A DNA stretch of 64,000 nt, from contig MKVL01000005.1 in NCBI GenBank assembly GCA_001899205.1, positions 121,335 to 185,334 on the forward strand, read 5' to 3'. Below the pieces are notes generated by a model, which saw only the letters and a list, made by a program, of their open reading frames with translations, was not told the DNA's origin and ran no database searches. Source of the DNA: Mesorhizobium sp. 65-26. GTDB lineage: Bacteria; Pseudomonadota; Alphaproteobacteria; Rhizobiales; Rhizobiaceae. Positions 1 through 64,000 of this stretch are shown one piece after another. Positions within the stretch are counted from its first letter, which is position 1. The number at the start of each line of letters is the position of its first letter. The translations under genes were made by a program, and so were the position numbers.

Positions 1-1
1 G

Positions 2-67
2 GCGTTCGAGCATGTCTATGACCTGATCGACCGCAGCGTTCGCAGTTGGTTGCCTTACCTGCAATAG
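2..67 (+). CDS. C-terminal end of probable low-molecular-weight protein tyrosine phosphatase (partial)
   Basis: The frame is open from the window edge and ends in TAG at 65-67. It reads AFEHVYDLIDRSVRSWLP plus a few residues. This resembles the last helix of Wzb/Ptp-type low-molecular-weight phosphatases, which often end in a DPY...AFxxVYxLIxxxxxxW pattern. The position just upstream of a Wzc-type tyrosine autokinase fits, because wzb (phosphatase) and wzc (kinase) are commonly neighbours. Only 21 codons are visible and no catalytic CX5R loop can be checked, so the assignment rests on a short tail and on context. Confidence 0.5.
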   Translation, partial: AFEHVYDLIDRSVRSWLPYLQ

Positions 68-98
68 CCGATCCGACCCACCGATAAAGACGACCTCC

Positions 99-2306
99 AT
101 GACCGTGGCGCAAAACACACCTCCTCTTGAAGACGAAGTCGACTTCAAGGCCCTGATTGGCATCGTGATCGACAATAAGTGGCTGATCTTGGTGGTAACG
201 GCTGCGTTCTTTGCGTTCAGCACGGCCTATGTCCTTTTGGCCACGCCCATCTACCAGGCCACCGCATTGGTGCAGGTCGAGCAGAAAGTGCCTGACCTGC
301 CGGGCCTGAGCGCACTCAGCCAAACGCTAGGGGCTTCCAACTCGCAGGCTACCACCGAGATTGCGATCATCACCTCACGGTCGGTGATCGGACAGGCAGT
401 GGACAATCTCAACCTGAATGTCACTGTGGAGCCGCATCGTTTTCCGTTGATCGGCGACTTCATGGCCCGCCGCTCTTTGCGAGCCGCGCAAGACAATCCG
501 AAATTCGTGGCGGCCGCACAGTTTGGGATTAGCTCCGACGATTGGGGCGGCTCAGCACTGGACATATCCCAATTTGACGTGCCCCGGAGTTTGATGGGGC
601 AACGCCTTACCCTGATTGCCGACGAGCATCATGCATATAGCCTGCTTGATCCTGACAGCAACATTCTGTTGCAAGGCCTGGTGGGAGAGACGGCCAAGGG
701 CCATGGTGTCACCTTGCAGGTGAAAACGCTCACAGCAAATCCGGGGATGCGGTTCGATGTGACGCGCAATTCGGACCTGCTCACCATCAGCCAGCTTCAG
801 CACGACATCCACGCCAGCGAACAAGGCAAGGATTCAGGCATTATCGAACTAACCTACGACAATGCCGACCCGTCCCGCGCGTCGAGCATACTCGACCAGA
901 TTGCCCAGGCGTACGTTCGCCAGAATGTGGATCAGAACGCGGCGCAGGCCGCCAACAGCCTGGAGTTCGTGAAAGGCCAGTTGCCACTGATGCGAGAGAA
1001 ATTGGAAAGGGCCCAGGATGCGCTCAACACATTTCAGATGAAGGTCCGGTCGGTGGACATTTCCCTGCAAACCAAGGGGCTTCTCGATCAGATCGTGGCC
1101 GTCGAAGACAGTATCCAGCAATTGGATCTACAGAAGGCAAGCGTCGAGAGCCGATACACCAAAGACCATCCGGCCTATCAAGTCCTGACACAGCAGATCC
1201 ATCAGTTGCAGGGGCAAAAAGATGACCTGGAAAAGCAGGTGGACAATCTGCCTGATACGCAGCGTGATCTGCTACGCCTCACCGAGGACGTCCAGGTCAG
1301 CAACGTCACATATACCAGCCTGCTGCAAGAAGGTCAGCAGCTCGAAATCGCGCGCGCAGGCAAGGTGGGCAATGTCCGCATTGTGGACAAGGCGGCGGTG
1401 GACATCACAACTCCAGTCAGCCCGAAAAAATCAGCCGTGGTCGGGTCCAGTACCTTTGTCGGCGCGTTTCTTGCCGGCGTTTTCATTTTCCTGCGTCAGA
1501 AACTCAAACGCGGCATAGAGGACCCCGCAGAGATCGAGCAGTTGGGCCTCCCTGTATACGCCTCGATCCCACTCAGCGATAAGGAACAGGATCCTCTGCT
1601 TGCCCCAAAGAGTCGCAATGGGGATGGCGAGTTGCACTTGCTCGCGCTAAGCGCGCCGGGCGACCTGACTATCGAGTCTTTGCGTAGCCTGCGCACCAGC
1701 CTACATTTTGCCCGGCTGGAGGCTAAGAACAATATTCTGATGATCTGCGGCTCCAGTCCCAGAGCAGGCAAGACCTTCGTGTCGGCAAACCTGGCAGCCA
1801 TAGTCGCCCAGACCGGAAAACGTGTCCTGCTGATCGATGCGGACATGCGAAAGGGGACCGTGCATCGCATGATGGGTGCTCGCGTGGAAAACGGGCTTTC
1901 CGAACTGATCGCCGGACAGATCGATTTGGAAACCGCGATCCGTAGTATAGATCAACAGGAACAGCTCCACTTCATCAGCCGTGGCAATCCGCCTCCCAAT
2001 CCTTCCGAACTGCTGATGAGTGCAGGTTTTACCGCGCTGCTGGAACGGGTTCTTCCGCTTTATGATTTGATCATCATAGACACGCCACCCATTTTGGCGG
2101 TCACCGATGCAGCCGTGATCGGACACCATGCCGGCACCAGCTTGCTGGTGGTTCGTTTTGGGTTGAACCAGGTACAGGAAGTTACCCTTGCCAAGCAGCG
2201 CTTCGAGCAAAATGGCGTGGAACTCAAGGGAGCCATTTTCAATGCCGTGGAAAAGCGAAGCTCCGGATACTACTCTTACGGCTATTATGATTACAAAAAG
2301 TCGTAG
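99..2306 (+). CDS. Wzc-type polysaccharide co-polymerase and tyrosine autokinase (BY-kinase)
   Basis: Inner-membrane protein controlling chain length and export of exo- or capsular polysaccharide. It has an N-terminal Wzz domain with a first membrane segment near residues 28-50, a long periplasmic coiled region (about 230-430) and a second membrane segment near 447-467. A cytoplasmic BY-kinase domain follows, with Walker A SSPRAGKTFVSANLA, Walker A' VLLIDADMRKG and Walker B LIIIDTPP. The C-terminus is a Tyr cluster (SSGYYSYGYYDYKK), the usual autophosphorylation tail. At 735 residues it has full Wzc/ExoP size. It is closer in style to gamma- and betaproteobacterial Wzc/EpsB than to rhizobial ExoP, and its base composition is visibly less GC-rich than the genes to the right. 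With the upstream phosphatase tail it suggests the end of a transferred polysaccharide cluster. Confidence 0.9.
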   Translation: MTVAQNTPPLEDEVDFKALIGIVIDNKWLILVVTAAFFAFSTAYVLLATPIYQATALVQVEQKVPDLPGLSALSQTLGASNSQATTEIAIITSRSVIGQAVDNLNLNVTVEPHRFPLIGDFMARRSLRAAQDNPKFVAAAQFGISSDDWGGSALDISQFDVPRSLMGQRLTLIADEHHAYSLLDPDSNILLQGLVGETAKGHGVTLQVKTLTANPGMRFDVTRNSDLLTISQLQHDIHASEQGKDSGIIELTYDNADPSRASSILDQIAQAYVRQNVDQNAAQAANSLEFVKGQLPLMREKLERAQDALNTFQMKVRSVDISLQTKGLLDQIVAVEDSIQQLDLQKASVESRYTKDHPAYQVLTQQIHQLQGQKDDLEKQVDNLPDTQRDLLRLTEDVQVSNVTYTSLLQEGQQLEIARAGKVGNVRIVDKAAVDITTPVSPKKSAVVGSSTFVGAFLAGVFIFLRQKLKRGIEDPAEIEQLGLPVYASIPLSDKEQDPLLAPKSRNGDGELHLLALSAPGDLTIESLRSLRTSLHFARLEAKNNILMICGSSPRAGKTFVSANLAAIVAQTGKRVLLIDADMRKGTVHRMMGARVENGLSELIAGQIDLETAIRSIDQQEQLHFISRGNPPPNPSELLMSAGFTALLERVLPLYDLIIIDTPPILAVTDAAVIGHHAGTSLLVVRFGLNQVQEVTLAKQRFEQNGVELKGAIFNAVEKRSSGYYSYGYYDYKKS

Positions 2307-2403
2307 CTGGATAACGCTCTAAACAGAGCCATTTCCATCACTCTTCCTTGTCTTTACCAGGCTACCCGCGCGGCATCCACGACGCAGAACTCGGCCCCGG
2401 GGA

Positions 2404-2622
2404 TCAATCGTCATTGCTGGCGTTGAGTTCGCCAGGCCTCAGCCCCTCATCGCCGTGATGCGGCCATGGCAGGAAATCCCGATCGAAGGAATCGCTGCCG
2501 AAGTACTCGAGCGCACGATGCGCCTCAGCGCCATTGAAGGCGGCCTTCTCGATCAGATGCGCGATGACCTCGCGCGCCTGCGCGATCTTCTGCCTGAGTT
2601 CGAAAACCGTCTGCTCGGCCAT
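2404..2622 (-). CDS. Small conserved hypothetical protein (72 aa)
   Basis: Soluble, charged 72-residue protein starting MAEQTVFELRQKIAQAREV, mostly helical in appearance, with an acidic C-terminal end. The start at 2622 is preceded on the minus strand by GGAGTGGAGAAGC, a good ribosome binding site; a longer frame exists upstream but lacks one. It lies alone between the imported autokinase gene and trpF, which is transcribed the other way. I do not recognise a named family or function. No membrane segment, signal peptide or metal motif is visible. Confidence 0.6.
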   Translation of the reverse strand: MAEQTVFELRQKIAQAREVIAHLIEKAAFNGAEAHRALEYFGSDSFDRDFLPWPHHGDEGLRPGELNASNDD

Positions 2623-2753
2623 GCTTCTCCACTCCTGCCTGGCGCACGATTCCGGAGGGGACATGCGCAAACCAGAAGGTAGCGCTTTCCACGCCACCGG
2701 CAACAGCATGCTTTTTCTCGACTCTTTTGCCGTTTCATGGCAATCCGCGCGCC

Positions 2754-3413
2754 ATGGCGTTCGACATCAAGATCTGCGGTCTCAAGACCGACGAGACACT
2801 GGCCGCGGCATTGGCCGGCGGCGCCAGCCATGTCGGTTTCATCTTCTTCGCCAAGAGCCCGCGCTATGTGGAGCCGGTGGAAGCCGGCCGCCTGCGCCAA
2901 TCCGCGATCGGCCGGGCCAAGGCCGTCGCCGTCAGCGTCGACGCTGACGATGCCTTCCTAGACCGGATCGTTGCCGAGATGCGCCCGGACATCCTGCAGC
3001 TGCACGGCTCGGAAAGCCCGGCGCGCGTCGCCGAGGTCAAGGCCCGCCATGGCCTGCCTGTGATGAAGGCGATGGCCATCAGCGAGGCAGCCGACCTGGA
3101 GCGGATCAAGCCGTTCATCGGCATCGCCGACCGCTTCCTGTTCGATGCCAAGCCGCCGAAAGGTTCCCAGCTTCCGGGTGGCAACGGCGTCGCCTTCGAC
3201 TGGAAAGTCCTTGCCGCGCTTGACGCCGATGTCGATTACATGCTTTCCGGTGGGCTCAACGCCGCCAATATCGGCGACGCCCTTCGGCAAGCGAACCCAC
3301 CCGGAATTGATATTTCCTCCGGCGTGGAGAGCGCGCCTGGCGTCAAGGATCCGGCGCTGATCGAACAGTTTTTCCGGGCCGTAAGGGCAGCGCGAGACGA
3401 CCGCGCCGCCTGA
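2754..3413 (+). CDS. trpF: Phosphoribosylanthranilate isomerase
   Basis: Third step of tryptophan synthesis: Amadori rearrangement of N-(5-phosphoribosyl)anthranilate to CdRP. It is a single TIM-barrel domain of 219 residues. The N-terminal KICGLK motif carries the catalytic Cys, DILQLHGSE and [13 protein letters not shown] are typical barrel strands, and [10 protein letters not shown] near the end binds phosphate. The start is placed at [10 protein letters not shown] because rhizobial TrpF proteins begin there; an in-frame ATG nine codons upstream is possible. First gene of trpF-trpB-trpA-accD-folC. An 80-base gap holding a palindromic repeat separates it from trpB. Confidence 0.95.
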
Positions 3414-3427
3414 GCGGGCAAGTGAGG

Positions 3428-3464
3428 GCATGTTCCGGAAGAACCGGTTTCCGACAGGACATGC
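3428..3464. repeat. Short palindromic intergenic repeat (GCATGTTCC type)
   Basis: Imperfect inverted repeat beginning GCATGTTCCGGAA and ending TTCCGACAGGACATGC. It belongs to the same family as the elements at 6712-6759 and 49212-49256. It sits between trpF and trpB and could fold in the mRNA. Rhizobial genomes carry many such elements; this one is a degenerate copy. Confidence 0.6.
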
Positions 3465-3492
3465 ACGGCAATCAAAAGGCAGGAGATCGGCG

Positions 3493-4713
3493 ATGAACAA
3501 GCCGGCGACACCCAATTCCTTCCGCACCGGCCCCGACGAGCAGGGCATGTTCGGCATGTTCGGCGGCCGTTTCGTCGCCGAGACGCTGATGCCGCTCATC
3601 CTCGACCTCGAGCGGAACTGGAACGAGGTCAAGAACGACCCGGAATTCAAGGCCGAGTTGAAGAACCTGTCGACGCACTATGCCGGGCGCCCCTCGAAGC
3701 TCTATTTCGCCGAAGGCCTGACCAGGCACCTCGGCGGTGCCAAGGTGTATTTCAAGCGCGAGGACCTCAACCACACCGGCTCGCACAAGATCAACAACTG
3801 CCTCGGCCAGATCCTGCTTGCCAAGCGCATGGGCAAGATGCGCATCATCGCCGAGACGGGCGCCGGCCAGCATGGCGTGGCCTCGGCCACGGTCGCGGCG
3901 CGCTTCGGCTACCCCTGCATCGTCTACATGGGCGCCACCGACGTCGCCCGCCAGAGCCCGAACGTGTTCCGCATGAAGCTGCTCGGTGCCGAAGTGCGCC
4001 CGGTGACGGCCGGCCACGGCACGCTCAAGGACGCCATGAACGAAGCGCTTCGCGACTGGGTGACCAATGTCGAGGACACATACTACCTGATCGGTACCGC
4101 CGCTGGCCCGCACCCCTATCCGGAGCTGGTGCGCGACTTCCAGTCGGTGATCGGCGCCGAGGCGCGCGAGCAGATGCTGGAGCAGGAGGGCCGCCTGCCT
4201 GACACCATCATCGCCGCCGTCGGCGGCGGTTCCAACGCCATCGGCCTGTTCCATCCCTTCCTCGACGACAAGGAGGTGCGCATCATCGGCGTGGAAGCCG
4301 GCGGCCGCGGCCTCGACGGTGTCGAGCATTGCGCCTCGATGAACGCCGGCGCGCCGGGCGTGCTGCACGGCAACCGCACCTACCTGCTGCAGAACGCGGA
4401 CGGCCAGATCCTGGAAGGCCATTCGATCTCGGCCGGTCTCGACTATCCCGGCGTCGGACCGGAGCATTCGTGGCTGCGCGACACGGGCCGCGTCGAATAT
4501 GTGCCGATCCTCGATGACGAGGCGCTGGAAGCCTTCAAGCTGACGACGCGGGTCGAGGGCATCATCCCGGCCCTGGAATCGGCGCACGCCATCGCCCATG
4601 CAGTGAAGATCGTGCCCCAGATGGACAAGGACCAGATCGTCATCGTCAACCTGTCCGGCCGGGGCGACAAGGACGTGCACACCGTGGCCAAGATGCTGGA
4701 TATGGAAATCTGA
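3493..4713 (+). CDS. trpB: Tryptophan synthase beta chain
   Basis: PLP enzyme joining indole and L-serine to give tryptophan, working in an alpha2beta2 complex with TrpA. The protein has 406 residues, full family length. Motifs include the PLP-lysine segment [18 protein letters not shown], the GAGQHG loop and the glycine-rich phosphate cup [13 protein letters not shown] 3493 is chosen because AGGAGA stands 6 bases upstream and the protein then begins MNKPATPNS, as expected. A longer reading frame from 3430 runs through the palindromic repeat and is unlikely to be translated. The stop codon is 17 bases before the trpA start. Confidence 0.97.
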
Positions 4714-4730
4714 CCATGGGAGATCTGACG

Positions 4731-5570
4731 ATGTCGACCCGCATCGACCGCCGCATGGCCAAGCTCAAGGCCGAAGGGCGCCCTGCGCTCGTCACCTATT
4801 TCATGGGCGGCGACCCGGACTACGAGACCTCGTTGTCGATCATGAAGGCGCTGCCCGGCGCCGGCGCCGACGTGATCGAGCTCGGCATGCCGTTCTCCGA
4901 CCCGATGGCCGACGGCCCGGCGATCCAGGCCGCGGGCCTGCGCGCGCTGAAGAGCGGACAGACGCTGGCCAAGACGCTGAAGATGGCGGCCGAGTTCCGC
5001 GCCGGCGACAACGAAACGCCGATCGTGCTGATGGGCTACTACAATCCGATCTACATCTACGGCGTCGATCGCTTCCTGGTCGACGCCAAGGCCAGTGGCG
5101 TCGACGGGCTGATCGTCGTGGACCTGCCGCCGGAAATGGACGCGGAGCTGTGCATCCCGGCGCTGAAGGCCGGCATCAACTTCATCCGCCTGGCCACGCC
5201 GACCACGGATGACAAGCGTCTGCCCAAGGTGCTGGAGAACACTTCCGGCTTTGTCTACTACGTTTCGATGACGGGCATCACCGGATCGGCGCTGGCCGAC
5301 ACCGGCAAGGTGGCGGCGGCGGTGAAGCGCATCAAGGGGCATACCGAACTGCCGGTCTGCGTCGGCTTCGGCGTCAAGACCGCCGAGCAGGCGCGCGTCA
5401 TCGGCGCTTCGGCCGACGGCGTGGTGGTCGGCACCGCGATCGTCAATGCGGTGGCCAACGTGCTTGGCCCCAAGGGCGAGAAGACGGCCGATCCGGCGCA
5501 GGCGGTTGCAACGCTGGTCAGCGGGCTGGCGCAAGGTGTCCGCTCGGCCCGCCTTGCTGCCGCCGAATAG
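4731..5570 (+). CDS. trpA: Tryptophan synthase alpha chain
   Basis: Cleaves indole-3-glycerol phosphate to indole and glyceraldehyde 3-phosphate; indole is channelled to TrpB. It is a TIM barrel of 279 residues with the family signature [14 protein letters not shown], which contains the catalytic Glu and Asp. [10 protein letters not shown] and GVVVGTAIV are the phosphate-binding strands near the C-terminus. Two starts are possible (4716 and 4731). GGGAG at 4718-4722 is correctly spaced only for 4731, giving [12 protein letters not shown], so that start is used. Translation is probably coupled to trpB. Confidence 0.96.
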
Positions 5571-5589
5571 TCCAACTATTTGTCCTTGA

Positions 5590-5690
5590 GCAGTTCCGGG
5601 CGCAAACCGCTGAGCGTTGTCCCGGAATTGCCCGAAATGCTGTTACGCAATTCCGGACGGAAAAGCGCCACACACTTTTCCCGGAATTGC
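5590..5690. repeat. Two tandem palindromic repeats (AATTCCGG type)
   Basis: Copy B (5647-5690) has perfect 10-base arms GCAATTCCGG and CCGGAATTGC around a 24-base loop. Copy A (5590-5631) has the same right arm and a degenerate left arm (GCAGTTCCGG). A further TTCCGGGA remnant lies at 5701. They fill the trpA-accD gap and could form stable hairpins in the transcript. This sequence type recurs in Mesorhizobium intergenic DNA. Confidence 0.75.
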
Positions 5691-5722
5691 CTGAAGTCTC
5701 TTCCGGGACAGGAGCCTGAGCG

Positions 5723-6649
5723 ATGAACTGGATCACCAATTTCGTCCGCCCGAAGATCAACTCGATGCTCGGCCGGCGTACCGACATGCCGGAGAATCTC
5801 TGGATCAAGGATCCCGAGACCGGCGAGATGATCTTCCACAAGGATCTCGAGCAGAACCAGTTCGTCATCCCGTCCTCAGGCCATCACATGAAGATCTCGG
5901 CCAAGGAGCGGCTGAAATACTTCCTCGACGACGGCAAGTACGAGGCGCTCGACAATCCCAAGGTCCTGCAGGACCCGCTGAAGTTCCGCGACGAGAAGCG
6001 CTACACGGACAGGCTGAAGGATGCCCGGACCAAGACCGGGATGGAGGACGCGATCGTCAACGCGCTCGGCACCATCGAGGGGCTGCCAGTGGTGGTGACG
6101 GTGCAAGACTTCGCCTTCATGGGCGGTTCGCTCGGCATGGCCGCCGGCGAGGCCATCGTGCACGCTTTCGAGGTGGCGCTGCAGCGCAAGCGGCCGTTGA
6201 TCCTGTTCGCCGCCTCCGGCGGCGCGCGCATGCAGGAAGGCATACTGTCGCTCATGCAACTGCCGAGGACCACGGTGGGCGTCGACCGACTGAAAGAGGC
6301 CGGCCTGCCCTATATCGTCGTGCTGACCAACCCGACCACCGGTGGCGTGACCGCCTCCTATGCCATGCTGGGCGACGTCCACATCGCTGAACCCGGCGCG
6401 CTGATCGGCTTCGCCGGGCCACGCGTCATCGAACAGACGATCCGCGAGAAGCTGCCCGAAGGCTTCCAGCGCTCCGAATATCTGATGGAGCACGGCATGG
6501 TTGACATGGTGGTGTCGCGCCTGGAGATGCGCGCGACGATCGCGCGGTTGCTGAAGATGTTGCTCAAGATGCCGGAGGCCCCGGCGGCGCAGGACGGCGA
6601 GATCCTGCCGCCGGCGGTGGTCCATGCGGAAGCGCGTCCGCAGGCCTGA
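5723..6649 (+). CDS. accD: Acetyl-CoA carboxylase carboxyltransferase beta subunit
   Basis: Beta half of the carboxyltransferase that moves carboxyl from biotin to acetyl-CoA to make malonyl-CoA, with AccA. 308 residues. The crotonase-like core is clear: [35 protein letters not shown] and [15 protein letters not shown]. The N-terminal segment aligns with the zinc finger of E. coli AccD but has none of its four cysteines ([20 protein letters not shown]), a feature of the alphaproteobacterial form. CAGGAG precedes the ATG. Co-location with trp genes and folC is conserved in rhizobia. Confidence 0.96.
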
Positions 6650-6711
6650 CGCGACACGAAGTGCCGCGAACGGCGATTTGCGTCGCGACCGTGGCGCTGT
6701 AGCCTTGATTT

Positions 6712-6759
6712 GCGCATGATCCCTTCCGACAGCCGATTCCGGTCTTCGGGATCATGCGC
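6712..6759. repeat. Short palindromic intergenic repeat (GCATGATCCC type)
   Basis: Perfect 12-base arms GCGCATGATCCC (6712-6723) and GGGATCATGCGC (6748-6759) around a 24-base loop. It lies between accD and folC, ending 12 bases before the folC start, so it could affect folC translation or transcript stability. Same family as 3428-3464 and 49212-49256. Confidence 0.75.
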
Positions 6760-6771
6760 CAGGAATGAACC

Positions 6772-8097
6772 ATGACCACGCTTGCCGCCGACCGCGAAAT
6801 CGAAAGCCTGATGGCGCTGCATCCGAAGGGCTTCGACCTTTCACTCGATCGCATCACGCGCCTGCTGGAACGGCTCGGCAATCCGCAGGACCGGCTGCCG
6901 CCGGTGATCCACGTGGCCGGAACCAACGGCAAGGGCTCCTGCGCCGCCTTTTCCCGGGCTCTGCTCGAGGCGGCGGGCAAGCGCGTCCACGTCCACACCT
7001 CGCCGCATCTGGTGCACTGGCACGAGCGCTACCGGCTGGCCGCCGAGGGCGGCGGCAGGCTGGTCGAAGACAAGGTCTTCGCCGAGGCGATCGCGCGCGT
7101 GGCCAAGGCCAATGACGGCCAGAAGATCACCGTCTTCGAAATCCTTACCGCCGTCACCTTCGTGCTGTTTTCCGAGCATCCGGCGGATGCGGCCATCATC
7201 GAGGTCGGCCTCGGCGGCCGCTTCGACGCCACCAATGTCATCCGGACCCCGGCGGTGTCGGTGGTCATGCCCGTGTCGATGGATCACGAGGCCTATCTCG
7301 GCGATCGGGTCGAGCTGATCGCCGCCGAGAAGGCCGGCATCATGAAGCGCGGCTGCCCTGTCGTCATCGGCGCGCAGGAATACGAGCCAGCGCTCCAGGT
7401 CCTGATCGAGACCGCCGAACGGCTTGGCTGTCCGCTGCAGGTCTACGGCCAGGATTTCCTCGCCTTCGAGGAAAACGGCCGCATGGTCTATCAGGACGAG
7501 GATGGGCTGATGGACCTGCCGCCGCCGCGCCTGCCCGGCCGGCACCAGTTCGCCAATGCCGCCGCTGCGCTTGCCGCGGTGAAGGCGGCGGGTTTCGAAA
7601 TCAGCCATCGCGCCGCCGAACAGGCGATGACGAACGTCGCCTGGCCGGGGCGCATGCAGAAGCTGTCACAGGGCCGCCTGGTGGACCTGGCGCCGAAGGG
7701 ATCGGAGATCTGGCTCGATGGAGGCCATAATCCGGGCGCCGGCCTGGTGATCGCCGAGGCGCTGGCCGAACAGGAGGAGAAAAATCCCAGGCCGCTGTTC
7801 CTGATCTCCGGCATGATCAATACCAAGGACCAGAGCGGCTATTTCCGCGCCTTCAAGGGCTTGGCCCGGCACGTCTACACCGTGCCGGTGAGCATGAGCG
7901 ACGCCGGCGTGCCCAACGACGAGTTGGCGCTGCGCGCCACCGAGGCGGAGCTGTCTGCGGAGCCGGTCAGTTCCGTCGCCAGCGCGCTGATGCTGCTGCG
8001 CGACAGCTGGGACGGGCCGGCGCCGCGCATCCTGATCGGCGGTTCGCTCTATCTCGCCGGCGCGGTGCTGGACGAGAACGGCACGCCGCCGACCTGA
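6772..8097 (+). CDS. folC: Bifunctional dihydrofolate synthase / folylpolyglutamate synthase
   Basis: Adds glutamate to dihydropteroate and then further glutamates to tetrahydrofolate. 441 residues. The Mur-ligase-type P-loop HVAGTNGKGSCAAF lies near residue 45, followed by HTSPHLVHWHER (omega-loop region), EVGLGGRFDATNV and SMDHEAYLG. The C-terminal glutamate-ligase domain carries WLDGGHNPGAG. AGGA lies 8 bases before the ATG. Last gene of the trpFBA-accD-folC run; the next gene is on the other strand. Confidence 0.95.
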   Translation: MTTLAADREIESLMALHPKGFDLSLDRITRLLERLGNPQDRLPPVIHVAGTNGKGSCAAFSRALLEAAGKRVHVHTSPHLVHWHERYRLAAEGGGRLVEDKVFAEAIARVAKANDGQKITVFEILTAVTFVLFSEHPADAAIIEVGLGGRFDATNVIRTPAVSVVMPVSMDHEAYLGDRVELIAAEKAGIMKRGCPVVIGAQEYEPALQVLIETAERLGCPLQVYGQDFLAFEENGRMVYQDEDGLMDLPPPRLPGRHQFANAAAALAAVKAAGFEISHRAAEQAMTNVAWPGRMQKLSQGRLVDLAPKGSEIWLDGGHNPGAGLVIAEALAEQEEKNPRPLFLISGMINTKDQSGYFRAFKGLARHVYTVPVSMSDAGVPNDELALRATEAELSAEPVSSVASALMLLRDSWDGPAPRILIGGSLYLAGAVLDENGTPPT

Positions 8098-8148
8098 GGC
8101 ACTGCCGAAAGGCATTGGATCTTAAAGACCGGCGCCTGACAGTGTTCG

Positions 8149-8913
8149 TCAAGCGGCCAGATGCATGATGGCGGGCAGCGCCAGCGAAAGGCCGGACAGG
8201 AAAAGCAGCAAGAAAACGATCCTGCGCATCGTTCGTTGGGACAGCGGCGGCGGCCAGCGGCGCGCCGCATAGGTCGTCAGCATGACCGCCGGCACCGCCA
8301 GCACGAGTGCCATGGGCGACATGGAAGGCACATTGCCGCTCGCCACGACAGCGGCAAGCCGGACCACCTGCGCGGCGCCGAAGGCCGCGACCAGCGTTTC
8401 GCGAATGCGTTCATGCGGCAGCGGCTGGCGGAACAGGTGATAGACCAATGGCGGACCACCGGTCGCAAACAGGCCGCTCATAAGGCCCGAGACAATGCCG
8501 AAGCCGACGAAACTCGCATCCGACGACGGCTCCGCCAGACCGGCCGGCCTGAATGCCAGCTGCAGGCTGGACAGCATGATGACCAGGCCAAGTCCGATCT
8601 TCAGCAGGTCGGCCTGCGTGTCCGCCAGCCATTCAAGCAAGGCATAGCCGACGAGCAGAGAAGGCAGGCTCGCGATCAGTATGAGCCGCAACTCGCGGCG
8701 CGCGACCTCGCGCCAGCCGCCCAGGATCAGCATCTGCGTGGCATTGACCAGGGTCAACATGCCGACCATCGCGGCTGCATCCGGCAGCGGCAGCAGGCCG
8801 ACAAGGGCGATGACGCCCATCATGACCAGACCGAAGGCAAAACCCGTCAGCGTCTGGACATAGGCCGCCACTGCCGCAAAGCCGGCAAAGGCAACGAGAA
8901 GTCCTAGACCCAT
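8149..8913 (-). CDS. TSUP family transporter (TauE/SafE-like sulfite exporter)
   Basis: Polytopic inner-membrane protein of 254 residues with about eight hydrophobic segments. It shows the two-repeat architecture of the TauE/SafE (DUF81) family: N-terminal repeat FAAVAAYVQTLTGFAFGLVM and C-terminal repeat GFGIVSGLMSGLFATGGPPL, both with the conserved small-residue turn. Family members export sulfite, sulfoacetate or related anions; the substrate here cannot be read from sequence. It is transcribed toward folC and lies beside a cupin gene of the same strand. Confidence 0.85.
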   Translation of the reverse strand: MGLGLLVAFAGFAAVAAYVQTLTGFAFGLVMMGVIALVGLLPLPDAAAMVGMLTLVNATQMLILGGWREVARRELRLILIASLPSLLVGYALLEWLADTQADLLKIGLGLVIMLSSLQLAFRPAGLAEPSSDASFVGFGIVSGLMSGLFATGGPPLVYHLFRQPLPHERIRETLVAAFGAAQVVRLAAVVASGNVPSMSPMALVLAVPAVMLTTYAARRWPPPLSQRTMRRIVFLLLFLSGLSLALPAIMHLAA

Positions 8914-8970
8914 GTCGCGGTCGACCCCGGCATGAACGGGCGCAGGCCGGCTGCTGCAATCACGACGCGC

Positions 8971-9252
8971 CTATTTCAACTCGATCTCGATGAAGGCGTA
9001 TTCGCCCTCATTGGCGTTGACGACATCATGCTCGACACCTTCCTTTCGGAAGTAAGGCGCGCCCTTTTTCATCTCGGCGAAGGATTCGCCGTCCTTGGTG
9101 ACGAGCTTCACCTTGCCGTCCATCAGCGGCACGACGACATAGTCGTGCCCATGACGATGCCAGCCGGTGTTGGCGCCCGGGGCAAAACGGTATTCGGTGA
9201 CGATGACGCGGTCGTTGTCGATGAAGACGGTAGCCTTGGCCGTTCCCGTCAT
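8971..9252 (-). CDS. Small single-domain cupin protein
   Basis: 93-residue protein made of one cupin fold. Motif 1 is GWHRHGHDYVVVPLMDGKV (metal-ligand His residues in HRHGHDY), and motif 2 is KEGVEHDVVNANEGEYAFIEI. ATG 9252 is preceded by GGAGGAGAAC on the minus strand, so the longer upstream frame is rejected. No fused domain indicates a substrate. Such stand-alone cupins may be dioxygenases, isomerases or sensors; function unknown. Confidence 0.8.
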   Translation of the reverse strand: MTGTAKATVFIDNDRVIVTEYRFAPGANTGWHRHGHDYVVVPLMDGKVKLVTKDGESFAEMKKGAPYFRKEGVEHDVVNANEGEYAFIEIELK

Positions 9253-9394
9253 GGCGTTCTCCTCCTCCAAGGCACGTCTCCCGGAAACTCTCGGGGGGAC
9301 ATGCGCAAGACGCTTTATCGCCCATGGGCGGTTCAAGGAGAAGGCATGGCGCGCTCTTGCGCGAGGGCCAGCGGCAACGGCCAATGGCGCCAAC

Positions 9395-9422
9395 AAAAAA
9401 GCCCGGCCGTGGCCGGGCTTTT
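9395..9422 (-). terminator. Rho-independent terminator of trxA
   Basis: On the minus strand, 17 bases after the trxA stop, a 12-bp stem AAAAGCCCGGCC / GGCCGGGCTTTT with a 2-base loop is followed by more T residues. It is the clear end of the leftward addA-trxA transcription unit. Confidence 0.85.
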
Positions 9423-9439
9423 CAGGGAAAGGTTTGCGA

Positions 9440-9763
9440 TCAGGCGACGGCGCCGTTGATCCAGTGCGACAGCGCGGTCTTCGGCGCCGCGCCGACCTTC
9501 ATATCGGCCACTTCGCCACCCTTGAAGATCATCAGCGTCGGGATCGAGCGCACACCAAACTGGGCGGCAAGCTCGGGATTCTCGTCGATGTTCAGCTTGG
9601 CGATCTTCACCTTGCTGCCGAGTTCCTTGGCGATGTCCTCCAGCGCCGGGGCGATCATCTTGCAGGGACCGCACCACTCAGCCCAGAAGTCCACCACAAC
9701 CGGCTCCTTGGCATTGAGCACGTCGGCCTGGAAGTTGTTCTTGTCGACCTTGACGGTGGCCAT
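9440..9763 (-). CDS. trxA: Thioredoxin 1
   Basis: Cytoplasmic dithiol reductant of 107 residues with active site [11 protein letters not shown] near residues 28-38 and the cis-Pro loop [11 protein letters not shown]. Start at [11 protein letters not shown] is supported by AAAGGA 8 bases upstream and by family length. It is the last gene of the leftward addB-addA-trxA group and is followed by a strong terminator. The 74-base gap to addA could hold its own promoter. Confidence 0.96.
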
Positions 9764-9837
9764 CGGAAATCCTTTCGAGAAACGTTTGTCGCACCAAATG
9801 TGGTGGTTGTGGCTGCCTTGTTCAAGCAGTTCTTGTG

Positions 9838-12800
9838 TCACGCTCCTGTGAGTCGGGCAAGGGCGTCATCCATTGCGCCGGCCGGCAGCTCGATCAGCCT
9901 CGGCGCATCGGTGAACAGCAGCGCCGCCGACACTTCGCGGCCGGGGTACAGCGGCTTCAGCAGGGCGCGGTAGAGCGCGAGTTGCAGCAGGTAGGCCGGC
10001 GGAACCTCGGCCAGGCTGACGGGCGCCGGCCGGTTGGTCTTGTAGTCGACGATCCGGACGCGGTCCGGCGAGACCGCCAGCCGATCGATCTTGCCCGAAA
10101 TGGAGCGCTTCCGTCCCCTCACCTCCAGGCTGCCCATGACCGCAACCTCGGCACGGGAGTCGGCTGCGAAGAGAGGGGCATAGCGGTTGTCGGCAAGGAT
10201 CGACATCACCGAACCCAGGACGTTCAGCCTTTCGGCTTCCGGCCAGGACGCGCCGACACGGGCGAGATAGCGCTCCGCCGCCGCCTGGCGTTCTTCCTCG
10301 GGAAGCTCGGGCAAGGTCTGCAACAGCTTGTGCAGGGCCAGCCCGCGCATCACGGCAAGGCCGGGCTCGGCGGCTTCGTCGAGCACCGGCGAGCCAGTGT
10401 CGACAACCGTTTCCTTCATCTCGTCGATGAGCGACGAGGCTCCGGATGGCGAGAGCGGGCGCGGCAGATCCTCGAAGGGCGGCAAGGGCTGGAAGAACGA
10501 GGCGGGCGGCGGCCCGAAATCGGGGGACGGCGCCGCTTCGCCCTCGGCGGCCAGCTGGAAGGACGGCAGGTTGGTGACGTGGAAGCGGTGAACGGATCCG
10601 GCCCCCGTCGGATGCGGCCGCTCCCGGCTTTCGGGCGCGCCAGCGAGCGCCCGACTGACGATCGAATGCCAGGTTCCCAGGCCCGGCGCCCGCTTGCCGT
10701 GATAGCCGCAGACGATCAGACGGTCCTCGGCGCGGGTCATGCCGACATAGAGCAGGCGGCGATATTCGTCATCGGCCAGGGCGCGCGCCGTCGCCGCGGC
10801 GGTCCTGGAGAAGCCGTTGGCGACGTCGCTCGCCGAACGCCACAGAAAGCCCGTCGCACTCCAATGCTGGCCGGAGCCTTCGAACGGCATCAGCCGCGGC
10901 AGATGCTGGTCGCTGAACGGCGCCGCGCCGCCATCGACCAGGAAGACGACCGGCGCCTCGAGACCCTTGGCGGCATGCACGGTCATGACCCGCACCTCGT
11001 CCCGGGTCTGATCCATCTCGCGCTTGACCTCGGGGCCGGCGCTTTCGAGCGTCGACAGGAAGGCCTCCAGGCCCGGCAGGCCGGTGCGCTCCTCGGCGAG
11101 GCAGAAGTTAAGGAACTCGTCCAGTATGTCGCCAGCCTCCGGCCCCAGCCGCGCGATCATCCTGCCGCGCACGCCGTCGCGCGCCAGCAGGCCGGCGTAG
11201 AACTCGAACACCGGCTTGAAGGCCGCCTCGTTGCCCCATCCGTCGAGCCGGGCGGCGATGGCGGCAAGCGATGCGTCCTCGCCCGCGGCCCGTAGCGAGG
11301 CGATCAACGACAGGCCGGGCGGCCGCCTGGCCGCGAGCGCGAACAAGGTCTCTTCCGAAACGTCGAAGATCGGGCTGCGCAGCACGGCCGCCAGCGACAG
11401 GTCGTCCTCCGGCTGGACGAGGAAATGGGCGAGCGCGATCAGATCCTTGACCGCGATGTGGCCAGGCAGGCTCAGCCGGTCGGCGCCGGCGACCGGAATA
11501 TTGCGGCTCTTCAGCGCGCGGGTCAGGGCATGCACGAAACTGTCGCGCTTGCGCACCAGCACCAGCACGTCGCCGGGCCGCAGTTTCTTGCCGCGCCCCT
11601 CGATCACCTCGCCGGAAGCGAGCCAGCCGGCAATGGTGGCAGCCACCTGTTCGGCGACGCGCACCGCCGGCGCATGGGCATGATCTATGGGCTGGGTCCA
11701 GTCGTCGGGCTCGTCGACGACATCGGCGCCGATCGACGGCCAGACCTCGACATAGCCCGGCGCATCGGTGCGGATCGCCTTGTGGCTCAGCGGATCGGGG
11801 TCATGGCTGATACCGCGCCGCACACCCGGGTCGGCGAAGACGCGGTCGACGGCGGCGAGCACGTCGTCGGTCGAACGGAACGACCAGGTGAGCTTGAGGT
11901 CGGCAAAGCGCGCCTCCGCATCGCGGACGCGGCCCGCAAACAACAGCCGGCTTTCAGCGAAGGAATCGGGGGCCGCGCCCTGGAAGGAATAGATCGACTG
12001 TTTCTCGTCGCCGACGGCAAAAACGGTGCGATGCACGGCGCGCGCGCCCTCGCCCGAGAAGAACTCGTCGGCCAGCCGCTTCACGACCTCCCACTGGTCG
12101 GGGCTGGTGTCCTGCGCCTCGTCGAGCAGGATGTGGTCGATGCCCTGGTCGAGCTTGTACTGCACCCAGGGGCCGGCATCGGGCCGCGCCAGGAGGCCGG
12201 CGGTTTTGACGATGAGGTCGTTGAAGTCGAGGAAACCACGGCCTCGCTTCAGCGTCTCGTAGCGGGCGATCAGCCATTCGGCGACCACGAGGGCGGCGCA
12301 CGTGCCCTCCAGCATCCGGAAACGCGCGAGCCGGTCCGACACGTCGAGGATCGCCTTGGCTGCCGCGTCGTAGCGGTCCAGGAGATCGGGCAAGCGATCG
12401 ATGAGCCCCTTCTTGAAGGTGCCGGGACCATAGGGATCGCCGTCGGCCTTGAGGAAGGCCTGGCCGAGCAGATTGAGCCGGCGGATCGGGTCCTGTTCCG
12501 CGAAGGCCGCCTTCGCGTAGGGCAGGATGTTGTTCAGCACGGCGCGTGCTTCGACATCCTGGCTGGCGCGGGCGAAGGTTGCGAAATAGGCCGGTGGGAA
12601 GCCCGGCAGCGGCCATGCCGACGCCGCGATCGCATCGGCGCTCTCGCCGGGGGAAAAGCCGAACTCGGCGAACAACGGCTGGAAGTCGGGATCATTCCGG
12701 CCAACCTCGACGATGAAGGAGCGCAGGTCGTCGCGCTTGCGCACGATCTCGCCCAGCAGGGCGTCGAGCCCGGCCTCGCCGCCGCGTTCGAGCACCATGG

Positions 12801-13347
12801 CGAACGCCTCGGCCAGCCGTGCATCGCCACCGCCGGCGCCCGAGATCATGTCGCGCCGGGCGGCGGCGAAGAGCGATCCCTCCATCTGCGGATCAAGCAG
12901 CTCGAAATGGGCGGGAATGTTGGCTTCCAGCGGAAACTGATGCAGCACCGATTCACAGAAGGCATGGATGGTCTGGATCTTCAGCCCGCCCGGCGTCTCC
13001 AGGGCTTCGGCGAACAGGCGCCGGGCGCGGCGCATGGTGCCGAAGTCGGGACGGCGACCTTCCAGCGCTTCGATCCGCACCGCCAGTTCGGCATCGCCCA
13101 GTGTCGTCCATTCCGACAGCGTGGCGAAGACGCGGTTCGACATGTTGGCGGCGGCGGCCCGCGTATAGGTCAGGCAGAGGATCTTCGATGGATCGGTGCC
13201 ACCGAGCAGCAACCGGATGACGCGCTGGGCGAGCACGTGCGTCTTGCCGGAGCCGGCATTGGCGGAAACCCAGGCGGAATTTCGCGGATCGGACGCGCTC
13301 GCCTGGCTGGCGATCGTATCGGACGGAATCGGGTAGGCTTTCTTCAT
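9838..13347 (-). CDS. addA: Double-strand break repair helicase AddA
   Basis: Helicase-nuclease subunit of AddAB, the alphaproteobacterial counterpart of RecBCD, which resects double-strand breaks for RecA. 1169 residues. UvrD-type helicase motifs are present: Walker [21 protein letters not shown] near residue 28, [55 protein letters not shown] and [15 protein letters not shown]. The C-terminal RecB-like nuclease contains [12 protein letters not shown]. Start [10 protein letters not shown] at 13347 follows GGAGGGGAGGC and overlaps the addB stop by 4 bases (ATGA), indicating coupled translation. Confidence 0.96.
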
Positions 13348-16300
13348 GCCTCCCCTCCCTCGTCGCCGGCGTCGCCGCCGGCCGACCATTCCAGCACGCG
13401 GGCAAGATGGTCGTAATCGCCATCTGTCTCGCCAGCGCGGAAGGGCAATGCCCGGGACAGGTAGCCGGTCAGGGGATCGTCGTAATGCGCCAGCAGCTTT
13501 TCCAGCCGTGCCCAGGCCTCCTCGGCGAGGTCGGTGGCGGTGCGCGGCCGGCGATTGTGTTCGAGGATAGATTCCTCGAACACCTCGCCATTCGGCTTCA
13601 ACCGGACAAAGGCAAGTTCGGACGGTTCCCGCTTGCCAAGCTCGCGGAAGGCGCCGCGCCGCAAAAGCGCCCCCTCCAGCGCTAGCTGCGGTGAAAGCAG
13701 CGTATGCGCCTGCGCCTTCGAGGGCGAGGAGCCGGTCTTGAAATCGAGTATATCGGCCATGCCGCCGGCGAGAAGATCGACCCGATCGGCGAAGCCCGAC
13801 AGCGTCACGCCGGAGCGGCCGACAACGGTCTTCTCGGCGCGCTCCTCGGCAAAGCGGCGCGCCACCGCGGGCGCGCGCACACGCTCCCACTCGATGATGC
13901 TGGCGGCCAGCTTCTCGAAGCGCGGCCACCAGACGGCCTCGACATCGGCCGGCAGCGCGGCCTCGGCGAAACAGGCGCGCCCGGCGGCCAACAGGCCCGA
14001 CAGCGCTTCCGGCGCGCGCGGATCAGCCTCGCGCTGCGTGAACAGGTTGAGGATGGCGTGGAAAAGCGTGCCGCGTTCGGCCGCGCCCGGATCGCGGATC
14101 ACCGGCTCGAGCGGCATGAGGCCGAGTATCCGCCTGGCGTAGACGGCATAGGGATCGCGGCGCAGCGTCTCGATCTCGGTCACCGAGAAATGCCGGGGCC
14201 TGACATCGAGCGGCGGCGTGGGCCTCGGCCGTGGCGCGAAATCCCGCCTGTCGCCGGCATCGAGGGATCGCGTCCAGGCGAGCAATTCCTCGCCGCGCCG
14301 GCGAAGGGTGGCGGCCTGGTCCTTGCCGACGAAGGTCAGCAGGCGTTGCAGCCAGCGCGACGAGACGGCCGGCGCGTCGCCAGAACGCGCCGAGCGGGCA
14401 AGCACCACCCTTCTGGCGCCCATCGCCATCTGGAAATCGTGCGCGGCGAGGCCGATGCGCCGCTCCGGCGGCTCCAGGTCGATGCCGGTCTTCATCAGCC
14501 GCGACATGAAGCGATCGCTTTCCGGCTTGCGCGGCCAGACACCCTCGTTCAGCCCGCCGATGACCAGTGTGTCGACGTCCTGCAGGCGTGCTTCCAGCGC
14601 CCCCCAGATGGCGATGTTGCGGTCGCTGCCCTGTGCCGGCTTGACCGTTTCGGGCGCCACAAGCGCGTCCATGACGTCAGGCCATTCATCGGCGGCGAAC
14701 GAGAACGGCGCGGCGGCGGCGACGAGGCTGCGCAGCACCTGCGCCAGTCTTTCGCCGGCGTCGCCGGCGTAAAGCTCACCAAGACCGCCATCGTGCGACC
14801 GGCCGAGATGCTCAAGCGCTTCGGTGCTGGCGCGAACCAGTGTGACGAGGTCGGCTTCCTCGCGGCCCCGCCAGTCCGCCAGAGGCTCCACCGCCCGCGT
14901 GAGGCGCAGGAGCAGGTCGCGCGCTTCTTCTATGCCGCGAACGGTCAGACGCGAGAACCAGAAAGGCGGACGGCTGCCGCCGCCCAGCGTCGCAAGGCGG
15001 GTCTCGAACAGCGCGGCGAGGGCGAGAATGTCCGGCCGGCCGGTGCCGCCGCGCAGCGCCACCAGCTCGACGATGCCCGCCGCGCGCCGTGCCTGCACGC
15101 GCTCCAGCCCGAGGCCAAGCAACGGGTGCTTGAGCAGGGCCAGCAGGCCGATCGGATCGCCGGGACGGAACACGGCCTGGAGCAGCAGCCGCAGCAGTCC
15201 GGCCGCCGGTGTGCCGCCGAGCGGCGCGCCGCCGGAATCGTCGGCGACGACGCCGAAACGCTTGAGCTCGGCCGAGACGCGCCGCGCCAGGGCACGATCG
15301 CCCGTGACCAGCGCCGCGCGCTGGCCGGGTTCCTCGACGGCACGCCTGAGCGCCAGCGCGATCGCCACCGCCTCGTCCCTCTCGCTCGCCGCCTCCACGA
15401 GTGTGACGCCATTGAAGGCGCTCGCTATGTCCAGCCTGTTGAAGCGGCTGCGCGTCTCGGCCCAGAGCTCCGTCGTCTCGGCCGGCCGCAGCGCCTCGCC
15501 CACCAGTGCCGCCCGCAACGCCAGCCCTGCCTCGACCTCGGCGAGGTCTTCGACGTCGCCGCGAAGGACCCCGATCTTGCCGATCAGCTTGGCCAGGCCA
15601 TATTGCGGATGGCCAAGCAAAGACGGGCGGGCGCCGGGCGCCGTAATCGCATCGAAGGATGGTTCGTCCAGCGTGCGATCGAGCCCGGGCAGGACCACGG
15701 CGCCGTTGGGAAGGCCGGCGATGGCCGCGAGCAGCTCGGCCGTGGCCGGTATCGAGCCGGTGGAACCGGCGGCGATGACCGGGCCGGCGGGCGGGCGCAG
15801 ACGCAGCCGCGCCGCTTCGCGCCGGATCAGGGCGCTGCGGTGCGCGGCGGGGTCCGAAAGGCCGCGTTCAGCGAGGAATTTCGGCCAGGCATCGGTGACG
15901 ATATCGAGAAAATCGAGCGTCACCTGCCACCAGCCGGCGAGCCTGCCGTCGACCAGACCGGCAAGCTTGGCCCAGTCGGTGCCTTCGGTCTCTATCTCGT
16001 CCAGCAGGCCGGCAAGGTCGCGCGAAAGCCATAGCGCGTCGGCTGCCGAGGCCGGAACCGCGATCTCCTCGTCGAACAGCGCCAGCACATGGGCAGGCAA
16101 GCGACGCTTCCAGGCGCGCACCAGCGGCGCCAGCAGCAGCAGCCTTTCGGTGGCGGGGATCGGCGGCGCGAGGTCGAGCGTATCGCCCAATCCCGGGTCG
16201 AACGCCGCCGCGTCCTCGTCGAACTCGCCCAGCGGCCGGATCACCGGCAATATCGCGGAGCGGCCGCCCAGCGCCTCGACGAATTCGCCGCGCAAGGCGC

Positions 16301-16466
16301 GCGCGGCGCGGCGCGTCGGCACATAGATGGTGACATCGGCCAGCGCCAGCGGCTCGCCATCGAAGCGAAAGCCGGGAACGAGGCGGCCGCCAAGCAGCGC
16401 CCGGGCCAGCGTCGGCAGGAACGGCGCACCGGGCGGAATCGAGAAAACGCGGCGCGAGCCGCTCAT
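13344..16466 (-). CDS. addB: Double-strand break repair protein AddB
   Basis: Second subunit of AddAB, 1040 residues. An inactivated helicase-like N-terminal half (YVPTRRAARALRGEFVE, with no usable GKT Walker A) leads to a C-terminal RecB-family nuclease with ADILDFKTGSSPSKAQ. It lacks the iron-sulfur cysteine cluster of the Bacillus enzyme, as in other alphaproteobacterial AddB. Start MSGSRRVFSI at 16466 overlaps the preceding gene's stop by 4 bases, and its own stop overlaps addA in the same way. This makes a tight leftward operon with tsaE-amgK and the nucleotidyltransferase. Confidence 0.94.
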   Translation of the reverse strand: MSGSRRVFSIPPGAPFLPTLARALLGGRLVPGFRFDGEPLALADVTIYVPTRRAARALRGEFVEALGGRSAILPVIRPLGEFDEDAAAFDPGLGDTLDLAPPIPATERLLLLAPLVRAWKRRLPAHVLALFDEEIAVPASAADALWLSRDLAGLLDEIETEGTDWAKLAGLVDGRLAGWWQVTLDFLDIVTDAWPKFLAERGLSDPAAHRSALIRREAARLRLRPPAGPVIAAGSTGSIPATAELLAAIAGLPNGAVVLPGLDRTLDEPSFDAITAPGARPSLLGHPQYGLAKLIGKIGVLRGDVEDLAEVEAGLALRAALVGEALRPAETTELWAETRSRFNRLDIASAFNGVTLVEAASERDEAVAIALALRRAVEEPGQRAALVTGDRALARRVSAELKRFGVVADDSGGAPLGGTPAAGLLRLLLQAVFRPGDPIGLLALLKHPLLGLGLERVQARRAAGIVELVALRGGTGRPDILALAALFETRLATLGGGSRPPFWFSRLTVRGIEEARDLLLRLTRAVEPLADWRGREEADLVTLVRASTEALEHLGRSHDGGLGELYAGDAGERLAQVLRSLVAAAAPFSFAADEWPDVMDALVAPETVKPAQGSDRNIAIWGALEARLQDVDTLVIGGLNEGVWPRKPESDRFMSRLMKTGIDLEPPERRIGLAAHDFQMAMGARRVVLARSARSGDAPAVSSRWLQRLLTFVGKDQAATLRRRGEELLAWTRSLDAGDRRDFAPRPRPTPPLDVRPRHFSVTEIETLRRDPYAVYARRILGLMPLEPVIRDPGAAERGTLFHAILNLFTQREADPRAPEALSGLLAAGRACFAEAALPADVEAVWWPRFEKLAASIIEWERVRAPAVARRFAEERAEKTVVGRSGVTLSGFADRVDLLAGGMADILDFKTGSSPSKAQAHTLLSPQLALEGALLRRGAFRELGKREPSELAFVRLKPNGEVFEESILEHNRRPRTATDLAEEAWARLEKLLAHYDDPLTGYLSRALPFRAGETDGDYDHLARVLEWSAGGDAGDEGGEA

Positions 16467-17191
16467 ACCGCCTTCGCCAGAGCACTGGCGACGGCAGCCT
16501 CCGCGGCCGGGATCGCATCCGGCGTACCGACCGTGATCCAATGGCCCTGCATCGCCATGCCGAACAGGCGGCCGGCGGCGATGGCCTTGTCGAAATAGGC
16601 GTTCAGGGAATGCGGCGTCGCCGGCGCGTCCTTGAATATACGGGGATGGACGATCGCCGCGCCGGCATAGATCAGGCCGGCGGGGTCGCCCTTGGCGCGG
16701 CGCAACGTGCCCTCAGGCGCCAGCAGGAAGTCGGTGCTGCCGCTATGGCCGGTCGCGGAATGAAGATGCGCGAGCATCAGCAGAATATCCATTCTTGCCC
16801 CGTCCCATGCAAGGGCGAGACGGGTAAGATTGGAGACGCCGGCATCGATCCAGAACGTATCGGCATTGATGATGTAGAAGGGCTCGGGCCCCAGCTTGGG
16901 CAACGCCTTGACGATCCCGCCGGCTGAATCCAGCAGCGCTTCGCTTTCATCCGAGATGACGATTCTGGGAGACCGCCGCCCGGCGACATGGTCTACGATC
17001 TGCCGCGGCAGGTAGTGGACGTTGACGACGGCGCGCTCCACACCTGCCTCGGCAAGGCTGTCGAGGCCCCAATCCATCAGGGTCTTGCCGGCGATCGGCA
17101 CCAGCGGCTTCGGCATGGTGTCGGTGATGGGCCGCATGCGCTTGCCGAGCCCGGCGGCAAGCACCATGGCGGTGCGCGGCCTGGTGGTCAT
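16463..17191 (-). CDS. murU: Sugar-phosphate nucleotidyltransferase, probable MurU
   Basis: 242-residue nucleotidyltransferase with N-terminal signature LAAGLGKRMRPITDTMPKPL, then INADTFWIDAG for metal binding and GHWITVGTPDAI at the C-terminus. Short enzymes of this type include MurU, which makes UDP-MurNAc from MurNAc-1-phosphate and UTP. The gene directly overlaps (ATGA) the upstream TsaE-phosphotransferase fusion, whose second half is AmgK-like, and AmgK plus MurU form the cell-wall recycling route known from Pseudomonas. Sequence alone could also mean a mannose-1-phosphate guanylyltransferase; the AmgK neighbour favours MurU. Confidence 0.75.
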   Translation of the reverse strand: MTTRPRTAMVLAAGLGKRMRPITDTMPKPLVPIAGKTLMDWGLDSLAEAGVERAVVNVHYLPRQIVDHVAGRRSPRIVISDESEALLDSAGGIVKALPKLGPEPFYIINADTFWIDAGVSNLTRLALAWDGARMDILLMLAHLHSATGHSGSTDFLLAPEGTLRRAKGDPAGLIYAGAAIVHPRIFKDAPATPHSLNAYFDKAIAAGRLFGMAMQGHWITVGTPDAIPAAEAAVASALAKAV

Positions 17192-18699
17192 AGCGTGCGC
17201 TCCTCGAGCAGGCCGTGCGCGACATAGAATGCGCGCAAGCCGCCAAGCGCCGGATGCGCCAGCGCCCGCCTGAGATAGTCGCGGATGCGCGGCAGATGCT
17301 TCAGGTAGTAGGGCTTGCCGTCGCGCTTTTCCAACCGCACGAAAATGCCCAGTATCTTGGAATTGCGTTGCGCGGCCATGATCGCATAGGCCTCCAGGAA
17401 GCCCTCCTCGTCGAAGGCGCCCGCGGCGTGGCGCGCCGCGACATAGGCGTCGCGTGTCTCCGTTTCGATATCGGGCGGGATGGTGACGCGCGCGTCCATC
17501 GCCAGCGACGCGACATCATACGCCGAAGGCCCGACCAACGCGTCCTGGAAATCGACGATGCCGAGGCGGTCGTGTCCGACGCGGTCGGCGCGCCAGATGA
17601 TGTTGGGTGAATGGAAGTCACGCAGCATCAGCGTGTATTCGCGGTTTTCCAGCCGGTCGAAAAGCGCGTTCCATTCCCTGGCATAGCCGGCGCGAAGGGC
17701 ATCGGTGGCCGGTTGCCCGGTGATGGCGGGCACGTACCAGTCGATCAGCAGGTCGGCCTCAATCATCATGGCATCGCGATCGAAGGGCGGCACGTCGTGG
17801 AAGCCGCCCTCGCCGGTCGGCATGTGATAGTCCCAGCTCCTGCCATGCATCATCGCGAGCAGCTCGGCGGCGGCCGCGTAGCGCGCCGCGACAGGCCGGC
17901 CTTCCGCGTCGAGGAACGCTTCCGAGCCGAGATGTTCCGTCAGCAGGAAGCCCTGCTCCAGGTCGGCCGCCTCGATCAGAGGCACGGAGACGCCGCCTTC
18001 CATCAAGGCCCGGTCGATGGCGACGAAAGCGGAAACGGACTGCGCCGAATGGGCTATTTCTGCATAGGCCTTGCCCCGGCGAACCGGCGGCCCGAGCACC
18101 AGACGCGGCGAATTCATCAGCACGCGCGGCGCGAGATCGCCAAGCGTGACTGTTTCGTAGGAGCGCGCCGAGGCGTCGCCGATCAGATGGCGTCGGCGCG
18201 CCTCGCCCCAGCCGGCGGCGCCAAGAAAATCCCGCATGGCCAGCGAGCGCGCGATGCGATCGAAGGCTGCGCCCTGCCCCGACAGCCTCGCCAGGCGACC
18301 CTCGCCCTGGTGGGCGAGTTCGATCGTTACGACGGTAGCCGGGAAATAATCCTCCGCCCGCTCCGGCCATTCCACCAGTGCCGCACCCTGCGCGAGAAGC
18401 TCGTCGAGGCCGAGTTCGTCCATCTCGGCCGCCGAGGACAAGCGATAGAGGTCGAAATGGTGGACGGGAATACGGGCCTCGTAACTCTGCACCAGCGTGA
18501 AGGTCGGGCTCGGCACTTCGAGGCCGGGATCGCCGGCGAGGGACCGGATCAGCGCCCGCGCCAGCGTCGACTTGCCGGCGCCGAGGTCGCCCTTGAGGGC
18601 CAGCACATCGCCAGGTCGCAAAGCGAGGGCCAAGTCCTCGCCGAGCCGCATGGTCTGCGTCTCGTCGGCGAGAAAACGCTCCAGAACCGTCGCGGCCAA
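17188..18699 (-). CDS. tsaE: TsaE-AmgK fusion: tRNA t6A ATPase plus MurNAc/GlcNAc kinase-like domain
   Basis: Two proteins in one, 503 residues. Residues about 1-150 are TsaE, the ATPase of t6A37 tRNA modification: GDLGAGKSTLARALI (Walker A), PSPTFTLVQSYE and VHHFDLYRL. From about 155 to the end comes an aminoglycoside-phosphotransferase-fold kinase with LRDFHSPNIIW (catalytic loop) and IVDFQDALVGPSAYDVASL (metal loop). This is the AmgK family, which phosphorylates MurNAc or GlcNAc at C1 for recycling. The next gene is MurU-like, supporting a sugar-kinase role. The fusion occurs in rhizobia. It follows divL by 6 bases. Confidence 0.9.
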   Translation of the reverse strand: MAATVLERFLADETQTMRLGEDLALALRPGDVLALKGDLGAGKSTLARALIRSLAGDPGLEVPSPTFTLVQSYEARIPVHHFDLYRLSSAAEMDELGLDELLAQGAALVEWPERAEDYFPATVVTIELAHQGEGRLARLSGQGAAFDRIARSLAMRDFLGAAGWGEARRRHLIGDASARSYETVTLGDLAPRVLMNSPRLVLGPPVRRGKAYAEIAHSAQSVSAFVAIDRALMEGGVSVPLIEAADLEQGFLLTEHLGSEAFLDAEGRPVAARYAAAAELLAMMHGRSWDYHMPTGEGGFHDVPPFDRDAMMIEADLLIDWYVPAITGQPATDALRAGYAREWNALFDRLENREYTLMLRDFHSPNIIWRADRVGHDRLGIVDFQDALVGPSAYDVASLAMDARVTIPPDIETETRDAYVAARHAAGAFDEEGFLEAYAIMAAQRNSKILGIFVRLEKRDGKPYYLKHLPRIRDYLRRALAHPALGGLRAFYVAHGLLEERTL

Positions 18700-18705
18700 G
18701 ACGCG

Positions 18706-21258
18706 TTACTCGGCCGCTTCGCGAATGCCGCCCGAAGGCGTGTCGGGGAAGGTACAGATCACCGTCGTCCCCTGGTCCTTGCCGGTCTCGATGCGGACGC
18801 TGCCGCCATGGAGCTCGACGAAGCTCTTGACGATCGAGAGGCCGAGCCCGGCGCCGCGCCGGCGGCCGCCATTGGTGCGCGGCTCGAAGCGGCGGAAGAC
18901 CGAATCGAGCAGGTCCGGCGGCATGCCGGGGCCATCGTCGTGGACGGAGAACTCGACCCCGTCGGCAAGCTGACGGCAGGCCAGCGTGATCGTGCTGGCC
19001 TCGGGCGCGTAGTTGGCTGCGTTGCTCAGCAGGTTGTAGAGGATCTGGCGGATACGTGTCTCGTCGCCATGGAAGGTCTTGGGGCCAGCGGCGGCATCGA
19101 CCTTCAGCCTGATCGAGTGTTCCTCCAGCCGATCGGCCACCAGCTCGGCGGCCGCGGCGATGGTCCTGTCGACATGCACCTCGGAAATATCCAGCCGCAT
19201 GATGCCGGCATCGACCGTCGCAAGGTCGAGTATGTCGTTGACGATGGTGAGCAGAACCGAGGACGAGGAGCTCACATGGTCGACATATTCGCGCTGCCGC
19301 GCGTTCAGTGCACCTGTGGCGGGCAGAGAGAGAAGCTCGGTGAAGCCGATGATGTTGGTGAGCGGCGAGCGTAGTTCGTAGGAGACGTGCTGGACGAACT
19401 CGTTCTTGATCTGGTCGGACTTCTCCAGCGCTTCGTTCTTGTCCTTCAGCGCCCGTTCGACATTGACGCTGTCGGTGACGTCGACGAAGGTCGTCATCAC
19501 CTGCCCGTTGGGCAGCGGAATGACGGCGAAGCGAAGCACGTTGCCGTTGCGAAGCTCGGTCTGGCCGTGGCGGTCGCGTCGTTCGTCGTCGAAGCCGGTG
19601 ATGGCCGCGACGAAGCCGCCCCACGGGCTGTCGACCGCGCGCTGATCACAAAGATCGCGGATGGTCGAGACATGGACGTTGGGCCGCGTGGCGTCCGCGT
19701 CCAGCCCCCAAAGCGCGGCGAAGGCCGGGTTCGACAGCCGGAGCCGGCCGTCCGGACCGAACACGGCCACGCCCTCGGCGAGATTGTCCAGCGTCTCGCC
19801 CTGCACCCGCACGGCGGTCTGGTAGCGGCTTTCGAGATCCATCTTCTCGGTGAGGTTCTCGAACACCCAGGTCACGCCGCCCTTGGGCTGCGGATTGGCG
19901 ATGACGCGGATGGTCTTGCCGTCCGGCAAGTGCCACCAATGCTCCTGCGACTCCACGGCGCGATAGGCGCCGAGCAGGCTCTGCTTCCAGCGGCGCCACT
20001 CTGGCTGCTCGGCGATCTTGCCTTCGCTGCGCAGCCGATCGAGCAACAGCGCGTTGTCGGGCGCGCTGAGCAGGAAGCCGCTGTCCAGGCCCCACAGCTT
20101 CTGGAACGCCTGGTTGAAGAAGCGCAGCTTCTCGTCGGTGTCGAAGATGGCGACCGCGGTGTTGAGCTGGTCCAGCGTATCGGCGTGGCTGCGGACGGTG
20201 CGCTCGTACTCGCCGCGAATGGCCTCGGTCGCCGATGTATCGCAGGCGAGACCGGCCGAGCCGTCGGGGTTGGCGACATCGGTGACGGCGAACATGCGCC
20301 GGTCGCCCTCGATCACAGTCGACAGCGTCTGCTCGAATACCCGATGCGACTTATGCTGCTGCGCGATTGTCTCGCGCGCCTGGCCGCCGAGGAATTCCTT
20401 CTGGTCGCGCACGACCGTGCCGGCGTTTTCCGCCTCCACGGCCTCGGCATAGGCGCGGTTCACCCATCTCAGCCTGCCGTCGTCACCGCGCATCCACGCG
20501 GGCATCTTCAGCGCGTCGAGCAGGCCGACCATGGCTTCGTAGTCGATGGCCAGGCGCTGGTTCTCGATCTTGAGCCTGGCCTGGCTGCGCTGTGTCTCGG
20601 AAAGCGAGACGAAGCGCACGATGACATGCGCCGCACTCTTGCGCCCATGCACCTCGAGCGGCGCGCCGGCCTGCGATTCGATGACGAGGTCGAAGGCGCT
20701 GCCTTTGTCGCGCAGCGCCGCGACGGCGTGTTCCAGGGCCGCGGCCGAGCGCGGCATCAGCCAGCGGCCGAAGGCGAGGAAGGCCGCGCGTTCGTCGGGA
20801 GCACCGCTTTCGATCGGCAGCGAGCCGACGAGATCCGGTTTCTTGTTCTCGGTGCCCCAGACGATCACCCGCTGGTCGCGCACGTTGAGCAAGGCCTCGG
20901 AGCGCTGGAGGGCGGCGTTAACGTCGGCAATGCGGGCCCTGAGCTCGGCGTTCTCGGCCGAAGCGCGCGCCCTTTCGCGGATGAGCACGACCGCCGAAAG
21001 CAGCGCGGCGCCCATGACGCCGACGAAGACCGCGAGCTGCATGACCTCGACCGTGCTGACGGAGACGCCAGCCTGGCCGGTCGCGGCGTGAGCAGAGACA
21101 ACCGAAATCGGGCCACTGAGCGCCGAGGCGCCAAGCAGCATGCCCATGCGGGTGCGCCAGGACTGTCGCACCGCCCTGGCGGCGCCGTCCATGGTCCCCG
21201 AATCGTCGCGGCCGCCGGAAACGGCCAGTCCCGCCTTGTGCGGGTTTTGCCCCGGCAT
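18706..21258 (-). CDS. divL: DivL-type atypical histidine kinase (Tyr in place of phospho-acceptor His)
   Basis: 850-residue PAS sensor kinase homologue. A hydrophobic N-terminal segment (about residues 70-95) precedes several PAS domains (about 130-600) and a HisKA domain. There the usual H-E-L-R box reads NEFVQHVSYELRSPL, with Tyr627 (codon 19378-19380, TAC) replacing His. A complete HATPase follows (NLLSNAANYAPE, DDGPGMP, GAGLGLSIVKS). The substitution is the hallmark of Caulobacter DivL, which acts with DivK and CckA to control CtrA and asymmetric division. Start 21258 is supported by GGAGAGGA. It is first in the leftward operon with tsaE-amgK. Confidence 0.88.
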   Translation of the reverse strand: MPGQNPHKAGLAVSGGRDDSGTMDGAARAVRQSWRTRMGMLLGASALSGPISVVSAHAATGQAGVSVSTVEVMQLAVFVGVMGAALLSAVVLIRERARASAENAELRARIADVNAALQRSEALLNVRDQRVIVWGTENKKPDLVGSLPIESGAPDERAAFLAFGRWLMPRSAAALEHAVAALRDKGSAFDLVIESQAGAPLEVHGRKSAAHVIVRFVSLSETQRSQARLKIENQRLAIDYEAMVGLLDALKMPAWMRGDDGRLRWVNRAYAEAVEAENAGTVVRDQKEFLGGQARETIAQQHKSHRVFEQTLSTVIEGDRRMFAVTDVANPDGSAGLACDTSATEAIRGEYERTVRSHADTLDQLNTAVAIFDTDEKLRFFNQAFQKLWGLDSGFLLSAPDNALLLDRLRSEGKIAEQPEWRRWKQSLLGAYRAVESQEHWWHLPDGKTIRVIANPQPKGGVTWVFENLTEKMDLESRYQTAVRVQGETLDNLAEGVAVFGPDGRLRLSNPAFAALWGLDADATRPNVHVSTIRDLCDQRAVDSPWGGFVAAITGFDDERRDRHGQTELRNGNVLRFAVIPLPNGQVMTTFVDVTDSVNVERALKDKNEALEKSDQIKNEFVQHVSYELRSPLTNIIGFTELLSLPATGALNARQREYVDHVSSSSSVLLTIVNDILDLATVDAGIMRLDISEVHVDRTIAAAAELVADRLEEHSIRLKVDAAAGPKTFHGDETRIRQILYNLLSNAANYAPEASTITLACRQLADGVEFSVHDDGPGMPPDLLDSVFRRFEPRTNGGRRRGAGLGLSIVKSFVELHGGSVRIETGKDQGTTVICTFPDTPSGGIREAAE

Positions 21259-21392
21259 GTCTTGGTCCTCTCCGCCGCCTGAATGCAAGACCGCCCCAAC
21301 GCCCGCCCCTCTCACCCCCTCGCGGGCCGGAAGCGTTGCGAATCACCCGACAATAAACCCTCGCCGAATCGCCGTGAAGGCAGCCGGCTCGC

Positions 21393-21429
21393 AAAAATAA
21401 TGCCGGGCGAAAAGTCAATCGCCCGGCAT
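21393..21429 (-). terminator. Rho-independent terminator of ahcY
   Basis: On the minus strand, beyond the ahcY stop, an 11-bp perfect stem ATGCCGGGCGA / TCGCCCGGCAT with an 8-base loop is followed by TATTTTTGC. It separates ahcY from the divL operon. Confidence 0.85.
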
Positions 21430-21457
21430 CAATATCTGGTGGTAAATTGTAAGTTGG

Positions 21458-22858
21458 TTAATAGCGGTAGTGTTCAGGCTTGAACGGACCCTGCGGCGTC
21501 ACGCCAATATAGGCCGCCTGTTCGCCGGAAAGCTCGGTGAGCTTGACGCCAAGCTTGCCGAGATGCAGCCGCGCCACCTTCTCGTCGAGGTGCTTGGGCA
21601 GCACATAGACCTGGTTCTGGTACTGGCCGGACTTGGTGTAGAGCTCGATCTGGGCGAGCACCTGGTTGGTGAAGGACGCCGACATGACGAAGCTCGGGTG
21701 ACCGGTGGCATTGCCGAGATTGAGCAGGCGGCCTTCCGACAGCAGGATCATGCGCTTGCCGTCCGGGAAGGTGATCATGTCGACCTGCGGCTTGACGTTG
21801 GTCCACTTCAGATTGCGCAGCGACGCAACCTGAATCTCGTTGTCGAAGTGGCCGATGTTGCCGACGATGACCATGTCCTTCATCGCGCGCATATGGTCGA
21901 GCGTGACGACATCCTTGTTGCCGGTGGTGGTGATGACGATGTCGGCGGTCGGCGCCGCGTCCTCCAGCGTCACGACCTCGAAGCCGTCCATCGCCGCCTG
22001 CAGCGCGCAGATCGGATCGACCTCGGTTACCTTGACGCGGGCGCCGGCGCCCTTGAGCGAGGCCGACGAACCCTTGCCGACGTCGCCATAGCCGCAGACC
22101 ACCGCGACCTTGCCGGCCATCATCGTGTCGGTGCCGCGACGGATGCCGTCGACCAGCGATTCCTTGCAGCCGTACTTGTTGTCGAACTTCGACTTGGTGA
22201 CGGAATCGTTGACGTTGATCGCCGGGAAGGGCAGCAGGCCCTTCTTCTGCAACTGGTAGAGACGGTTGACGCCGGTGGTCGTTTCCTCGGTGACGCCGCG
22301 GATCGCTTCCTTCTGCTTGGTGAAGAAGCCGGGCGAGGCCTTCAGGCGCTTCTTGACCTGGGCATAGAAATATTCCTCTTCCTCGCTCTGCGGGTTCGAC
22401 AGCACGTCCTCGCCGGCTTCGGCGCGGGCGCCGATCAGAATGTACATGGTGGCGTCGCCGCCATCGTCGAGGATCATGTTGGAGACGCCGCCGTCAGCCC
22501 ACTGGAAGATCTGGTCGGTGTAGTTCCAGTAATCCTCGAGCGATTCGCCCTTGACCGCGAAGACCGGAATGCCGGCCTCGGCGATGGCCGCGGCCGCGTG
22601 GTCCTGGGTCGAGAAGATGTTGCAGGAGGCCCAGCGGATCTCCGCGCCGAGCGCCTTCAGCGTCTCGATCAGCACGGCCGTCTGGATGGTCATATGGAGC
22701 GAGCCGGTGATGCGCGCGCCCTTGAGCGGCTTCTTGTCGCCAAACTCCTCGCGGCAGGCCATCAGGCCCGGCATCTCGGTTTCGGCGATCTCGATTTCCT
22801 TGCGGCCCCAGCCGGCAAGCGAGATGTCGGCGACCACATAGTCCTTGCTACCCGTCAT
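21458..22858 (-). CDS. ahcY: Adenosylhomocysteinase (SAH hydrolase)
   Basis: Hydrolyses S-adenosylhomocysteine to homocysteine and adenosine, relieving product inhibition of methyltransferases. 466 residues with the proteobacterial insertion. Conserved elements: [18 protein letters not shown] at the N-terminus, the NAD-binding loop [18 protein letters not shown], and the C-terminal KPEHYRY that reaches the neighbouring subunit's NAD. It has its own terminator and an upstream palindrome (22972-22987) that may be a SahR operator. The location next to ptsH is typical of rhizobia. Confidence 0.97.
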
Positions 22859-22971
22859 GGCAGTGCTCCGATGCGAAGTGTTTTTGCGGATACGCCCCGG
22901 CCGGACGGCATGCGAAGGCGCGCGGATTTGCCGGCCTGACTAGCAGATCGGCACCAAGACGACAATGGGAT

Positions 22972-22987
22972 ATAAAGAAATCTTTAT
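22972..22987. promoter_or_regulatory. Palindrome upstream of ahcY, candidate SahR (ArsR-type) operator
   Basis: Perfect 7-base arms ATAAAGA and TCTTTAT separated by AA, starting 114 bases upstream of the ahcY start codon in the ahcY-ptsH gap. SAH-responsive ArsR-family regulators (SahR) are known to control methionine-cycle genes in Proteobacteria through A/T-rich palindromes. The match to the alphaproteobacterial motif is from memory and no sahR gene is in this window. Confidence 0.5.
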
Positions 22988-23012
22988 CCGTGCATATCTT
23001 TCGATCGCCGGA

Positions 23013-23309
23013 TCAGCTTTCCTCGCCGAAGCGCGCGGCGACCAGTTGCTCCAGCGCGTCGATGGCCTCCGCGGCTTCGGGACCGCTGGCCGACACGCGG
23101 ATCGAATAGCCGGGGCTCGCCGCCAGCATCATCAGTCCCATGATGGAGGTGCCTCCGACCTTCATCCCGTCCTTCTCGACATGGACCGAGGCGTTGAAGC
23201 CGCTGGCCACCTGGACGAACTTGGCCGAAGCGCGGGCATGCAGCCCGCGCTGGTTGATGATCGGGAAATCCCTGACGATCTCGTTCTTTTCCACCGACAG
23301 GTTGCTCAT
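23013..23309 (-). CDS. ptsH: HPr family phosphocarrier protein
   Basis: 98-residue phosphocarrier of the regulatory PTS. The phosphorylatable His is in NQRGLHARASAKFVQ (about residue 24). The regulatory serine region is GGTSIMGLMMLAASPG, the target of HPr kinase. No sugar permease genes accompany it, so it probably serves signalling (with EI-Ntr and EIIA) rather than sugar uptake, as in other alphaproteobacteria. Its start overlaps the stop of the EIIA gene by 4 bases. Confidence 0.94.
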   Translation of the reverse strand: MSNLSVEKNEIVRDFPIINQRGLHARASAKFVQVASGFNASVHVEKDGMKVGGTSIMGLMMLAASPGYSIRVSASGPEAAEAIDALEQLVAARFGEES

Positions 23310-23707
23310 TTGCTGCTCAGCAACTGACTGGCGACATTGATGTACTTGCGGCCGGCGGCCTGCGCCTCGTCCAGCGCCACCGCCATGTTGTCGCCCTTGC
23401 GGATCGAGGACAGCTTGATCAGCATCGGCAGGTTCATACCGGCTATGACCTCGATACGGCCCGATTCCATCACCGAAATGGCGAGATTCGAAGGCGTGCC
23501 GCCGAACATGTCGGTCAGAACGATGACGCCCGTGCCGGTATCGACGCGCGCGACGGCGTCGACGATGTCGCTCCGGCGCTGTTCCATATCATCGTCGGCG
23601 CCGATCGCCACAGTCTCGAAATTGTCTTGTGGCCCCACGACATGTTCCACGGCATGTCTGAACTCGGTGGCCAGTTGACCGTGCGTCACGAGCACGAGTC
23701 CGATCAT
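23306..23707 (-). CDS. PTS EIIA component, mannose (ManX/EIIA-Man) family
   Basis: 133-residue EIIA-Man-fold protein. The phosphorylation site His is in LVLVTHGQLATEF (about residue 9), with TDMFGGTPSNLA as the second conserved block. Rhizobia and brucellae carry this protein without its EIIB/C/D partners, and it takes part in regulation downstream of HPr. It overlaps ptsH (ATGA) and lies 164 bases after hprK, making hprK-EIIA-HPr a functional group. Confidence 0.92.
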   Translation of the reverse strand: MIGLVLVTHGQLATEFRHAVEHVVGPQDNFETVAIGADDDMEQRRSDIVDAVARVDTGTGVIVLTDMFGGTPSNLAISVMESGRIEVIAGMNLPMLIKLSSIRKGDNMAVALDEAQAAGRKYINVASQLLSSK

Positions 23708-23871
23708 TCTTTGGTGGCTCCCGTCATCGCCGCTTCACAGGCGTATCTTATGCTCGCCAACCATTGCAGGCGGCGGGAGCGCTATCTTGTCGACCATAGG
23801 CGCGTTGACAAGCCCAAAATTGCGCCAGCCCGAGCCATTTTGACGCATTGCAGCAAAAAACCCCGAACGGA

Positions 23872-24336
23872 TCATGAAAAAGGCGGGATCGACAACCGGG
23901 CCATAAGCGCCGTCAGCGCGGCCACGACGTTTTGCCTGGGCAGGTCGATGCGCGGCAACAGGCAACCGCCGATGGTCTCTGTCGCGTCCTCCTGAAAGCG
24001 CGCCATTTCTTGCGCCGGCACAAGCCGCACCAGCAGGTCGATTACGCCTGCCGGCTCGAAAGGCAGCGGCTGGGGCCCGATGCCCGAGACTTCCGCGAGG
24101 CCGGCTATGGCCGCGGGAGCCCGGCAGAGCAGCCTGCCGCCCCGGCCGACGATGAAAAGCTGGTCGTCGCCGATCAGGCGGGAAAACAGACCGCGCGCGC
24201 CGCAATGGTCGATCAATGCCAGCGCCAGCGTTGTCTTGCCGGAGCCCGAAGACCCGGTGATGAGAAGCCCATGGTCGCCCACGAGAAGCGCCGTCGCATG
24301 GATGTTGCCGGCGGTCGGCACGGTTTGCTCAGGCAC
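23872..24336 (-). CDS. hprK: HPr kinase/phosphorylase, short alphaproteobacterial form
   Basis: Phosphorylates HPr on serine. Only 154 residues, because the N-terminal domain of the Firmicutes enzyme is absent, which is usual in alphaproteobacteria. The P-loop is ITGSSGSGKTTLALALI (about residues 27-43); LIGDDQLFIV and the basic C-terminal RIDLPRQNVV are also present. It lies between chvG and the EIIA gene. The link of HprK to ChvG/ChvI by gene order is conserved in Rhizobiales and suggests joint control of metabolism and envelope or virulence functions. Confidence 0.92.
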   Translation of the reverse strand: MPEQTVPTAGNIHATALLVGDHGLLITGSSGSGKTTLALALIDHCGARGLFSRLIGDDQLFIVGRGGRLLCRAPAAIAGLAEVSGIGPQPLPFEPAGVIDLLVRLVPAQEMARFQEDATETIGGCLLPRIDLPRQNVVAALTALMARLSIPPFS

Positions 24337-24369
24337 CTGGGCTCAAGCCTCCGGGATACGGCGCATGCC

Positions 24370-26154
24370 TCAGCCCTCGGCGGGCAGGGTGACGACGAAG
24401 CGCGCACCCTTGATCTCGCCAGGCTTGGTGCCGGGGATGTTTTCGGCTGTCAGCGTGCCGCCATGCGCCTCGACGATCTGCCGCGAAATCGAAAGGCCGA
24501 GACCGGAATTCTGGCCGAACGCCTCGCCCGCGGGACGATCGGTGTAGAAGCGCTCGAAGATGCGGTCGATGTTGTCGGCGCGGATACCCGGACCGTTGTC
24601 GTCGACGGTGAGGATGTTGAATTTGCCGGCGCGCGCCAGGGACAGGGTTATCTGGCCATGCTCCTCGGGAACGAACGAGCGGGCATTCTCGATCAGGTTG
24701 GTGATGACCTGGCCGATGCGGAGATCGTGGCCGACGACGACGTAGCCCTTCACGCCTTGCGGCAGCTTGGCGACCTTGAGCTCGATATCGACCGCCTTCT
24801 TGTTGCGCGTCGTTTCGCGCGAGACGGCGATGAGGTCGGTGAGGAACTTCTTCAGGTCGACGGTCGCGGCATCCTCGCGCGCCAGTTCGGCATCGAGCCG
24901 TGAGGCGTCCGAGATATCGGTGATCAGCCGGTCGAGGCGCTTCACGTCGTGCTGGATGATCTCCATCAGGCGGCTGCGCGAATTGTCGTTCTTGGCCAGC
25001 GGCAAGGTTTCGACGGCGCTGCGCAGCGAGGTGAGCGGGTTCTTCAACTCGTGCGATACGTCTGCCGCGAAGCTTTCGATCGCCTCGATGCGCGCATAGA
25101 GCGCGTTGGTCATGTCGCGTACCGCGACCGAGAGGTTGCCGATCTCGTCCTGGCGGTCGGAAAAATCGGGAATCTCCTCGCGGTTCTTGACGCCGCGGCG
25201 CACGCGGATCGCGGCGGCGGAGAGGCGACGCAGCGGATTGGCGATGGTGGAGGCGAGAAGCATCGACAAGATCGCGGTGACCAGCGCTGCGATGCCGAAC
25301 ACGCGCAGGATCGCCTTGCGTTCGGCGGCGACGATCTTGTCGATGTCACCGCCCTCGGTCGACAGCATCAGCACGCCGAGGACGGCGCGGAAACGCTGGA
25401 TCGGCACCGCGACCGAGACGATCTGCTCGCCCTGCTCGCTGACGCGCACGATGGTCGAGGGGCTGCCGGTCAGCGCCTTGACCACTTCCGGGAATGCCGC
25501 GCCGTTACCGCCGGGCTGCTCGTGGTAGACGGGCAGCTCGGTGTTGCGGAAGACGTCGAATACGAATTTCTGGATGCGTTCGAGCAGGTCGGGCTGCTCC
25601 TCCTCGACCGGCGGCAAATCGTAGCGCAGGATCTGGCCGCGCGAGTAGAGATGCCTGGAATCGAGCAGCAGGTTGGCGTCGCGGTCGTAGATGCGGGCGC
25701 GGGTGCGGGTCGGCGAGATCAGGCGTCGCAGCACCGGCGCCACGCGCTCCGGATTGATCGGAAAGTCCAGATTGTCGAGCTGATCGGAACCCGGCCCGAG
25801 GCTTTCGCCGGCCTGCAGCTCGAGCAGCTTCTCCGGATCGATGCTGATGGAATCCGTCTCCACCGTCGCCGAGGCGGCAATGGCGCCGGCGATGATCTCG
25901 CCCTGCGTCATCAGGCTCTCGACGCGCGCGTCGATAAGGCCGTCGCGGAAGGTGTTGAGATAGAGAATGCCGGTGACCAGCACGGCGAGGCCGGCCAGGT
26001 TGAGGAACAGGATACGGCGTGTCAGGCTGGAGAAGATGTGATGGCCGAGGAAGCGGCGCATCGGCACCGTGATCCTGGACAGGAACGCGGGCATGATCCG
26101 CGGCGCGCGCTTCACCGCGCCCGCCGGCCTGCCTCGCTGTGCCTCGACTGCCAT
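24370..26154 (-). CDS. chvG: Sensor histidine kinase ChvG (ExoS/BvrS)
   Basis: 594-residue membrane sensor of the ChvG-ChvI system, which senses acid and cell-wall stress in rhizobia and agrobacteria. First membrane segment about residues 48-67 (LFLNLAGLAVLVTGILYLNT), large periplasmic domain about 70-280, second membrane segment about 287-305. HAMP and HisKA follow with phospho-acceptor in FAADVSHELKNPLTSL, then HATPase with NLIENARSF, DDNGPGI and SGLGLSIS. It lies downstream of chvI on the same strand, with a 136-base repeat-rich gap. Confidence 0.95.
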   Translation of the reverse strand: MAVEAQRGRPAGAVKRAPRIMPAFLSRITVPMRRFLGHHIFSSLTRRILFLNLAGLAVLVTGILYLNTFRDGLIDARVESLMTQGEIIAGAIAASATVETDSISIDPEKLLELQAGESLGPGSDQLDNLDFPINPERVAPVLRRLISPTRTRARIYDRDANLLLDSRHLYSRGQILRYDLPPVEEEQPDLLERIQKFVFDVFRNTELPVYHEQPGGNGAAFPEVVKALTGSPSTIVRVSEQGEQIVSVAVPIQRFRAVLGVLMLSTEGGDIDKIVAAERKAILRVFGIAALVTAILSMLLASTIANPLRRLSAAAIRVRRGVKNREEIPDFSDRQDEIGNLSVAVRDMTNALYARIEAIESFAADVSHELKNPLTSLRSAVETLPLAKNDNSRSRLMEIIQHDVKRLDRLITDISDASRLDAELAREDAATVDLKKFLTDLIAVSRETTRNKKAVDIELKVAKLPQGVKGYVVVGHDLRIGQVITNLIENARSFVPEEHGQITLSLARAGKFNILTVDDNGPGIRADNIDRIFERFYTDRPAGEAFGQNSGLGLSISRQIVEAHGGTLTAENIPGTKPGEIKGARFVVTLPAEG

Positions 26155-26290
26155 CGAATAGCAGTTCCCTGTCTAGTGAGTAGTGAGTAGCGCGTAGGGC
26201 ATAGAGAAATGGTTGGCTGAGATCGCGGCGATGCGGCCGCTCGCACCATTCAAAACTGACTACCGACTATTCCCTACTGCCTATTCCTGT
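26155..26290. repeat. Degenerate inverted TAGTGAGTAG-type repeat between chvI and chvG
   Basis: The chvI-chvG gap holds GTGAGTAGTGAGTAGCGCGTAGG near 26176-26198. Near 26257-26287 lie ACTACCGACTATTCCCTACTGCC-type words, which are rough reverse complements of it. This gives a potential long weak hairpin in the chvIG transcript. No ORF or clear terminator is present. Confidence 0.45.
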
Positions 26291-26992
26291 TCACGCCTCG
26301 CGGAATCGGTAACCGACCCCGTACAGCGTCTCGATCATCTCGAAGTCGTCATCGACGGCCTTGAACTTCTTGCGCAGGCGCTTGATGTGGCTGTCGATGG
26401 TGCGGTCGTCAACATAGACCTGCTCATCATAGGCCGAATCCATCAGCGCATCACGGCTTTTCACCACGCCGGGGCGCTGCGCCAGGGAATGCAGGATGAG
26501 GAACTCGGTGACGGTCAGCGTCACCGGCTCGCCCTTCCAGGTGCAGGTGTGGCGTTCCTGGTCCATGACGAGCTGTCCGCGTTCGAGCGAGCGGGCCTGC
26601 GGGCTGGGCGCCTTGGCAGCCGCCTCGCGGGCGCTGGCGCGGCGCAGCACGGCGCGCACCCGCTCAACCAGCAGACGCTGCGAAAACGGTTTGCGGATGA
26701 AGTCGTCGGCGCCCATCTTCAGGCCGAAGAGCTCGTCGATCTCGTCGTCCTTGGAGGTCAGGAAGATGACCGGCAGGTCGGTTTTCTGACGCAGCCGGCG
26801 CAGCAATTCCATGCCGTCCATGCGCGGCATCTTGATGTCCAGGATGGCCAGGTTCGGCGGGCGCGCTGCCAGGCCTTCCAGCGCCGAGGCACCATCCGTG
26901 TAGGTCTCGACGCGGTAGCCTTCCGATTCCAGGGCGATCGATACCGATGTCAGGATGTTGCGGTCGTCGTCGACAAGCGCGATTGTTGCCAT
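26291..26992 (-). CDS. chvI: Response regulator ChvI (ExoR-pathway, OmpR family)
   Basis: 233-residue DNA-binding response regulator paired with ChvG. The receiver domain has the acidic pocket VDDDRN, phospho-acceptor [13 protein letters not shown] (about Asp52), TSK switch residues in FLTSKDDE and KPF at the end. An OmpR-type winged helix follows ([30 protein letters not shown]). [10 protein letters not shown] at 26992 matches other ChvI proteins; another ATG lies six codons upstream. pckA starts 344 bases away on the other strand. In Agrobacterium ChvI influences pckA. Confidence 0.95.
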
Positions 26993-27180
26993 TTCCAGCG
27001 GCTCCCTCATGAGCTGTCCCTTCTTTCGTCGAGAAGGGGCTTTTGCAGGACAAATTAGGTACAAAATGTGGCACAGGCCCAAGCCGCTGTCACGGGCGGC
27101 ATATTGGCGGCCACGACCACGCCTCAACAACGGATTGGACGATCGAACGCTGCCAATCCTTTGGGCAACCTCGTGGACTT

Positions 27181-27250
27181 TTTGCACATATAAACGATTT
27201 AAACAACTTTCAAATTTTTTAAATCGATTAATGATTTGATATCATTCGCC
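27181..27250. promoter_or_regulatory. A/T-rich pckA-chvI control region with operator-like palindromes
   Basis: In a GC-rich genome this stretch is strikingly A/T-rich. It contains AATCGATT (27222-27229, a perfect palindrome with a central CG, extended to TTTAAATCGATTAAT), a second CG-centred A/T site TAAACGATTTAAA (27191-27203) and TGATATCA (27237-27244). CG-centred palindromes suit LacI-family regulators, and PckR of Sinorhizobium, which controls pckA, is of that family. ChvI binding is an alternative. Confidence 0.45.
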
Positions 27251-27335
27251 TTTTCTGGTTCTGAGCCTGTCAGCCCCGTCAAGGGCGCCGGACGCCAACC
27301 CGGCCATATGCGGCAAATCCAGAGAGGAGCACTTG

Positions 27336-28946
<1,611 letters not shown>

Positions 28947-28970
28947 CGGCCAACATCGACCTCCTTCGCG

Positions 28971-28999
28971 GGCCCGGCTTTTGCCGGGCCTTTTCTTTT
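28971..28999 (+). terminator. Rho-independent terminator of pckA
   Basis: 8-bp stem GGCCCGGC / GCCGGGCC with loop TTTT, followed by TTTTCTTTT, 25 bases after the pckA stop. It ends just before the arfB gene. Confidence 0.88.
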
Positions 29000-29026
29000 G
29001 TCCGCGTCCGCGCCATGACTGCGCGC

Positions 29027-29464
<438 letters not shown>

Positions 29465-29596
29465 GCACACTGGACTTCCCCGGCGACACGGCGGATGCCG
29501 GATCGCGCGCTCCGCACAACCACGCCGTGTAGAAATGGGTTCACATTTGGCCGCGCAGATGCAAGGTTCGCGCTGTCAAATCAGAGGAGACCTCGG

Positions 29597-30073
29597 ATGG
29601 GTATGTTCGACTTCGTCAAAAGCGTAGGCAAGAAACTGGGCATCGGCGGTGAGGAGGAAGCGCCAAGCGCCGACACGCTCAAGCAGGAGCTCGATTCGCA
29701 CAAGCTCGGCACCGACAATGTGGAAGTGGTCGTCAAGGGCGATACGGCAGTGCTCAAGGGCACGGTCAAGGACCAGTCGATCTTCGAGAAGGCGGTGATC
29801 GCGGTCGGCAACACGCTTGGCGTCTCCAAGGTGCAGGCTGACGAGCTGCAGGTCGGCACGGCTGGCGCCGGCGCCACGGCGGCCGCCAAGGAGCCTACCT
29901 TCTACACGGTGCAGAAGGGCGACAATCTCTGGAAGATCGCCGAAAAGAGCTACGGCAAGGGCAACGGGCCCAAGAACACCATCATCTTCGAGGCCAACAA
30001 GCCGATGCTGACCCATCCGGACAAGATCTACCCCGGTCAGGTGTTGCGCATTCCGGACATCGCGCAAGGCTGA
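29597..30073 (+). CDS. BON-LysM protein, homologue of potassium-binding protein Kbp (YgaU)
   Basis: 158-residue soluble protein starting MGMFDFVKSVGKKLGIGG. It has a BON domain (about 30-90; VEVVVKGDTAVLKGTVKD) and a C-terminal LysM domain (about 105-155; YTVQKGDNLWKIAEKSYG, ending KIYPGQVLRIP). The whole layout and the N-terminal FDFVKSVG helix match E. coli Kbp/YgaU (149 aa), a cytoplasmic K+-binding protein. It lacks a signal peptide, so the LysM domain is not expected to act on the cell wall. AGGAGA precedes the ATG. Confidence 0.88.
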   Translation: MGMFDFVKSVGKKLGIGGEEEAPSADTLKQELDSHKLGTDNVEVVVKGDTAVLKGTVKDQSIFEKAVIAVGNTLGVSKVQADELQVGTAGAGATAAAKEPTFYTVQKGDNLWKIAEKSYGKGNGPKNTIIFEANKPMLTHPDKIYPGQVLRIPDIAQG

Positions 30074-30167
30074 GGCAGCGCGTCCGCGACAACGACAAGC
30101 GGCGGCTTTCGGGTCGCCGTTTTCATTTTCAGGTGGCATTGTCGGCCATATTCCGCAGGCAGGTCCC

Positions 30168-30785
30168 ATGCTCGTTCTTCCCAAAGGCGTTCGCCACATG
30201 CCCGGCCACCTCTCACGCTCCGAGCAGGAGGCGCTGGTCGAGGAGGTGAGGAAGGTCGTGCAGGAGGCGCCGCTCTACGTGCCCGCCATGCCACGGACCG
30301 GCAAGGAGATGAGCGTGCGCATGACCAATTGCGGCACGCTCGGCTGGGTCACCGACAGGGAGCGCGGCTATCGCTACCAGCCGACCCATCCCGCGACCGG
30401 AATGCCGTGGCCGCCGATCCCCGCCGCGCTTCTCGACCTGTGGCGGCAGGTTTCGAGCTACCCGCATCCGCCCGAGGCCTGCCTGGTCAATTTCTATAAC
30501 CAGGATGCCAGGATGGGCCTGCACCAGGATCGCGACGAGATGGAATTCGCCGCTCCGGTGGTCTCGGTATCGCTGGGGGATGATTGCCTCTTCCGCGTAG
30601 GGCAGACGACACGCGAGGGCGGGACCAAGTCGTTTCGGCTGAAGAGCGGCGACGTCGTCGTGCTCGGCGGCGAGGGCCGCCTCTGCTTTCACGGCGTCGA
30701 TCGCATCTACCCGTCCACCTCGGCGCTGTTGCGCAATGGCGGACGGATCAACCTGACTCTGCGACGGGTGACGAAGCCATCGTAA
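30168..30785 (+). CDS. alkB: AlkB-type 2-oxoglutarate/Fe(II) DNA dealkylase
   Basis: Oxidatively removes methyl lesions (1mA, 3mC) from DNA. 205 residues, typical size. The Fe(II) facial triad is MGLHQDRDE (H-x-D) and CFHGVDRI (distal His), and the 2-oxoglutarate-binding arginine pair is in RINLTLRR. LVNFYNQDARMG is the conserved block before the triad. No ada-like gene or LexA-type box was noticed nearby. Downstream genes are unrelated. Confidence 0.92.
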   Translation: MLVLPKGVRHMPGHLSRSEQEALVEEVRKVVQEAPLYVPAMPRTGKEMSVRMTNCGTLGWVTDRERGYRYQPTHPATGMPWPPIPAALLDLWRQVSSYPHPPEACLVNFYNQDARMGLHQDRDEMEFAAPVVSVSLGDDCLFRVGQTTREGGTKSFRLKSGDVVVLGGEGRLCFHGVDRIYPSTSALLRNGGRINLTLRRVTKPS

Positions 30786-30852
30786 GAGGTGGCCCTAAGA
30801 TGATTTTAAAGATGTGGTGCTACGGGTCGAGAAACCATAGCAAAGGTCGACC

Positions 30853-32067
30853 ATGACGCCGTCTCCGAACAGAGCATTCGCGACCGTCGACGTCGCCACT
30901 GCCCTTGTGGTCGTCGTGGTGGGCTTTTGCGCCGGCGCGGTTTACCTGAACGCCCTGTGGATGCTGGACGAGAACGGCTTCTCCGTGCTCTCGCGGCGAT
31001 TACCCTATTGGGATTTCAGCAATCTGTGGGGCGGATCGCGCATGGCGCTGGACGGCCATGTCGCCTATCTGTTCGATGTCGAAACCTACCGCGCGACGCT
31101 GCGCGCCATGTTTTCTCCCCTTCTGCCCGACCAGGAATGGAGCTACCCGCCCAGCGTCCTGCTGTTCGGCGCGCCGTTGGCGGCCCTGCCGATCCTCCCC
31201 GCATATCTGATCTGGACATTCGGCACCGTTTTCTGCCTGTGGCTGGCGGTCCGTCCGCTGAAGATCGGCCCTGTCGCCGAACTGGCGATCGTGCTGAGCC
31301 CGGCGGTCATGATCAATGCCATCTTCGGCCAGAATGGCGCGCTGACGGCGGCGTTGCTGCTCGGCGGTCTCCTCGCCGCGCCGAAACGGCCGGTCCTGGC
31401 GGGCGTGATGTTCGGCCTTCTCACGTTCAAGCCGCATCTCGGCCTGCTGATACCCTTCTGCCTGCTGGCCAGCGGCAATTGGCGCGCCATCGCGTCCGCC
31501 GCGGTGACGACCGCCGCGATCGTCGTGGCCACCGGCGCTCTCTTCGGCTTCGATGTCTGGACGAATTTCTTCGTCGAAACACGCCCGTTGATGACCGCCA
31601 TCATGGAGGCACCCTATCCACAGCCCTATCATTTCAACGCCATGACCGTGTTCTCGACGGCGCGCGCGCTGGGGTTCGGCCTTGCCGGCGCCTACGGCCT
31701 GCAGGCCGCGATGAGCCTCGCGGCAATCGCCGTCGCCATCTGGGCGTGGCTGCCCGACGACAGGATCGAACATCGCCAGCGTGCCGTACTGACGGTCGTT
31801 CTTGCAATGATCGCGACCCCTTACGGATACACCTACGATTCAATCGGGGTGGCGATTGCCGTGGCTTTCATCTTCATGACCAGCGCGCGCCTGCCGCTCT
31901 TCCTGCTGGCCGCGTCCTGGTTCTACGCCGTCGCCGCGCAGATCCTGAACAATCTCGGCTACCCCATCGGCATATTGGTGCCGCTATGGCTGGCGGTCTG
32001 GATGGTCGCATCGATCCTGAAGGACAAACGCGTAAGACCGGTCCTGTCGCTGCCACTGGCGGCCTGA
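30853..32067 (+). CDS. GT87 (DUF2029) family polyprenyl-phosphate-mannose-type glycosyltransferase
   Basis: 404-residue membrane protein with about ten hydrophobic segments. The family marker after the first segment is DFSNLWGGSRMALDG, which carries the acidic residue thought to be catalytic, and WSYPPSVLLFGAPLA and TFKPHLGLLIPF follow. GT87 enzymes use lipid-linked mannose or related donors to modify lipids or glycans on the outer face of the membrane; the acceptor here is unknown. The gene stands alone, preceded by AAGG. Confidence 0.82.
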   Translation: MTPSPNRAFATVDVATALVVVVVGFCAGAVYLNALWMLDENGFSVLSRRLPYWDFSNLWGGSRMALDGHVAYLFDVETYRATLRAMFSPLLPDQEWSYPPSVLLFGAPLAALPILPAYLIWTFGTVFCLWLAVRPLKIGPVAELAIVLSPAVMINAIFGQNGALTAALLLGGLLAAPKRPVLAGVMFGLLTFKPHLGLLIPFCLLASGNWRAIASAAVTTAAIVVATGALFGFDVWTNFFVETRPLMTAIMEAPYPQPYHFNAMTVFSTARALGFGLAGAYGLQAAMSLAAIAVAIWAWLPDDRIEHRQRAVLTVVLAMIATPYGYTYDSIGVAIAVAFIFMTSARLPLFLLAASWFYAVAAQILNNLGYPIGILVPLWLAVWMVASILKDKRVRPVLSLPLAA

Positions 32068-32137
32068 CGGATACATCCGGTCTCGAACGGCGCATCCCGC
32101 ACAAGGCGCAGCGCCGGCCTTTCGCCGCACACCGCCT

Positions 32138-33097
32138 CTAGAGCTTGCGCAGCGCCACTTCCTCGATCCGGTGATCGGCGCCCTTGCGCAGGATGAGATC
32201 GGCCCTCGCCCTGGTCGGCAGGATGTTCTCGCGCAGGTTCTTCAGGTTGATGTTGGCCCACAGCCCCTCGGCAATGGCGCGGGCGGCATCCTCGGAGAGT
32301 TGCGAATAGCGGTGGAAGAATGAATCCGGATTGCGGAAGGCGGTTTCGCGCAGCCGCATGAAGCGGGCGATATACCACTGGTGTATCAGCTCTTCCTTGG
32401 CATCGATGTAGATGGCGAAGTCAAAGAAATCCGACAGGAAGGGCACGATCTTGCCGTCCTGCGGCAGCTTGCCGGGCTGCAGCACGTTGATGCCTTCGAA
32501 GATCAGGATATCCGGCCGGTCGATGGTGACGAACTCGCCAGGAATGACGTCGTAGGTCAGGTGCGAATAGACCGGCGCGCGCACGCTGCTTTGCGCCGAC
32601 TTGATGCTCGACAGGAAGCGCAGCAGCGCGCCGACATCGTAGCTGTCGGGGAAGCCCTTGCGCTCCATCAGGTTCTCGCGGCGCAGCACCTCGTTCGGCA
32701 GCAGGAAGCCGTCGGTGGTGATGAGATCGACCTTGGGGCTGGACGGCCAGCGTGCCAGCAGCTCCTTGAGCACGCGCGCCGTGGTCGACTTGCCGACGGC
32801 GACCGAGCCGGCGATGCCGATGATGAAGGGCGTCTTGACCACGTCGCTGGCCCTGAAGAAGGCTTGGCGCTGCCTGAACAGAAGCTGGCTCGCCTCGACA
32901 TGCGCCGACAGCAGCCGCGAGAGCGAAAGATAGATCCGCCTGACCTCCTCGAGGTCGACGGGGTCGTTGAGCGAGCGCAGGCGCCGGAACTCGTCCTCGG
33001 TCAGCGTCAGCGGCGTATCGGCGCGGAACTGCGACCATTCCTGCGCCGAAAAGAAGCGGAATGGCGAGTACTTCTCGGACGGCGTGAGCTGATCCAT
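32138..33097 (-). CDS. coaA: Pantothenate kinase (type I)
   Basis: First step of coenzyme A synthesis: phosphorylates pantothenate with ATP. 319 residues, the bacterial CoaA length. The P-loop is [19 protein letters not shown] (about residues 94-112), followed by [23 protein letters not shown] and the [12 protein letters not shown] block. It is the last gene of the leftward his run, 25 bases after hisE, an arrangement conserved in Rhizobiales. Confidence 0.96.
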
Positions 33098-33122
33098 CGC
33101 GTTTCCTGACCTCTCCCCTCGA

Positions 33123-33443
33123 TCAGCCCGGCCGGGACGCCTTCTCGGCGATACCCGAGCGTCCCTGACGGCTCTCGAGCTCCCTCAGCACATCAGCGAG
33201 GGGAACATTCGCGATGCCGAGAACCACGAGCCAATGATACAGGAGATCGGCACTCTCCGATACGAGCGCCGCCCTGTCGCCCTGGATGGCGGCGATCACC
33301 GTCTCGACCGCCTCCTCGCCAAGCTTCTGCGCGGCCTTCGGCATGCCACGCGCGAACAGCCTGGCCGTCCAGGAATCCGCATCGCCGGACGCGGCGCGCT
33401 CGCGGATGATCGTCTCCAGATCGGAAAGCGAGAATTCAGCCAT
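33123..33443 (-). CDS. hisE: Phosphoribosyl-ATP diphosphatase
   Basis: Second step of histidine synthesis, PR-ATP to PR-AMP and diphosphate. 106 residues, MazG-like all-alpha fold. The metal-binding block is [31 protein letters not shown] (GEEAxE and E-x2-D). The start follows the hisF stop by 8 bases on the minus strand. hisI is separate, as usual in rhizobia. Confidence 0.95.
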
Positions 33444-33451
33444 GGCGCAGC

Positions 33452-34255
33452 CTATCCTGTCAGGCGCTCGGATTGAACCGGAGCATCGAGCCGCATCGGC
33501 AGGCCGGCGGCCGCCATGTAAGCCTTTGCCTCGGCGATGGAGTAGGTGCCGAAGTGGAAGATCGACGCCGCCAGAACCGCGCTGGCATGGCCGTCGCGAA
33601 CGCCCGCGACCAGATGGTCAAGATTGCCGACGCCGCCCGAGGCGATCACCGGCGCGCGAACGGCATCCGCGATGGCGCGCGTCAGCGCGATGTCGTAGCC
33701 GGCCTTGGTACCGTCGCGATCCATCGAGGTGAGCAGTATCTCGCCGGCGCCGCGATCGACCATGCTCCTGGCGAAATCAACGGCGTCGATGCCGGTCCTC
33801 TCGCGCCCGCCATGGGTGAAGATCTCCCAGCGGTCGCTCTCGCCGGCGACCGACACCTTCTTGGCGTCGATGGCCACCACGATGCACTGGTTGCCGAACT
33901 TGTCGGCGGCCTCGGTGACGAAATCCGGGTTCTTCACCGCCGCCGTGTTGATCGACACCTTGTCGGCGCCGGCCAGCAGGAGCTTGCGTATGTCCGCCAC
34001 CTGGCGCACGCCGCCGCCCACCGTCAGCGGCATGAAACACTGCTCGGCGGTCCGGGCAATGACGTCGAAGATGGTCTCGCGATTGTCGGACGAGGCCGTT
34101 ATGTCGAGGAAGCAGAGCTCGTCGGCGCCGGCGGCGTCATAGGCCCGCGCCGCCTCGACGGGGTCGCCGGCATCGACGAGGTCGACGAAGTTGACGCCCT
34201 TGACCACACGGCCGTCCTTCACGTCCAGGCAGGGAATGACACGCGCCTTGAGCAT
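33452..34255 (-). CDS. hisF: Imidazole glycerol phosphate synthase cyclase subunit
   Basis: TIM-barrel cyclase that uses ammonia from HisH to form IGP and AICAR from PRFAR. 267 residues starting [20 protein letters not shown], with catalytic Asp in CLDVKDG and in [11 protein letters not shown]. Phosphate loops are LTVGGGVR and IASGGVGN. The start at 34255 overlaps the stop region of the arginase-like gene by one base, and GAGGG lies upstream. Confidence 0.96.
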
Positions 34256-35091
34256 TACTTGCCCTCTATCGTCGTGAGCAGGTCGATCAGCAGGTCGCCG
34301 ACCAGGGGCGGGATGTCGGCCTGGGCGTCGAACGCCGGATCGTAGGCCGAAATGGTGACGCTGACGACGGGGACGGCGAGCGCGACATCGCAAGCCGCCT
34401 GGCGGAGCGCCTCGGGGCTGGGGCCGCCCGGGCAGGTATAGCGGTTGGCCTGCAGCTTTTCGGGGTCGTGTACGTCGAGGTCGAGGTGCATGTGCACCCG
34501 GCGCGCACCGGCCGCCTCCAGCCGCCCGCAAGCGCCGGCAATGTCCGGGCATTCGGCCTTGATGACTGGCAGACTGCCGACCAGCTTCTTTTCGGCGGGG
34601 TCGAGGTCGCGCGCGTTGAGCAGGACGCAGCGGGACGGATCAATCGCCTGGAAGCCGGGGATCGAGGCCGCCATCGGCCGCCAGCAGAGTCCGAGAGCGA
34701 CGGCGAGCGCCATGCCGTCGAGAAAACCGTAGATCGAGGTTTCGGGCGTGTTGAGGTCGCCATGCTGGTCGGCCCAGACGATGGCGTCCGCCGCGGCGCC
34801 GGCGACAGCTCCGGCGCTGGTCAGGCAATTGCCGGCCAGCACCACCGGGAAGCGATCCTTGCCGCGCGCCACATGCACCGCCGTGGCCACCGCCCGGCAG
34901 ACGGCGAAGCCGGTCGCGATCTCGCGCTCCTGCTCGTCGCCGACCTTGCCTATGTCCTCGACGACGACGTCGTGCCCGGCAAGCTTCAGCGCGTCGACGA
35001 GCCCGCCCGATATCAGGGCGTCCGGCCCCTGGCCCATGCCGCCATGGTAATGGCCGCTGTCGTAGGAGGCGAGGATCAGCGAAACCTTCAC
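34255..35091 (-). CDS. Divergent arginase/agmatinase-family protein inside the his operon
   Basis: 278-residue ureohydrolase-fold protein. Two of the three metal motifs are recognisable: [14 protein letters not shown] (equivalent of D-A-H-x-D) and [12 protein letters not shown] (equivalent of S-x-D-x-D-x-x-D-P). The first motif (GGDHS in arginase) has become AGNCLTSAG and lacks the His ligand. A single-metal or changed chemistry is therefore possible. It begins with GTG (35091), which overlaps the hisA stop, and ends against hisF, so it is co-translated with the his genes. Substrate unknown; a role in histidine or arginine balance is only inferred from position. Confidence 0.78.
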
Positions 35092-35837
35092 GACCGCGCC
35101 TCCACCTGCGGCGCGGCGCGCAGGATGGCGAGCGCCTCGGCGGGATCGATGCGTCCATCATAAAGCGCGCGGCCGGAAATGGCGCCTTCCAGCCTCGTCG
35201 CGTCAGGCATCGTCATGCGCACGATGTCGGCGATCGATGCAAGCCCGCCCGAGGCGATGACCGGGATCGAAACCGCGTCGGCGAGATCGATGGTGGCGTC
35301 CCAGTTGATGCCGGTCAGAATGCCGTCGCGATCGATGTCGGTGTAGATGATGGCGGCCACGCCGGCGCCCTCGAATTTCCTGGCGAGCTCGACGATGCCT
35401 AGGCTCGACGCCTCGGCCCAGCCCTCGACCGCCACCTTGCCGCCCCTGGCGTCGATGCCGACCGCGATCTTGCCCGGGAATGCCTTGCAGGCTTGCTTGA
35501 CGAGGTCGGGATCGCGCACGGCGACGGTGCCGAGGATGACGCGGGCGAGACCCCGGTCGAGCCAATCCTCGATCTGCTCCAGCGTGCGGATGCCGCCGCC
35601 GAGCTGGACCGGATTGCGGGTCGCCTTGAGGATGGCGCCGACGGCCGCGCTGTTGACGCTCTCGCCCTTGAAGGCGCCATTGAGATCGACGACGTGCAGC
35701 CACTCGAAGCCCTGCGCCTCGAAGGCGGCCGCCTGGGCGGCCGGGTCGTCATTGTAGATCGTGGCGCTGTCCATTTCGCCCTGCTTGAGGCGCACGCACT
35801 TGCCGTCCTTGAGGTCTATGGCGGGAAACAGGATCAC
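35088..35837 (-). CDS. hisA: ProFAR isomerase
   Basis: Isomerises ProFAR to PRFAR in histidine synthesis. 249 residues, TIM barrel homologous to HisF. The N-terminal [13 protein letters not shown] has the catalytic Asp, [14 protein letters not shown] carries the second, and LGGGIRT and [12 protein letters not shown] are the phosphate loops. The start is GTG (35837). Its stop overlaps the arginase-like gene (GTGA), and only 2 bases separate it from the DUF1330 gene. Confidence 0.95.
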
Positions 35838-35839
35838 GA

Positions 35840-36130
35840 TCAGGCGCCTTCCACGATGACGAAGCGGCCGGTGGACGCGGCCTGCCGGAATTTCAGCGCT
35901 TCCTGGTACTCAGGCGATTCGTAGCAGGCGAGCGCCGTCTCGTAGGACGGGAACTCCACCACCACGTGACGGTTGCCGGTCGGGCCTTCGGGATCCGTAT
36001 GCCGTCCGGCGCGCACGGCGAACGTCGCCCCGTACTTGGCGAAAGCCTTGGCGTTGGCCTCGATGTACTGCTTGTAGATATCGGGATCGCGGACGTCGAC
36101 CATCGCTATCCAATAGCCTTTCTTGCTCAT
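35840..36130 (-). CDS. DUF1330 family small protein
   Basis: 96-residue ferredoxin-like (dimeric alpha-beta barrel) protein with the typical N-terminus [20 protein letters not shown] and core [19 protein letters not shown]. Function unknown; the fold is shared with small heme- or substrate-binding enzymes. It sits between hisH and hisA with gaps of 3 and 2 bases, so it is expressed with the histidine pathway. Whether it acts there is not shown. Confidence 0.85.
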
Positions 36131-36133
36131 CGC

Positions 36134-36784
36134 TCACGGCCTCCAGCGCAGAAAATTGGTGATCAGGGCAAGGCCGAGCGCCTGGCTCTTTTCCGGATGG
36201 AACTGCGTGCCGGCGAGGTTGTCGCGCGCGACCGCGGCCGTGACCGGCCCGCCATAATCCGTCCGCGCCAGCACCTGCTCGGGCAAGCGCGCGTCGAGAT
36301 GGTAGGAATGCACGAAATAGGCGTGCAGCCCCTTTGCACCGGTGGCGATGCCATCGAACAGCGGATGCTGCCGGGTAAGCTCGATGGTGTTCCAACCGAT
36401 CTGCGGCACCTTGAACGCTGGATCGGCCGGTGTGATCTCCTTGACGTCGCCGGCGATCCAGCCAAAGCCCTTCGTCACAGTCTTTTCCAGCCCCCGCTCC
36501 GACATCAGCTGCATGCCGACGCAGATGCCGAGGAAGGGACGGCCACGCGCGATCGCCACCTCTTCCACCGCCTCGCGCATGCCGGCCACGGCAGCGAGAC
36601 CGGCCGCGCAATCGGCATAGGCGCCGACGCCAGGCAGCACGATGCGATCGGCGGTGCGCACCCGTTCGGCATCGGCCGTAAGATCGATCGTGGCGGATAT
36701 GCCGGCCTCCCGCGCGGCGCGCTCGAAGGCCTTGGTGGCTGAGCGCAGGTTGCCCGAGCCGTAGTCGATGATTGCAACGCGCAT
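36134..36784 (-). CDS. hisH: Imidazole glycerol phosphate synthase glutaminase subunit
   Basis: Class I glutamine amidotransferase supplying ammonia to HisF. 216 residues. The triad is nucleophile Cys in [13 protein letters not shown] (about residue 85) and His/Glu in [13 protein letters not shown] near the C-terminus. The N-terminal [13 protein letters not shown] is standard. The upstream neighbour on this strand is the DUF2628 gene, 1 base away. Confidence 0.96.
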
Positions 36785-36785
36785 G

Positions 36786-37253
36786 TCAGGGTCTTCCCGG
36801 CGTGTGTGTCAGGCCAAGCGCCATTCCCGTCTGCGGCGCGCGGGCAAGGTTGGCGTCCGGCGTCAGCGGACGTGGCGCCACGTCGCTTTCCGGCGAAGCT
36901 CCGGCCTCCAGCGCGTGCCGCATCTCGGCGTCTGCGAGGCAGCCTGCCTCGACGACGCCCCATTCGCGCCAGCCGCGCCGGCGCAGTGCCGCCACCCGCA
37001 GGCCCTGCCCCTCGAGACCGACATAGAGGCTGACGAGCATCGACAGCGCGTCGCCGGCAGGGCCGAGGCCGAACCTGTCGGCGGCGACGGACAGGAGCGC
37101 CATGGCGACAGCGGCCAGCACCGCCTCCAGCCACAGCCGATGCCAGGCGAGCCAGAGGGGTGGGAAAAGCAGGCCGAGCCAGGTGAAGCCGTCGCGAACG
37201 AGGACGGCGTCCTCGCCACGGCCCGGCGGTTCCATCACGACATAAGAAGCCAT
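36786..37253 (-). CDS. DUF2628 domain membrane protein
   Basis: 155-residue protein starting [20 protein letters not shown]. The DUF2628 core [20 protein letters not shown] is followed by one or two more hydrophobic segments (about 40-75). The polar C-terminal tail is Pro/Ala-rich. Function unknown. A DUF2628 gene between hisB and hisH is a recurrent rhizobial arrangement, so it may be only a passenger of the his operon. Confidence 0.85.
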
Positions 37254-37318
37254 GGCGCTAGCTCTTGTTTTTCGCAGGTTCTGATCGCAAAACCTTGGGA
37301 CACTTCTGCCGAACCTGC

Positions 37319-37933
37319 CTAGCCCTTCAGGGAGCCCTTGGTGGAAGGTACCGCGTCGGGCTGGCGTGGATCGCTTTCGATCGCGGCGCGCAGCGCGCGG
37401 GCCACCGCCTTGAAACAGGTCTCGGCGATATGGTGATTGTTGGCGCCATAGTGGTTGGTCACGTGGAGCGTGATGCCAGCGTGCTGCGACAGGGCCTGGA
37501 AAAACTCGCGCACCAGCTCGGTATCGAAGGTACCGATCTTGGGCGACGAGAAGGAGACGTTCCAGACAAGGAACGGGCGGCCGGAGACGTCGAGCGCGGC
37601 GCGCGTCAGCGTCTCGTCCATGGCAAGGTCGATCGAGGCATAGCGCATGATGCCGCGCCGCTCGCCGAGCGCCCTGGCCAGCGCCTGGCCGATCACGATG
37701 CCGGTGTCCTCGACGGTGTGGTGGTCGTCTATGTGCAGGTCGCCCTTGGCCCTCACCGTCATGTCGATCAGCGAATGGCGCGAAAGCTGGTCCAGCATAT
37801 GGTCGAAGAAGCCAACGCCGGTGGCCATGTCGGATTTGCCGGTGCCGTCGAGATGAACCGAAACGGAGATTTCGGTTTCCTTGGTCTTGCGGCTGACTTC
37901 GGCGGATCTGAGGGCGGATCGGGGCGACATCAT
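37319..37933 (-). CDS. hisB: Imidazoleglycerol-phosphate dehydratase
   Basis: Dehydrates IGP to imidazole-acetol phosphate. 204 residues, stand-alone type without the phosphatase domain. The two metal His clusters are [15 protein letters not shown] and [17 protein letters not shown], with [12 protein letters not shown] near the N-terminus. Several ATG codons cluster at 37928-37939. AGGGAT is best spaced for 37933, so that one is used. It is the first his gene of the leftward series, upstream of DUF2628 and hisH. Confidence 0.95.
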
Positions 37934-38168
37934 ACTCATCCCTGTCGAGACGCTCGCGTGCGTCCGGGGCCGCACGCGCTTGAAAACGAGAGCCTTCTAG
38001 CAGCATGATCCGGCGATTGCCAGTTGCGATGCCGGGCGATATCGAAGCGCCTCCCGCGCATACCCGGGAGCGGTTTGCAATCGCGGGGCTTGAGCATACA
38101 TATGGGCGATCAAAGTCACTCGTACCGCGCCGGTCGCCTTTGAGGGATGGCGCGAATCGGAGCCAGAA

Positions 38169-38723
38169 ATGTCGAATGAACTGACCATGCACGCCACCAC
38201 CATCGTGAGCGTGCGCAAGGGCGGCAAGGTCGTGATCGCCGGCGATGGCCAGGTGAGCCTCGGCCAGACGATCATGAAGGGCAATGCCCGCAAGGTGCGC
38301 CGCATCGGCAAGGGCGGCAGCGTGATCGCCGGTTTCGCGGGCGCCACCGCCGACGCCTTCACCCTTCTGGAGCGCCTCGAAGCCAAGCTCGAGCAATATC
38401 CCGACCAGTTGACGCGCGCCTGCGTCGAGCTCGCCAAGGACTGGCGCACCGACCGCTATCTGAGGCGGCTCGAGGCGATGATGGTGGTCGCCGACAAATC
38501 GGTCTCGCTGGCGCTGACCGGCAATGGCGACGTGCTGGAGCCCGAGCAGGGCGTGATGGCCATCGGCTCCGGCGGCAACTACGCGCTGGCCGCCGCTCGC
38601 GCGCTGATGGACACCGACAAGGACGCGGAGGAAATCGCCCGCAAGGCGATGCAGATCGCCGCCGACATCTGCGTCTACACCAACAGCAACTTCGTCGTCG
38701 AAACGCTGGACGCGGCTGCCTGA
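38169..38723 (+). CDS. hslV: ATP-dependent protease subunit HslV (ClpQ)
   Basis: Proteasome-like peptidase ring paired with HslU. 184 residues. The N-terminal Thr nucleophile lies in [20 protein letters not shown] after an 8-9 residue leader (MSNELTMHA) that must be removed, as in other alphaproteobacterial Hsl[17 protein letters not shown] is the second conserved block. The gene is followed by a GNAT, a DUF2585 gene and hslU on the same strand. The 193-base upstream region has no unmistakable heat-shock promoter to my reading. Confidence 0.95.
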
Positions 38724-38724
38724 C

Positions 38725-39246
38725 ATGCCGCATTACGGCTTCCGTCCGCTGACGGGCAAGGACATGAAACTCGTTGCCCGCTGGCTGGCCGAGCCGCATG
38801 TGGCGGCCTGGTGGGGCGACAAGGAAAGCGAGCTCGCGGGCATCGCGGACAACATCGACAGCATCGCCGTCGAGCCCTTGATCATCGAGCTCGACGGGCG
38901 GCCCATCGGCTACATCCAGAGCTACGATCCCAATCTCGAGGAAGGCGAAAACCCCTATGCCGACCAGCCTTTCGGCACGCTCGGCATCGACCAGTTCATC
39001 GGTGAGCCGGAGCTGATCGGCAAGGGGCATGGCACGCGGCTGATCGCCGAGTTTGTGGCGACGCTGTTCGAGGAGGGCGCGCCGCGCGTCATCGTCGATC
39101 CCAATCCGGCGAACGCCGCCGCCATACGCTGCTACGAGAAGGTCGGCTTCCGCCGGCTTGGCCCGATCCAGACGCCGGACGGCGAGATGCTGCTGATGGC
39201 CATCGACGAACCGGAAGAAGAGATCGTGGGGGACGACGCGGAATGA
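38725..39246 (+). CDS. GNAT acetyltransferase, AAC(6')-Ib-like subfamily
   Basis: 173-residue acetyltransferase. It follows the layout of aminoglycoside 6'-N-acetyltransferases: [15 protein letters not shown] at the N-terminus, [29 protein letters not shown] (acetyl-CoA loop with Q/R-x-x-G-x-G/A) and [16 protein letters not shown]. True substrate unknown; chromosomal homologues need not confer resistance. It starts 1 base after the hslV stop and overlaps the next gene (ATGA), so it is translated with the hslVU unit. Confidence 0.85.
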
Positions 39247-39845
39247 ACTCCACCGACACGAGCAGTCTGCCGTTCCACCAGCGCCTGGCCTGGCCGGCCG
39301 GGCTGGCCATTGCGGTCGGGATCGTCGCCGTGCAGGCCTTCGTGCTCTACCTGCAGGGCCATCCGGCTATATGCACCTGCGGCTACGTCAAGCTCTGGCA
39401 CGGCGTGGTGATGAGTTCGGAGAACTCGCAGCACATAGCGGACTGGTACACGCCCTCGCACATCATCCACGGCTTCCTGTTCTATGCGCTGACGCGGTTC
39501 CTGTTCCCGCGTTCGTCGATCTGGTTCAGGCTTGCCTTCGCGCTGCTGATCGAGGGCGGCTGGGAGATGCTGGAGAACAGCCCGTTCATCATCAATCGCT
39601 ACCGCGAAGGCACCATCTCGCTCGACTATTTCGGCGATTCCATCATCAACTCGGTGTCTGACACGCTGGCCATGGTGCTGGGCTTTGTAATGGCGAGGAC
39701 GCTCCCTATATGGCTGGTGGTCGCCATCGCCATCTTTTTCGAGATCGGCACCGGCTACGTCATCCGGGACAATCTGACGCTCAACGTGATCATGCTGCTG
39801 CATCCGTTCGAGTCCATCAAGCAGTGGCAAAGTGCAATTCAGTGA
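39243..39845 (+). CDS. DUF2585 (UPF0314) membrane protein
   Basis: 200-residue integral membrane protein with about five hydrophobic segments. Family blocks are [39 protein letters not shown] and [16 protein letters not shown]. The conserved Cys pair, His and Glu residues near the membrane could bind a metal. Function unknown. Its position between hslV and hslU is kept in many Rhizobiales and suggests co-expression with the heat-shock protease. Confidence 0.88.
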
Positions 39846-39854
39846 GTTGGTAAG

Positions 39855-41162
39855 ATGAGCAATTTTTCCCCCCGCGAAATCGTCTCCGAGCTCGACCGAT
39901 TCATCATCGGCCAGAAGGACGCCAAGCGCGCCGTGGCGATCGCGCTGCGCAACCGCTGGCGCCGCCAGCAGCTCGAAGGCCAGATGCGCGAAGAGGTGAT
40001 GCCGAAGAACATCCTGATGATCGGGCCGACCGGCGTCGGCAAGACCGAGATTTCACGCCGCCTGGCCAAGCTGGCCGGAGCGCCCTTCGTCAAGGTCGAG
40101 GCCACCAAGTTCACCGAGGTCGGCTACGTCGGGCGCGACGTCGAGCAGATCGTGCGCGACCTCGTCGAGGTGGCGATCGTGCTGACGCGCGAGAAGATGC
40201 GCGAGGACGTCAAGGCGCGCGCCCACATCAACGCCGAGGAACGCGTGATGGAAGCGCTGGTCGGCAAGACCGCCAGCCCGGCCACGCGTGACTCATTCCG
40301 CAAGAAGCTGCGCGACGGCGAGCTCGACGATAAGGAAATCGAGATCGAGGTGGCCGACACCGGCAGCGGCGGCGCGCCCAATTTCGAAATCCCCGGCATG
40401 CCCGGCGGCGTCGGCGTCCTCAACATCAATGACATGCTGTCGAAGGCCATGGGCGGCAAGCGCACCAAGACGCGCAAGACGACGGTGAAGGATTCCTACG
40501 ATCTTCTGGTCCAGGACGAATCCGACAAGCTGCTCGACCAGGACGAGGTGGTTCGGCGCGCGATGGAATCGGCCGAGAACGACGGCATCGTCTTCCTCGA
40601 CGAAATCGACAAGATCGCGGCGCGCTCGGATATCTCGGGCGGCCCCTCGCGCGAGGGCGTGCAGCGCGACCTGCTGCCACTGGTCGAGGGCACGACGGTG
40701 GCGACCAAGTACGGGCCGGTGAAGACCGACCACATCCTGTTCATCGCTTCCGGCGCCTTCCATGTGTCGAAGCCGTCGGACCTGCTGCCGGAACTGCAGG
40801 GCCGCCTGCCGATCCGCGTCGAACTGCGCGCGCTGGAAAAGGACGATTTCGTCCGTATCCTGACCGAGACGGAAGCGAGCCTCATCAAGCAGTACATCGC
40901 GCTGATGAAGACGGAGGGCGTGGAGCTGGCCTTCACTGACGACGCGATCGATTCGCTCGCCGGCATCGCCGTCGACCTCAACGCCAGCGTCGAGAACATC
41001 GGCGCAAGGCGCCTTCAGACCGTGATGGAGCGGGTGCTGGACGATATCTCGTTCGACGCGCCCGACCGCAACGGCACGGCGGTGACCATCGATGCCGCCT
41101 ACGTGCAGAAGCATGTCGGCGACCTCTCCAGGAACACCGACCTGTCACGGTTCATCCTGTAG
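39855..41162 (+). CDS. hslU: ATP-dependent protease ATPase subunit HslU (ClpY)
   Basis: AAA+ unfoldase for HslV. 435 residues. Walker A is [18 protein letters not shown] (about residues 54-71), the GYVGRD pore motif follows, Walker B is [12 protein letters not shown], and sensor 2 is in [16 protein letters not shown]. The C-terminal LSRFIL inserts into HslV. The ribosome binding site is weak and lies just after the DUF2585 stop, so coupling is likely. Confidence 0.97.
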
Positions 41163-41266
41163 TCGGCGAATTCCGTGGCGGCCCGGCATTTCCCGGTCCG
41201 CCCGAAGCAGGTCGCCGAGGCGTGCGATCACGATTACGGGCGGTTCCCATGCCCTCTCTCTAATAT

Positions 41267-41292
41267 GTGGCCGGATGGTACCATCCGGCCAC
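41267..41292. repeat. Perfect 26-base palindrome after hslU
   Basis: GTGGCCGGATGGT and its exact reverse complement stand back to back (centre GTAC), 104 bases after the hslU stop and 85 before the DUF1402 start. The flanks are A/T (AATAT, CTTT) without a proper T-run, so it is not a standard terminator. It could be a transcript-end hairpin or a dimeric protein site. Confidence 0.7.
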
Positions 41293-41377
41293 CTTTCGTT
41301 CCGCCCTGCGGCGGAGCACTCTCGACTCGAGCCCGGGCATTCCCATAGTTTGCCGCCAAGTACCGGGGCGGCGGCGC

Positions 41378-42334
41378 ATGAAGAAACGCATTTTTCTGTT
41401 TGTCGGCATGATGTTGGCGGCGGCAACGGCCGCCGGTGCGACCACCCTGGTGCCGCCCGGCAACAGAGACGCGGTCCAGCCCGACATCCCGGGCGCCTCC
41501 AGCCGGCGCACCCAGGCGACGAACACGACCTTCCAGGCCAAGTACCGCAAGATCTACGCGCTGCTGCAGAACGATGCCGGCCTGCGCGGCAAGATCCGCC
41601 AGGTGGCCGCCGCCTATGGCATCGACCCGATGCACATCGTCGGCGCGATCGTGGGCGAGCACACCTACAATGTCGACGCCTACGACCGGCTGCAGACCTA
41701 CTACGTCAAGGCGATCTCCTACCTGACCAGCAAGCTGTCCTTCGCCTACCAGGGCGAGGATATCGGTGATTTCGTGCAGCGGCCGGAATTCAAGAAGTGC
41801 GCAAGCATCAGCGACAGCTACGATCTGTGGGAATGCCGCGAGCAGGTGTGGAACCGGTCTTTCCGGGGCAAGTCTGTGGGCGGCGAGAGTTTTCCCAACG
41901 ACCGTTTCGGCGCCACCTTCTTCCAGCCCTACTATGCCGGCCAGACTTTCGGGCTCGGCCAGCTCAATCCGCTGACGGCGCTGCAGATGAGCGACCTCGT
42001 GCACAAGGTCTCGGGCCTGCCCAAGCTCGACGTCTCCGATCCGAACGCCGTCTACAAGACCATCATGGATCCGGACCTGACGCTGCCCTACGTGGCGGCG
42101 ACGATCAGGAAGTCGATAGACGCCTACCGGACCATCGCCGGCTTCGACATCTCGAAGAACCCCGGCATCACCGCCACGCTCTACAATGTCGGCAATCCCG
42201 AGCAGCGCGCCTACGCGCTGAAGGCCGAGAACGACAAGCGCCGCGCCGCGGGCCAGCCGGAGAAGCTGCCCGAGGAGAACTATTACGGCTGGCTGGTCAA
42301 CGACAAGCTGGATGAGCTGAAGGCGCTGTTCTGA
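41378..42334 (+). CDS. DUF1402 family exported protein
   Basis: 318 residues with a cleavable signal peptide (MKKRIFLFVGMMLAAATAAG, likely cut after an Ala near residue 20). The mature part has a lysozyme-like look: GIDPMHIVGAIVGEHTYNVD with a Glu in a helix, FGLGQLNPLTALQMSDLV (resembling the G-L-Q-x-x-P segment of transglycosylases) and TATLYNVGNPEQRA. The family is restricted mainly to Rhizobiales and is uncharacterised; a cell-wall lytic role is inferred from these resemblances. Start 41378 is chosen for the signal peptide. Confidence 0.85.
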   Translation: MKKRIFLFVGMMLAAATAAGATTLVPPGNRDAVQPDIPGASSRRTQATNTTFQAKYRKIYALLQNDAGLRGKIRQVAAAYGIDPMHIVGAIVGEHTYNVDAYDRLQTYYVKAISYLTSKLSFAYQGEDIGDFVQRPEFKKCASISDSYDLWECREQVWNRSFRGKSVGGESFPNDRFGATFFQPYYAGQTFGLGQLNPLTALQMSDLVHKVSGLPKLDVSDPNAVYKTIMDPDLTLPYVAATIRKSIDAYRTIAGFDISKNPGITATLYNVGNPEQRAYALKAENDKRRAAGQPEKLPEENYYGWLVNDKLDELKALF

Positions 42335-42506
42335 GCCAGAGACGGCCGTTCGCCGGCCTCCTCTTGCGGCAGGTACGCTTGCTGACCTTGCTGCCCAAAA
42401 CAGGATTGGGGCAGCCGCGCTGCTTCGCCAGCAGCGCGCTTCGGCTGACCATTGCCCGTCGTCGGTATTTTTGCTTTGCTTCAATGGGGTGTTGGGGGAC
42501 ATCATC

Positions 42507-42977
42507 GTGGCCGACAGCAAAGCCAAGATCGCGCATGATCGGGCTAACGAGCGTTATGAGAAGCAGACGGATGCCGGCATCCAGTTTGCAAGGCAGTCCT
42601 TTCAAGCGCTGCTGCTCTTAAACGGCGGTGCCTGCATAGCCATTCTCGGATTCCTGGCGAATACCATCACCAAAGAGAACCTGGCTGAAGGACATGCGCA
42701 TCTGCTGGCGAGCATGGTGGCTTCATTGCGCTGGTTCGCTTTGGGCGCGTTCGCCACCGTGCTGTCGACCGTGGTCGCTTTCCTGTCCAATCGTGGATAT
42801 GCCGATGAAGGTCTTGCCCGGGCGCGGATCGACAAGCCGCCTTACCTGGAGCACACACGAGCCTCGCGCATATGGCACGCGTGGGCAACCTTCACGTTCC
42901 TGGTCTCGCTCTTTGGGGCGTTGACCGCGCTGTGCCTTTTCATGATCGGATTGATGTCGATCAGCGCCTTCGTGTAG
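42507..42977 (+). CDS. Small membrane protein of unknown function
   Basis: 156 residues from a GTG start at 42507, preceded by GGGGGA at 7-8 bases. An amphipathic N-terminal part (ADSKAKIAHDRANERYEKQT) is followed by three hydrophobic segments (about 35-55, 75-95, 125-150), the last ending LCLFMIGLMSISAFV. I do not recognise a family. The 170 bases upstream carry no other gene. It converges with the leftward PanB-like gene. Confidence 0.65.
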   Translation: MADSKAKIAHDRANERYEKQTDAGIQFARQSFQALLLLNGGACIAILGFLANTITKENLAEGHAHLLASMVASLRWFALGAFATVLSTVVAFLSNRGYADEGLARARIDKPPYLEHTRASRIWHAWATFTFLVSLFGALTALCLFMIGLMSISAFV

Positions 42978-43010
42978 CGTTTGCGCTCCAGGTGAGGCGG
43001 CCACCGCCGC

Positions 43011-43814
43011 TCACTGGTTATCGAGGAAGGCCTCGAACTTGCGCAGTTCCTCGGCGTCGGCCCGCACGACGTGCTGTGGCTCCGGATAGGCGCCGGACTG
43101 GATGTCGGCGGCATATTCGCGAAACGCCGCGATACGCTCGCCCTGGAGACGGTCATATTCGGACGCCAGGTCGCGATAGCGCTTGGCATGGCGCGGGTAA
43201 CGGCCACGATTGGTGCCGAGCACGTCCTCGGAGAACAGGTACTGCGCGTCGCAGCCGGTGCCCGCGCCCATCGAAATCATGATCAGCGGCGTGCGACGCG
43301 AGATGGCCGTCGCGACCTCGGCCGGCACCACCTCGATCTCGGCGGCGAAAGCCCCCGCAGCCTCGAGATCCTTGACCTGCTTCCAGACGAAGGCGGCGCT
43401 TTCGGCGGTCTTGCCGACCGCCTTGAAACCTCCGGTCCAGGTGGCGTGGGCCGGGATCAACCCGACATGGCCGCAGACCGGAATGTGCTCGTCGCGCAGC
43501 CGGCGGATGGTCTGCAGGCTCGCCGAACAATACATGGCGTCGGCGCTCGCCGCGCGCAGCTTCACCGCCGTGCGCAGGATCTCGTCCGTCGTGGCTCCCA
43601 TCCTGGCCTGCTCGTCGCCAGGAATGACGAAGCGGGTGGGCGCGGCGTCGCGGAAGCGCGGGTCGAAGATCATGTCGTAGGTGACCGAGATGATGTCGAT
43701 GCTGGCACGCTCGGCGGCCTCCGCCTCCTCCAGTGAAAACACGCGGAGCTTGGAAAGCTGGCGCTTGCCTTTCAGCGCCTGCAAATCGGCAACGGTAGGT
43801 CTTGTATCCGGCAT
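43011..43814 (-). CDS. Divergent PanB-family (ketopantoate hydroxymethyltransferase-like) protein
   Basis: 267 residues of the PEP/pyruvate-type TIM barrel. The second half aligns well with PanB: IPVCGHVGLIPAHATWTGGF, AGAFAAEIEVVPAEVA (retaining the catalytic-type Glu) and SMGAGTGCDAQYLFSEDVLG. The first half does not: the canonical VGDSLGM, ADLPF and KIEGG metal-ligand motifs are absent or replaced. Normal ketopantoate synthesis is therefore doubtful. It is the last gene of a leftward run behind mocD-, mocE- and mocF-like genes. An enzyme acting on a C1 unit or on an inositol-derived keto acid is a guess from this context. Confidence 0.75.
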   Translation of the reverse strand: MPDTRPTVADLQALKGKRQLSKLRVFSLEEAEAAERASIDIISVTYDMIFDPRFRDAAPTRFVIPGDEQARMGATTDEILRTAVKLRAASADAMYCSASLQTIRRLRDEHIPVCGHVGLIPAHATWTGGFKAVGKTAESAAFVWKQVKDLEAAGAFAAEIEVVPAEVATAISRRTPLIMISMGAGTGCDAQYLFSEDVLGTNRGRYPRHAKRYRDLASEYDRLQGERIAAFREYAADIQSGAYPEPQHVVRADAEELRKFEAFLDNQ

Positions 43815-43841
43815 ATGGTTCCCCTCCCCTCGGTTCCGGCG

Positions 43842-45071
43842 CTAGGCGGCCAGCAGCGATTTCAGCTTGAAGGCTTGCGAGCCGAGCGCCTCGCGATCCG
43901 GCGTGGCCCTTTTGGCAATCAGCATTTCGGCCAGCCGGATGTCGCGCGCCACGGCGTTGCCCGGGCCGATGCCGCTCGCCGCCACCAGCCTGCCGTCCTC
44001 GGCGAGATGGAAGAGGATGAAGGCGCCATCGCCAAGGTCGCGGCGCACCACGCTCCTGCCCTCGTCCGACAGGCCGGCGATCTGCAGGGTCAATCCATAT
44101 TGATCCGACCAGAACCACGGCACGGCGATATGCGCCTCGCCGGCGCCCAGCATGTTGCGCGCGGCGAGAGCGCCCTGTTCCTGCGCGTTGCGCCACGCCT
44201 CCAGCCGCACGCGGCGGCCGCCATAGACGGCGAGCGGAAACGAACAGCAGTCGCCGGCGGCGAAGATATCGGGATCGCTCGTGCGCAGCCCGGCGTCGAC
44301 GGCGATGCCGTTGTCGATCGTCAGCCCGGCCTCGGCGGCGAGCGCCGTCACCGGCACGGCGCCGATGCCGATCACCGCGAGATCGGCGACGACCTCGCGG
44401 GCGTCGGCAAGGGTGATGCGGACCTCGGCGCCGTCATCGGCGATCGTCGCGATGCCCTGGCCGGTCAGGACGCGCACGCCCTCGGCTTCATGTGCCTGAT
44501 GGATGATCGCGGCGATCTCGGCCGGCACGCCGCGCATGAGGATGCGCGGCTGCGCCTCGATGACGGTGACATCGGCGGCGAACTTGCGCGCGGCCGCCGC
44601 GAGCTCCAGGCCGATGAACCCGCCGCCGATGATGGCGACACGGTTGCCGGCGCGCAGATGGGCGCGGATGGCGAGCGCGTCGTTGAAGGTCCTGAGATAG
44701 ACGCAGCGGGCGCCCAGGCCCGGCATCGGCAAGCGACGCGGCGTCGATCCGGTCGCGAGCAACAGCTTTTCGTATGGCAGCGAAGAGCCGTCCGACAGGC
44801 GCACTTCATGCGTCGCCCTGTCGATCGCCACCACCTGCACGGAATGGATATGCCGGATCGAACGTTCGGCCAGCAGCTCGTCGCTGGCGATCGCCTTGAT
44901 GGCCGGCGCCTCGCCGGTCATTGCCTCCTTCGACAGTGGCGGCCGCTCGTAGGGGAGATGCGGCTCGTCGCCCACCAGCGTCACCGGCCTGTCGAAACCG
45001 AGCTCGCGCAGAGCAAGCGCCGCGCGTCCGCCGCATTCGCCGGCCCCCACGATCACCATTCCCGCGCGCAT
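43842..45071 (-). CDS. mocF: FAD-dependent ferredoxin reductase (MocF-like)
   Basis: 409 residues of the BphA4/putidaredoxin-reductase family. FAD-binding GAGECGGRAALALRE is at the N-terminus, the NAD(P)H loop IIGGGFIGLELAAAA near residue 145, and the C-terminal FAD site IFAAGDCCSFP near residue 275. It passes electrons from NAD(P)H to the adjacent Rieske ferredoxin. Gene order oxygenase-ferredoxin-reductase matches mocD-mocE-mocF of Rhizobium leguminosarum, which are needed for 3-O-methyl-scyllo-inosamine use. It begins 4 bases after the ferredoxin stop. Confidence 0.82.
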   Translation of the reverse strand: MRAGMVIVGAGECGGRAALALRELGFDRPVTLVGDEPHLPYERPPLSKEAMTGEAPAIKAIASDELLAERSIRHIHSVQVVAIDRATHEVRLSDGSSLPYEKLLLATGSTPRRLPMPGLGARCVYLRTFNDALAIRAHLRAGNRVAIIGGGFIGLELAAAARKFAADVTVIEAQPRILMRGVPAEIAAIIHQAHEAEGVRVLTGQGIATIADDGAEVRITLADAREVVADLAVIGIGAVPVTALAAEAGLTIDNGIAVDAGLRTSDPDIFAAGDCCSFPLAVYGGRRVRLEAWRNAQEQGALAARNMLGAGEAHIAVPWFWSDQYGLTLQIAGLSDEGRSVVRRDLGDGAFILFHLAEDGRLVAASGIGPGNAVARDIRLAEMLIAKRATPDREALGSQAFKLKSLLAA

Positions 45072-45075
45072 GGCG

Positions 45076-45390
45076 TCACCCGATCTGGATCATGACCGCG
45101 CCGGCCTCGACCTTGACCGGATAGGTCTTGAGGTTGACGCATACCGGCGCGCCCCTGGCGGCGCCCGTCTTGTAGTTGAAGCGTCCATTGTGCTTGGGGC
45201 ACTCGATGATGTCGTCCATCACCAGCCCGTCGGCGAGATGCACCTTTTCGTGGGTGCACAGGCCGTCCGTAGCGAAATAGTCGTCGTCGGGGCTGCGATA
45301 GATGGCGAAGGTGCGGCCGGCATGGTCGAACCGCATGACATCCTCCTCGTCGATCTCGCCGACCCTGCAGGCTTCAACCCAATCGCTCAT
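45076..45390 (-). CDS. mocE: Rieske [2Fe-2S] ferredoxin (MocE-like)
   Basis: 104-residue soluble Rieske-type ferredoxin. The cluster ligands are in GLCTHEKVHL (C-x-H) and IIECPKHNGRFNY (C-x-x-H). It lacks oxygenase alpha-subunit features, so it is an electron carrier. It lies between the diiron oxygenase gene and the reductase gene on the same strand and matches rhizopine-catabolism ferredoxin MocE in type and position. Confidence 0.85.
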   Translation of the reverse strand: MSDWVEACRVGEIDEEDVMRFDHAGRTFAIYRSPDDDYFATDGLCTHEKVHLADGLVMDDIIECPKHNGRFNYKTGAARGAPVCVNLKTYPVKVEAGAVMIQIG

Positions 45391-45465
45391 GGTTCCTCCC
45401 CGGCAGTTCTGCTGCCTCAGATCGTTGCTTGGCCTGCGGCACCACGGCCGAAGCCGGATACGCCG

Positions 45466-46557
45466 TCACTCGGCCGCGACTGCCGCGGCGTCGGCGTGAA
45501 ACTCCTCGCGATACGGCCGGGCCGTGGGCGGCAGTTCGCGCTTGATGAAATAGTCTTCGTCGCGGAGCTGGCGCAGGAATGCCGGGATCATCTCGCGATA
45601 GCCGGCGACGATCGAGGACGTCGGGGTCGGCAGGTCGTGCTTGATCAGTTCGTGCAGCTTCGGCAGCGCGTGATAGGGCACCATGGGAAACATATGATGC
45701 TCCACATGGTAGTTCATGTTCCAGTACAGGAACCGGTTGAGGCGGTTCATGTAGACGGTGCGGCTGTTCAGCCGATGGTCGATGACGTTGTCGGCGAGGC
45801 CGCCATGCTGCAGCAGGCCGACCATGACATGGTACCAGGCGCCGTAGATGCGCGGCAGGCCGATCAGCATCAACGGCAGCCACGAGCCCATGTAGAGCGC
45901 CAGTGCAATGGTGACGGCGTAGATGGCCGTCCAGATACGGGCGATGCGGATCGCCTTCGGCCGCTCCTGCTCGGGAATGAAGGTCTTCTCGGCCGGGCTG
46001 ATAATGCCGGCGGCGTTGCGCAGCATGTCGCTCATGGCGTGCCAGACATCGCGCACGCCAAGGAAGGCCAGCACCACGCGCACGAGGTCCGGTGGCCGCA
46101 TGACCGATATTTCAGGATCGCGGCCAACGATGATGGTGTCGGTGTGGTGGCGGGTATGGCTCCAGCGCCAGGTGACCGGGTTGCGCATGATCATGAAGCA
46201 GGCGATCTGATAGATCACGTCGTTCATCCACTGCGTGCGGAAGGCGGTGCCATGGCCGCATTCGTGCCAGCGCGAATCCGTCGACGAGCCGTAGAGCACA
46301 CCGTAGGCGAAGAAGAATGGCACGCACCACCAGGTGCTCCAGAAGAAGGCCGCGCCGGCTCCGGTCACCAGGATGGCGCCCAGCCAGATCGCCGTATCGC
46401 GCAGGGCCGGATAGTCGGAGCGCTGCATGAGCTCCTTCATCTGCTTGCGCGACAGGTCGGTGTGGTACCATTCGGCAGCCGACAGTCCAGTTTCGACGGC
46501 GAGCCGGGCATCGCGGCCGATCAGACTGTAGTCCCGCCGGGACGGCGCTGCGGACAT
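45466..46557 (-). CDS. mocD: Membrane diiron oxygenase of the fatty-acid-desaturase fold (MocD-like)
   Basis: 363 residues with hydrophobic segments around 55-95 and 205-240. The three His boxes of membrane diiron enzymes are RWHECGHGTAF, WSHTRHHTD and NYHVEHHMFPMVPYHALP. It is paired with a Rieske ferredoxin and a reductase rather than with lipid genes, as for MocD. MocD is thought to remove the O-methyl group of the rhizopine 3-O-methyl-scyllo-inosamine. Start MSAAPSRRDY at 46557 follows GGAGGAAGTC; a longer frame to 46599 is rejected. Expressed divergently from a LacI-type regulator. Confidence 0.83.
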   Translation of the reverse strand: MSAAPSRRDYSLIGRDARLAVETGLSAAEWYHTDLSRKQMKELMQRSDYPALRDTAIWLGAILVTGAGAAFFWSTWWCVPFFFAYGVLYGSSTDSRWHECGHGTAFRTQWMNDVIYQIACFMIMRNPVTWRWSHTRHHTDTIIVGRDPEISVMRPPDLVRVVLAFLGVRDVWHAMSDMLRNAAGIISPAEKTFIPEQERPKAIRIARIWTAIYAVTIALALYMGSWLPLMLIGLPRIYGAWYHVMVGLLQHGGLADNVIDHRLNSRTVYMNRLNRFLYWNMNYHVEHHMFPMVPYHALPKLHELIKHDLPTPTSSIVAGYREMIPAFLRQLRDEDYFIKRELPPTARPYREEFHADAAAVAAE

Positions 46558-46644
46558 GACTTCCTCCATCGGAACGGCGCTCGCGGACGGACGCCACAAC
46601 CCTCATGCTCAAAATAGCGCCATGCGATGATAGGCTCAATATCA

Positions 46645-46667
46645 GGAAGATAGTTTCTATCATTTCC
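46645..46667. promoter_or_regulatory. Operator-like palindrome between mocD and the LacI-type regulator
   Basis: Nested inverted repeat: outer GGAA (46645-46648) and TTCC (46664-46667), inner GATAG-TTT-CTATC (46649-46661). It lies in the 127-base divergent promoter region, so it could serve both mocDEF and autoregulation of the regulator. Its odd-length centre is unusual for a LacI-family site. Confidence 0.5.
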
Positions 46668-46684
46668 CATCAAGGTGATGTAGC

Positions 46685-47743
46685 ATGACCGCATTATCGA
46701 ACGGGGCGACCATGGCAAAACGACCGACCATCACCGATCTGGCGCGCATCTCCGGCGTCAGCGTCGCCACGGTCGACCGGGTGCTGAACAACCGTCTGCC
46801 GGTCAAGGAAGAAACGGCGCGACGCGTCTACGAGGCGGCGACCGAGATCGGCTATCATGCCGCCGGGCTGATCAAGCAGCGCATGCGCCGCGAGTTGCCC
46901 GAATACCGCCTCGGCTTCCTGTTGCTGCGGCGCGAGGACGTCTTCTATACCGAGTTTGCGCGCGAGCTCGACCAGGCCGTGTCGCAGTCACAGCGCTTTC
47001 GCGGCGTCGCCACCATCGACTTCGCCAGTTCGCTGGCGCCGGATGAGATCGTCGAGCGGATGCGCGCGCTTGCCGCCAAGACAAGGGCCGTGGCCCTGGT
47101 CGGGCCGGATCATCCGACGCTGACGGTGGCGGTCGAGGCGCTGAAGGCCAAGGGCATGCCGGTGTTCTCGCTGCTGTCGGACTTCGCCTCCGGCATTCGT
47201 GAGGGCTATGTCGGCCTCGACAACCGCAAGGTCGGCCGCACCGCCGCCTGGATGATCTCCAAGGCCGCGAAGAAACCGGGCAAGGTCGCCCTGTTCGTCG
47301 GCAGCCACCGCTTCCACGGCCACGAATTGCGCGAGATCGGCTTCCGCTCGTTCTTCCGCGAGAACGCGCCGGAATTCACCTTGCTGGAGACAATCGTCAA
47401 CCTCGAGGGCAACCAGTTCACGCATGACGCCATCATCGACCTCCTGGCGCGCCACCCCGACCTTGCCGGCTGCTACGTGGCCGGTGGCGGCATGGAAGGC
47501 GCTGTGTCGGCGCTGCGCGCGGCGCGGCCCGCCCATATGCCGGCGGTCGTCTGCAACGAGATCACACCGGAGTCGCGCGCCGCGCTTGCCGACAACATCC
47601 TGACGATGGTGATCGCCACGCCGCTGGCGGCGCTGTCGCGCGAGCTGGTCGCGCTGATGGCGCACGTCATCGAGGCCGGCGCGGCCAACGCGACGGGGCA
47701 GACCTTCCTGCCCTTCGACATCTACCTGCCCGAGAACATCTAG
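46685..47743 (+). CDS. LacI-family transcriptional regulator
   Basis: 352 residues. The N-terminal helix-turn-helix is ITDLARISGVSVATVDRVLN with hinge region EIGYHAAGLIKQRM. A periplasmic-binding-protein-like sensor domain fills the rest (GYVGLDNRKVGRTAAWMIS, ALFVGSHRFHGHELREIGF). It is divergent from the mocD-like operon and upstream of the transporter genes, so it is expected to respond to the transported polyol. AAGGTG supports ATG 46685; ATG 46712 (MAKRPTITDL) is an alternative that fits family length. Confidence 0.9.
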   Translation: MTALSNGATMAKRPTITDLARISGVSVATVDRVLNNRLPVKEETARRVYEAATEIGYHAAGLIKQRMRRELPEYRLGFLLLRREDVFYTEFARELDQAVSQSQRFRGVATIDFASSLAPDEIVERMRALAAKTRAVALVGPDHPTLTVAVEALKAKGMPVFSLLSDFASGIREGYVGLDNRKVGRTAAWMISKAAKKPGKVALFVGSHRFHGHELREIGFRSFFRENAPEFTLLETIVNLEGNQFTHDAIIDLLARHPDLAGCYVAGGGMEGAVSALRAARPAHMPAVVCNEITPESRAALADNILTMVIATPLAALSRELVALMAHVIEAGAANATGQTFLPFDIYLPENI

Positions 47744-48135
47744 CGATCCGACCTCGCCTATCGCCGCCGCCAATCGGCGTCGACGCGGATCACCACCCCC
47801 AATTGCAAGAAACCATCAGACTGATGGATTCGCCACGAACGCAGCCGCCGGCATCGTCCGCGAGCGATACCGGCATGATGGCGACGGCATGGTGCGAGAT
47901 TCCCGCGGGCGGCCTCGAATCGCCCTTGACGCCACCGCCCAAAATGGAATAAATATTTCACTGTTGATATGTTTTGGTTCTTTCGTTCCGGAACATCTGC
48001 TTCAGAAAGGGAGGACGGCGCTCCGGCAAACGGACGCCGCCGGGACGAAGCCGCAATCGGGAGAGATCGCCCGGGCAACCGGGGATTCCGGAAAAATCGG
48101 TGCAACCGGACACCATTGTGTGGAGGAGAAACAAG
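47744..48135. other. 392-base intergenic region before the transporter operon
   Basis: No convincing gene. It holds the IolR-type motif at 47946-47959, a 10-base palindrome GTTCCGGAAC at 47985-47994 and GGAGGAG before the next start. The first 150 bases carry nothing I recognise. Confidence 0.6.
47946..47959. promoter_or_regulatory. GGAA-N6-TTTC motif upstream of the inositol/rhizopine transporter operon
   Basis: GGAATAAATATTTC, a near-palindrome (GGAATA / TATTTC). It matches the form GGAA-N6-TTCC that I recall for IolR sites in Sinorhizobium, and the two copies before iolC at 62489 and 62519. It lies 177 bases before the binding-protein start codon. This suggests control by the RpiR/IolR-type protein encoded at 61504-62370. 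Confidence 0.5.
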
Positions 48136-49077
48136 ATGAAGAAACTGCTTTTGGGCGTCGCGCTATCGGCGCTGATGTGTTCGTCCGCCTTTGCCGCCAA
48201 GGTCGGTGTCTCGATGGCGCGCTTCGACGACAACTTCCTGACCGTGCTGCGCAACGGCATGATCGCGCAGGCCAAGGGAATGAGCGGCGTCGAGCTTCAG
48301 GTCGAGGACGCGCAGAACGACGTGGCCAAACAGCTCGACCAGATCAAGAATTTCGCCGCCTCGGGCGTCGATGCCATCATCGTCAACCCGGTCGATACCT
48401 CGGCCACCCAGGCGATGTCGGACGCGGCCGCCGCGGCCAAGATCCCGCTGGTCTATGTCAACCGCCAGCCGGTCAACGTCGACACGCTGCCGGACAACCA
48501 GGCCTTCGTCGCCTCGAACGAAGCCGAATCCGGCACGCTGGAGACAAAGGAAGTCTGCCGCCTCTTCAAGGAAGCCGGCAAGAAGGAAGCCAACGTCTAC
48601 GTCATCATGGGCGAGCTTTCGAACCAGGCCGCGGTGCAGCGCACCAAGGACATCGAGGAAGTGATCGCCACGCCGGACTGCAACTTCATCAAGATCATCG
48701 ACAAGCAGACCTCGAACTGGCAGCGCGACCAGGCGCAGAACCTGATGACCAACTGGCTGTCGGCCGCCAAGCCGTTCGACGGCGTCATCGCCAACAACGA
48801 CGAAAGCGCCATCGGCGCCATCCAGGCGATGAAGGCCGCCAACATCGACATGAAGACCATGATCGTCGGCGGCGTCGATGCCACGCAGGATGCCTTGGCC
48901 GCGATGCAGGCGGGTGACCTCAAGGTGACCGTGTTCCAGGACGCGGCCGGCCAAGGCGCCGGTGCCCTCGACGCGGCGTTGAAGCTCGCCAAGGGCGAGA
49001 AGGTGGAACACAAGGTCTACATCCCCTTCCAGCTCGTGACGCCAGCGAACATCGACAAGTTCCTGAAGAAGAACTGA
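48136..49077 (+). CDS. Periplasmic polyol-binding protein (MocB / IbpA-like)
   Basis: 313 residues. Signal peptide MKKLLLGVALSALMCSSAFA is cut before KVGVSM. It is a type I sugar-binding fold (DUF4213/RbsB-like class) with GVDAIIVNPVDTSATQAM, VNRQPVN, SNEAESGTLETKEVC and NNDESAIGAIQAM. It resembles the rhizopine-binding protein MocB and the rhizobial inositol-binding protein IbpA. Start 48136 has GGAGGAG upstream. A strong hairpin separates it from the permease gene, which may favour excess binding protein. Ligand likely myo-inositol, scyllo-inositol or an inosamine. Confidence 0.85.
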   Translation: MKKLLLGVALSALMCSSAFAAKVGVSMARFDDNFLTVLRNGMIAQAKGMSGVELQVEDAQNDVAKQLDQIKNFAASGVDAIIVNPVDTSATQAMSDAAAAAKIPLVYVNRQPVNVDTLPDNQAFVASNEAESGTLETKEVCRLFKEAGKKEANVYVIMGELSNQAAVQRTKDIEEVIATPDCNFIKIIDKQTSNWQRDQAQNLMTNWLSAAKPFDGVIANNDESAIGAIQAMKAANIDMKTMIVGGVDATQDALAAMQAGDLKVTVFQDAAGQGAGALDAALKLAKGEKVEHKVYIPFQLVTPANIDKFLKKN

Positions 49078-49169
49078 GGCCGCGGGCCGGTCCATAGGGA
49101 GCGGCACACCAGGACAGCAGGCCGAACCAGTTGTCCGAGGCCGAGACAAGAAGGTGCCGTTCTTCGTTT

Positions 49170-49195
49170 CCACCCGCCCCGCGCGGGGCGGGTGG
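49170..49195 (+). repeat. Perfect GC palindrome (strong mRNA hairpin) between transporter genes
   Basis: CCACCCGCCCCGC followed immediately by its reverse complement; all-GC core and no T-run. In the mRNA it would form a very stable hairpin 93 bases after the binding-protein stop. Such hairpins can protect the upstream message and reduce downstream expression. Confidence 0.8.
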
Positions 49196-49211
49196 ACGAG
49201 CGCGGCCTCGA

Positions 49212-49256
49212 GCATGATCCCGAAAAGCGAGAATCGGTTTTCGGAAAAGATCATGC
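49212..49256. repeat. Short palindromic intergenic repeat (GCATGATC type)
   Basis: Begins GCATGATCCCGAAAAGC and ends GGAAAAGATCATGC, with arms of 8 exact bases (GCATGATC / GATCATGC) and further partial pairing. This is the best-preserved of three related elements in the window. Confidence 0.8.
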
Positions 49257-49323
49257 CCAGGCAAGAGATAGAGCGAGATGACGCTTCGAATGAAAGTCAT
49301 CCTGCTCCGAGGAGGAGAAGAAC

Positions 49324-50400
49324 GTGGCACAGACATCGCATGGCGTCGGTGGGCTCAGCTATGATGCCAAGAAGCGCCCCTGGCCGGCCGAATTCAACGT
49401 TTTCCTGGCGCTCGTCATCCTGGTGGGCCTGTTCGAGTTGATAGGCCGGGTCTTTCTCGGCGACAGCTTCCTGTTCAACACCCGTCCGAACATCGACGCG
49501 ATCTTCAACGAGCAGCGCCTGCAGATCATCATCCTGCAGGTATCGATCGTCGGCATCATCGCCATCGGCGTCACCCAGGTCATCATCTGCGGCGGCATAG
49601 ACCTGTCCTCCGGCTCGGTCGTCGGAGCCACCGCCATGATCGCCATGAGTTTCGCCCAGGTGGCGACCGTTAACGGCAATCCCAACCCCAAGGCCATGTT
49701 CCTTTCGTATGGCTGGATCGATCTGCCGGTCATCGTGCCTTTGCTCGTCGCCATAGGCTGCGGGCTGATCGCCGGCCTCGTCAACGGCCTGCTGATCGCC
49801 TACACGCGCATCCCGCCCTTCATCGCCACGCTCGGCATGATGGTCACCGCGCGCGGCGTCGCCAAATGGTGGTCGAAGGGCGAGCCGATCTCGTTCCCGA
49901 CCGAGAGCTTCGCGGCCATCGGCAAGGGCCTGATGCCGGTCGTCATCTTCATCTCGCTGGCGATCCTGTTCCAGCTCATCCTGACCTATACGAAATACGG
50001 CAAGCACTGCTACGCCATCGGCTCCAACGAGGACGCCGCGCGCATGTCCGGCATCAAGATCGCCAACCATAAGGTGCTGGTCTATGTCATCGCCGCCATC
50101 CTCGCCTCGCTCGCGGCGGTGGTGCTCTGCTCCAAGAACCTCACCGCCCAGTCCGGCATGGGCGTCATGTACGAACTCGACGCGATCGCCATGGCAGTCA
50201 TCGGCGGCGTCTCGCTGTCGGGCGGCCGCGGCTCGATCATAGGTACGGTGATCGGCTCACTGATCTTCGGCGTCATCATCTCCGGCTTCACCTTCCTGCG
50301 CCTCGACGCCTACTACCAGGAGATGGTCAAGGGCGTGATCATCGTGGGAGCCGTCGTTCTCGATCAATGGCGCCAGCGCCAGCGCGCGATAGGAGCTTGA
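49324..50400 (+). CDS. Sugar/polyol ABC transporter permease (RbsC family)
   Basis: 358 residues with about nine to ten membrane segments. It carries the RbsC/FrcC-family blocks CGGIDLSSGSVVGATAMIA and NGLLIAYTRIPPFIATLG and the C-terminal GGVSLSGGRGSIIGTVIGSL. The start is GTG 49324 behind GAGGAGGAG. It works with the adjacent binding protein and ATPase as the uptake system of the inositol/rhizopine cluster (IatP-like). Confidence 0.9.
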   Translation: MAQTSHGVGGLSYDAKKRPWPAEFNVFLALVILVGLFELIGRVFLGDSFLFNTRPNIDAIFNEQRLQIIILQVSIVGIIAIGVTQVIICGGIDLSSGSVVGATAMIAMSFAQVATVNGNPNPKAMFLSYGWIDLPVIVPLLVAIGCGLIAGLVNGLLIAYTRIPPFIATLGMMVTARGVAKWWSKGEPISFPTESFAAIGKGLMPVVIFISLAILFQLILTYTKYGKHCYAIGSNEDAARMSGIKIANHKVLVYVIAAILASLAAVVLCSKNLTAQSGMGVMYELDAIAMAVIGGVSLSGGRGSIIGTVIGSLIFGVIISGFTFLRLDAYYQEMVKGVIIVGAVVLDQWRQRQRAIGA

Positions 50401-50402
50401 CC

Positions 50403-51173
50403 ATGTCGGACATCGTTCTGAAGACCGAAAACCTGACCAAGCATTATGGTGGCGTGCACGCGCTGCAGGAGGCGAATTTCGAGCTGCGCAAGGGCGAGCA
50501 CGTCGCCATCATGGGCGACAACGGCGCTGGCAAGTCGACCTTCGTGCGCCAGATCACCGGCGTCGAGCAGCGCACCAGCGGCAAGATCTGGTTCGACGGC
50601 AAGGACGTGAATTTCGCCGGACCGATCGAGGCGCGCGAGGCCGGCATCGAGACCGTGTTCCAGAACCTTGCCCTCGCCGACGATCTCGACGTGCCGTCGA
50701 ACCTGTTTCTCGGCCGCGAGAAGGTGCTGATCAACCTCGGCCCCTTCTCGATCCTCGACCGCAAGGCCATGCGCAAGGCAACCGAGGCGGCACTCATCCG
50801 CACTGCGGTGAAGATCCCGAACCTGTCGAGCACGATCCGTCACATGTCCGGCGGGCAGCGCCAGTGCGTGGCCATCGCCAGGACGGCGACCTTCGCCTCC
50901 AAGCTGATCATCATGGACGAGCCGACGGCGGCGCTCGGCGTGCAGGAGACCGCGCAGGTCGAAAACATCGTGCGCACGCTGAAGGCCAATGGCGAGCCGC
51001 TGATCCTGATCAGCCACAACATGCGCCAGGTGTTCGATCTGTGCGATCGCATCGTCGTCTTCCGGCGCGGCCGCATCGTCGCCAACCTGCGCAAGCAGGA
51101 CACCGACGGCAATGATATCGTCGCCTACATCACCGGCGCCAAGACCGGACAGGCCGAACTGCAGGCCGCCTGA
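50403..51173 (+). CDS. Sugar/polyol ABC transporter ATP-binding protein (single domain)
   Basis: 256 residues. Walker A is IMGDNGAGKSTFVRQI, the signature MSGGQRQCVAIAR and Walker B LIIMDEPTAALGV, with the H-loop in LILISHNM. It is a single ATPase domain like rhizobial FrcA, not the double-domain RbsA type. The start is 2 bases after the permease stop, preceded by AGGAG. Third transporter component of the cluster. Confidence 0.92.
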   Translation: MSDIVLKTENLTKHYGGVHALQEANFELRKGEHVAIMGDNGAGKSTFVRQITGVEQRTSGKIWFDGKDVNFAGPIEAREAGIETVFQNLALADDLDVPSNLFLGREKVLINLGPFSILDRKAMRKATEAALIRTAVKIPNLSSTIRHMSGGQRQCVAIARTATFASKLIIMDEPTAALGVQETAQVENIVRTLKANGEPLILISHNMRQVFDLCDRIVVFRRGRIVANLRKQDTDGNDIVAYITGAKTGQAELQAA

Positions 51174-51251
51174 CGGACGCCGCGACGCGCAACCGACCAT
51201 CCGCGCCGGCTTCGGCGCGGGCACGCTCCAGAACCCCTTTAAGGAACCTCC

Positions 51252-52244
51252 ATGACCCTCCGCTTCGCTCTCCTCGGCGCCGGCCGCATCGGCAAGGTGC
51301 ATGCCCGCGCCGTCGCCTCCAATCCGCAGGCCAGGCTGGTGGCCGTGGCCGACGCCTTCGAGAAGGCGGCAAAGGACCTCGCCTCCGCCTATGGCGCCGA
51401 AGTCCGTACCATCGACGCCATCGAGAAGGCAGGCGACATCGACGCCGTCATCATCTGCACGCCGACCGATACCCATGCCGACCTGATCGAGCGCTTCGCC
51501 AAGGCCGGCAAGGCGATCTTCTGCGAGAAGCCGATCGACCTCAGCGTCAAGCGGGTGGAAAAATGCCTGGCCGTGGTCGACAAGACCAACGCCACGCTGA
51601 TGGTCGGCTTCAACCGCCGCTTCGATCCGCATTTCGCGGCGGTCCGCAAGGCGATAGACGACGGCGCCATCGGCTCGGTTGAGATGGTCACCATAACCTC
51701 ACGCGACCCCGGCCCGCCGCCGCTGGACTACATCGCCCGCTCAGGCGGCATTTTCCGCGACATGACGATCCATGATTTCGACATGGCCCGCTTCCTGCTC
51801 GGCGAGGAGCCGGTCGCGGTCAGCGCGCACGCCTCGGTGCTGGTCGACAAGAAGATCGGCGAGGCCGGCGATTTCGACAGCGTCAGCGTCATCCTCGAAA
51901 CCGCTTCCGGCAAGCAGGCGGTGATCTCCAATTCGCGTCGCGCAACCTATGGCTACGACCAGCGCATCGAGGTGCACGGCTCCAAGGGCATGGTGGCGGC
52001 CGAGAACCAGCGACCGGTGTCGATCGAACTCGCCAACGACAAGGGTTATACGCGCCCGCCGCTGCACGATTTCTTCATGACGCGCTACATCGACGCCTAC
52101 GCCAATGAGATCACGGCCTTCATCGCCGCCAAGGCGGCCGGCAAGAAGGCGTCGCCCAGCGGCAAGGACGGGCTGGTCGCGCTGAAGCTGGCGGACGCCG
52201 CGCTGAAGTCGGCGAAGACGGGCAAGACCGTACGCGTCGATTGA
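51252..52244 (+). CDS. idhA: Inositol 2-dehydrogenase
   Basis: Oxidises myo-inositol to scyllo-inosose with NAD+, first step of inositol catabolism. 330 residues, the same length as Sinorhizobium IdhA as I recall it. The Rossmann motif is LLGAGRIGKVHARAV and the catalytic-Lys motif IFCEKPIDL; FRDMTIHDFDMARFLLGE holds the Asp/His pair. A Gfo/Idh/MocA domain completes it. AAGGAACC precedes the ATG. The position directly after the transporter genes repeats the ibpA-iat-idhA order known from rhizobia. Confidence 0.92.
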   Translation: MTLRFALLGAGRIGKVHARAVASNPQARLVAVADAFEKAAKDLASAYGAEVRTIDAIEKAGDIDAVIICTPTDTHADLIERFAKAGKAIFCEKPIDLSVKRVEKCLAVVDKTNATLMVGFNRRFDPHFAAVRKAIDDGAIGSVEMVTITSRDPGPPPLDYIARSGGIFRDMTIHDFDMARFLLGEEPVAVSAHASVLVDKKIGEAGDFDSVSVILETASGKQAVISNSRRATYGYDQRIEVHGSKGMVAAENQRPVSIELANDKGYTRPPLHDFFMTRYIDAYANEITAFIAAKAAGKKASPSGKDGLVALKLADAALKSAKTGKTVRVD

Positions 52245-52616
52245 TTCACGGGCGCGCGTTGAGGGCGGTCAGGCTGCCGGTCTGCAGGGTTTGGTGATTG
52301 GCCGGGACATCCGTTGCGTCGTCATCCACGGGCGGAGCAAGGATCTAAGCGACGCGCGCAGAGCCGAGGATGCATGCCGTTACGTCTGAGCGATGCTAAC
52401 GGTGCAGCATTCTGCTCCGCTGCGTTCTTCAGCCGGGGCCACGGCATGGATCCCAGGGTCTTCGCGACGGAGATCCGCTCGTGCTTCGCCCTAGGATGAC
52501 GAAGTCGATGACCCTTCGACGAAGTTATCAACATTGCGACAAGACACCGGGAAACCGATCGGAACGCCAATGAACCTCGAAAATCCATTGCCAGTCAAAA
52601 ACACAGGAGAACAGCG
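52245..52616. other. 372-base gap after idhA
   Basis: The gap is mostly filled by the long inverted repeat at 52320-52501. The last 110 bases carry the ribosome binding site CAGGAGAACAG of the SDR gene and otherwise nothing recognised. Confidence 0.7.
52320..52501. repeat. Long imperfect inverted repeat of about 180 bases
   Basis: The left arm (52320-52380) starts CGTCATCCACGGGCGGAGCA and ends ATGCATGCCGT. The right arm (52441-52501) is its approximate reverse complement, starting ACGGCATGGAT and ending CCCTAGGATGACG. The central 60 bases hold a smaller inverted section around GGTGCAGCATTC. No transposase ORF is present, so it is a non-coding mobile-type or REP-like element; similar ATCCTAGGG-type repeats are frequent in Mesorhizobium. 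Confidence 0.7.
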
Positions 52617-53411
52617 ATGAGCGGCTTGACCGATCGCAATTCACAGACGCGCGCCATCGTCACCGGCGGCGCACAGGGCATCGGCTTCGCCGTCGCCGAG
52701 GCGCTGGCCGATGAGGGCTGCCGAGCGCTGGCGCTGGTCGGCCGCTCGCAGGAGAAGGGCGACAAGGCGGTCGCGGCGCTGAAGAAGGCTGGTGTCGACG
52801 CCATCTTCATCAGTGCCGATGTCGCCAAAGTGGCCGACTGCAAGCGCGCCATCGAGACAGCGATCAAGCATTTCGGAACGCTGAACGCGCTGGTCAACGC
52901 CGCCGCCACCTCCGCGCGCGGCTCGCTGGTCGAGACCACCGAAGAGCTTTTCGATCAGATATTCGACACCAATGTACGCGGGCCGTTCTTCCTGATGCAG
53001 GGCCTTGTCGCGCATCTTCTGGACCGCAAGGCGCCGGGCTCGATCGTCAACGTGCTGTCGATGTCGGCGCATGCCGGCCAGTCCTTCCTGACGCCCTATT
53101 CGACCAGCAAGGGCGCGCTGATGACGCTGACCAAGAATGTCGCGAGCTCGTACCGGAGGAACCGCATCCGCTGCAACGCCGTGCTGCCGGGCTGGATGGA
53201 CACCAAGGGCGAGGCGCTCGTGCAGAAGAAGTGGCACGACGCGCCGGACGACTGGCTGGAGAAGGCCGAGGCCGCGCAGCCGATGGGCCAGTTGGTGAAG
53301 CCGGCGCAGCTTGCCAGGCTGATTACTTATATGGTCAGCCCGCAGGCGGGCGTGATGACCGGTTCGCTGGTGGACTACGACCAGAACATCGCAGGGGTGG
53401 TTGGAGAGTAG
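52617..53411 (+). CDS. SDR family oxidoreductase
   Basis: 264 residues, classical short-chain dehydrogenase. The cofactor motif is IVTGGAQGIGFAVAEAL, followed by LVNAAATSARG, catalytic Ser in VNVLSMSAHAG and Y-x-x-x-K in YSTSKGALM. Located at the end of the transporter-idhA series, so it probably oxidises or reduces an inositol or related polyol intermediate. The long repeat between idhA and this gene may place it under a separate promoter. CAGGAG precedes the ATG. Confidence 0.88.
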   Translation: MSGLTDRNSQTRAIVTGGAQGIGFAVAEALADEGCRALALVGRSQEKGDKAVAALKKAGVDAIFISADVAKVADCKRAIETAIKHFGTLNALVNAAATSARGSLVETTEELFDQIFDTNVRGPFFLMQGLVAHLLDRKAPGSIVNVLSMSAHAGQSFLTPYSTSKGALMTLTKNVASSYRRNRIRCNAVLPGWMDTKGEALVQKKWHDAPDDWLEKAEAAQPMGQLVKPAQLARLITYMVSPQAGVMTGSLVDYDQNIAGVVGE

Positions 53412-53526
53412 CCCAGTGGTCTAATGCCTGCCGGATATCGGCGGCAAAGGCGCGCTGGCGCTAAGAGCCCGTGCGCCTTTGCCGTTGCCGCCAGACTGAT
53501 GCTCGCATATATAGTCAAGATGGTCA

Positions 53527-53534
53527 GACTAGTC
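53527..53534. promoter_or_regulatory. Palindrome before the antitoxin gene
   Basis: Perfect 8-base GACTAGTC set in TGGTCAGACTAGTCATGAGA, just upstream of the antitoxin start and downstream of a TATATAGT promoter-like word near 53509-53516. Toxin-antitoxin operons are normally autoregulated through such sites. Confidence 0.4.
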
Positions 53535-53545
53535 ATGAGATTGAA

Positions 53546-53812
53546 ATGCGGCCCGAGCCCAAAGACGACAAGAACTGGACAGTGGCCGGAGCAAAAGCCC
53601 GGCTGTCGGAAGTGATCGAGCGCGCGCAGTCTTCGCCGCAGACGATCACCAGGAACGGCAAACCAAGCGTGGTTGTCGTCTCTGCCGAGGAATGGCAGCG
53701 CAAGACAGCACGCAAAGGCACGCTTGCGGAGTTCCTGCTGGACTCGCCACTGCGCGGCGCGGATCTCGATCTGGAACGCAAGCAAGATGAACCGCGCGAT
53801 CTCCCGCTGTGA
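53546..53812 (+). CDS. Phd/YefM-type antitoxin
   Basis: 88 residues with the Phd/YefM core NWTVAGAKARLSEVIERAQ, ITRNGKPSVVVVSAEEWQ and a C-terminal toxin-binding tail (LAEFLLDSPLRGADLDLERK). It would repress its own promoter and neutralise the PIN toxin encoded next; the GTG start of the toxin overlaps its stop codon. A GACTAGTC palindrome (53527-53534) 11 bases before the start could be the operator. Confidence 0.9.
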   Translation: MRPEPKDDKNWTVAGAKARLSEVIERAQSSPQTITRNGKPSVVVVSAEEWQRKTARKGTLAEFLLDSPLRGADLDLERKQDEPRDLPL

Positions 53813-54231
53813 GGCTCTTGCTCGATACCAATGTCCTGTCCGAGGTGACCAGGCCAGCGCCGGATGCCCGGGTTATGGAGTGGCTGGATGGGCTGGATGA
53901 GGATCGCTCGTTCATCAGCGTCGTGTCGATTGCCGAAATTCGGCGCGGCGTCGCCCTGATGGATGAGGGCCGCAAACGCGAAGCGCTGGCCGAGTGGCTC
54001 ACTCGGGATCTGCCGCAGCGCTTCGAACAGCGGGTTTTACCGGTGGACGAACCGGTCGCCCTGGCCTGGGGCGACCTGATGGGCCTTGCCAAGCGCCGTG
54101 GTCGCGGTCTGTCGTCGATGGACGGACTGATCGCGGCCACCGCGGTTGCGCGACAGCTCACTTTGGCAACGCGCAATACGAAGGATTTCGAAGGCTTTGG
54201 GGTTGAACTCTTCGATCCCTGGACCGGATGA
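53809..54231 (+). CDS. vapC: VapC-type PIN-domain toxin
   Basis: 140-residue PIN-domain ribonuclease. Acidic residues are seen at the expected places: LLLDTNVLSE (first Asp), SVVSIAEIRRGV (Glu), SMDGLIAATA (Asp) and ATRNTKDFEGFGVELFDPW at the end. The start is GTG 53809, overlapping the antitoxin stop (GTGA). Partner of the Phd-type antitoxin. The pair marks the accessory stretch between the two inositol regions. Confidence 0.92.
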   Translation: MRLLLDTNVLSEVTRPAPDARVMEWLDGLDEDRSFISVVSIAEIRRGVALMDEGRKREALAEWLTRDLPQRFEQRVLPVDEPVALAWGDLMGLAKRRGRGLSSMDGLIAATAVARQLTLATRNTKDFEGFGVELFDPWTG

Positions 54232-54285
54232 GCCACTGGATGTCGGTCGCTAACACTACTCGCAGATCCCCTCACAAAGAGAAGC

Positions 54286-54528
54286 ATGGTGCACCCATAC
54301 TGGATCACGATAAGTGGTCATCTTGGCGTCGGCGTAACCGCACAATCGGAACCCGATGCGCTGCTGATCTTCGCGATTGCCTTCCCGTCCAAGGAGATCA
54401 TCGGCATAGAGATCATCAAGGACATGAACGATCTCGACCAGAATCATGTCGTGCCTAATTTGGGCGGCGCCAATTGGCTCAAGCGTGGCATCTGGTTTCC
54501 CCAAGGCTACGAGCACATCGCGGACTGA
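54286..54528 (+). CDS. Small hypothetical protein (80 aa)
   Basis: 80-residue soluble protein starting MVHPYWITISGHLGVGVTA and ending LKRGIWFPQGYEHIAD. AAGAGAAG stands just before the ATG, which supports expression. The central part (IEIIKDMNDLDQNHVVPN) is acidic. I do not recognise the family. It lies between vapC and the aromatic leader of the DAHP synthase gene. Confidence 0.55.
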   Translation: MVHPYWITISGHLGVGVTAQSEPDALLIFAIAFPSKEIIGIEIIKDMNDLDQNHVVPNLGGANWLKRGIWFPQGYEHIAD

Positions 54529-54553
54529 GAGAATGCATGGCGTCATGAGACAC

Positions 54554-54582
54554 GTGACAAACCCCTCGGCATCGACTATATG
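54554..54582 (+). promoter_or_regulatory. Probable promoter of the DAHP synthase leader
   Basis: GTGACA (54554-54559) and TATATG (54577-54582) are separated by 17 bases, a good -35/-10 pair. The expected start of transcription is about 54589, exactly the ATG of the leader peptide, so the message would be leaderless. Confidence 0.55.
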
Positions 54583-54588
54583 AGCCGC

Positions 54589-54666
54589 ATGATCCACCTG
54601 ACCGCCTCGTTTTGGTACTTTAGCTACTTTAGCTCGCTGGCGGCGGGAGGATTGCGCTCGATCTGA
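54589..54666 (+). CDS. Aromatic leader peptide of the DAHP synthase gene
   Basis: A 25-codon ORF from ATG 54589 to TGA 54664-54666 (an in-frame ATG at 54580 would give 28 codons). It contains SFWYFSYFSS: codons TTT TGG TAC TTT AGC TAC TTT at 54610-54630, six aromatic residues in seven. This covers all three end products of the shikimate pathway. It is followed by a terminator stem and by the DAHP synthase gene. This is the layout of a classical attenuation leader, in which ribosomes stall when aromatic aminoacyl-tRNAs are short. Confidence 0.72.
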   Translation: MIHLTASFWYFSYFSSLAAGGLRSI

Positions 54667-54719
54667 AAACTCCAGATCAAAATCCGACAAGCCGCCAGAC
54701 CTGGCGGCTTTTTTGTTTT
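54637..54719 (+). promoter_or_regulatory. Transcription attenuator with alternative stems
   Basis: CTGGCGGC occurs twice, at 54637-54644 inside the leader ORF and at 54701-54708. Between them GCCGCCAG (54691-54698) can pair with either. Pairing with the first gives an antiterminator of 8 bp; pairing with the second gives the terminator. A ribosome stalled on the aromatic codons (to 54630) leaves the first copy free. One reaching the stop codon (54664-54666) covers it and lets the terminator form. Confidence 0.72.
54689..54719 (+). terminator. Terminator stem of the DAHP synthase attenuator
   Basis: Stem AAGCCGCCA / TGGCGGCTT with a 4-base loop, followed by TTTTGTTTT, 37 bases before the DAHP synthase start codon. 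Its place upstream of the gene on the same strand indicates regulation, not the end of an operon. Confidence 0.85.
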
Positions 54720-54755
54720 CAGCCGGCAGGTCTCCTAACCAAGGAGCAGAAAGCC

Positions 54756-55847
54756 GTGTTGACCACCACAGATGACCTTCGGGTCCGTGAACTCAGGGAA
54801 TTGAGCACGCCCGACGAGGTGATGCGCGAGATACCGCGCACACTGACGGCGACGCGCACCGTTGCCGCGTCGCGCAACGCCATCCATGCCATCCTGACGG
54901 GGGCCGACGATCGACTTGTTGTCATCGTCGGCCCTTGTTCCATCCACGATCCGGTCGCCGCCGTGGACTACGCCAGCCGTCTGGCGGCGCTGCGCGAGAC
55001 CCTGTCGGACCGGCTCGAGATCGTCATGCGCGTCTATTTCGAAAAGCCGCGCACAACGGTCGGCTGGAAAGGTCTCATCAACGATCCCGATCTCGACGGC
55101 AGCTTCAACATCGACAAGGGTTTGCGCATGGCGCGCAACGTGCTGTCGGCCGTCAACAATCTCGGCCTGCCGGCGGCCACCGAATTCCTCGACATGACGA
55201 CGCCGCAATACATCGCCGACCTCGTCGCCTGGGGCGCGATCGGCGCGCGCACGACCGAAAGCCAGATCCATCGCGAACTGGCCTCGGGCCTGTCATGCCC
55301 GGTCGGCTTCAAGAACGGCACCGACGGCAATCTGCGGATCGCCGGCGAAGCGGTGAAGTCGGCCGCGCAACCGCACCATTTCCTGGCGGTGACCAAGGGC
55401 GGGCGCAGCGCGATCGCGGCAACTTCCGGCAACGAGGACTGCCACGTCATCCTGCGTGGCGGCGTCGCCCCCAACTATGACGCGGCGAGCGTCGAGGCGG
55501 CGGCGGCGGAGCTCGGCCGCATCGGCGTCGCGCCGCGGCTGATGATCGACGTCAGCCACGCCAACTCGGCCAAGAAGCCGGAGAACCAGCCCAAGGTCGC
55601 GGCCGACGTGGCCGGCCAGGTGGCGGCAGGCGACGAGCGCATCATCGGCGTGATGATCGAGAGCAACATCGTTGCCGGCCGCCAGGATGTCGTGCCCGGC
55701 AAGCCGCTGGTCTACGGCCAGAGCATCACCGATGGCTGCGTCGACTGGGCAACCACCGAAACGATGCTGCATGGCCTGGCCGGCGCCGTCGAATGGCGCC
55801 GCTCGGCACGGCGCGCCATGGTCGAAAGCCGCCAGGGCGCCGCCTGA
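54756..55847 (+). CDS. aroG: 3-deoxy-7-phosphoheptulonate (DAHP) synthase, class I
   Basis: Condenses PEP and erythrose 4-phosphate, the first step to Phe, Tyr and Trp. 363 residues of the AroF/G/H type I-alpha class. Blocks are VIVGPCSIHDP, VYFEKPRTTVGWKGLINDP, GARTTESQIHRELASGLSCP (substrate site), GFKNGTDGNL and MIDVSHANS (metal His). The start is GTG 54756 behind AAGGAG at 9 bases. The gene follows an aromatic leader peptide and attenuator. The likely allosteric amino acid cannot be told from sequence here. Confidence 0.94.
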   Translation: MLTTTDDLRVRELRELSTPDEVMREIPRTLTATRTVAASRNAIHAILTGADDRLVVIVGPCSIHDPVAAVDYASRLAALRETLSDRLEIVMRVYFEKPRTTVGWKGLINDPDLDGSFNIDKGLRMARNVLSAVNNLGLPAATEFLDMTTPQYIADLVAWGAIGARTTESQIHRELASGLSCPVGFKNGTDGNLRIAGEAVKSAAQPHHFLAVTKGGRSAIAATSGNEDCHVILRGGVAPNYDAASVEAAAAELGRIGVAPRLMIDVSHANSAKKPENQPKVAADVAGQVAAGDERIIGVMIESNIVAGRQDVVPGKPLVYGQSITDGCVDWATTETMLHGLAGAVEWRRSARRAMVESRQGAA

Positions 55848-55864
55848 GCAAAAGGTCCGGGCCA

Positions 55865-55899
55865 TCCCTGCCCTTCTCGCGAATGACGAGGGGCAGGGA
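55865..55899. terminator. Hairpin between convergent aroG and LysE-type genes
   Basis: TCCCTGCCC (55865-55873) and GGGCAGGGA (55891-55899) form a 9-bp stem between two converging genes. No T-run is present, so it is only a possible bidirectional transcript end. Confidence 0.4.
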
Positions 55900-55914
55900 C
55901 GCGGCATAGGGCGA

Positions 55915-56547
55915 CTACGCCGCCCTCAATCCTTCCCAGGCGGTGAACAGCGAGACAGCGAACAGCAGCAGCCCGGCCGCGCGGCCGGCAAGAACGGTGG
56001 CGCGCGGATTGTCGACCAGCAGCGTCCGGCTGCGGCCGGCCGATATTGCGAGCCCGCCGTAGATGACGGCCTGCGTGGCGACCGTCAGCAATCCCATGAC
56101 GGTTGCCTGCATCCAGATCGGCCCGTAGTTCGGCTTCAGGAACTGCGGATAGACGGCAAGGATGAAGAGATAAGCTTTCGGATTGATCAGGCAGGTGACC
56201 AGCCCCTGGCGAAAGGCCTTCCAGGCGGAGCTGCCGGCCGGTCCGCCATCGCCGACGACGATAGAGCTGCGCATCAGCGCAATGCCGATATAGGCCATGT
56301 AGGCGGCGCCGGCGACCAGCAGCGGCGTGAACAGGACCGGCACGAAATGCATGAGCAGGCCGACGCCGACCGCGCCGTTCAGCGTGTGCACCGCGCCGCC
56401 CAGCATGATGCCGGCGGTGGCGGCCAGGCCCCGGTTGATGCCGCCCGTCAGCGCATTGGCCAGCACGAACAGCATGTCCAGACCCGGAACGGCGATGATG
56501 CCGAACAGCAGGATGAAGAACAGCCAGAGATTTTCCGCGTAGCCCAT
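55915..56547 (-). CDS. LysE/RhtB family amino-acid exporter
   Basis: 210 residues with about six membrane segments. Family features are GIIAVPGLDMLFVLANALTG near the N-terminus (G-P-x-x-x-x family turn) and FRQGLVTCLINPKAYLFILA in the centre. Exports amino acids such as homoserine, threonine or lysine; the substrate is not predictable. It is divergent from the broken WYL-type regulator, 128 bases away, which may once have controlled it. Confidence 0.88.
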   Translation of the reverse strand: MGYAENLWLFFILLFGIIAVPGLDMLFVLANALTGGINRGLAATAGIMLGGAVHTLNGAVGVGLLMHFVPVLFTPLLVAGAAYMAYIGIALMRSSIVVGDGGPAGSSAWKAFRQGLVTCLINPKAYLFILAVYPQFLKPNYGPIWMQATVMGLLTVATQAVIYGGLAISAGRSRTLLVDNPRATVLAGRAAGLLLFAVSLFTAWEGLRAA

Positions 56548-56675
56548 GTCAGTTGCCCGTTACCTGATGCGGCCAACCACAGCGGAAGCTGTTGATTTTC
56601 AAGCCGGCAGGCAGTCCTATAGGTGACCCCAACTGACGGGGATGTGTCAGTAGCCTTCCGGTTCGGGCCAAGGAA

Positions 56676-57374
56676 ATGCGCAAGGCGTCACGCCTGTTCG
56701 AGATCATCCAGATCCTGCGGCTGGCGCGGCAGCCGGTGACGGCGGCGACCATCGCCGGCGCGCTCGAGGTGACCGTCCGCTCGATCTATCGCGACATTGC
56801 CGCGCTCCAGGCGATGCGCGTGCCGATCGAGGGCGGGCGCGGTATCGGCTATATACTGCGCCCCGGCTTCGACCTGCCGCCGCTGATGTTCTCGATCGAG
56901 GAGATGGAGGCGATCGTGCTGTCGCTGGCACTGCTGGAGCGAACCGGCGACGCCGAGCTCAAGCAGGCGGCGAAACGCGTCGGCGCCAAGATCGCCGGCG
57001 CGGTGCCGGCCCCGCTACGGCAGACGCTTGACGCCAACGCCCTGCATGCCTGGGGCTTTGCCGCGCCCTCGGCCACGACGATCGATCTCGCCATGGTGCG
57101 CCGGGCCATCCGCGACGAGGAGAAGCTCGCGCTTTCCTATCGCGATGAACTGGGACGCGCGAGCGAGCGCGTCATCCGCCCTGTCGCGCTCATCTACTAT
57201 GCCGAGAACGCCAACGTCGTCGCCTGGTGAGAGCTGCGCCAGGCGATCCGCAATTTCCGCAGCGACCGTATCGAGGATTGCCAGCCGACGGGGCTGTTGT
57301 TCAAGGGCGAAGGCGACCGGCTGCGGCAGGTGTGGGTGGACGGCTGGGAGGTGAACTCTCCGGCCGCTGGGTGA
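56676..57374 (+). pseudogene. YafY-type HTH/WYL transcriptional regulator interrupted by TGA
   Basis: The frame from ATG 56676 gives a DeoR-like helix-turn-helix (VTAATIAGALEVTVRSIYRD) and the start of a WYL domain up to NANVVAW, then TGA at 57228-57230. The same frame continues without another stop to 57374 with ELRQAIRNFRSDRIEDC and the usual C-terminal end. Relatives normally read AWCELR here, so a Cys codon TGC has probably become TGA. The product would be a 184-residue truncation lacking the end of the sensor domain. Sequencing error is possible. Confidence 0.8.
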
Positions 57375-57428
57375 AGTAATCCGGCGAAGGAGCAGGCTCC
57401 AACGCAGCCGGATCGCCGCCAGCCATGG

Positions 57429-58610
57429 TCAGGTTGCCTGGACACCCTGGGCGGCAAGACGCTGTCCTCGCAGCAGCGCCAGTCCGGTCTCGGCGAGTGC
57501 GAACAAAAGCACGGCCGTGAGGAACCCGGCTGTCCCGACATGGACAATCAGCCATCCGCCGAGCACCGGAAAACCGAAGATACCCAGGAAATAGGCAACG
57601 ACGAACCATGTCAGCGCGGCATTGCGATGTTCGGCCGGGGCATCGTTTACGGCCTGCGTCTGGATGACCGAGTAGACGAGGCCGTAACCCAGCCCCAGGA
57701 GGATCGCGCTTACGATCTGGACCAGGACACCATGGGCAAGACCGAATGCGACAACGACTCCGGCGATCATCACCGCCAGCAGGATGACCGCGACATGGTC
57801 GCCCTTGGCGCGGCCGATCAGCGGCGCCAGCAGGAACCGGGATGCCACGACGGTAATGGCGTAGGTCGCAAAGAATGTGCTGGCCTGCAGTCCGGTACCG
57901 CGCACGAGCGAGGTCTGGAACGTCAGCAACCCGCTGAACACGCAGGCGCCAAGCCCGACCATCAGGATGGGATAGACGGCCCGCGTGCGCAGCAGCGCCG
58001 GCAAGGCCCGTACCCAATCATTGCCTGCCGCCTTGATGGCCGCCGCGACCGGCCGTACGGCTATGCTTTCAAACACGGCAAGAAGCAGCGCGGCAAGCAG
58101 GCAGACCAGAGCTACCGCGCCGAAGGCCTGCCCGGTCGTCAACCCAAGATCGCTGATGAGCGCGGTCGCCACGATCGGGCTGAGGCCGATCCCGCCCATC
58201 TGGAACGCGCCGTAGCGCGTAAACCAGAAGCCGCGATCCTGATCGCTCACACGCATCGAAAGCGCCATCGGCGCGGCCAGAAAGAAAATGCCCCAGCCAA
58301 GGCCGATGAAAAAGCCGGCAACGCCGATCAGCGGCGTCAAAGCCGACAACGATGCCAGGCCGAGATAGCCGCAGGCCACAAGCGCCGCGCCAAACCCTGC
58401 CATGCGGCCGGCGCCAAGGCGCCAGGCAAACCAGCCGACAAGGGGAACGCCGACAAGCGTGCCCAGCATGGCGCCGCCAAGCGTCGTGCCGGTTTCGATC
58501 TCACTGCCGCCGAGGGCTCGAAAATGCTCGGTGAGAAGGAATGTGGCGCCATAGCCTATGGACGTGAGCAAGGTGGCGACAAAGAGCAGATAGGCGTGCG
58601 ACGTGCGCAT
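57429..58610 (-). CDS. MFS transporter
   Basis: 393 residues with about twelve membrane segments in two halves, separated by a polar loop near residue 190. The N-terminal segment is YLLFVATLLTSIGYGATFLL, and GWFAWRLGAGRMAGFGAAL matches the loop 2-3 signature region. Probably a drug or metabolite exporter. ATG 58610 is used; a GTG at 58622 would be too close to the AAGG sequence. It is divergent from the MocR-type regulator, which may control it. Confidence 0.85.
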   Translation of the reverse strand: MRTSHAYLLFVATLLTSIGYGATFLLTEHFRALGGSEIETGTTLGGAMLGTLVGVPLVGWFAWRLGAGRMAGFGAALVACGYLGLASLSALTPLIGVAGFFIGLGWGIFFLAAPMALSMRVSDQDRGFWFTRYGAFQMGGIGLSPIVATALISDLGLTTGQAFGAVALVCLLAALLLAVFESIAVRPVAAAIKAAGNDWVRALPALLRTRAVYPILMVGLGACVFSGLLTFQTSLVRGTGLQASTFFATYAITVVASRFLLAPLIGRAKGDHVAVILLAVMIAGVVVAFGLAHGVLVQIVSAILLGLGYGLVYSVIQTQAVNDAPAEHRNAALTWFVVAYFLGIFGFPVLGGWLIVHVGTAGFLTAVLLFALAETGLALLRGQRLAAQGVQAT

Positions 58611-58735
58611 CGGGAAAGGCACCTTCCTTAGACGTCCTGGATTTCTCGGACAATGTGGTACAGTGATCTTTCATATTTCGACCGATTTACAGGTCCTCTT
58701 GGAACGGACGCCGGGGACCACCTGGGAGGGAACGC

Positions 58736-60235
58736 GTGGTGGAAAAGGCATCGCGCCGGCACGAAAGCGCCACGCATCTGGTCGATATCGCCATCGACCG
58801 GACGTCGCGGGCCCCGATCGGCCGACAGCTCTATTTCGCCCTGCGCGCCGCCATCGTCGCCGGCAGGATGCCCGCCGGCGCGCGCCTACCTTCGACGCGG
58901 GCGGCGGCCCGGCTTTGGGGCGTGTCGCGCGGCGTCGTGGTCGAGGCCTACGATACTTTGCTCAGCGAGAGCTATGTCGTCGGCCATCATGGCTCCGGCA
59001 CCTTCGTTTCCGCCGACGTGCCAGGGCAGGCGGAGCGCAAACGCCGGACCGTTCCCGCACGCTCAAACGCAAGGAGCGACATCTCCTCCGCCGCACGCTC
59101 CGTCATCGGCAACTTGGCGCTGGACCCGCCAGCCCAGGTCCCCTTCGTCACCGGTCGGGCCGAGCCGGACGACAGGACACGCGCCATTCTCAAACGCATA
59201 GGCCACCGGCATCTCGACGCGCTGTGTGATCACTATCGGAATCCGCAAGGCGAGGAGAGGCTGCGCCGCGAGGTGGTCAGGTATCTCGCGGCGGCGCGGG
59301 GCGTGCGTTGCGAGCCGGGCCGCGTCTTCATCACGTCAGGCTCGCAGCAAGCGATCGATCTTGCCATTCGCACGCTGATCGACCCCGGGGACACCGTTGC
59401 GATCGAGGATCCAAGCTATCCGCCGGCGCGTCTGGCGTTCACCGCCGGCGGCGCCAGACTGGTTCCCATCCCGGTTGATCGGCACGGGATCGATATGGGT
59501 TTGCTGACCGAATGCGGGGAGAACGTCAGGGCCGTCTATGTGACGCCATCCCATCAATATCCCACGGGAACCGTTCTTTCGATGGCGCGCCGTCTGGCCT
59601 TGATCGATTGGGCAGCGGCCAGGGGCGCGTGGATTCTCGAGGACGATTACGACAGCGAATTTCGCTACGATGATCGGCCGCTAGCGGCGCTGCAAGGCAT
59701 CGACGAGCACGAGCGGGTCATCTATTTCGGCACCTTCAGCAAGGCGCTGCTGCCCGGTTTTCGGCTGGGCTATCTGGTGGTCCCAACGGAGCTGGTGCCG
59801 GCCGTCCGGGCGATGCGGGTGCTGCTCGATCGTTTTCCCGCCCCGTTTCACCAGCTCGTGGTCGCCGACTTCCTGAACGAGGGGCATTTCTCCAGCCACC
59901 TCAGGCGCCTGCGAGAGGCCTATCGCGCGTCGCGCGACATGCTGGTGGCGCTGTTGCGGGAACAATTCATAGGCGAGCCGGGGATCGGGATCGAGGTGCC
60001 GATGCAGGGCGTCCATCTGTTTGCCCGGCTGTCCCCAGGCTTCGACGATGTTGCTATTGCACAAGCAGCGCGCCGGTCAGCGGTAACCGTTCTGCCGATT
60101 TCTCCGATGCATCTTGGGGCGGTGACCAGCCACGGCCTGCTGCTTGGCTTCTCCGCCTTGCATCACGAGGATGCGGCGCCTGCCGCCAGGCGACTGGCCC
60201 TGGCAGTCCTCCTGACGCGCGCCGGACATGGATAG
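58736..60235 (+). CDS. MocR-type regulator (GntR helix-turn-helix fused to aminotransferase fold)
   Basis: 499 residues. A GntR-type winged helix (about 15-90; PIGRQLYFALRAAIVAGRMP, LPSTRAAARLWGVSRGVVVE) is joined to a fold-type I aminotransferase domain (about 125-495). The latter has ILEDDYDSEFRYDDRP and the PLP lysine in YFGTFSKALLPGFRLGY, so PLP binding is expected. Such proteins regulate amino-acid, taurine, GABA or vitamin B6 genes; the first example came from the rhizopine moc locus. The start is GTG 58736 behind GGGAGGGAAC. Divergent from the MFS gene. Confidence 0.92.
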   Translation: MVEKASRRHESATHLVDIAIDRTSRAPIGRQLYFALRAAIVAGRMPAGARLPSTRAAARLWGVSRGVVVEAYDTLLSESYVVGHHGSGTFVSADVPGQAERKRRTVPARSNARSDISSAARSVIGNLALDPPAQVPFVTGRAEPDDRTRAILKRIGHRHLDALCDHYRNPQGEERLRREVVRYLAAARGVRCEPGRVFITSGSQQAIDLAIRTLIDPGDTVAIEDPSYPPARLAFTAGGARLVPIPVDRHGIDMGLLTECGENVRAVYVTPSHQYPTGTVLSMARRLALIDWAAARGAWILEDDYDSEFRYDDRPLAALQGIDEHERVIYFGTFSKALLPGFRLGYLVVPTELVPAVRAMRVLLDRFPAPFHQLVVADFLNEGHFSSHLRRLREAYRASRDMLVALLREQFIGEPGIGIEVPMQGVHLFARLSPGFDDVAIAQAARRSAVTVLPISPMHLGAVTSHGLLLGFSALHHEDAAPAARRLALAVLLTRAGHG

Positions 60236-60257
60236 CTGCCTCTCCGACCTGGTTGGC

Positions 60258-61367
60258 CTACCTCACATCCACCCAGCGCTGTTCCCTAAACGAGCGCGCC
60301 ATGGCGTGCACGGTGCGCTCGATCTCCAGCCCTTCGTCGAAATCGACGAGGCGTGCCGGCTTGCCGGCAAGGCGCATCAGCAGTTCTCGGCATTCGATGA
60401 TCTTGAGATCGTTAAAGCCGAGGCCATGGCCCGGCGCGGGGATGAAGGCGTCGTACGGCCGGTGGTGCGGCGCCACCAGTATGGTGCGATAGCCCTGCTC
60501 GGTCGGCCTGTCGGCGGTGAGATAGAGCTGGAACTCGTTCATCCGTTCCTGGTCGTAGAGGATCGAGCCCTTCGAACCGAAGATCTGGATGGCGATGCGG
60601 CCCTTGCGCCCCCAGGCCGAGCGGTTGACCAGCAGCGTGCCGGCGACGCCGTTTTCGAGATGCAAGAGCACGCTGGCGATATCGTAGGTTTCGACCGCGC
60701 GTCGGCCGCCCGAGGCGACGCGCCGGTCGGCATACGGCTTCGCCATGTCGCACATGACGCGGCCGACGCGGCCGAACAGCACCCTGATCAACGACAATGG
60801 ATGCACGGCGAAATCGTCGAGCGCGCCATAGCCGGAGGTCGCCTCGTGCTTCCAGAAAAACAGCGCGTCGGGATCGGCCATGAAGTCCTCGTCCATCTCG
60901 ATGCGCACGAGATTGACGTCGCCGATGATCTTTTCCTCGAGCAGTTGCCCGATGTGGCGGATGGCCGGGTTCTGGATGTAGTTGTAGCCGAGGGCGGCCA
61001 CCTTGCCCGATTTGCGCGCCGCCATGGCCATCGCCTCGGCCTCGGCAAAGCTCGGCGCCATCGGCTTCTCGCACCACAGGTGCTTGCCCGCCTCCAGGAT
61101 GGCGATCGCCATTTCCGGGTGGAACTGGTTCGGCGTGGTCAACGAGACGATGTCGACCTCAGGATCGTTGACCACGGCCCGCCAGTCGCCCGAGCCCCTG
61201 GCGAAGCCGAATTCGCCTGCCTTGCGCCTGGCCAGTTCGTCGTTGACCTCGCCCAGATGCACCAGCCTCGGCCGCTCGACGTCGGGAAACACCGTGCCGA
61301 CCGCGTTCCACGCGATGGCATGGCACTTGCCCATGAAGCCGGTGCCGATAAGACCTATTCCGACCAT
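60258..61367 (-). CDS. Gfo/Idh/MocA family oxidoreductase
   Basis: 369 residues. Rossmann motif GLIGTGFMGKCHAIAWN, catalytic-Lys motif LWCEKPMAPSF, then GYGALDDFAVHPLSLIRVLFG with the conserved Asp/His region. Longer than IdhA and closer to MocA/IolX-type enzymes, so a scyllo-inositol, inosamine or related polyol dehydrogenase is likely. Divergent from the IolR-type regulator, 136 bases away, and CGGAG precedes its start. Confidence 0.9.
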   Translation of the reverse strand: MVGIGLIGTGFMGKCHAIAWNAVGTVFPDVERPRLVHLGEVNDELARRKAGEFGFARGSGDWRAVVNDPEVDIVSLTTPNQFHPEMAIAILEAGKHLWCEKPMAPSFAEAEAMAMAARKSGKVAALGYNYIQNPAIRHIGQLLEEKIIGDVNLVRIEMDEDFMADPDALFFWKHEATSGYGALDDFAVHPLSLIRVLFGRVGRVMCDMAKPYADRRVASGGRRAVETYDIASVLLHLENGVAGTLLVNRSAWGRKGRIAIQIFGSKGSILYDQERMNEFQLYLTADRPTEQGYRTILVAPHHRPYDAFIPAPGHGLGFNDLKIIECRELLMRLAGKPARLVDFDEGLEIERTVHAMARSFREQRWVDVR

Positions 61368-61399
61368 TCGATTGTCTCCGCTGGCGTGAGGAATTTCGG

Positions 61400-61417
61400 A
61401 TGGATGAATTAATCCAT
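61400..61417. promoter_or_regulatory. Palindrome between the MocA-like gene and the IolR-type gene
   Basis: ATGGAT-GAATTA-ATCCAT: perfect 6-base arms with a 6-base spacer, in the A/T-rich divergent promoter region. It has the same spacing as the GGAA-N6-TTCC sites but GGAT/ATCC arms. Possible autoregulatory site. Confidence 0.4.
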
Positions 61418-61503
61418 TTTTTCTACAAATGGAACGTCCAAATCATTTTTGATGGCCTTCTTGCGCGAAATGGCTATGATGATGCAGGAGAGGGACAATC
61501 AGC

Positions 61504-62370
61504 ATGGGCGTGGGCGGAGCGACAATGGACGAACGGGTGCCCCGCGACTTCGAGACGCTGCGCGCGACCATCCTCGAGCGCCGCGAGAACCTGCCGAAGC
61601 GCATCGCGCAGATCGCCGCCTATGCGCTCGACAATCCCGACGACATCGCTTTCGGCACCGCCGCCAGCATCGCCGCGTCGGCCGGCGTCCAGCCTTCGAC
61701 GCTGATCCGCTTTGCCCAGCAGCTCGGCTTCGACGGCTTCACCAGCCTGCAGCAGGTCTTTCGCGAGCGGCTGCGCGAACGCAATTCGACCTATGACGAG
61801 CGCCTGCTGGCCCTGCGCGCCAAGGCCGAGGGCGGCGCCGGGCACCGGGCGATCTTCGACGGCTTCATCGCCGCCGCCAGCACTTCGCTCAACGACATAT
61901 CGCGCACGCTGGACGAGGCCCATCTGGAGCAGGCGGTCTCCCTGCTGGCCAAGGCCGAGACGATCTACGTGCTGGCCAAGCGGCGTTCCTATCCCGTGGC
62001 CTCCTACATCGCCTACGCGCTGGGCAAGCTGAACATCCGCAACCAACTGGTGGAGTCGGCGGCGGGGCTCAATGCCGAGATGATCAGCTTCGCGACGCCG
62101 GCGGACGCCGTCATCGCCATCAGCTTTTCTCCCTACGCGCCGGCGACGATCGACGAAGCGCGCGCCATCCGTGACCAGGGCGTGCCGATCGTGGCCATCA
62201 CCGACAGCTCGTTCTCGCCGCTCGCCCAATTCGCCAGGGTCTGGTTCGAGGTGGCCGAGGCCGATTTCGCCGGCTTCCGCTCGCTCTCGGCGACGATGGC
62301 GCTGGCCATGGCGCTGACCGTCGGCGTCGGCGAAAAGCGCCGCGACGGCGGCCGCAGGCGCAAGGCCTGA
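61504..62370 (+). CDS. iolR: RpiR-family regulator of inositol catabolism (IolR type)
   Basis: 288 residues. The N-terminal RpiR helix-turn-helix (about 20-90) has FGTAASIAASAGVQPSTLIR, and a SIS sugar-phosphate-binding domain (about 130-265) has IYVLAKRRSYPVASYIAY and VIAISFSPYAPATIDEA. It lies directly before iolC, as in Sinorhizobium iolR-iolC-iolD-iolE-iolB, where IolR is the repressor. GAGGG supports ATG 61504; ATG 61525 (MDERVPRDF) with GGAG is an alternative. Confidence 0.88.
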   Translation: MGVGGATMDERVPRDFETLRATILERRENLPKRIAQIAAYALDNPDDIAFGTAASIAASAGVQPSTLIRFAQQLGFDGFTSLQQVFRERLRERNSTYDERLLALRAKAEGGAGHRAIFDGFIAAASTSLNDISRTLDEAHLEQAVSLLAKAETIYVLAKRRSYPVASYIAYALGKLNIRNQLVESAAGLNAEMISFATPADAVIAISFSPYAPATIDEARAIRDQGVPIVAITDSSFSPLAQFARVWFEVAEADFAGFRSLSATMALAMALTVGVGEKRRDGGRRRKA

Positions 62371-62488
62371 AGCGTCCGGAGAGACGCGCCAACGGGTGGC
62401 GTCGAGCGGATGCGGCCATGCAACGGACAGGCCGGAGCATCCGATCCAATCGGATCGCATCCCTCGCCAGGGGCACTTTTCCCAACCG

Positions 62489-62532
62489 GGAACACCCATT
62501 CCATATTGACTAGTGATTGGAATTATTATTTC
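62489..62532. promoter_or_regulatory. Two IolR-type GGAA-N6-TTYC sites before iolC
   Basis: GGAA-CACCCA-TTCC at 62489-62502 and GGAA-TTATTA-TTTC at 62519-62532, exactly 30 bases apart (about three helical turns), 68-111 bases before the iolC start. They match the motif I recall for Sinorhizobium IolR and the site at 47946-47959. Confidence 0.6.
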
Positions 62533-62599
62533 ATATTGCCGGCATCACGGTCCCGTCCGCACGTGCCGACCAAACCATAACACTGCCGGGAGGTAACGA

Positions 62600-64000
62600 A
62601 TGAGCGAAGCCGTGGAAGCAGGACATGCGCCGCTCGACGTCATCACCATCGGCCGCGCCTCCGTCGATCTCTATGGCCAGCAGATCGGCTCGCGGCTTGA
62701 GGACATCACCTCCTTCGCCAAATCGGTCGGTGGATGCCCCGCAAACATTTCCGTCGGCACGGCAAGGCTCGGCCTGCGCTCGGCGCTGCTGACGCGCGTC
62801 GGCGACGAACAGATGGGCCGCTTCATCCGAGAACAGCTGAAGCGGGAGGGCGTGTGCGTCGACGGCCTGCGGACCGACAAGGAGCGGCTGACCGCGCTGG
62901 TGCTGCTGTCGGTCGAGAGCGAGGGCGTCTCGCCGATGATCTTCTACCGCACCGACTGCGCCGACATGGCGCTTTCGGAGGAGGACATCGACGAGGCCTT
63001 CATCGCCTCGGCGCGCGCCATCGTGGTCACCGGCACGCATTTCTCACGGCCCAATTCGGATGCGGCGCAGCGCAAGGCCATCCGTATCATGAAGGCCAAG
63101 GGCGGCAAGGTGGTGTTCGACATCGACTACCGCCCCAACCTCTGGGGCCTGGCCGGCCACGCCGAGGGCTTCGAGCGCTACGTCAAGTCCGACAGGGTGT
63201 CTGCCCAGTTGAAGACGGTGCTGCCGGATTGCGACCTCATCGTCGGCACCGAGGAAGAGATCATGATCGCTTCCGGCGCCGACGATTGCCTGAGCGCACT
63301 GAAGACGATCCGCGCGCTGTCGCCGGCCACGATCGTGCTCAAGCGCGGCGCCATGGGCTGCATCGTCTATGACGGCCCGATCAGCGACAACCTAGAGGAC
63401 GGCATTGTCGGCAAGGGTTTTCCGATCGAGATCTACAATGTGCTGGGCGCCGGCGATGCCTTCATGTCGGGCCTCCTGCGCGGCTGGCTGGGCGGCGAGA
63501 GCTTCGAGACGGCGGCGACCTGGGCCAACGCCTGCGGCGCCTTCGCGGTGTCACGGCTGCTGTGCGCGCCGGAGTATCCGACCTTCGAGGAGCTGCAGTT
63601 CTTCCTCAAGCATGGCAGCAAGCATCGCGCGCTGCGCAAGGACGAGGCGATCAACCATATTCATTGGGCGACGACCCGCAGGCGCGACATTCCCTCGCTG
63701 ATGGCCTTCGCCTGCGATCACCGCGTCCAGCTCGAGGACGTCGCCGCGCGCACCGGAGCCGATCCGGCGCGCATCGGCGACTTCAAGGTGCTGGCCGTCA
63801 AGGCGGCGGCCAGGGTCGCCGTGGGCCGCGACGGCTACGGCATGCTGATCGACGAGAAGCACGGCCGCGAGGCGATGTTCGAATTCGCCCGCCATCCCTT
63901 TGCGTGGCTCGGCCGGCCGGTCGAGCTGCCCGGGTCGCGGCCGTTGCGCTTCGAGTTCTCGCAGGACATCGGTTCGCAGCTCGTGGAATGGCCGGTTGAC
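62600..64000 (+). CDS. iolC: 5-dehydro-2-deoxygluconokinase with C-terminal DUF2090 domain (partial)
   Basis: The frame is open to the window end (467 codons visible). The N-terminal two-thirds is a PfkB-type kinase: VITIGRASVDLYGQQIG, VGGCPANISVGTARLG and NVLGAGDAFMSGLLRGW with catalytic Asp. It phosphorylates 5-dehydro-2-deoxygluconate in inositol breakdown. From about residue 340 a second domain starts (RRDIPSLMAFACDHRVQLE), the DUF2090/IolJ-like aldolase fold usual in proteobacterial IolC. GGGAGG precedes ATG 62600. iolD, iolE and iolB would be expected beyond the window. Confidence 0.94.
   Translation, partial: MSEAVEAGHAPLDVITIGRASVDLYGQQIGSRLEDITSFAKSVGGCPANISVGTARLGLRSALLTRVGDEQMGRFIREQLKREGVCVDGLRTDKERLTALVLLSVESEGVSPMIFYRTDCADMALSEEDIDEAFIASARAIVVTGTHFSRPNSDAAQRKAIRIMKAKGGKVVFDIDYRPNLWGLAGHAEGFERYVKSDRVSAQLKTVLPDCDLIVGTEEEIMIASGADDCLSALKTIRALSPATIVLKRGAMGCIVYDGPISDNLEDGIVGKGFPIEIYNVLGAGDAFMSGLLRGWLGGESFETAATWANACGAFAVSRLLCAPEYPTFEELQFFLKHGSKHRALRKDEAINHIHWATTRRRDIPSLMAFACDHRVQLEDVAARTGADPARIGDFKVLAVKAAARVAVGRDGYGMLIDEKHGREAMFEFARHPFAWLGRPVELPGSRPLRFEFSQDIGSQLVEWPVD

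Follow-up and report, generated by a model that had tools for sequence, protein, structure and literature searches.

A conserved aromatic-codon leader, probably a transcription attenuator, ahead of aroG in Mesorhizobium and other proteobacteria

On computational evidence, the leader of the type I DAHP synthase gene aroG in Mesorhizobium sp. 65-26 is very probably a ribosome-mediated transcription attenuator responding to the charging state of the aromatic tRNAs, most likely of all three. A sequence-only reading of the window, by which we mean the whole 64-kb stretch of DNA analysed here, had pointed to a 25-codon open reading frame (ORF) with six aromatic codons in seven at 54610–54630, and we recovered it base for base: it extends from the ATG at 54589 to the TGA at 54664–54666, encodes the peptide MIHLTASFWYFSYFSSLAAGGLRSI and carries the codons TTT TGG TAC TTT AGC TAC TTT in its aromatic stretch. 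The other elements of that reading, a repeated CTGGCGGC (54637 and 54701) around a single GCCGCCAG (54691), a T-tailed terminator (T run at 54709–54714) and then a DAHP synthase gene, all lie where it had placed them. The trp-type attenuation geometry that it proposed also stands, as a conserved ORF, competing helices that covary and a conserved spacing between the aromatic codons and region 2 (Table 1).

Table 1. Elements of the aroG leader region (window coordinates)
Feature	Coordinates	Strand	Evidence
Probable promoter: CGTGAC 54553–54558, 17-base spacer, CTATAT 54576–54581; expected start ~54589	54553..54581	+	consensus match and conserved distance
Leader peptide ORF, MIHLTASFWYFSYFSSLAAGGLRSI, probably leaderless	54589..54666	+	sequence and relatives
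Region 1, predicted to pair with 54639–54653 in the absence of a stalled ribosome	54591..54606	+	fold; shuffle control (support weaker than for 2:3 and 3:4)
Aromatic codon run F W Y F S Y F; FWYF part (54610–54621) is the predicted sensor	54610..54630	+	
Region 2, antiterminator 5' half: CTGGCGGC 54637–54644 and inner GGATT 54649–54653	54637..54653	+	folds, covariation, peptide-independent location (54638–54644)
Small hairpin carrying the stop codon, inside the antiterminator	54660..54678	+	fold
Region 3: AATCC 54681–54685 and GCCGCCAG 54691–54698; GCCGCCAG common to antiterminator and terminator	54681..54698	+	folds, covariation
Intrinsic terminator (3:4) with T run	54689..54714	+	terminator scan, fold, covariation
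Region 5, able to pair with region 4 (54702–54709) in the readthrough RNA	54721..54728	+	folds against shuffles
aroG, type I DAHP synthase, GTG start, AGGAG 54742–54746	54756..55847	+	

The leader ORF, its promoter and neighbouring genes

The stretch with six F, W or Y in seven codons is the only one of its kind in the six frames of the window, and when the 400 upstream bases were dinucleotide-shuffled 5000 times, no shuffle gave a short ORF with six aromatics (one with five in 6 shuffles, one with four in 99). Thus, the aromatic run is not due to chance. The ORF listing opens the leader at another in-frame ATG further upstream (54580, giving 28 codons); we consider 54589 the better start because the ATG at 54580 overlaps the putative −10 box.

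Alphaproteobacterial promoters have the consensus CTTGAC-N16-18-CTATAT. With 11 of 12 matches to this consensus, the leader promoter is one of 2 such sites on both strands of the 64-kb window. Among the 115 distinct leaders of the genus set (which include three named Mesorhizobium records and one locus, L083, from a neighbouring genus, three of the leaders having the core one register off), GTGACA occupies −35 to −30 and TATATG −12 to −7 relative to the ATG, with each base present in 77–94% of the leaders. A strict TTGACA/TATAAT scan for E. coli-type sigma-70 sites returned no promoter at the leader, and in the beta/gamma set no promoter of this kind stands out at a fixed distance from it. The promoter spacing puts the expected transcription start on the ATG itself, so that the leader ORF is probably leaderless; in this respect the picture drawn by the sequence-only reading is to be amended.

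The 363-residue product of aroG scores 521.9 bits against TIGR00034 (cut-off 173.2) and matches PF00793. The same genome (L086, contig C42) also encodes a type II DAHP synthase (PF01474). We looked for a similar leader before that gene and rejected it, the best upstream short ORF having 2 aromatics in 7 codons; with this type II enzyme lacking a leader in the genome, aroG is therefore not the sole first enzyme of the pathway. Close upstream of the leader, at 53471–54231 (+), a Phd/YefM-type antitoxin and a PIN-domain protein are encoded that look like a type II toxin–antitoxin pair, and on the other side a gene for a LysE-family exporter (55915–56547, −) is convergent with aroG.

Distribution of the leader and comparison with known systems

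Genes for aroG with E of 1e-80 or better were found in 136 of the 146 genus genomes, in 5 of the 151 sampled family genomes and in 14 of the 385 sampled class genomes, an uneven presence from which it follows that aroG is scattered in the group. Leaders were called when at least 4 of 7 codons were F, W or Y, which fixes part of their aromatic content by construction. By this rule, an aromatic leader precedes type I aroG in all 113 genus genomes whose upstream region was read (out of 136; in three of the other 23, aroG is truncated at the start). Elsewhere in the alphaproteobacteria, 36 of 39 loci have such a leader, as do 53 of 74 beta-, gamma- and other loci. These counts were made after removal of four repeated loci (L211–L214), with L038, L088 and L093 taken as misses and L028 added as a miss (hence 36/39 and not 36/38). 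The nearest named aroG genes, in three Mesorhizobium records, encode proteins with 93–94% identity; named holders among the alpha-, beta- and gammaproteobacteria include Bradyrhizobium, Devosia, Methylosinus, Burkholderia, Caballeronia, Massilia, Janthinobacterium, Xanthomonas, Dyella and Rhodanobacter. No leader was called within 400 bases of the gene in the Enterovibrio, Photobacterium, Methylotenera, Thauera and Chitinimonas loci. In exactly this form, the run FWYFSYF is uncommon: of 120 genus-set loci, 1 has it. The sequence-only reading had stated that it would be refuted if the short ORF or the two alternative stems were not conserved in related genomes; both proved to be conserved. In 'Candidatus Burkholderia humilis' (L038), the ~200 bases ahead of aroG carry an aromatic leader with a broken frame along with a retained terminator half.

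The leader label is strongly clustered in a quickly built tree of 106 AroG proteins (LG+G4, SH-aLRT support only), with 7 changes vs 18.6 when shuffled and none of 500 shuffles as low; four rows that the script had not called carry this label by hand, namely L028 (3 aromatics in 7 codons), L038 (the frame-broken locus just mentioned), and L088 (157 bases upstream only) and L093, in which the terminator half alone is seen. A supported branch (95) holds 47 rows, all labelled 'leader' (L028, L088 and L093 by hand), and brings together every alphaproteobacterial row with Xanthomonas, Stenotrophomonas, Dyella, Rhodanobacter and one Bordetella. The simplest reading of these sequences would be that aroG moved between the classes together with its attenuator.

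We considered whether the leader is a known Rfam element and rejected this: none of the 12 matches obtained for 54000–55200 of the window at an E of up to 10 reached the gathering score of its family, nor did any family in 19 related loci. The best match by score was Phe_leader (RF01859, the E. coli pheL type), with 25.1 bits and an E of 0.13, far below the gathering score of 55; it lies over the terminator half, beginning at 54660, and the aromatic codons fall outside it. A low-scoring match to BjrC1505 (RF02356) runs across the leader, at 18.4 bits vs a gathering score of 50, and was dropped; this family gave no match in three Bradyrhizobium loci (L005, L006, L009).

Attenuators of this kind are already known; what appears to be particular to the present one is its pan-aromatic codons, its wide distribution and its probable leaderless start. 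Going by gene naming, we take aroAI-alpha to be the gene for type I DAHP synthase. Attenuators from Merino's database have been predicted before the aroAI-alpha > tyrA operons of Vibrio (Song et al., 2005; PMC1173090, Table 7), which resemble the present case in being proteobacterial operons that open with a type I DAHP synthase gene behind a predicted attenuator; the description given there includes no leader peptide, and three Vibrionaceae aroG-like loci of our own set (L071, L077, L078) had no leader call. In C. glutamicum, the aroR-aroF system is described as a Phe-Tyr-Phe leader peptide before a DAHP synthase gene, with control by ribosome stalling (PMC11802643; PMC4046766). It is thus also an aromatic-codon leader peptide ahead of a DAHP synthase gene; unlike the window leader, it is actinobacterial and is described with F-Y-F only, no Trp being mentioned. 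The uORFC-13-1 motif of Acholeplasma aroF likewise places a proposed uORF, in which one or more Phe codons are present, and a terminator ahead of the DAHP synthase gene, and differs in its reported range of 24 representatives from Acholeplasma and environmental sequences (PMC8632094). The same source refers to a hypothesis of attenuation at E. coli aroF (Camakaris, 1980), the 5' region of which differs from the uORFC-13-1 motif (PMC8632094). The trpL attenuator of S. meliloti and other rhizobia is ribosome-dependent, and in S. meliloti its leader ORF is leaderless and begins with its own AUG (PMC10117765); as described, it differs from the aroG leader in having Trp codons only and in being located before trpE (PMC7298713; PMC10117765). 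We found no description of a leader-peptide attenuator before aroG in these lineages in the open literature, several likely sources and Merino's database lying outside this search.

Competing helices and the proposed course of attenuation

The region 54554–54755 folds at 2.77 sd below its shuffles, of which 1 in 200 was equally stable, and its terminator was also recovered by a terminator scan of the window. In relatives, the terminator has a dG of −8 or lower in 200 of 200 distinct leaders, which had been chosen for having a T run. The RNA folding and covariation check that the earlier reading had called for came out in its favour, as both alternative stems covary. In an alignment of 66 representatives, 95.3% of the cells of the 3:4 helix are paired, with a covariation of 0.170 vs 0.090 (sd 0.008) in shuffles, and 85.9% of those of the 2:3 helix, with 0.086 vs 0.060 (sd 0.007); for either helix, none of 500 shuffles was as high, and both pairing and covariation are above those of every version slid by 1–3 columns. 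The number of further pair types in 2:3, which is 9, is ordinary (96 of 500 shuffles were as high, and two slid versions gave 10 and 11), and the end pairs of this helix are often open, the outer pair 47–128 in 18 of 64 cells and the pair 54–121 in 32 of 65.

When the RNA ahead of a stalled ribosome was folded, region 3 paired with the leader ORF in 23 of 25 other-alpha representatives, vs a mean of 13.95 (max 18) in 100 shuffled-tail controls, and in 32 of 36 beta/gamma representatives, vs 10.24 (max 19). The genus set, with its five representatives, has no power here and is uninformative (5/5 vs 3.61 shuffled). Both the model of the window RNA and the folds of its relatives have the antiterminator (2:3) and the terminator (3:4) as mutually exclusive. 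A 1:2 helix forms in the window leader and, among relatives, in 4 of 5 genus representatives (shuffle mean 2.1, max 4), 15 of 25 other-alpha (6.93, max 12) and 13 of 34 beta/gamma representatives (5.24, max 11); it is thus commoner than in the shuffles on average, but it is not a general feature of the leaders and is weaker than 2:3 and 3:4.

From the ORF and its conservation, the two competing and covarying helices and the codon spacing described below, we infer the start of transcription, the stalling and the readthrough as follows. Transcription would start at or near the leader ATG, and the ribosome would start directly on this ATG. With Phe-, Tyr- or Trp-tRNA in short supply, the ribosome would stall in the FWYF codons and mask region 1; region 2, freed by the stall, would pair with region 3, no terminator would form and aroG would be transcribed. 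With all three tRNAs plentiful, the ribosome would proceed to the stop codon and cover the inner part of 2:3, the 3:4 terminator would form and transcription would stop near 54714. In a leader that is not translated, 1:2 and 3:4 would form and transcription would also stop.

A hairpin of region 4 with region 5 was found in 25 of 25 other-alpha representatives vs 19.7 (max 24) in shuffles, with a mean energy of −12.6 vs −8.5 kcal/mol and the best shuffle at −9.8; in the genus set it was present in 5/5 vs 3.9 (−9.46 vs −9.32 for the best shuffle), and in the beta/gamma set in 24 of 36 vs 27.0 by count, with a mean energy (−7.87) just below that of the best shuffle (−7.5). By pairing with the 3' arm of the terminator, region 5 could lock the readthrough RNA.

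Codon position and the signal sensed

For an analysis of codon position, region 2 was placed by its complementarity to the terminator arm alone, with the whole ORF searched and the peptide disregarded. In all 66 distinct leaders, the codon five before region 2 is aromatic. Further upstream, aromatic codons are present in 63 (six codons before), 59 (seven) and 52 (eight) of the 66; nearer to region 2, there are 28 (four), 38 (three), 12 (two), 2 (one) and 0 (zero codons before). If a stalled ribosome covers 12 bases beyond the A site, as we assumed throughout, five codons before region 2 is where it would start to mask region 2. As a control, region 2 lies 18–48 bases past the core start in 66 of 66 leaders, vs a mean of 24.1 (max 33) when the letters were shuffled, and 9.6% of the shuffled ORFs gave a helix as strong as that of the observed region 2. 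An earlier profile of 64 representatives, in which a stall would favour antitermination at 348 of 407 aromatic codons vs 288 of 1083 other codons, is partly circular, since region 2 was located there by folds starting 18 bases into the core; we rely on the 66/66 version. Given this conserved spacing, the mechanism is directly testable by moving the codons.

The sequence-only reading had stalling at the aromatic codons free the antiterminator half. In the masking model of the finished window RNA, which covered the aromatic codons from W54613 onwards and the stop codon, this is so for W54613 and Y54616, with either of which in the A site the antiterminator is favoured. At F54619 the outcome is borderline: ahead of the polymerase, the antiterminator would still form and be stable (−30.8 kcal/mol up to the terminator loop) until that loop is complete, but the finished RNA slightly prefers the terminator. 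It does not extend to Y54625 and F54628, where no more than a shortened antiterminator forms (−22.8 and −16.1) and the terminator wins in the finished RNA; as this shortened antiterminator would be transient, the boundary of sensing is therefore soft. The model thus makes FWYF the likely sensor, F54610 being included by extension of the predicted run, and the distal Y and F probably no part of it. Among the 115 distinct leaders of the genus set, the distal Y position holds Y in 55, while 58 have no aromatic or one other residue there (57 AGC, 1 TCC), and the position after it holds F in only 5. That reaching the stop codon blocks the antiterminator, as had also been proposed, agrees with the model insofar as the finished RNA then favours the terminator; the ribosome would cover the inner helices at 54647–54678 and leave CTGGCGGC itself uncovered, and in principle region 3 might still reach CTGGCGGC with a ribosome on the stop codon.

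At each sensing position F, Y and W interchange, and their order and number vary from leader to leader, as in the runs FWYF, YWYF, FYWYF, YSYWYF, FYFYFFWY and FFTGYFYF. This interchange fits a sensor of pooled tRNA charging. It is unlikely, in our estimate, that the leader is a single-amino-acid attenuator with Phe as the true signal and the Tyr and Trp codons incidental. F is indeed the commonest residue at the place five codons ahead of region 2, in 46 of the 66 representatives, and induction under Phe limitation is reported for C. glutamicum aroR in a review (PMC11802643); yet Y (17) or W (3) holds this key position in the remaining 20, and F, W and Y are all present within the nine-codon core in 112 of 113 genus leaders. 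In 21 of 53 beta/gamma and other leaders the core has F and Y and no W, which can be counted for a Phe signal, and sensing of Trp is therefore not general.

As an aromatic attenuator, the leader is a candidate site for controlling the flow into the shikimate pathway in relatives of Mesorhizobium, Bradyrhizobium, Burkholderia and Xanthomonas, and a leader that senses all three end products would match the shared first step more closely than one that senses a single amino acid. A fuller version can be offered tentatively, as a possible but somewhat doubtful whole: it would combine an OR gate, in which a shortage of any one of Phe, Tyr and Trp, read about five to nine codons before region 2, turns on the common first enzyme, with a fifth element that locks region 4 in the alphaproteobacteria and with movement of the attenuator between classes along with aroG.

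Ribosomes can also be arrested by their own nascent peptide, as in the case of TnaC. That a nascent peptide of the FWYF type should stall the ribosome on a free aromatic compound, and not on uncharged tRNA, would agree with the strong local nucleotide conservation in the leader alignment and with the recurrence of aromatics in every called leader, the latter being a product of the calling rule. It appears very improbable to us, because an arrest peptide should keep particular residues, and the F/Y/W interchange described above, with its varying order and number, speaks against one. Very improbable, too, is a constitutive upstream terminator that yields a small RNA, with the peptide and the antiterminator as by-products and the RNA or peptide acting elsewhere in the manner of rnTrpL and peTrpL: the predicted terminated RNA of ~126 bases, probably leaderless, is like rnTrpL as described (PMC10117765), but a plain small RNA would need neither the spacing of aromatic codons to region 2 nor the covariation of 2:3.

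The attenuator reading leaves room for a trans role, which the leader could have in addition to attenuation. The peTrpL peptide of Sinorhizobium is described as acting in trans (PMC7298713), and the terminated RNA and the leader peptide of aroG are candidates for such action, as with rnTrpL and peTrpL.
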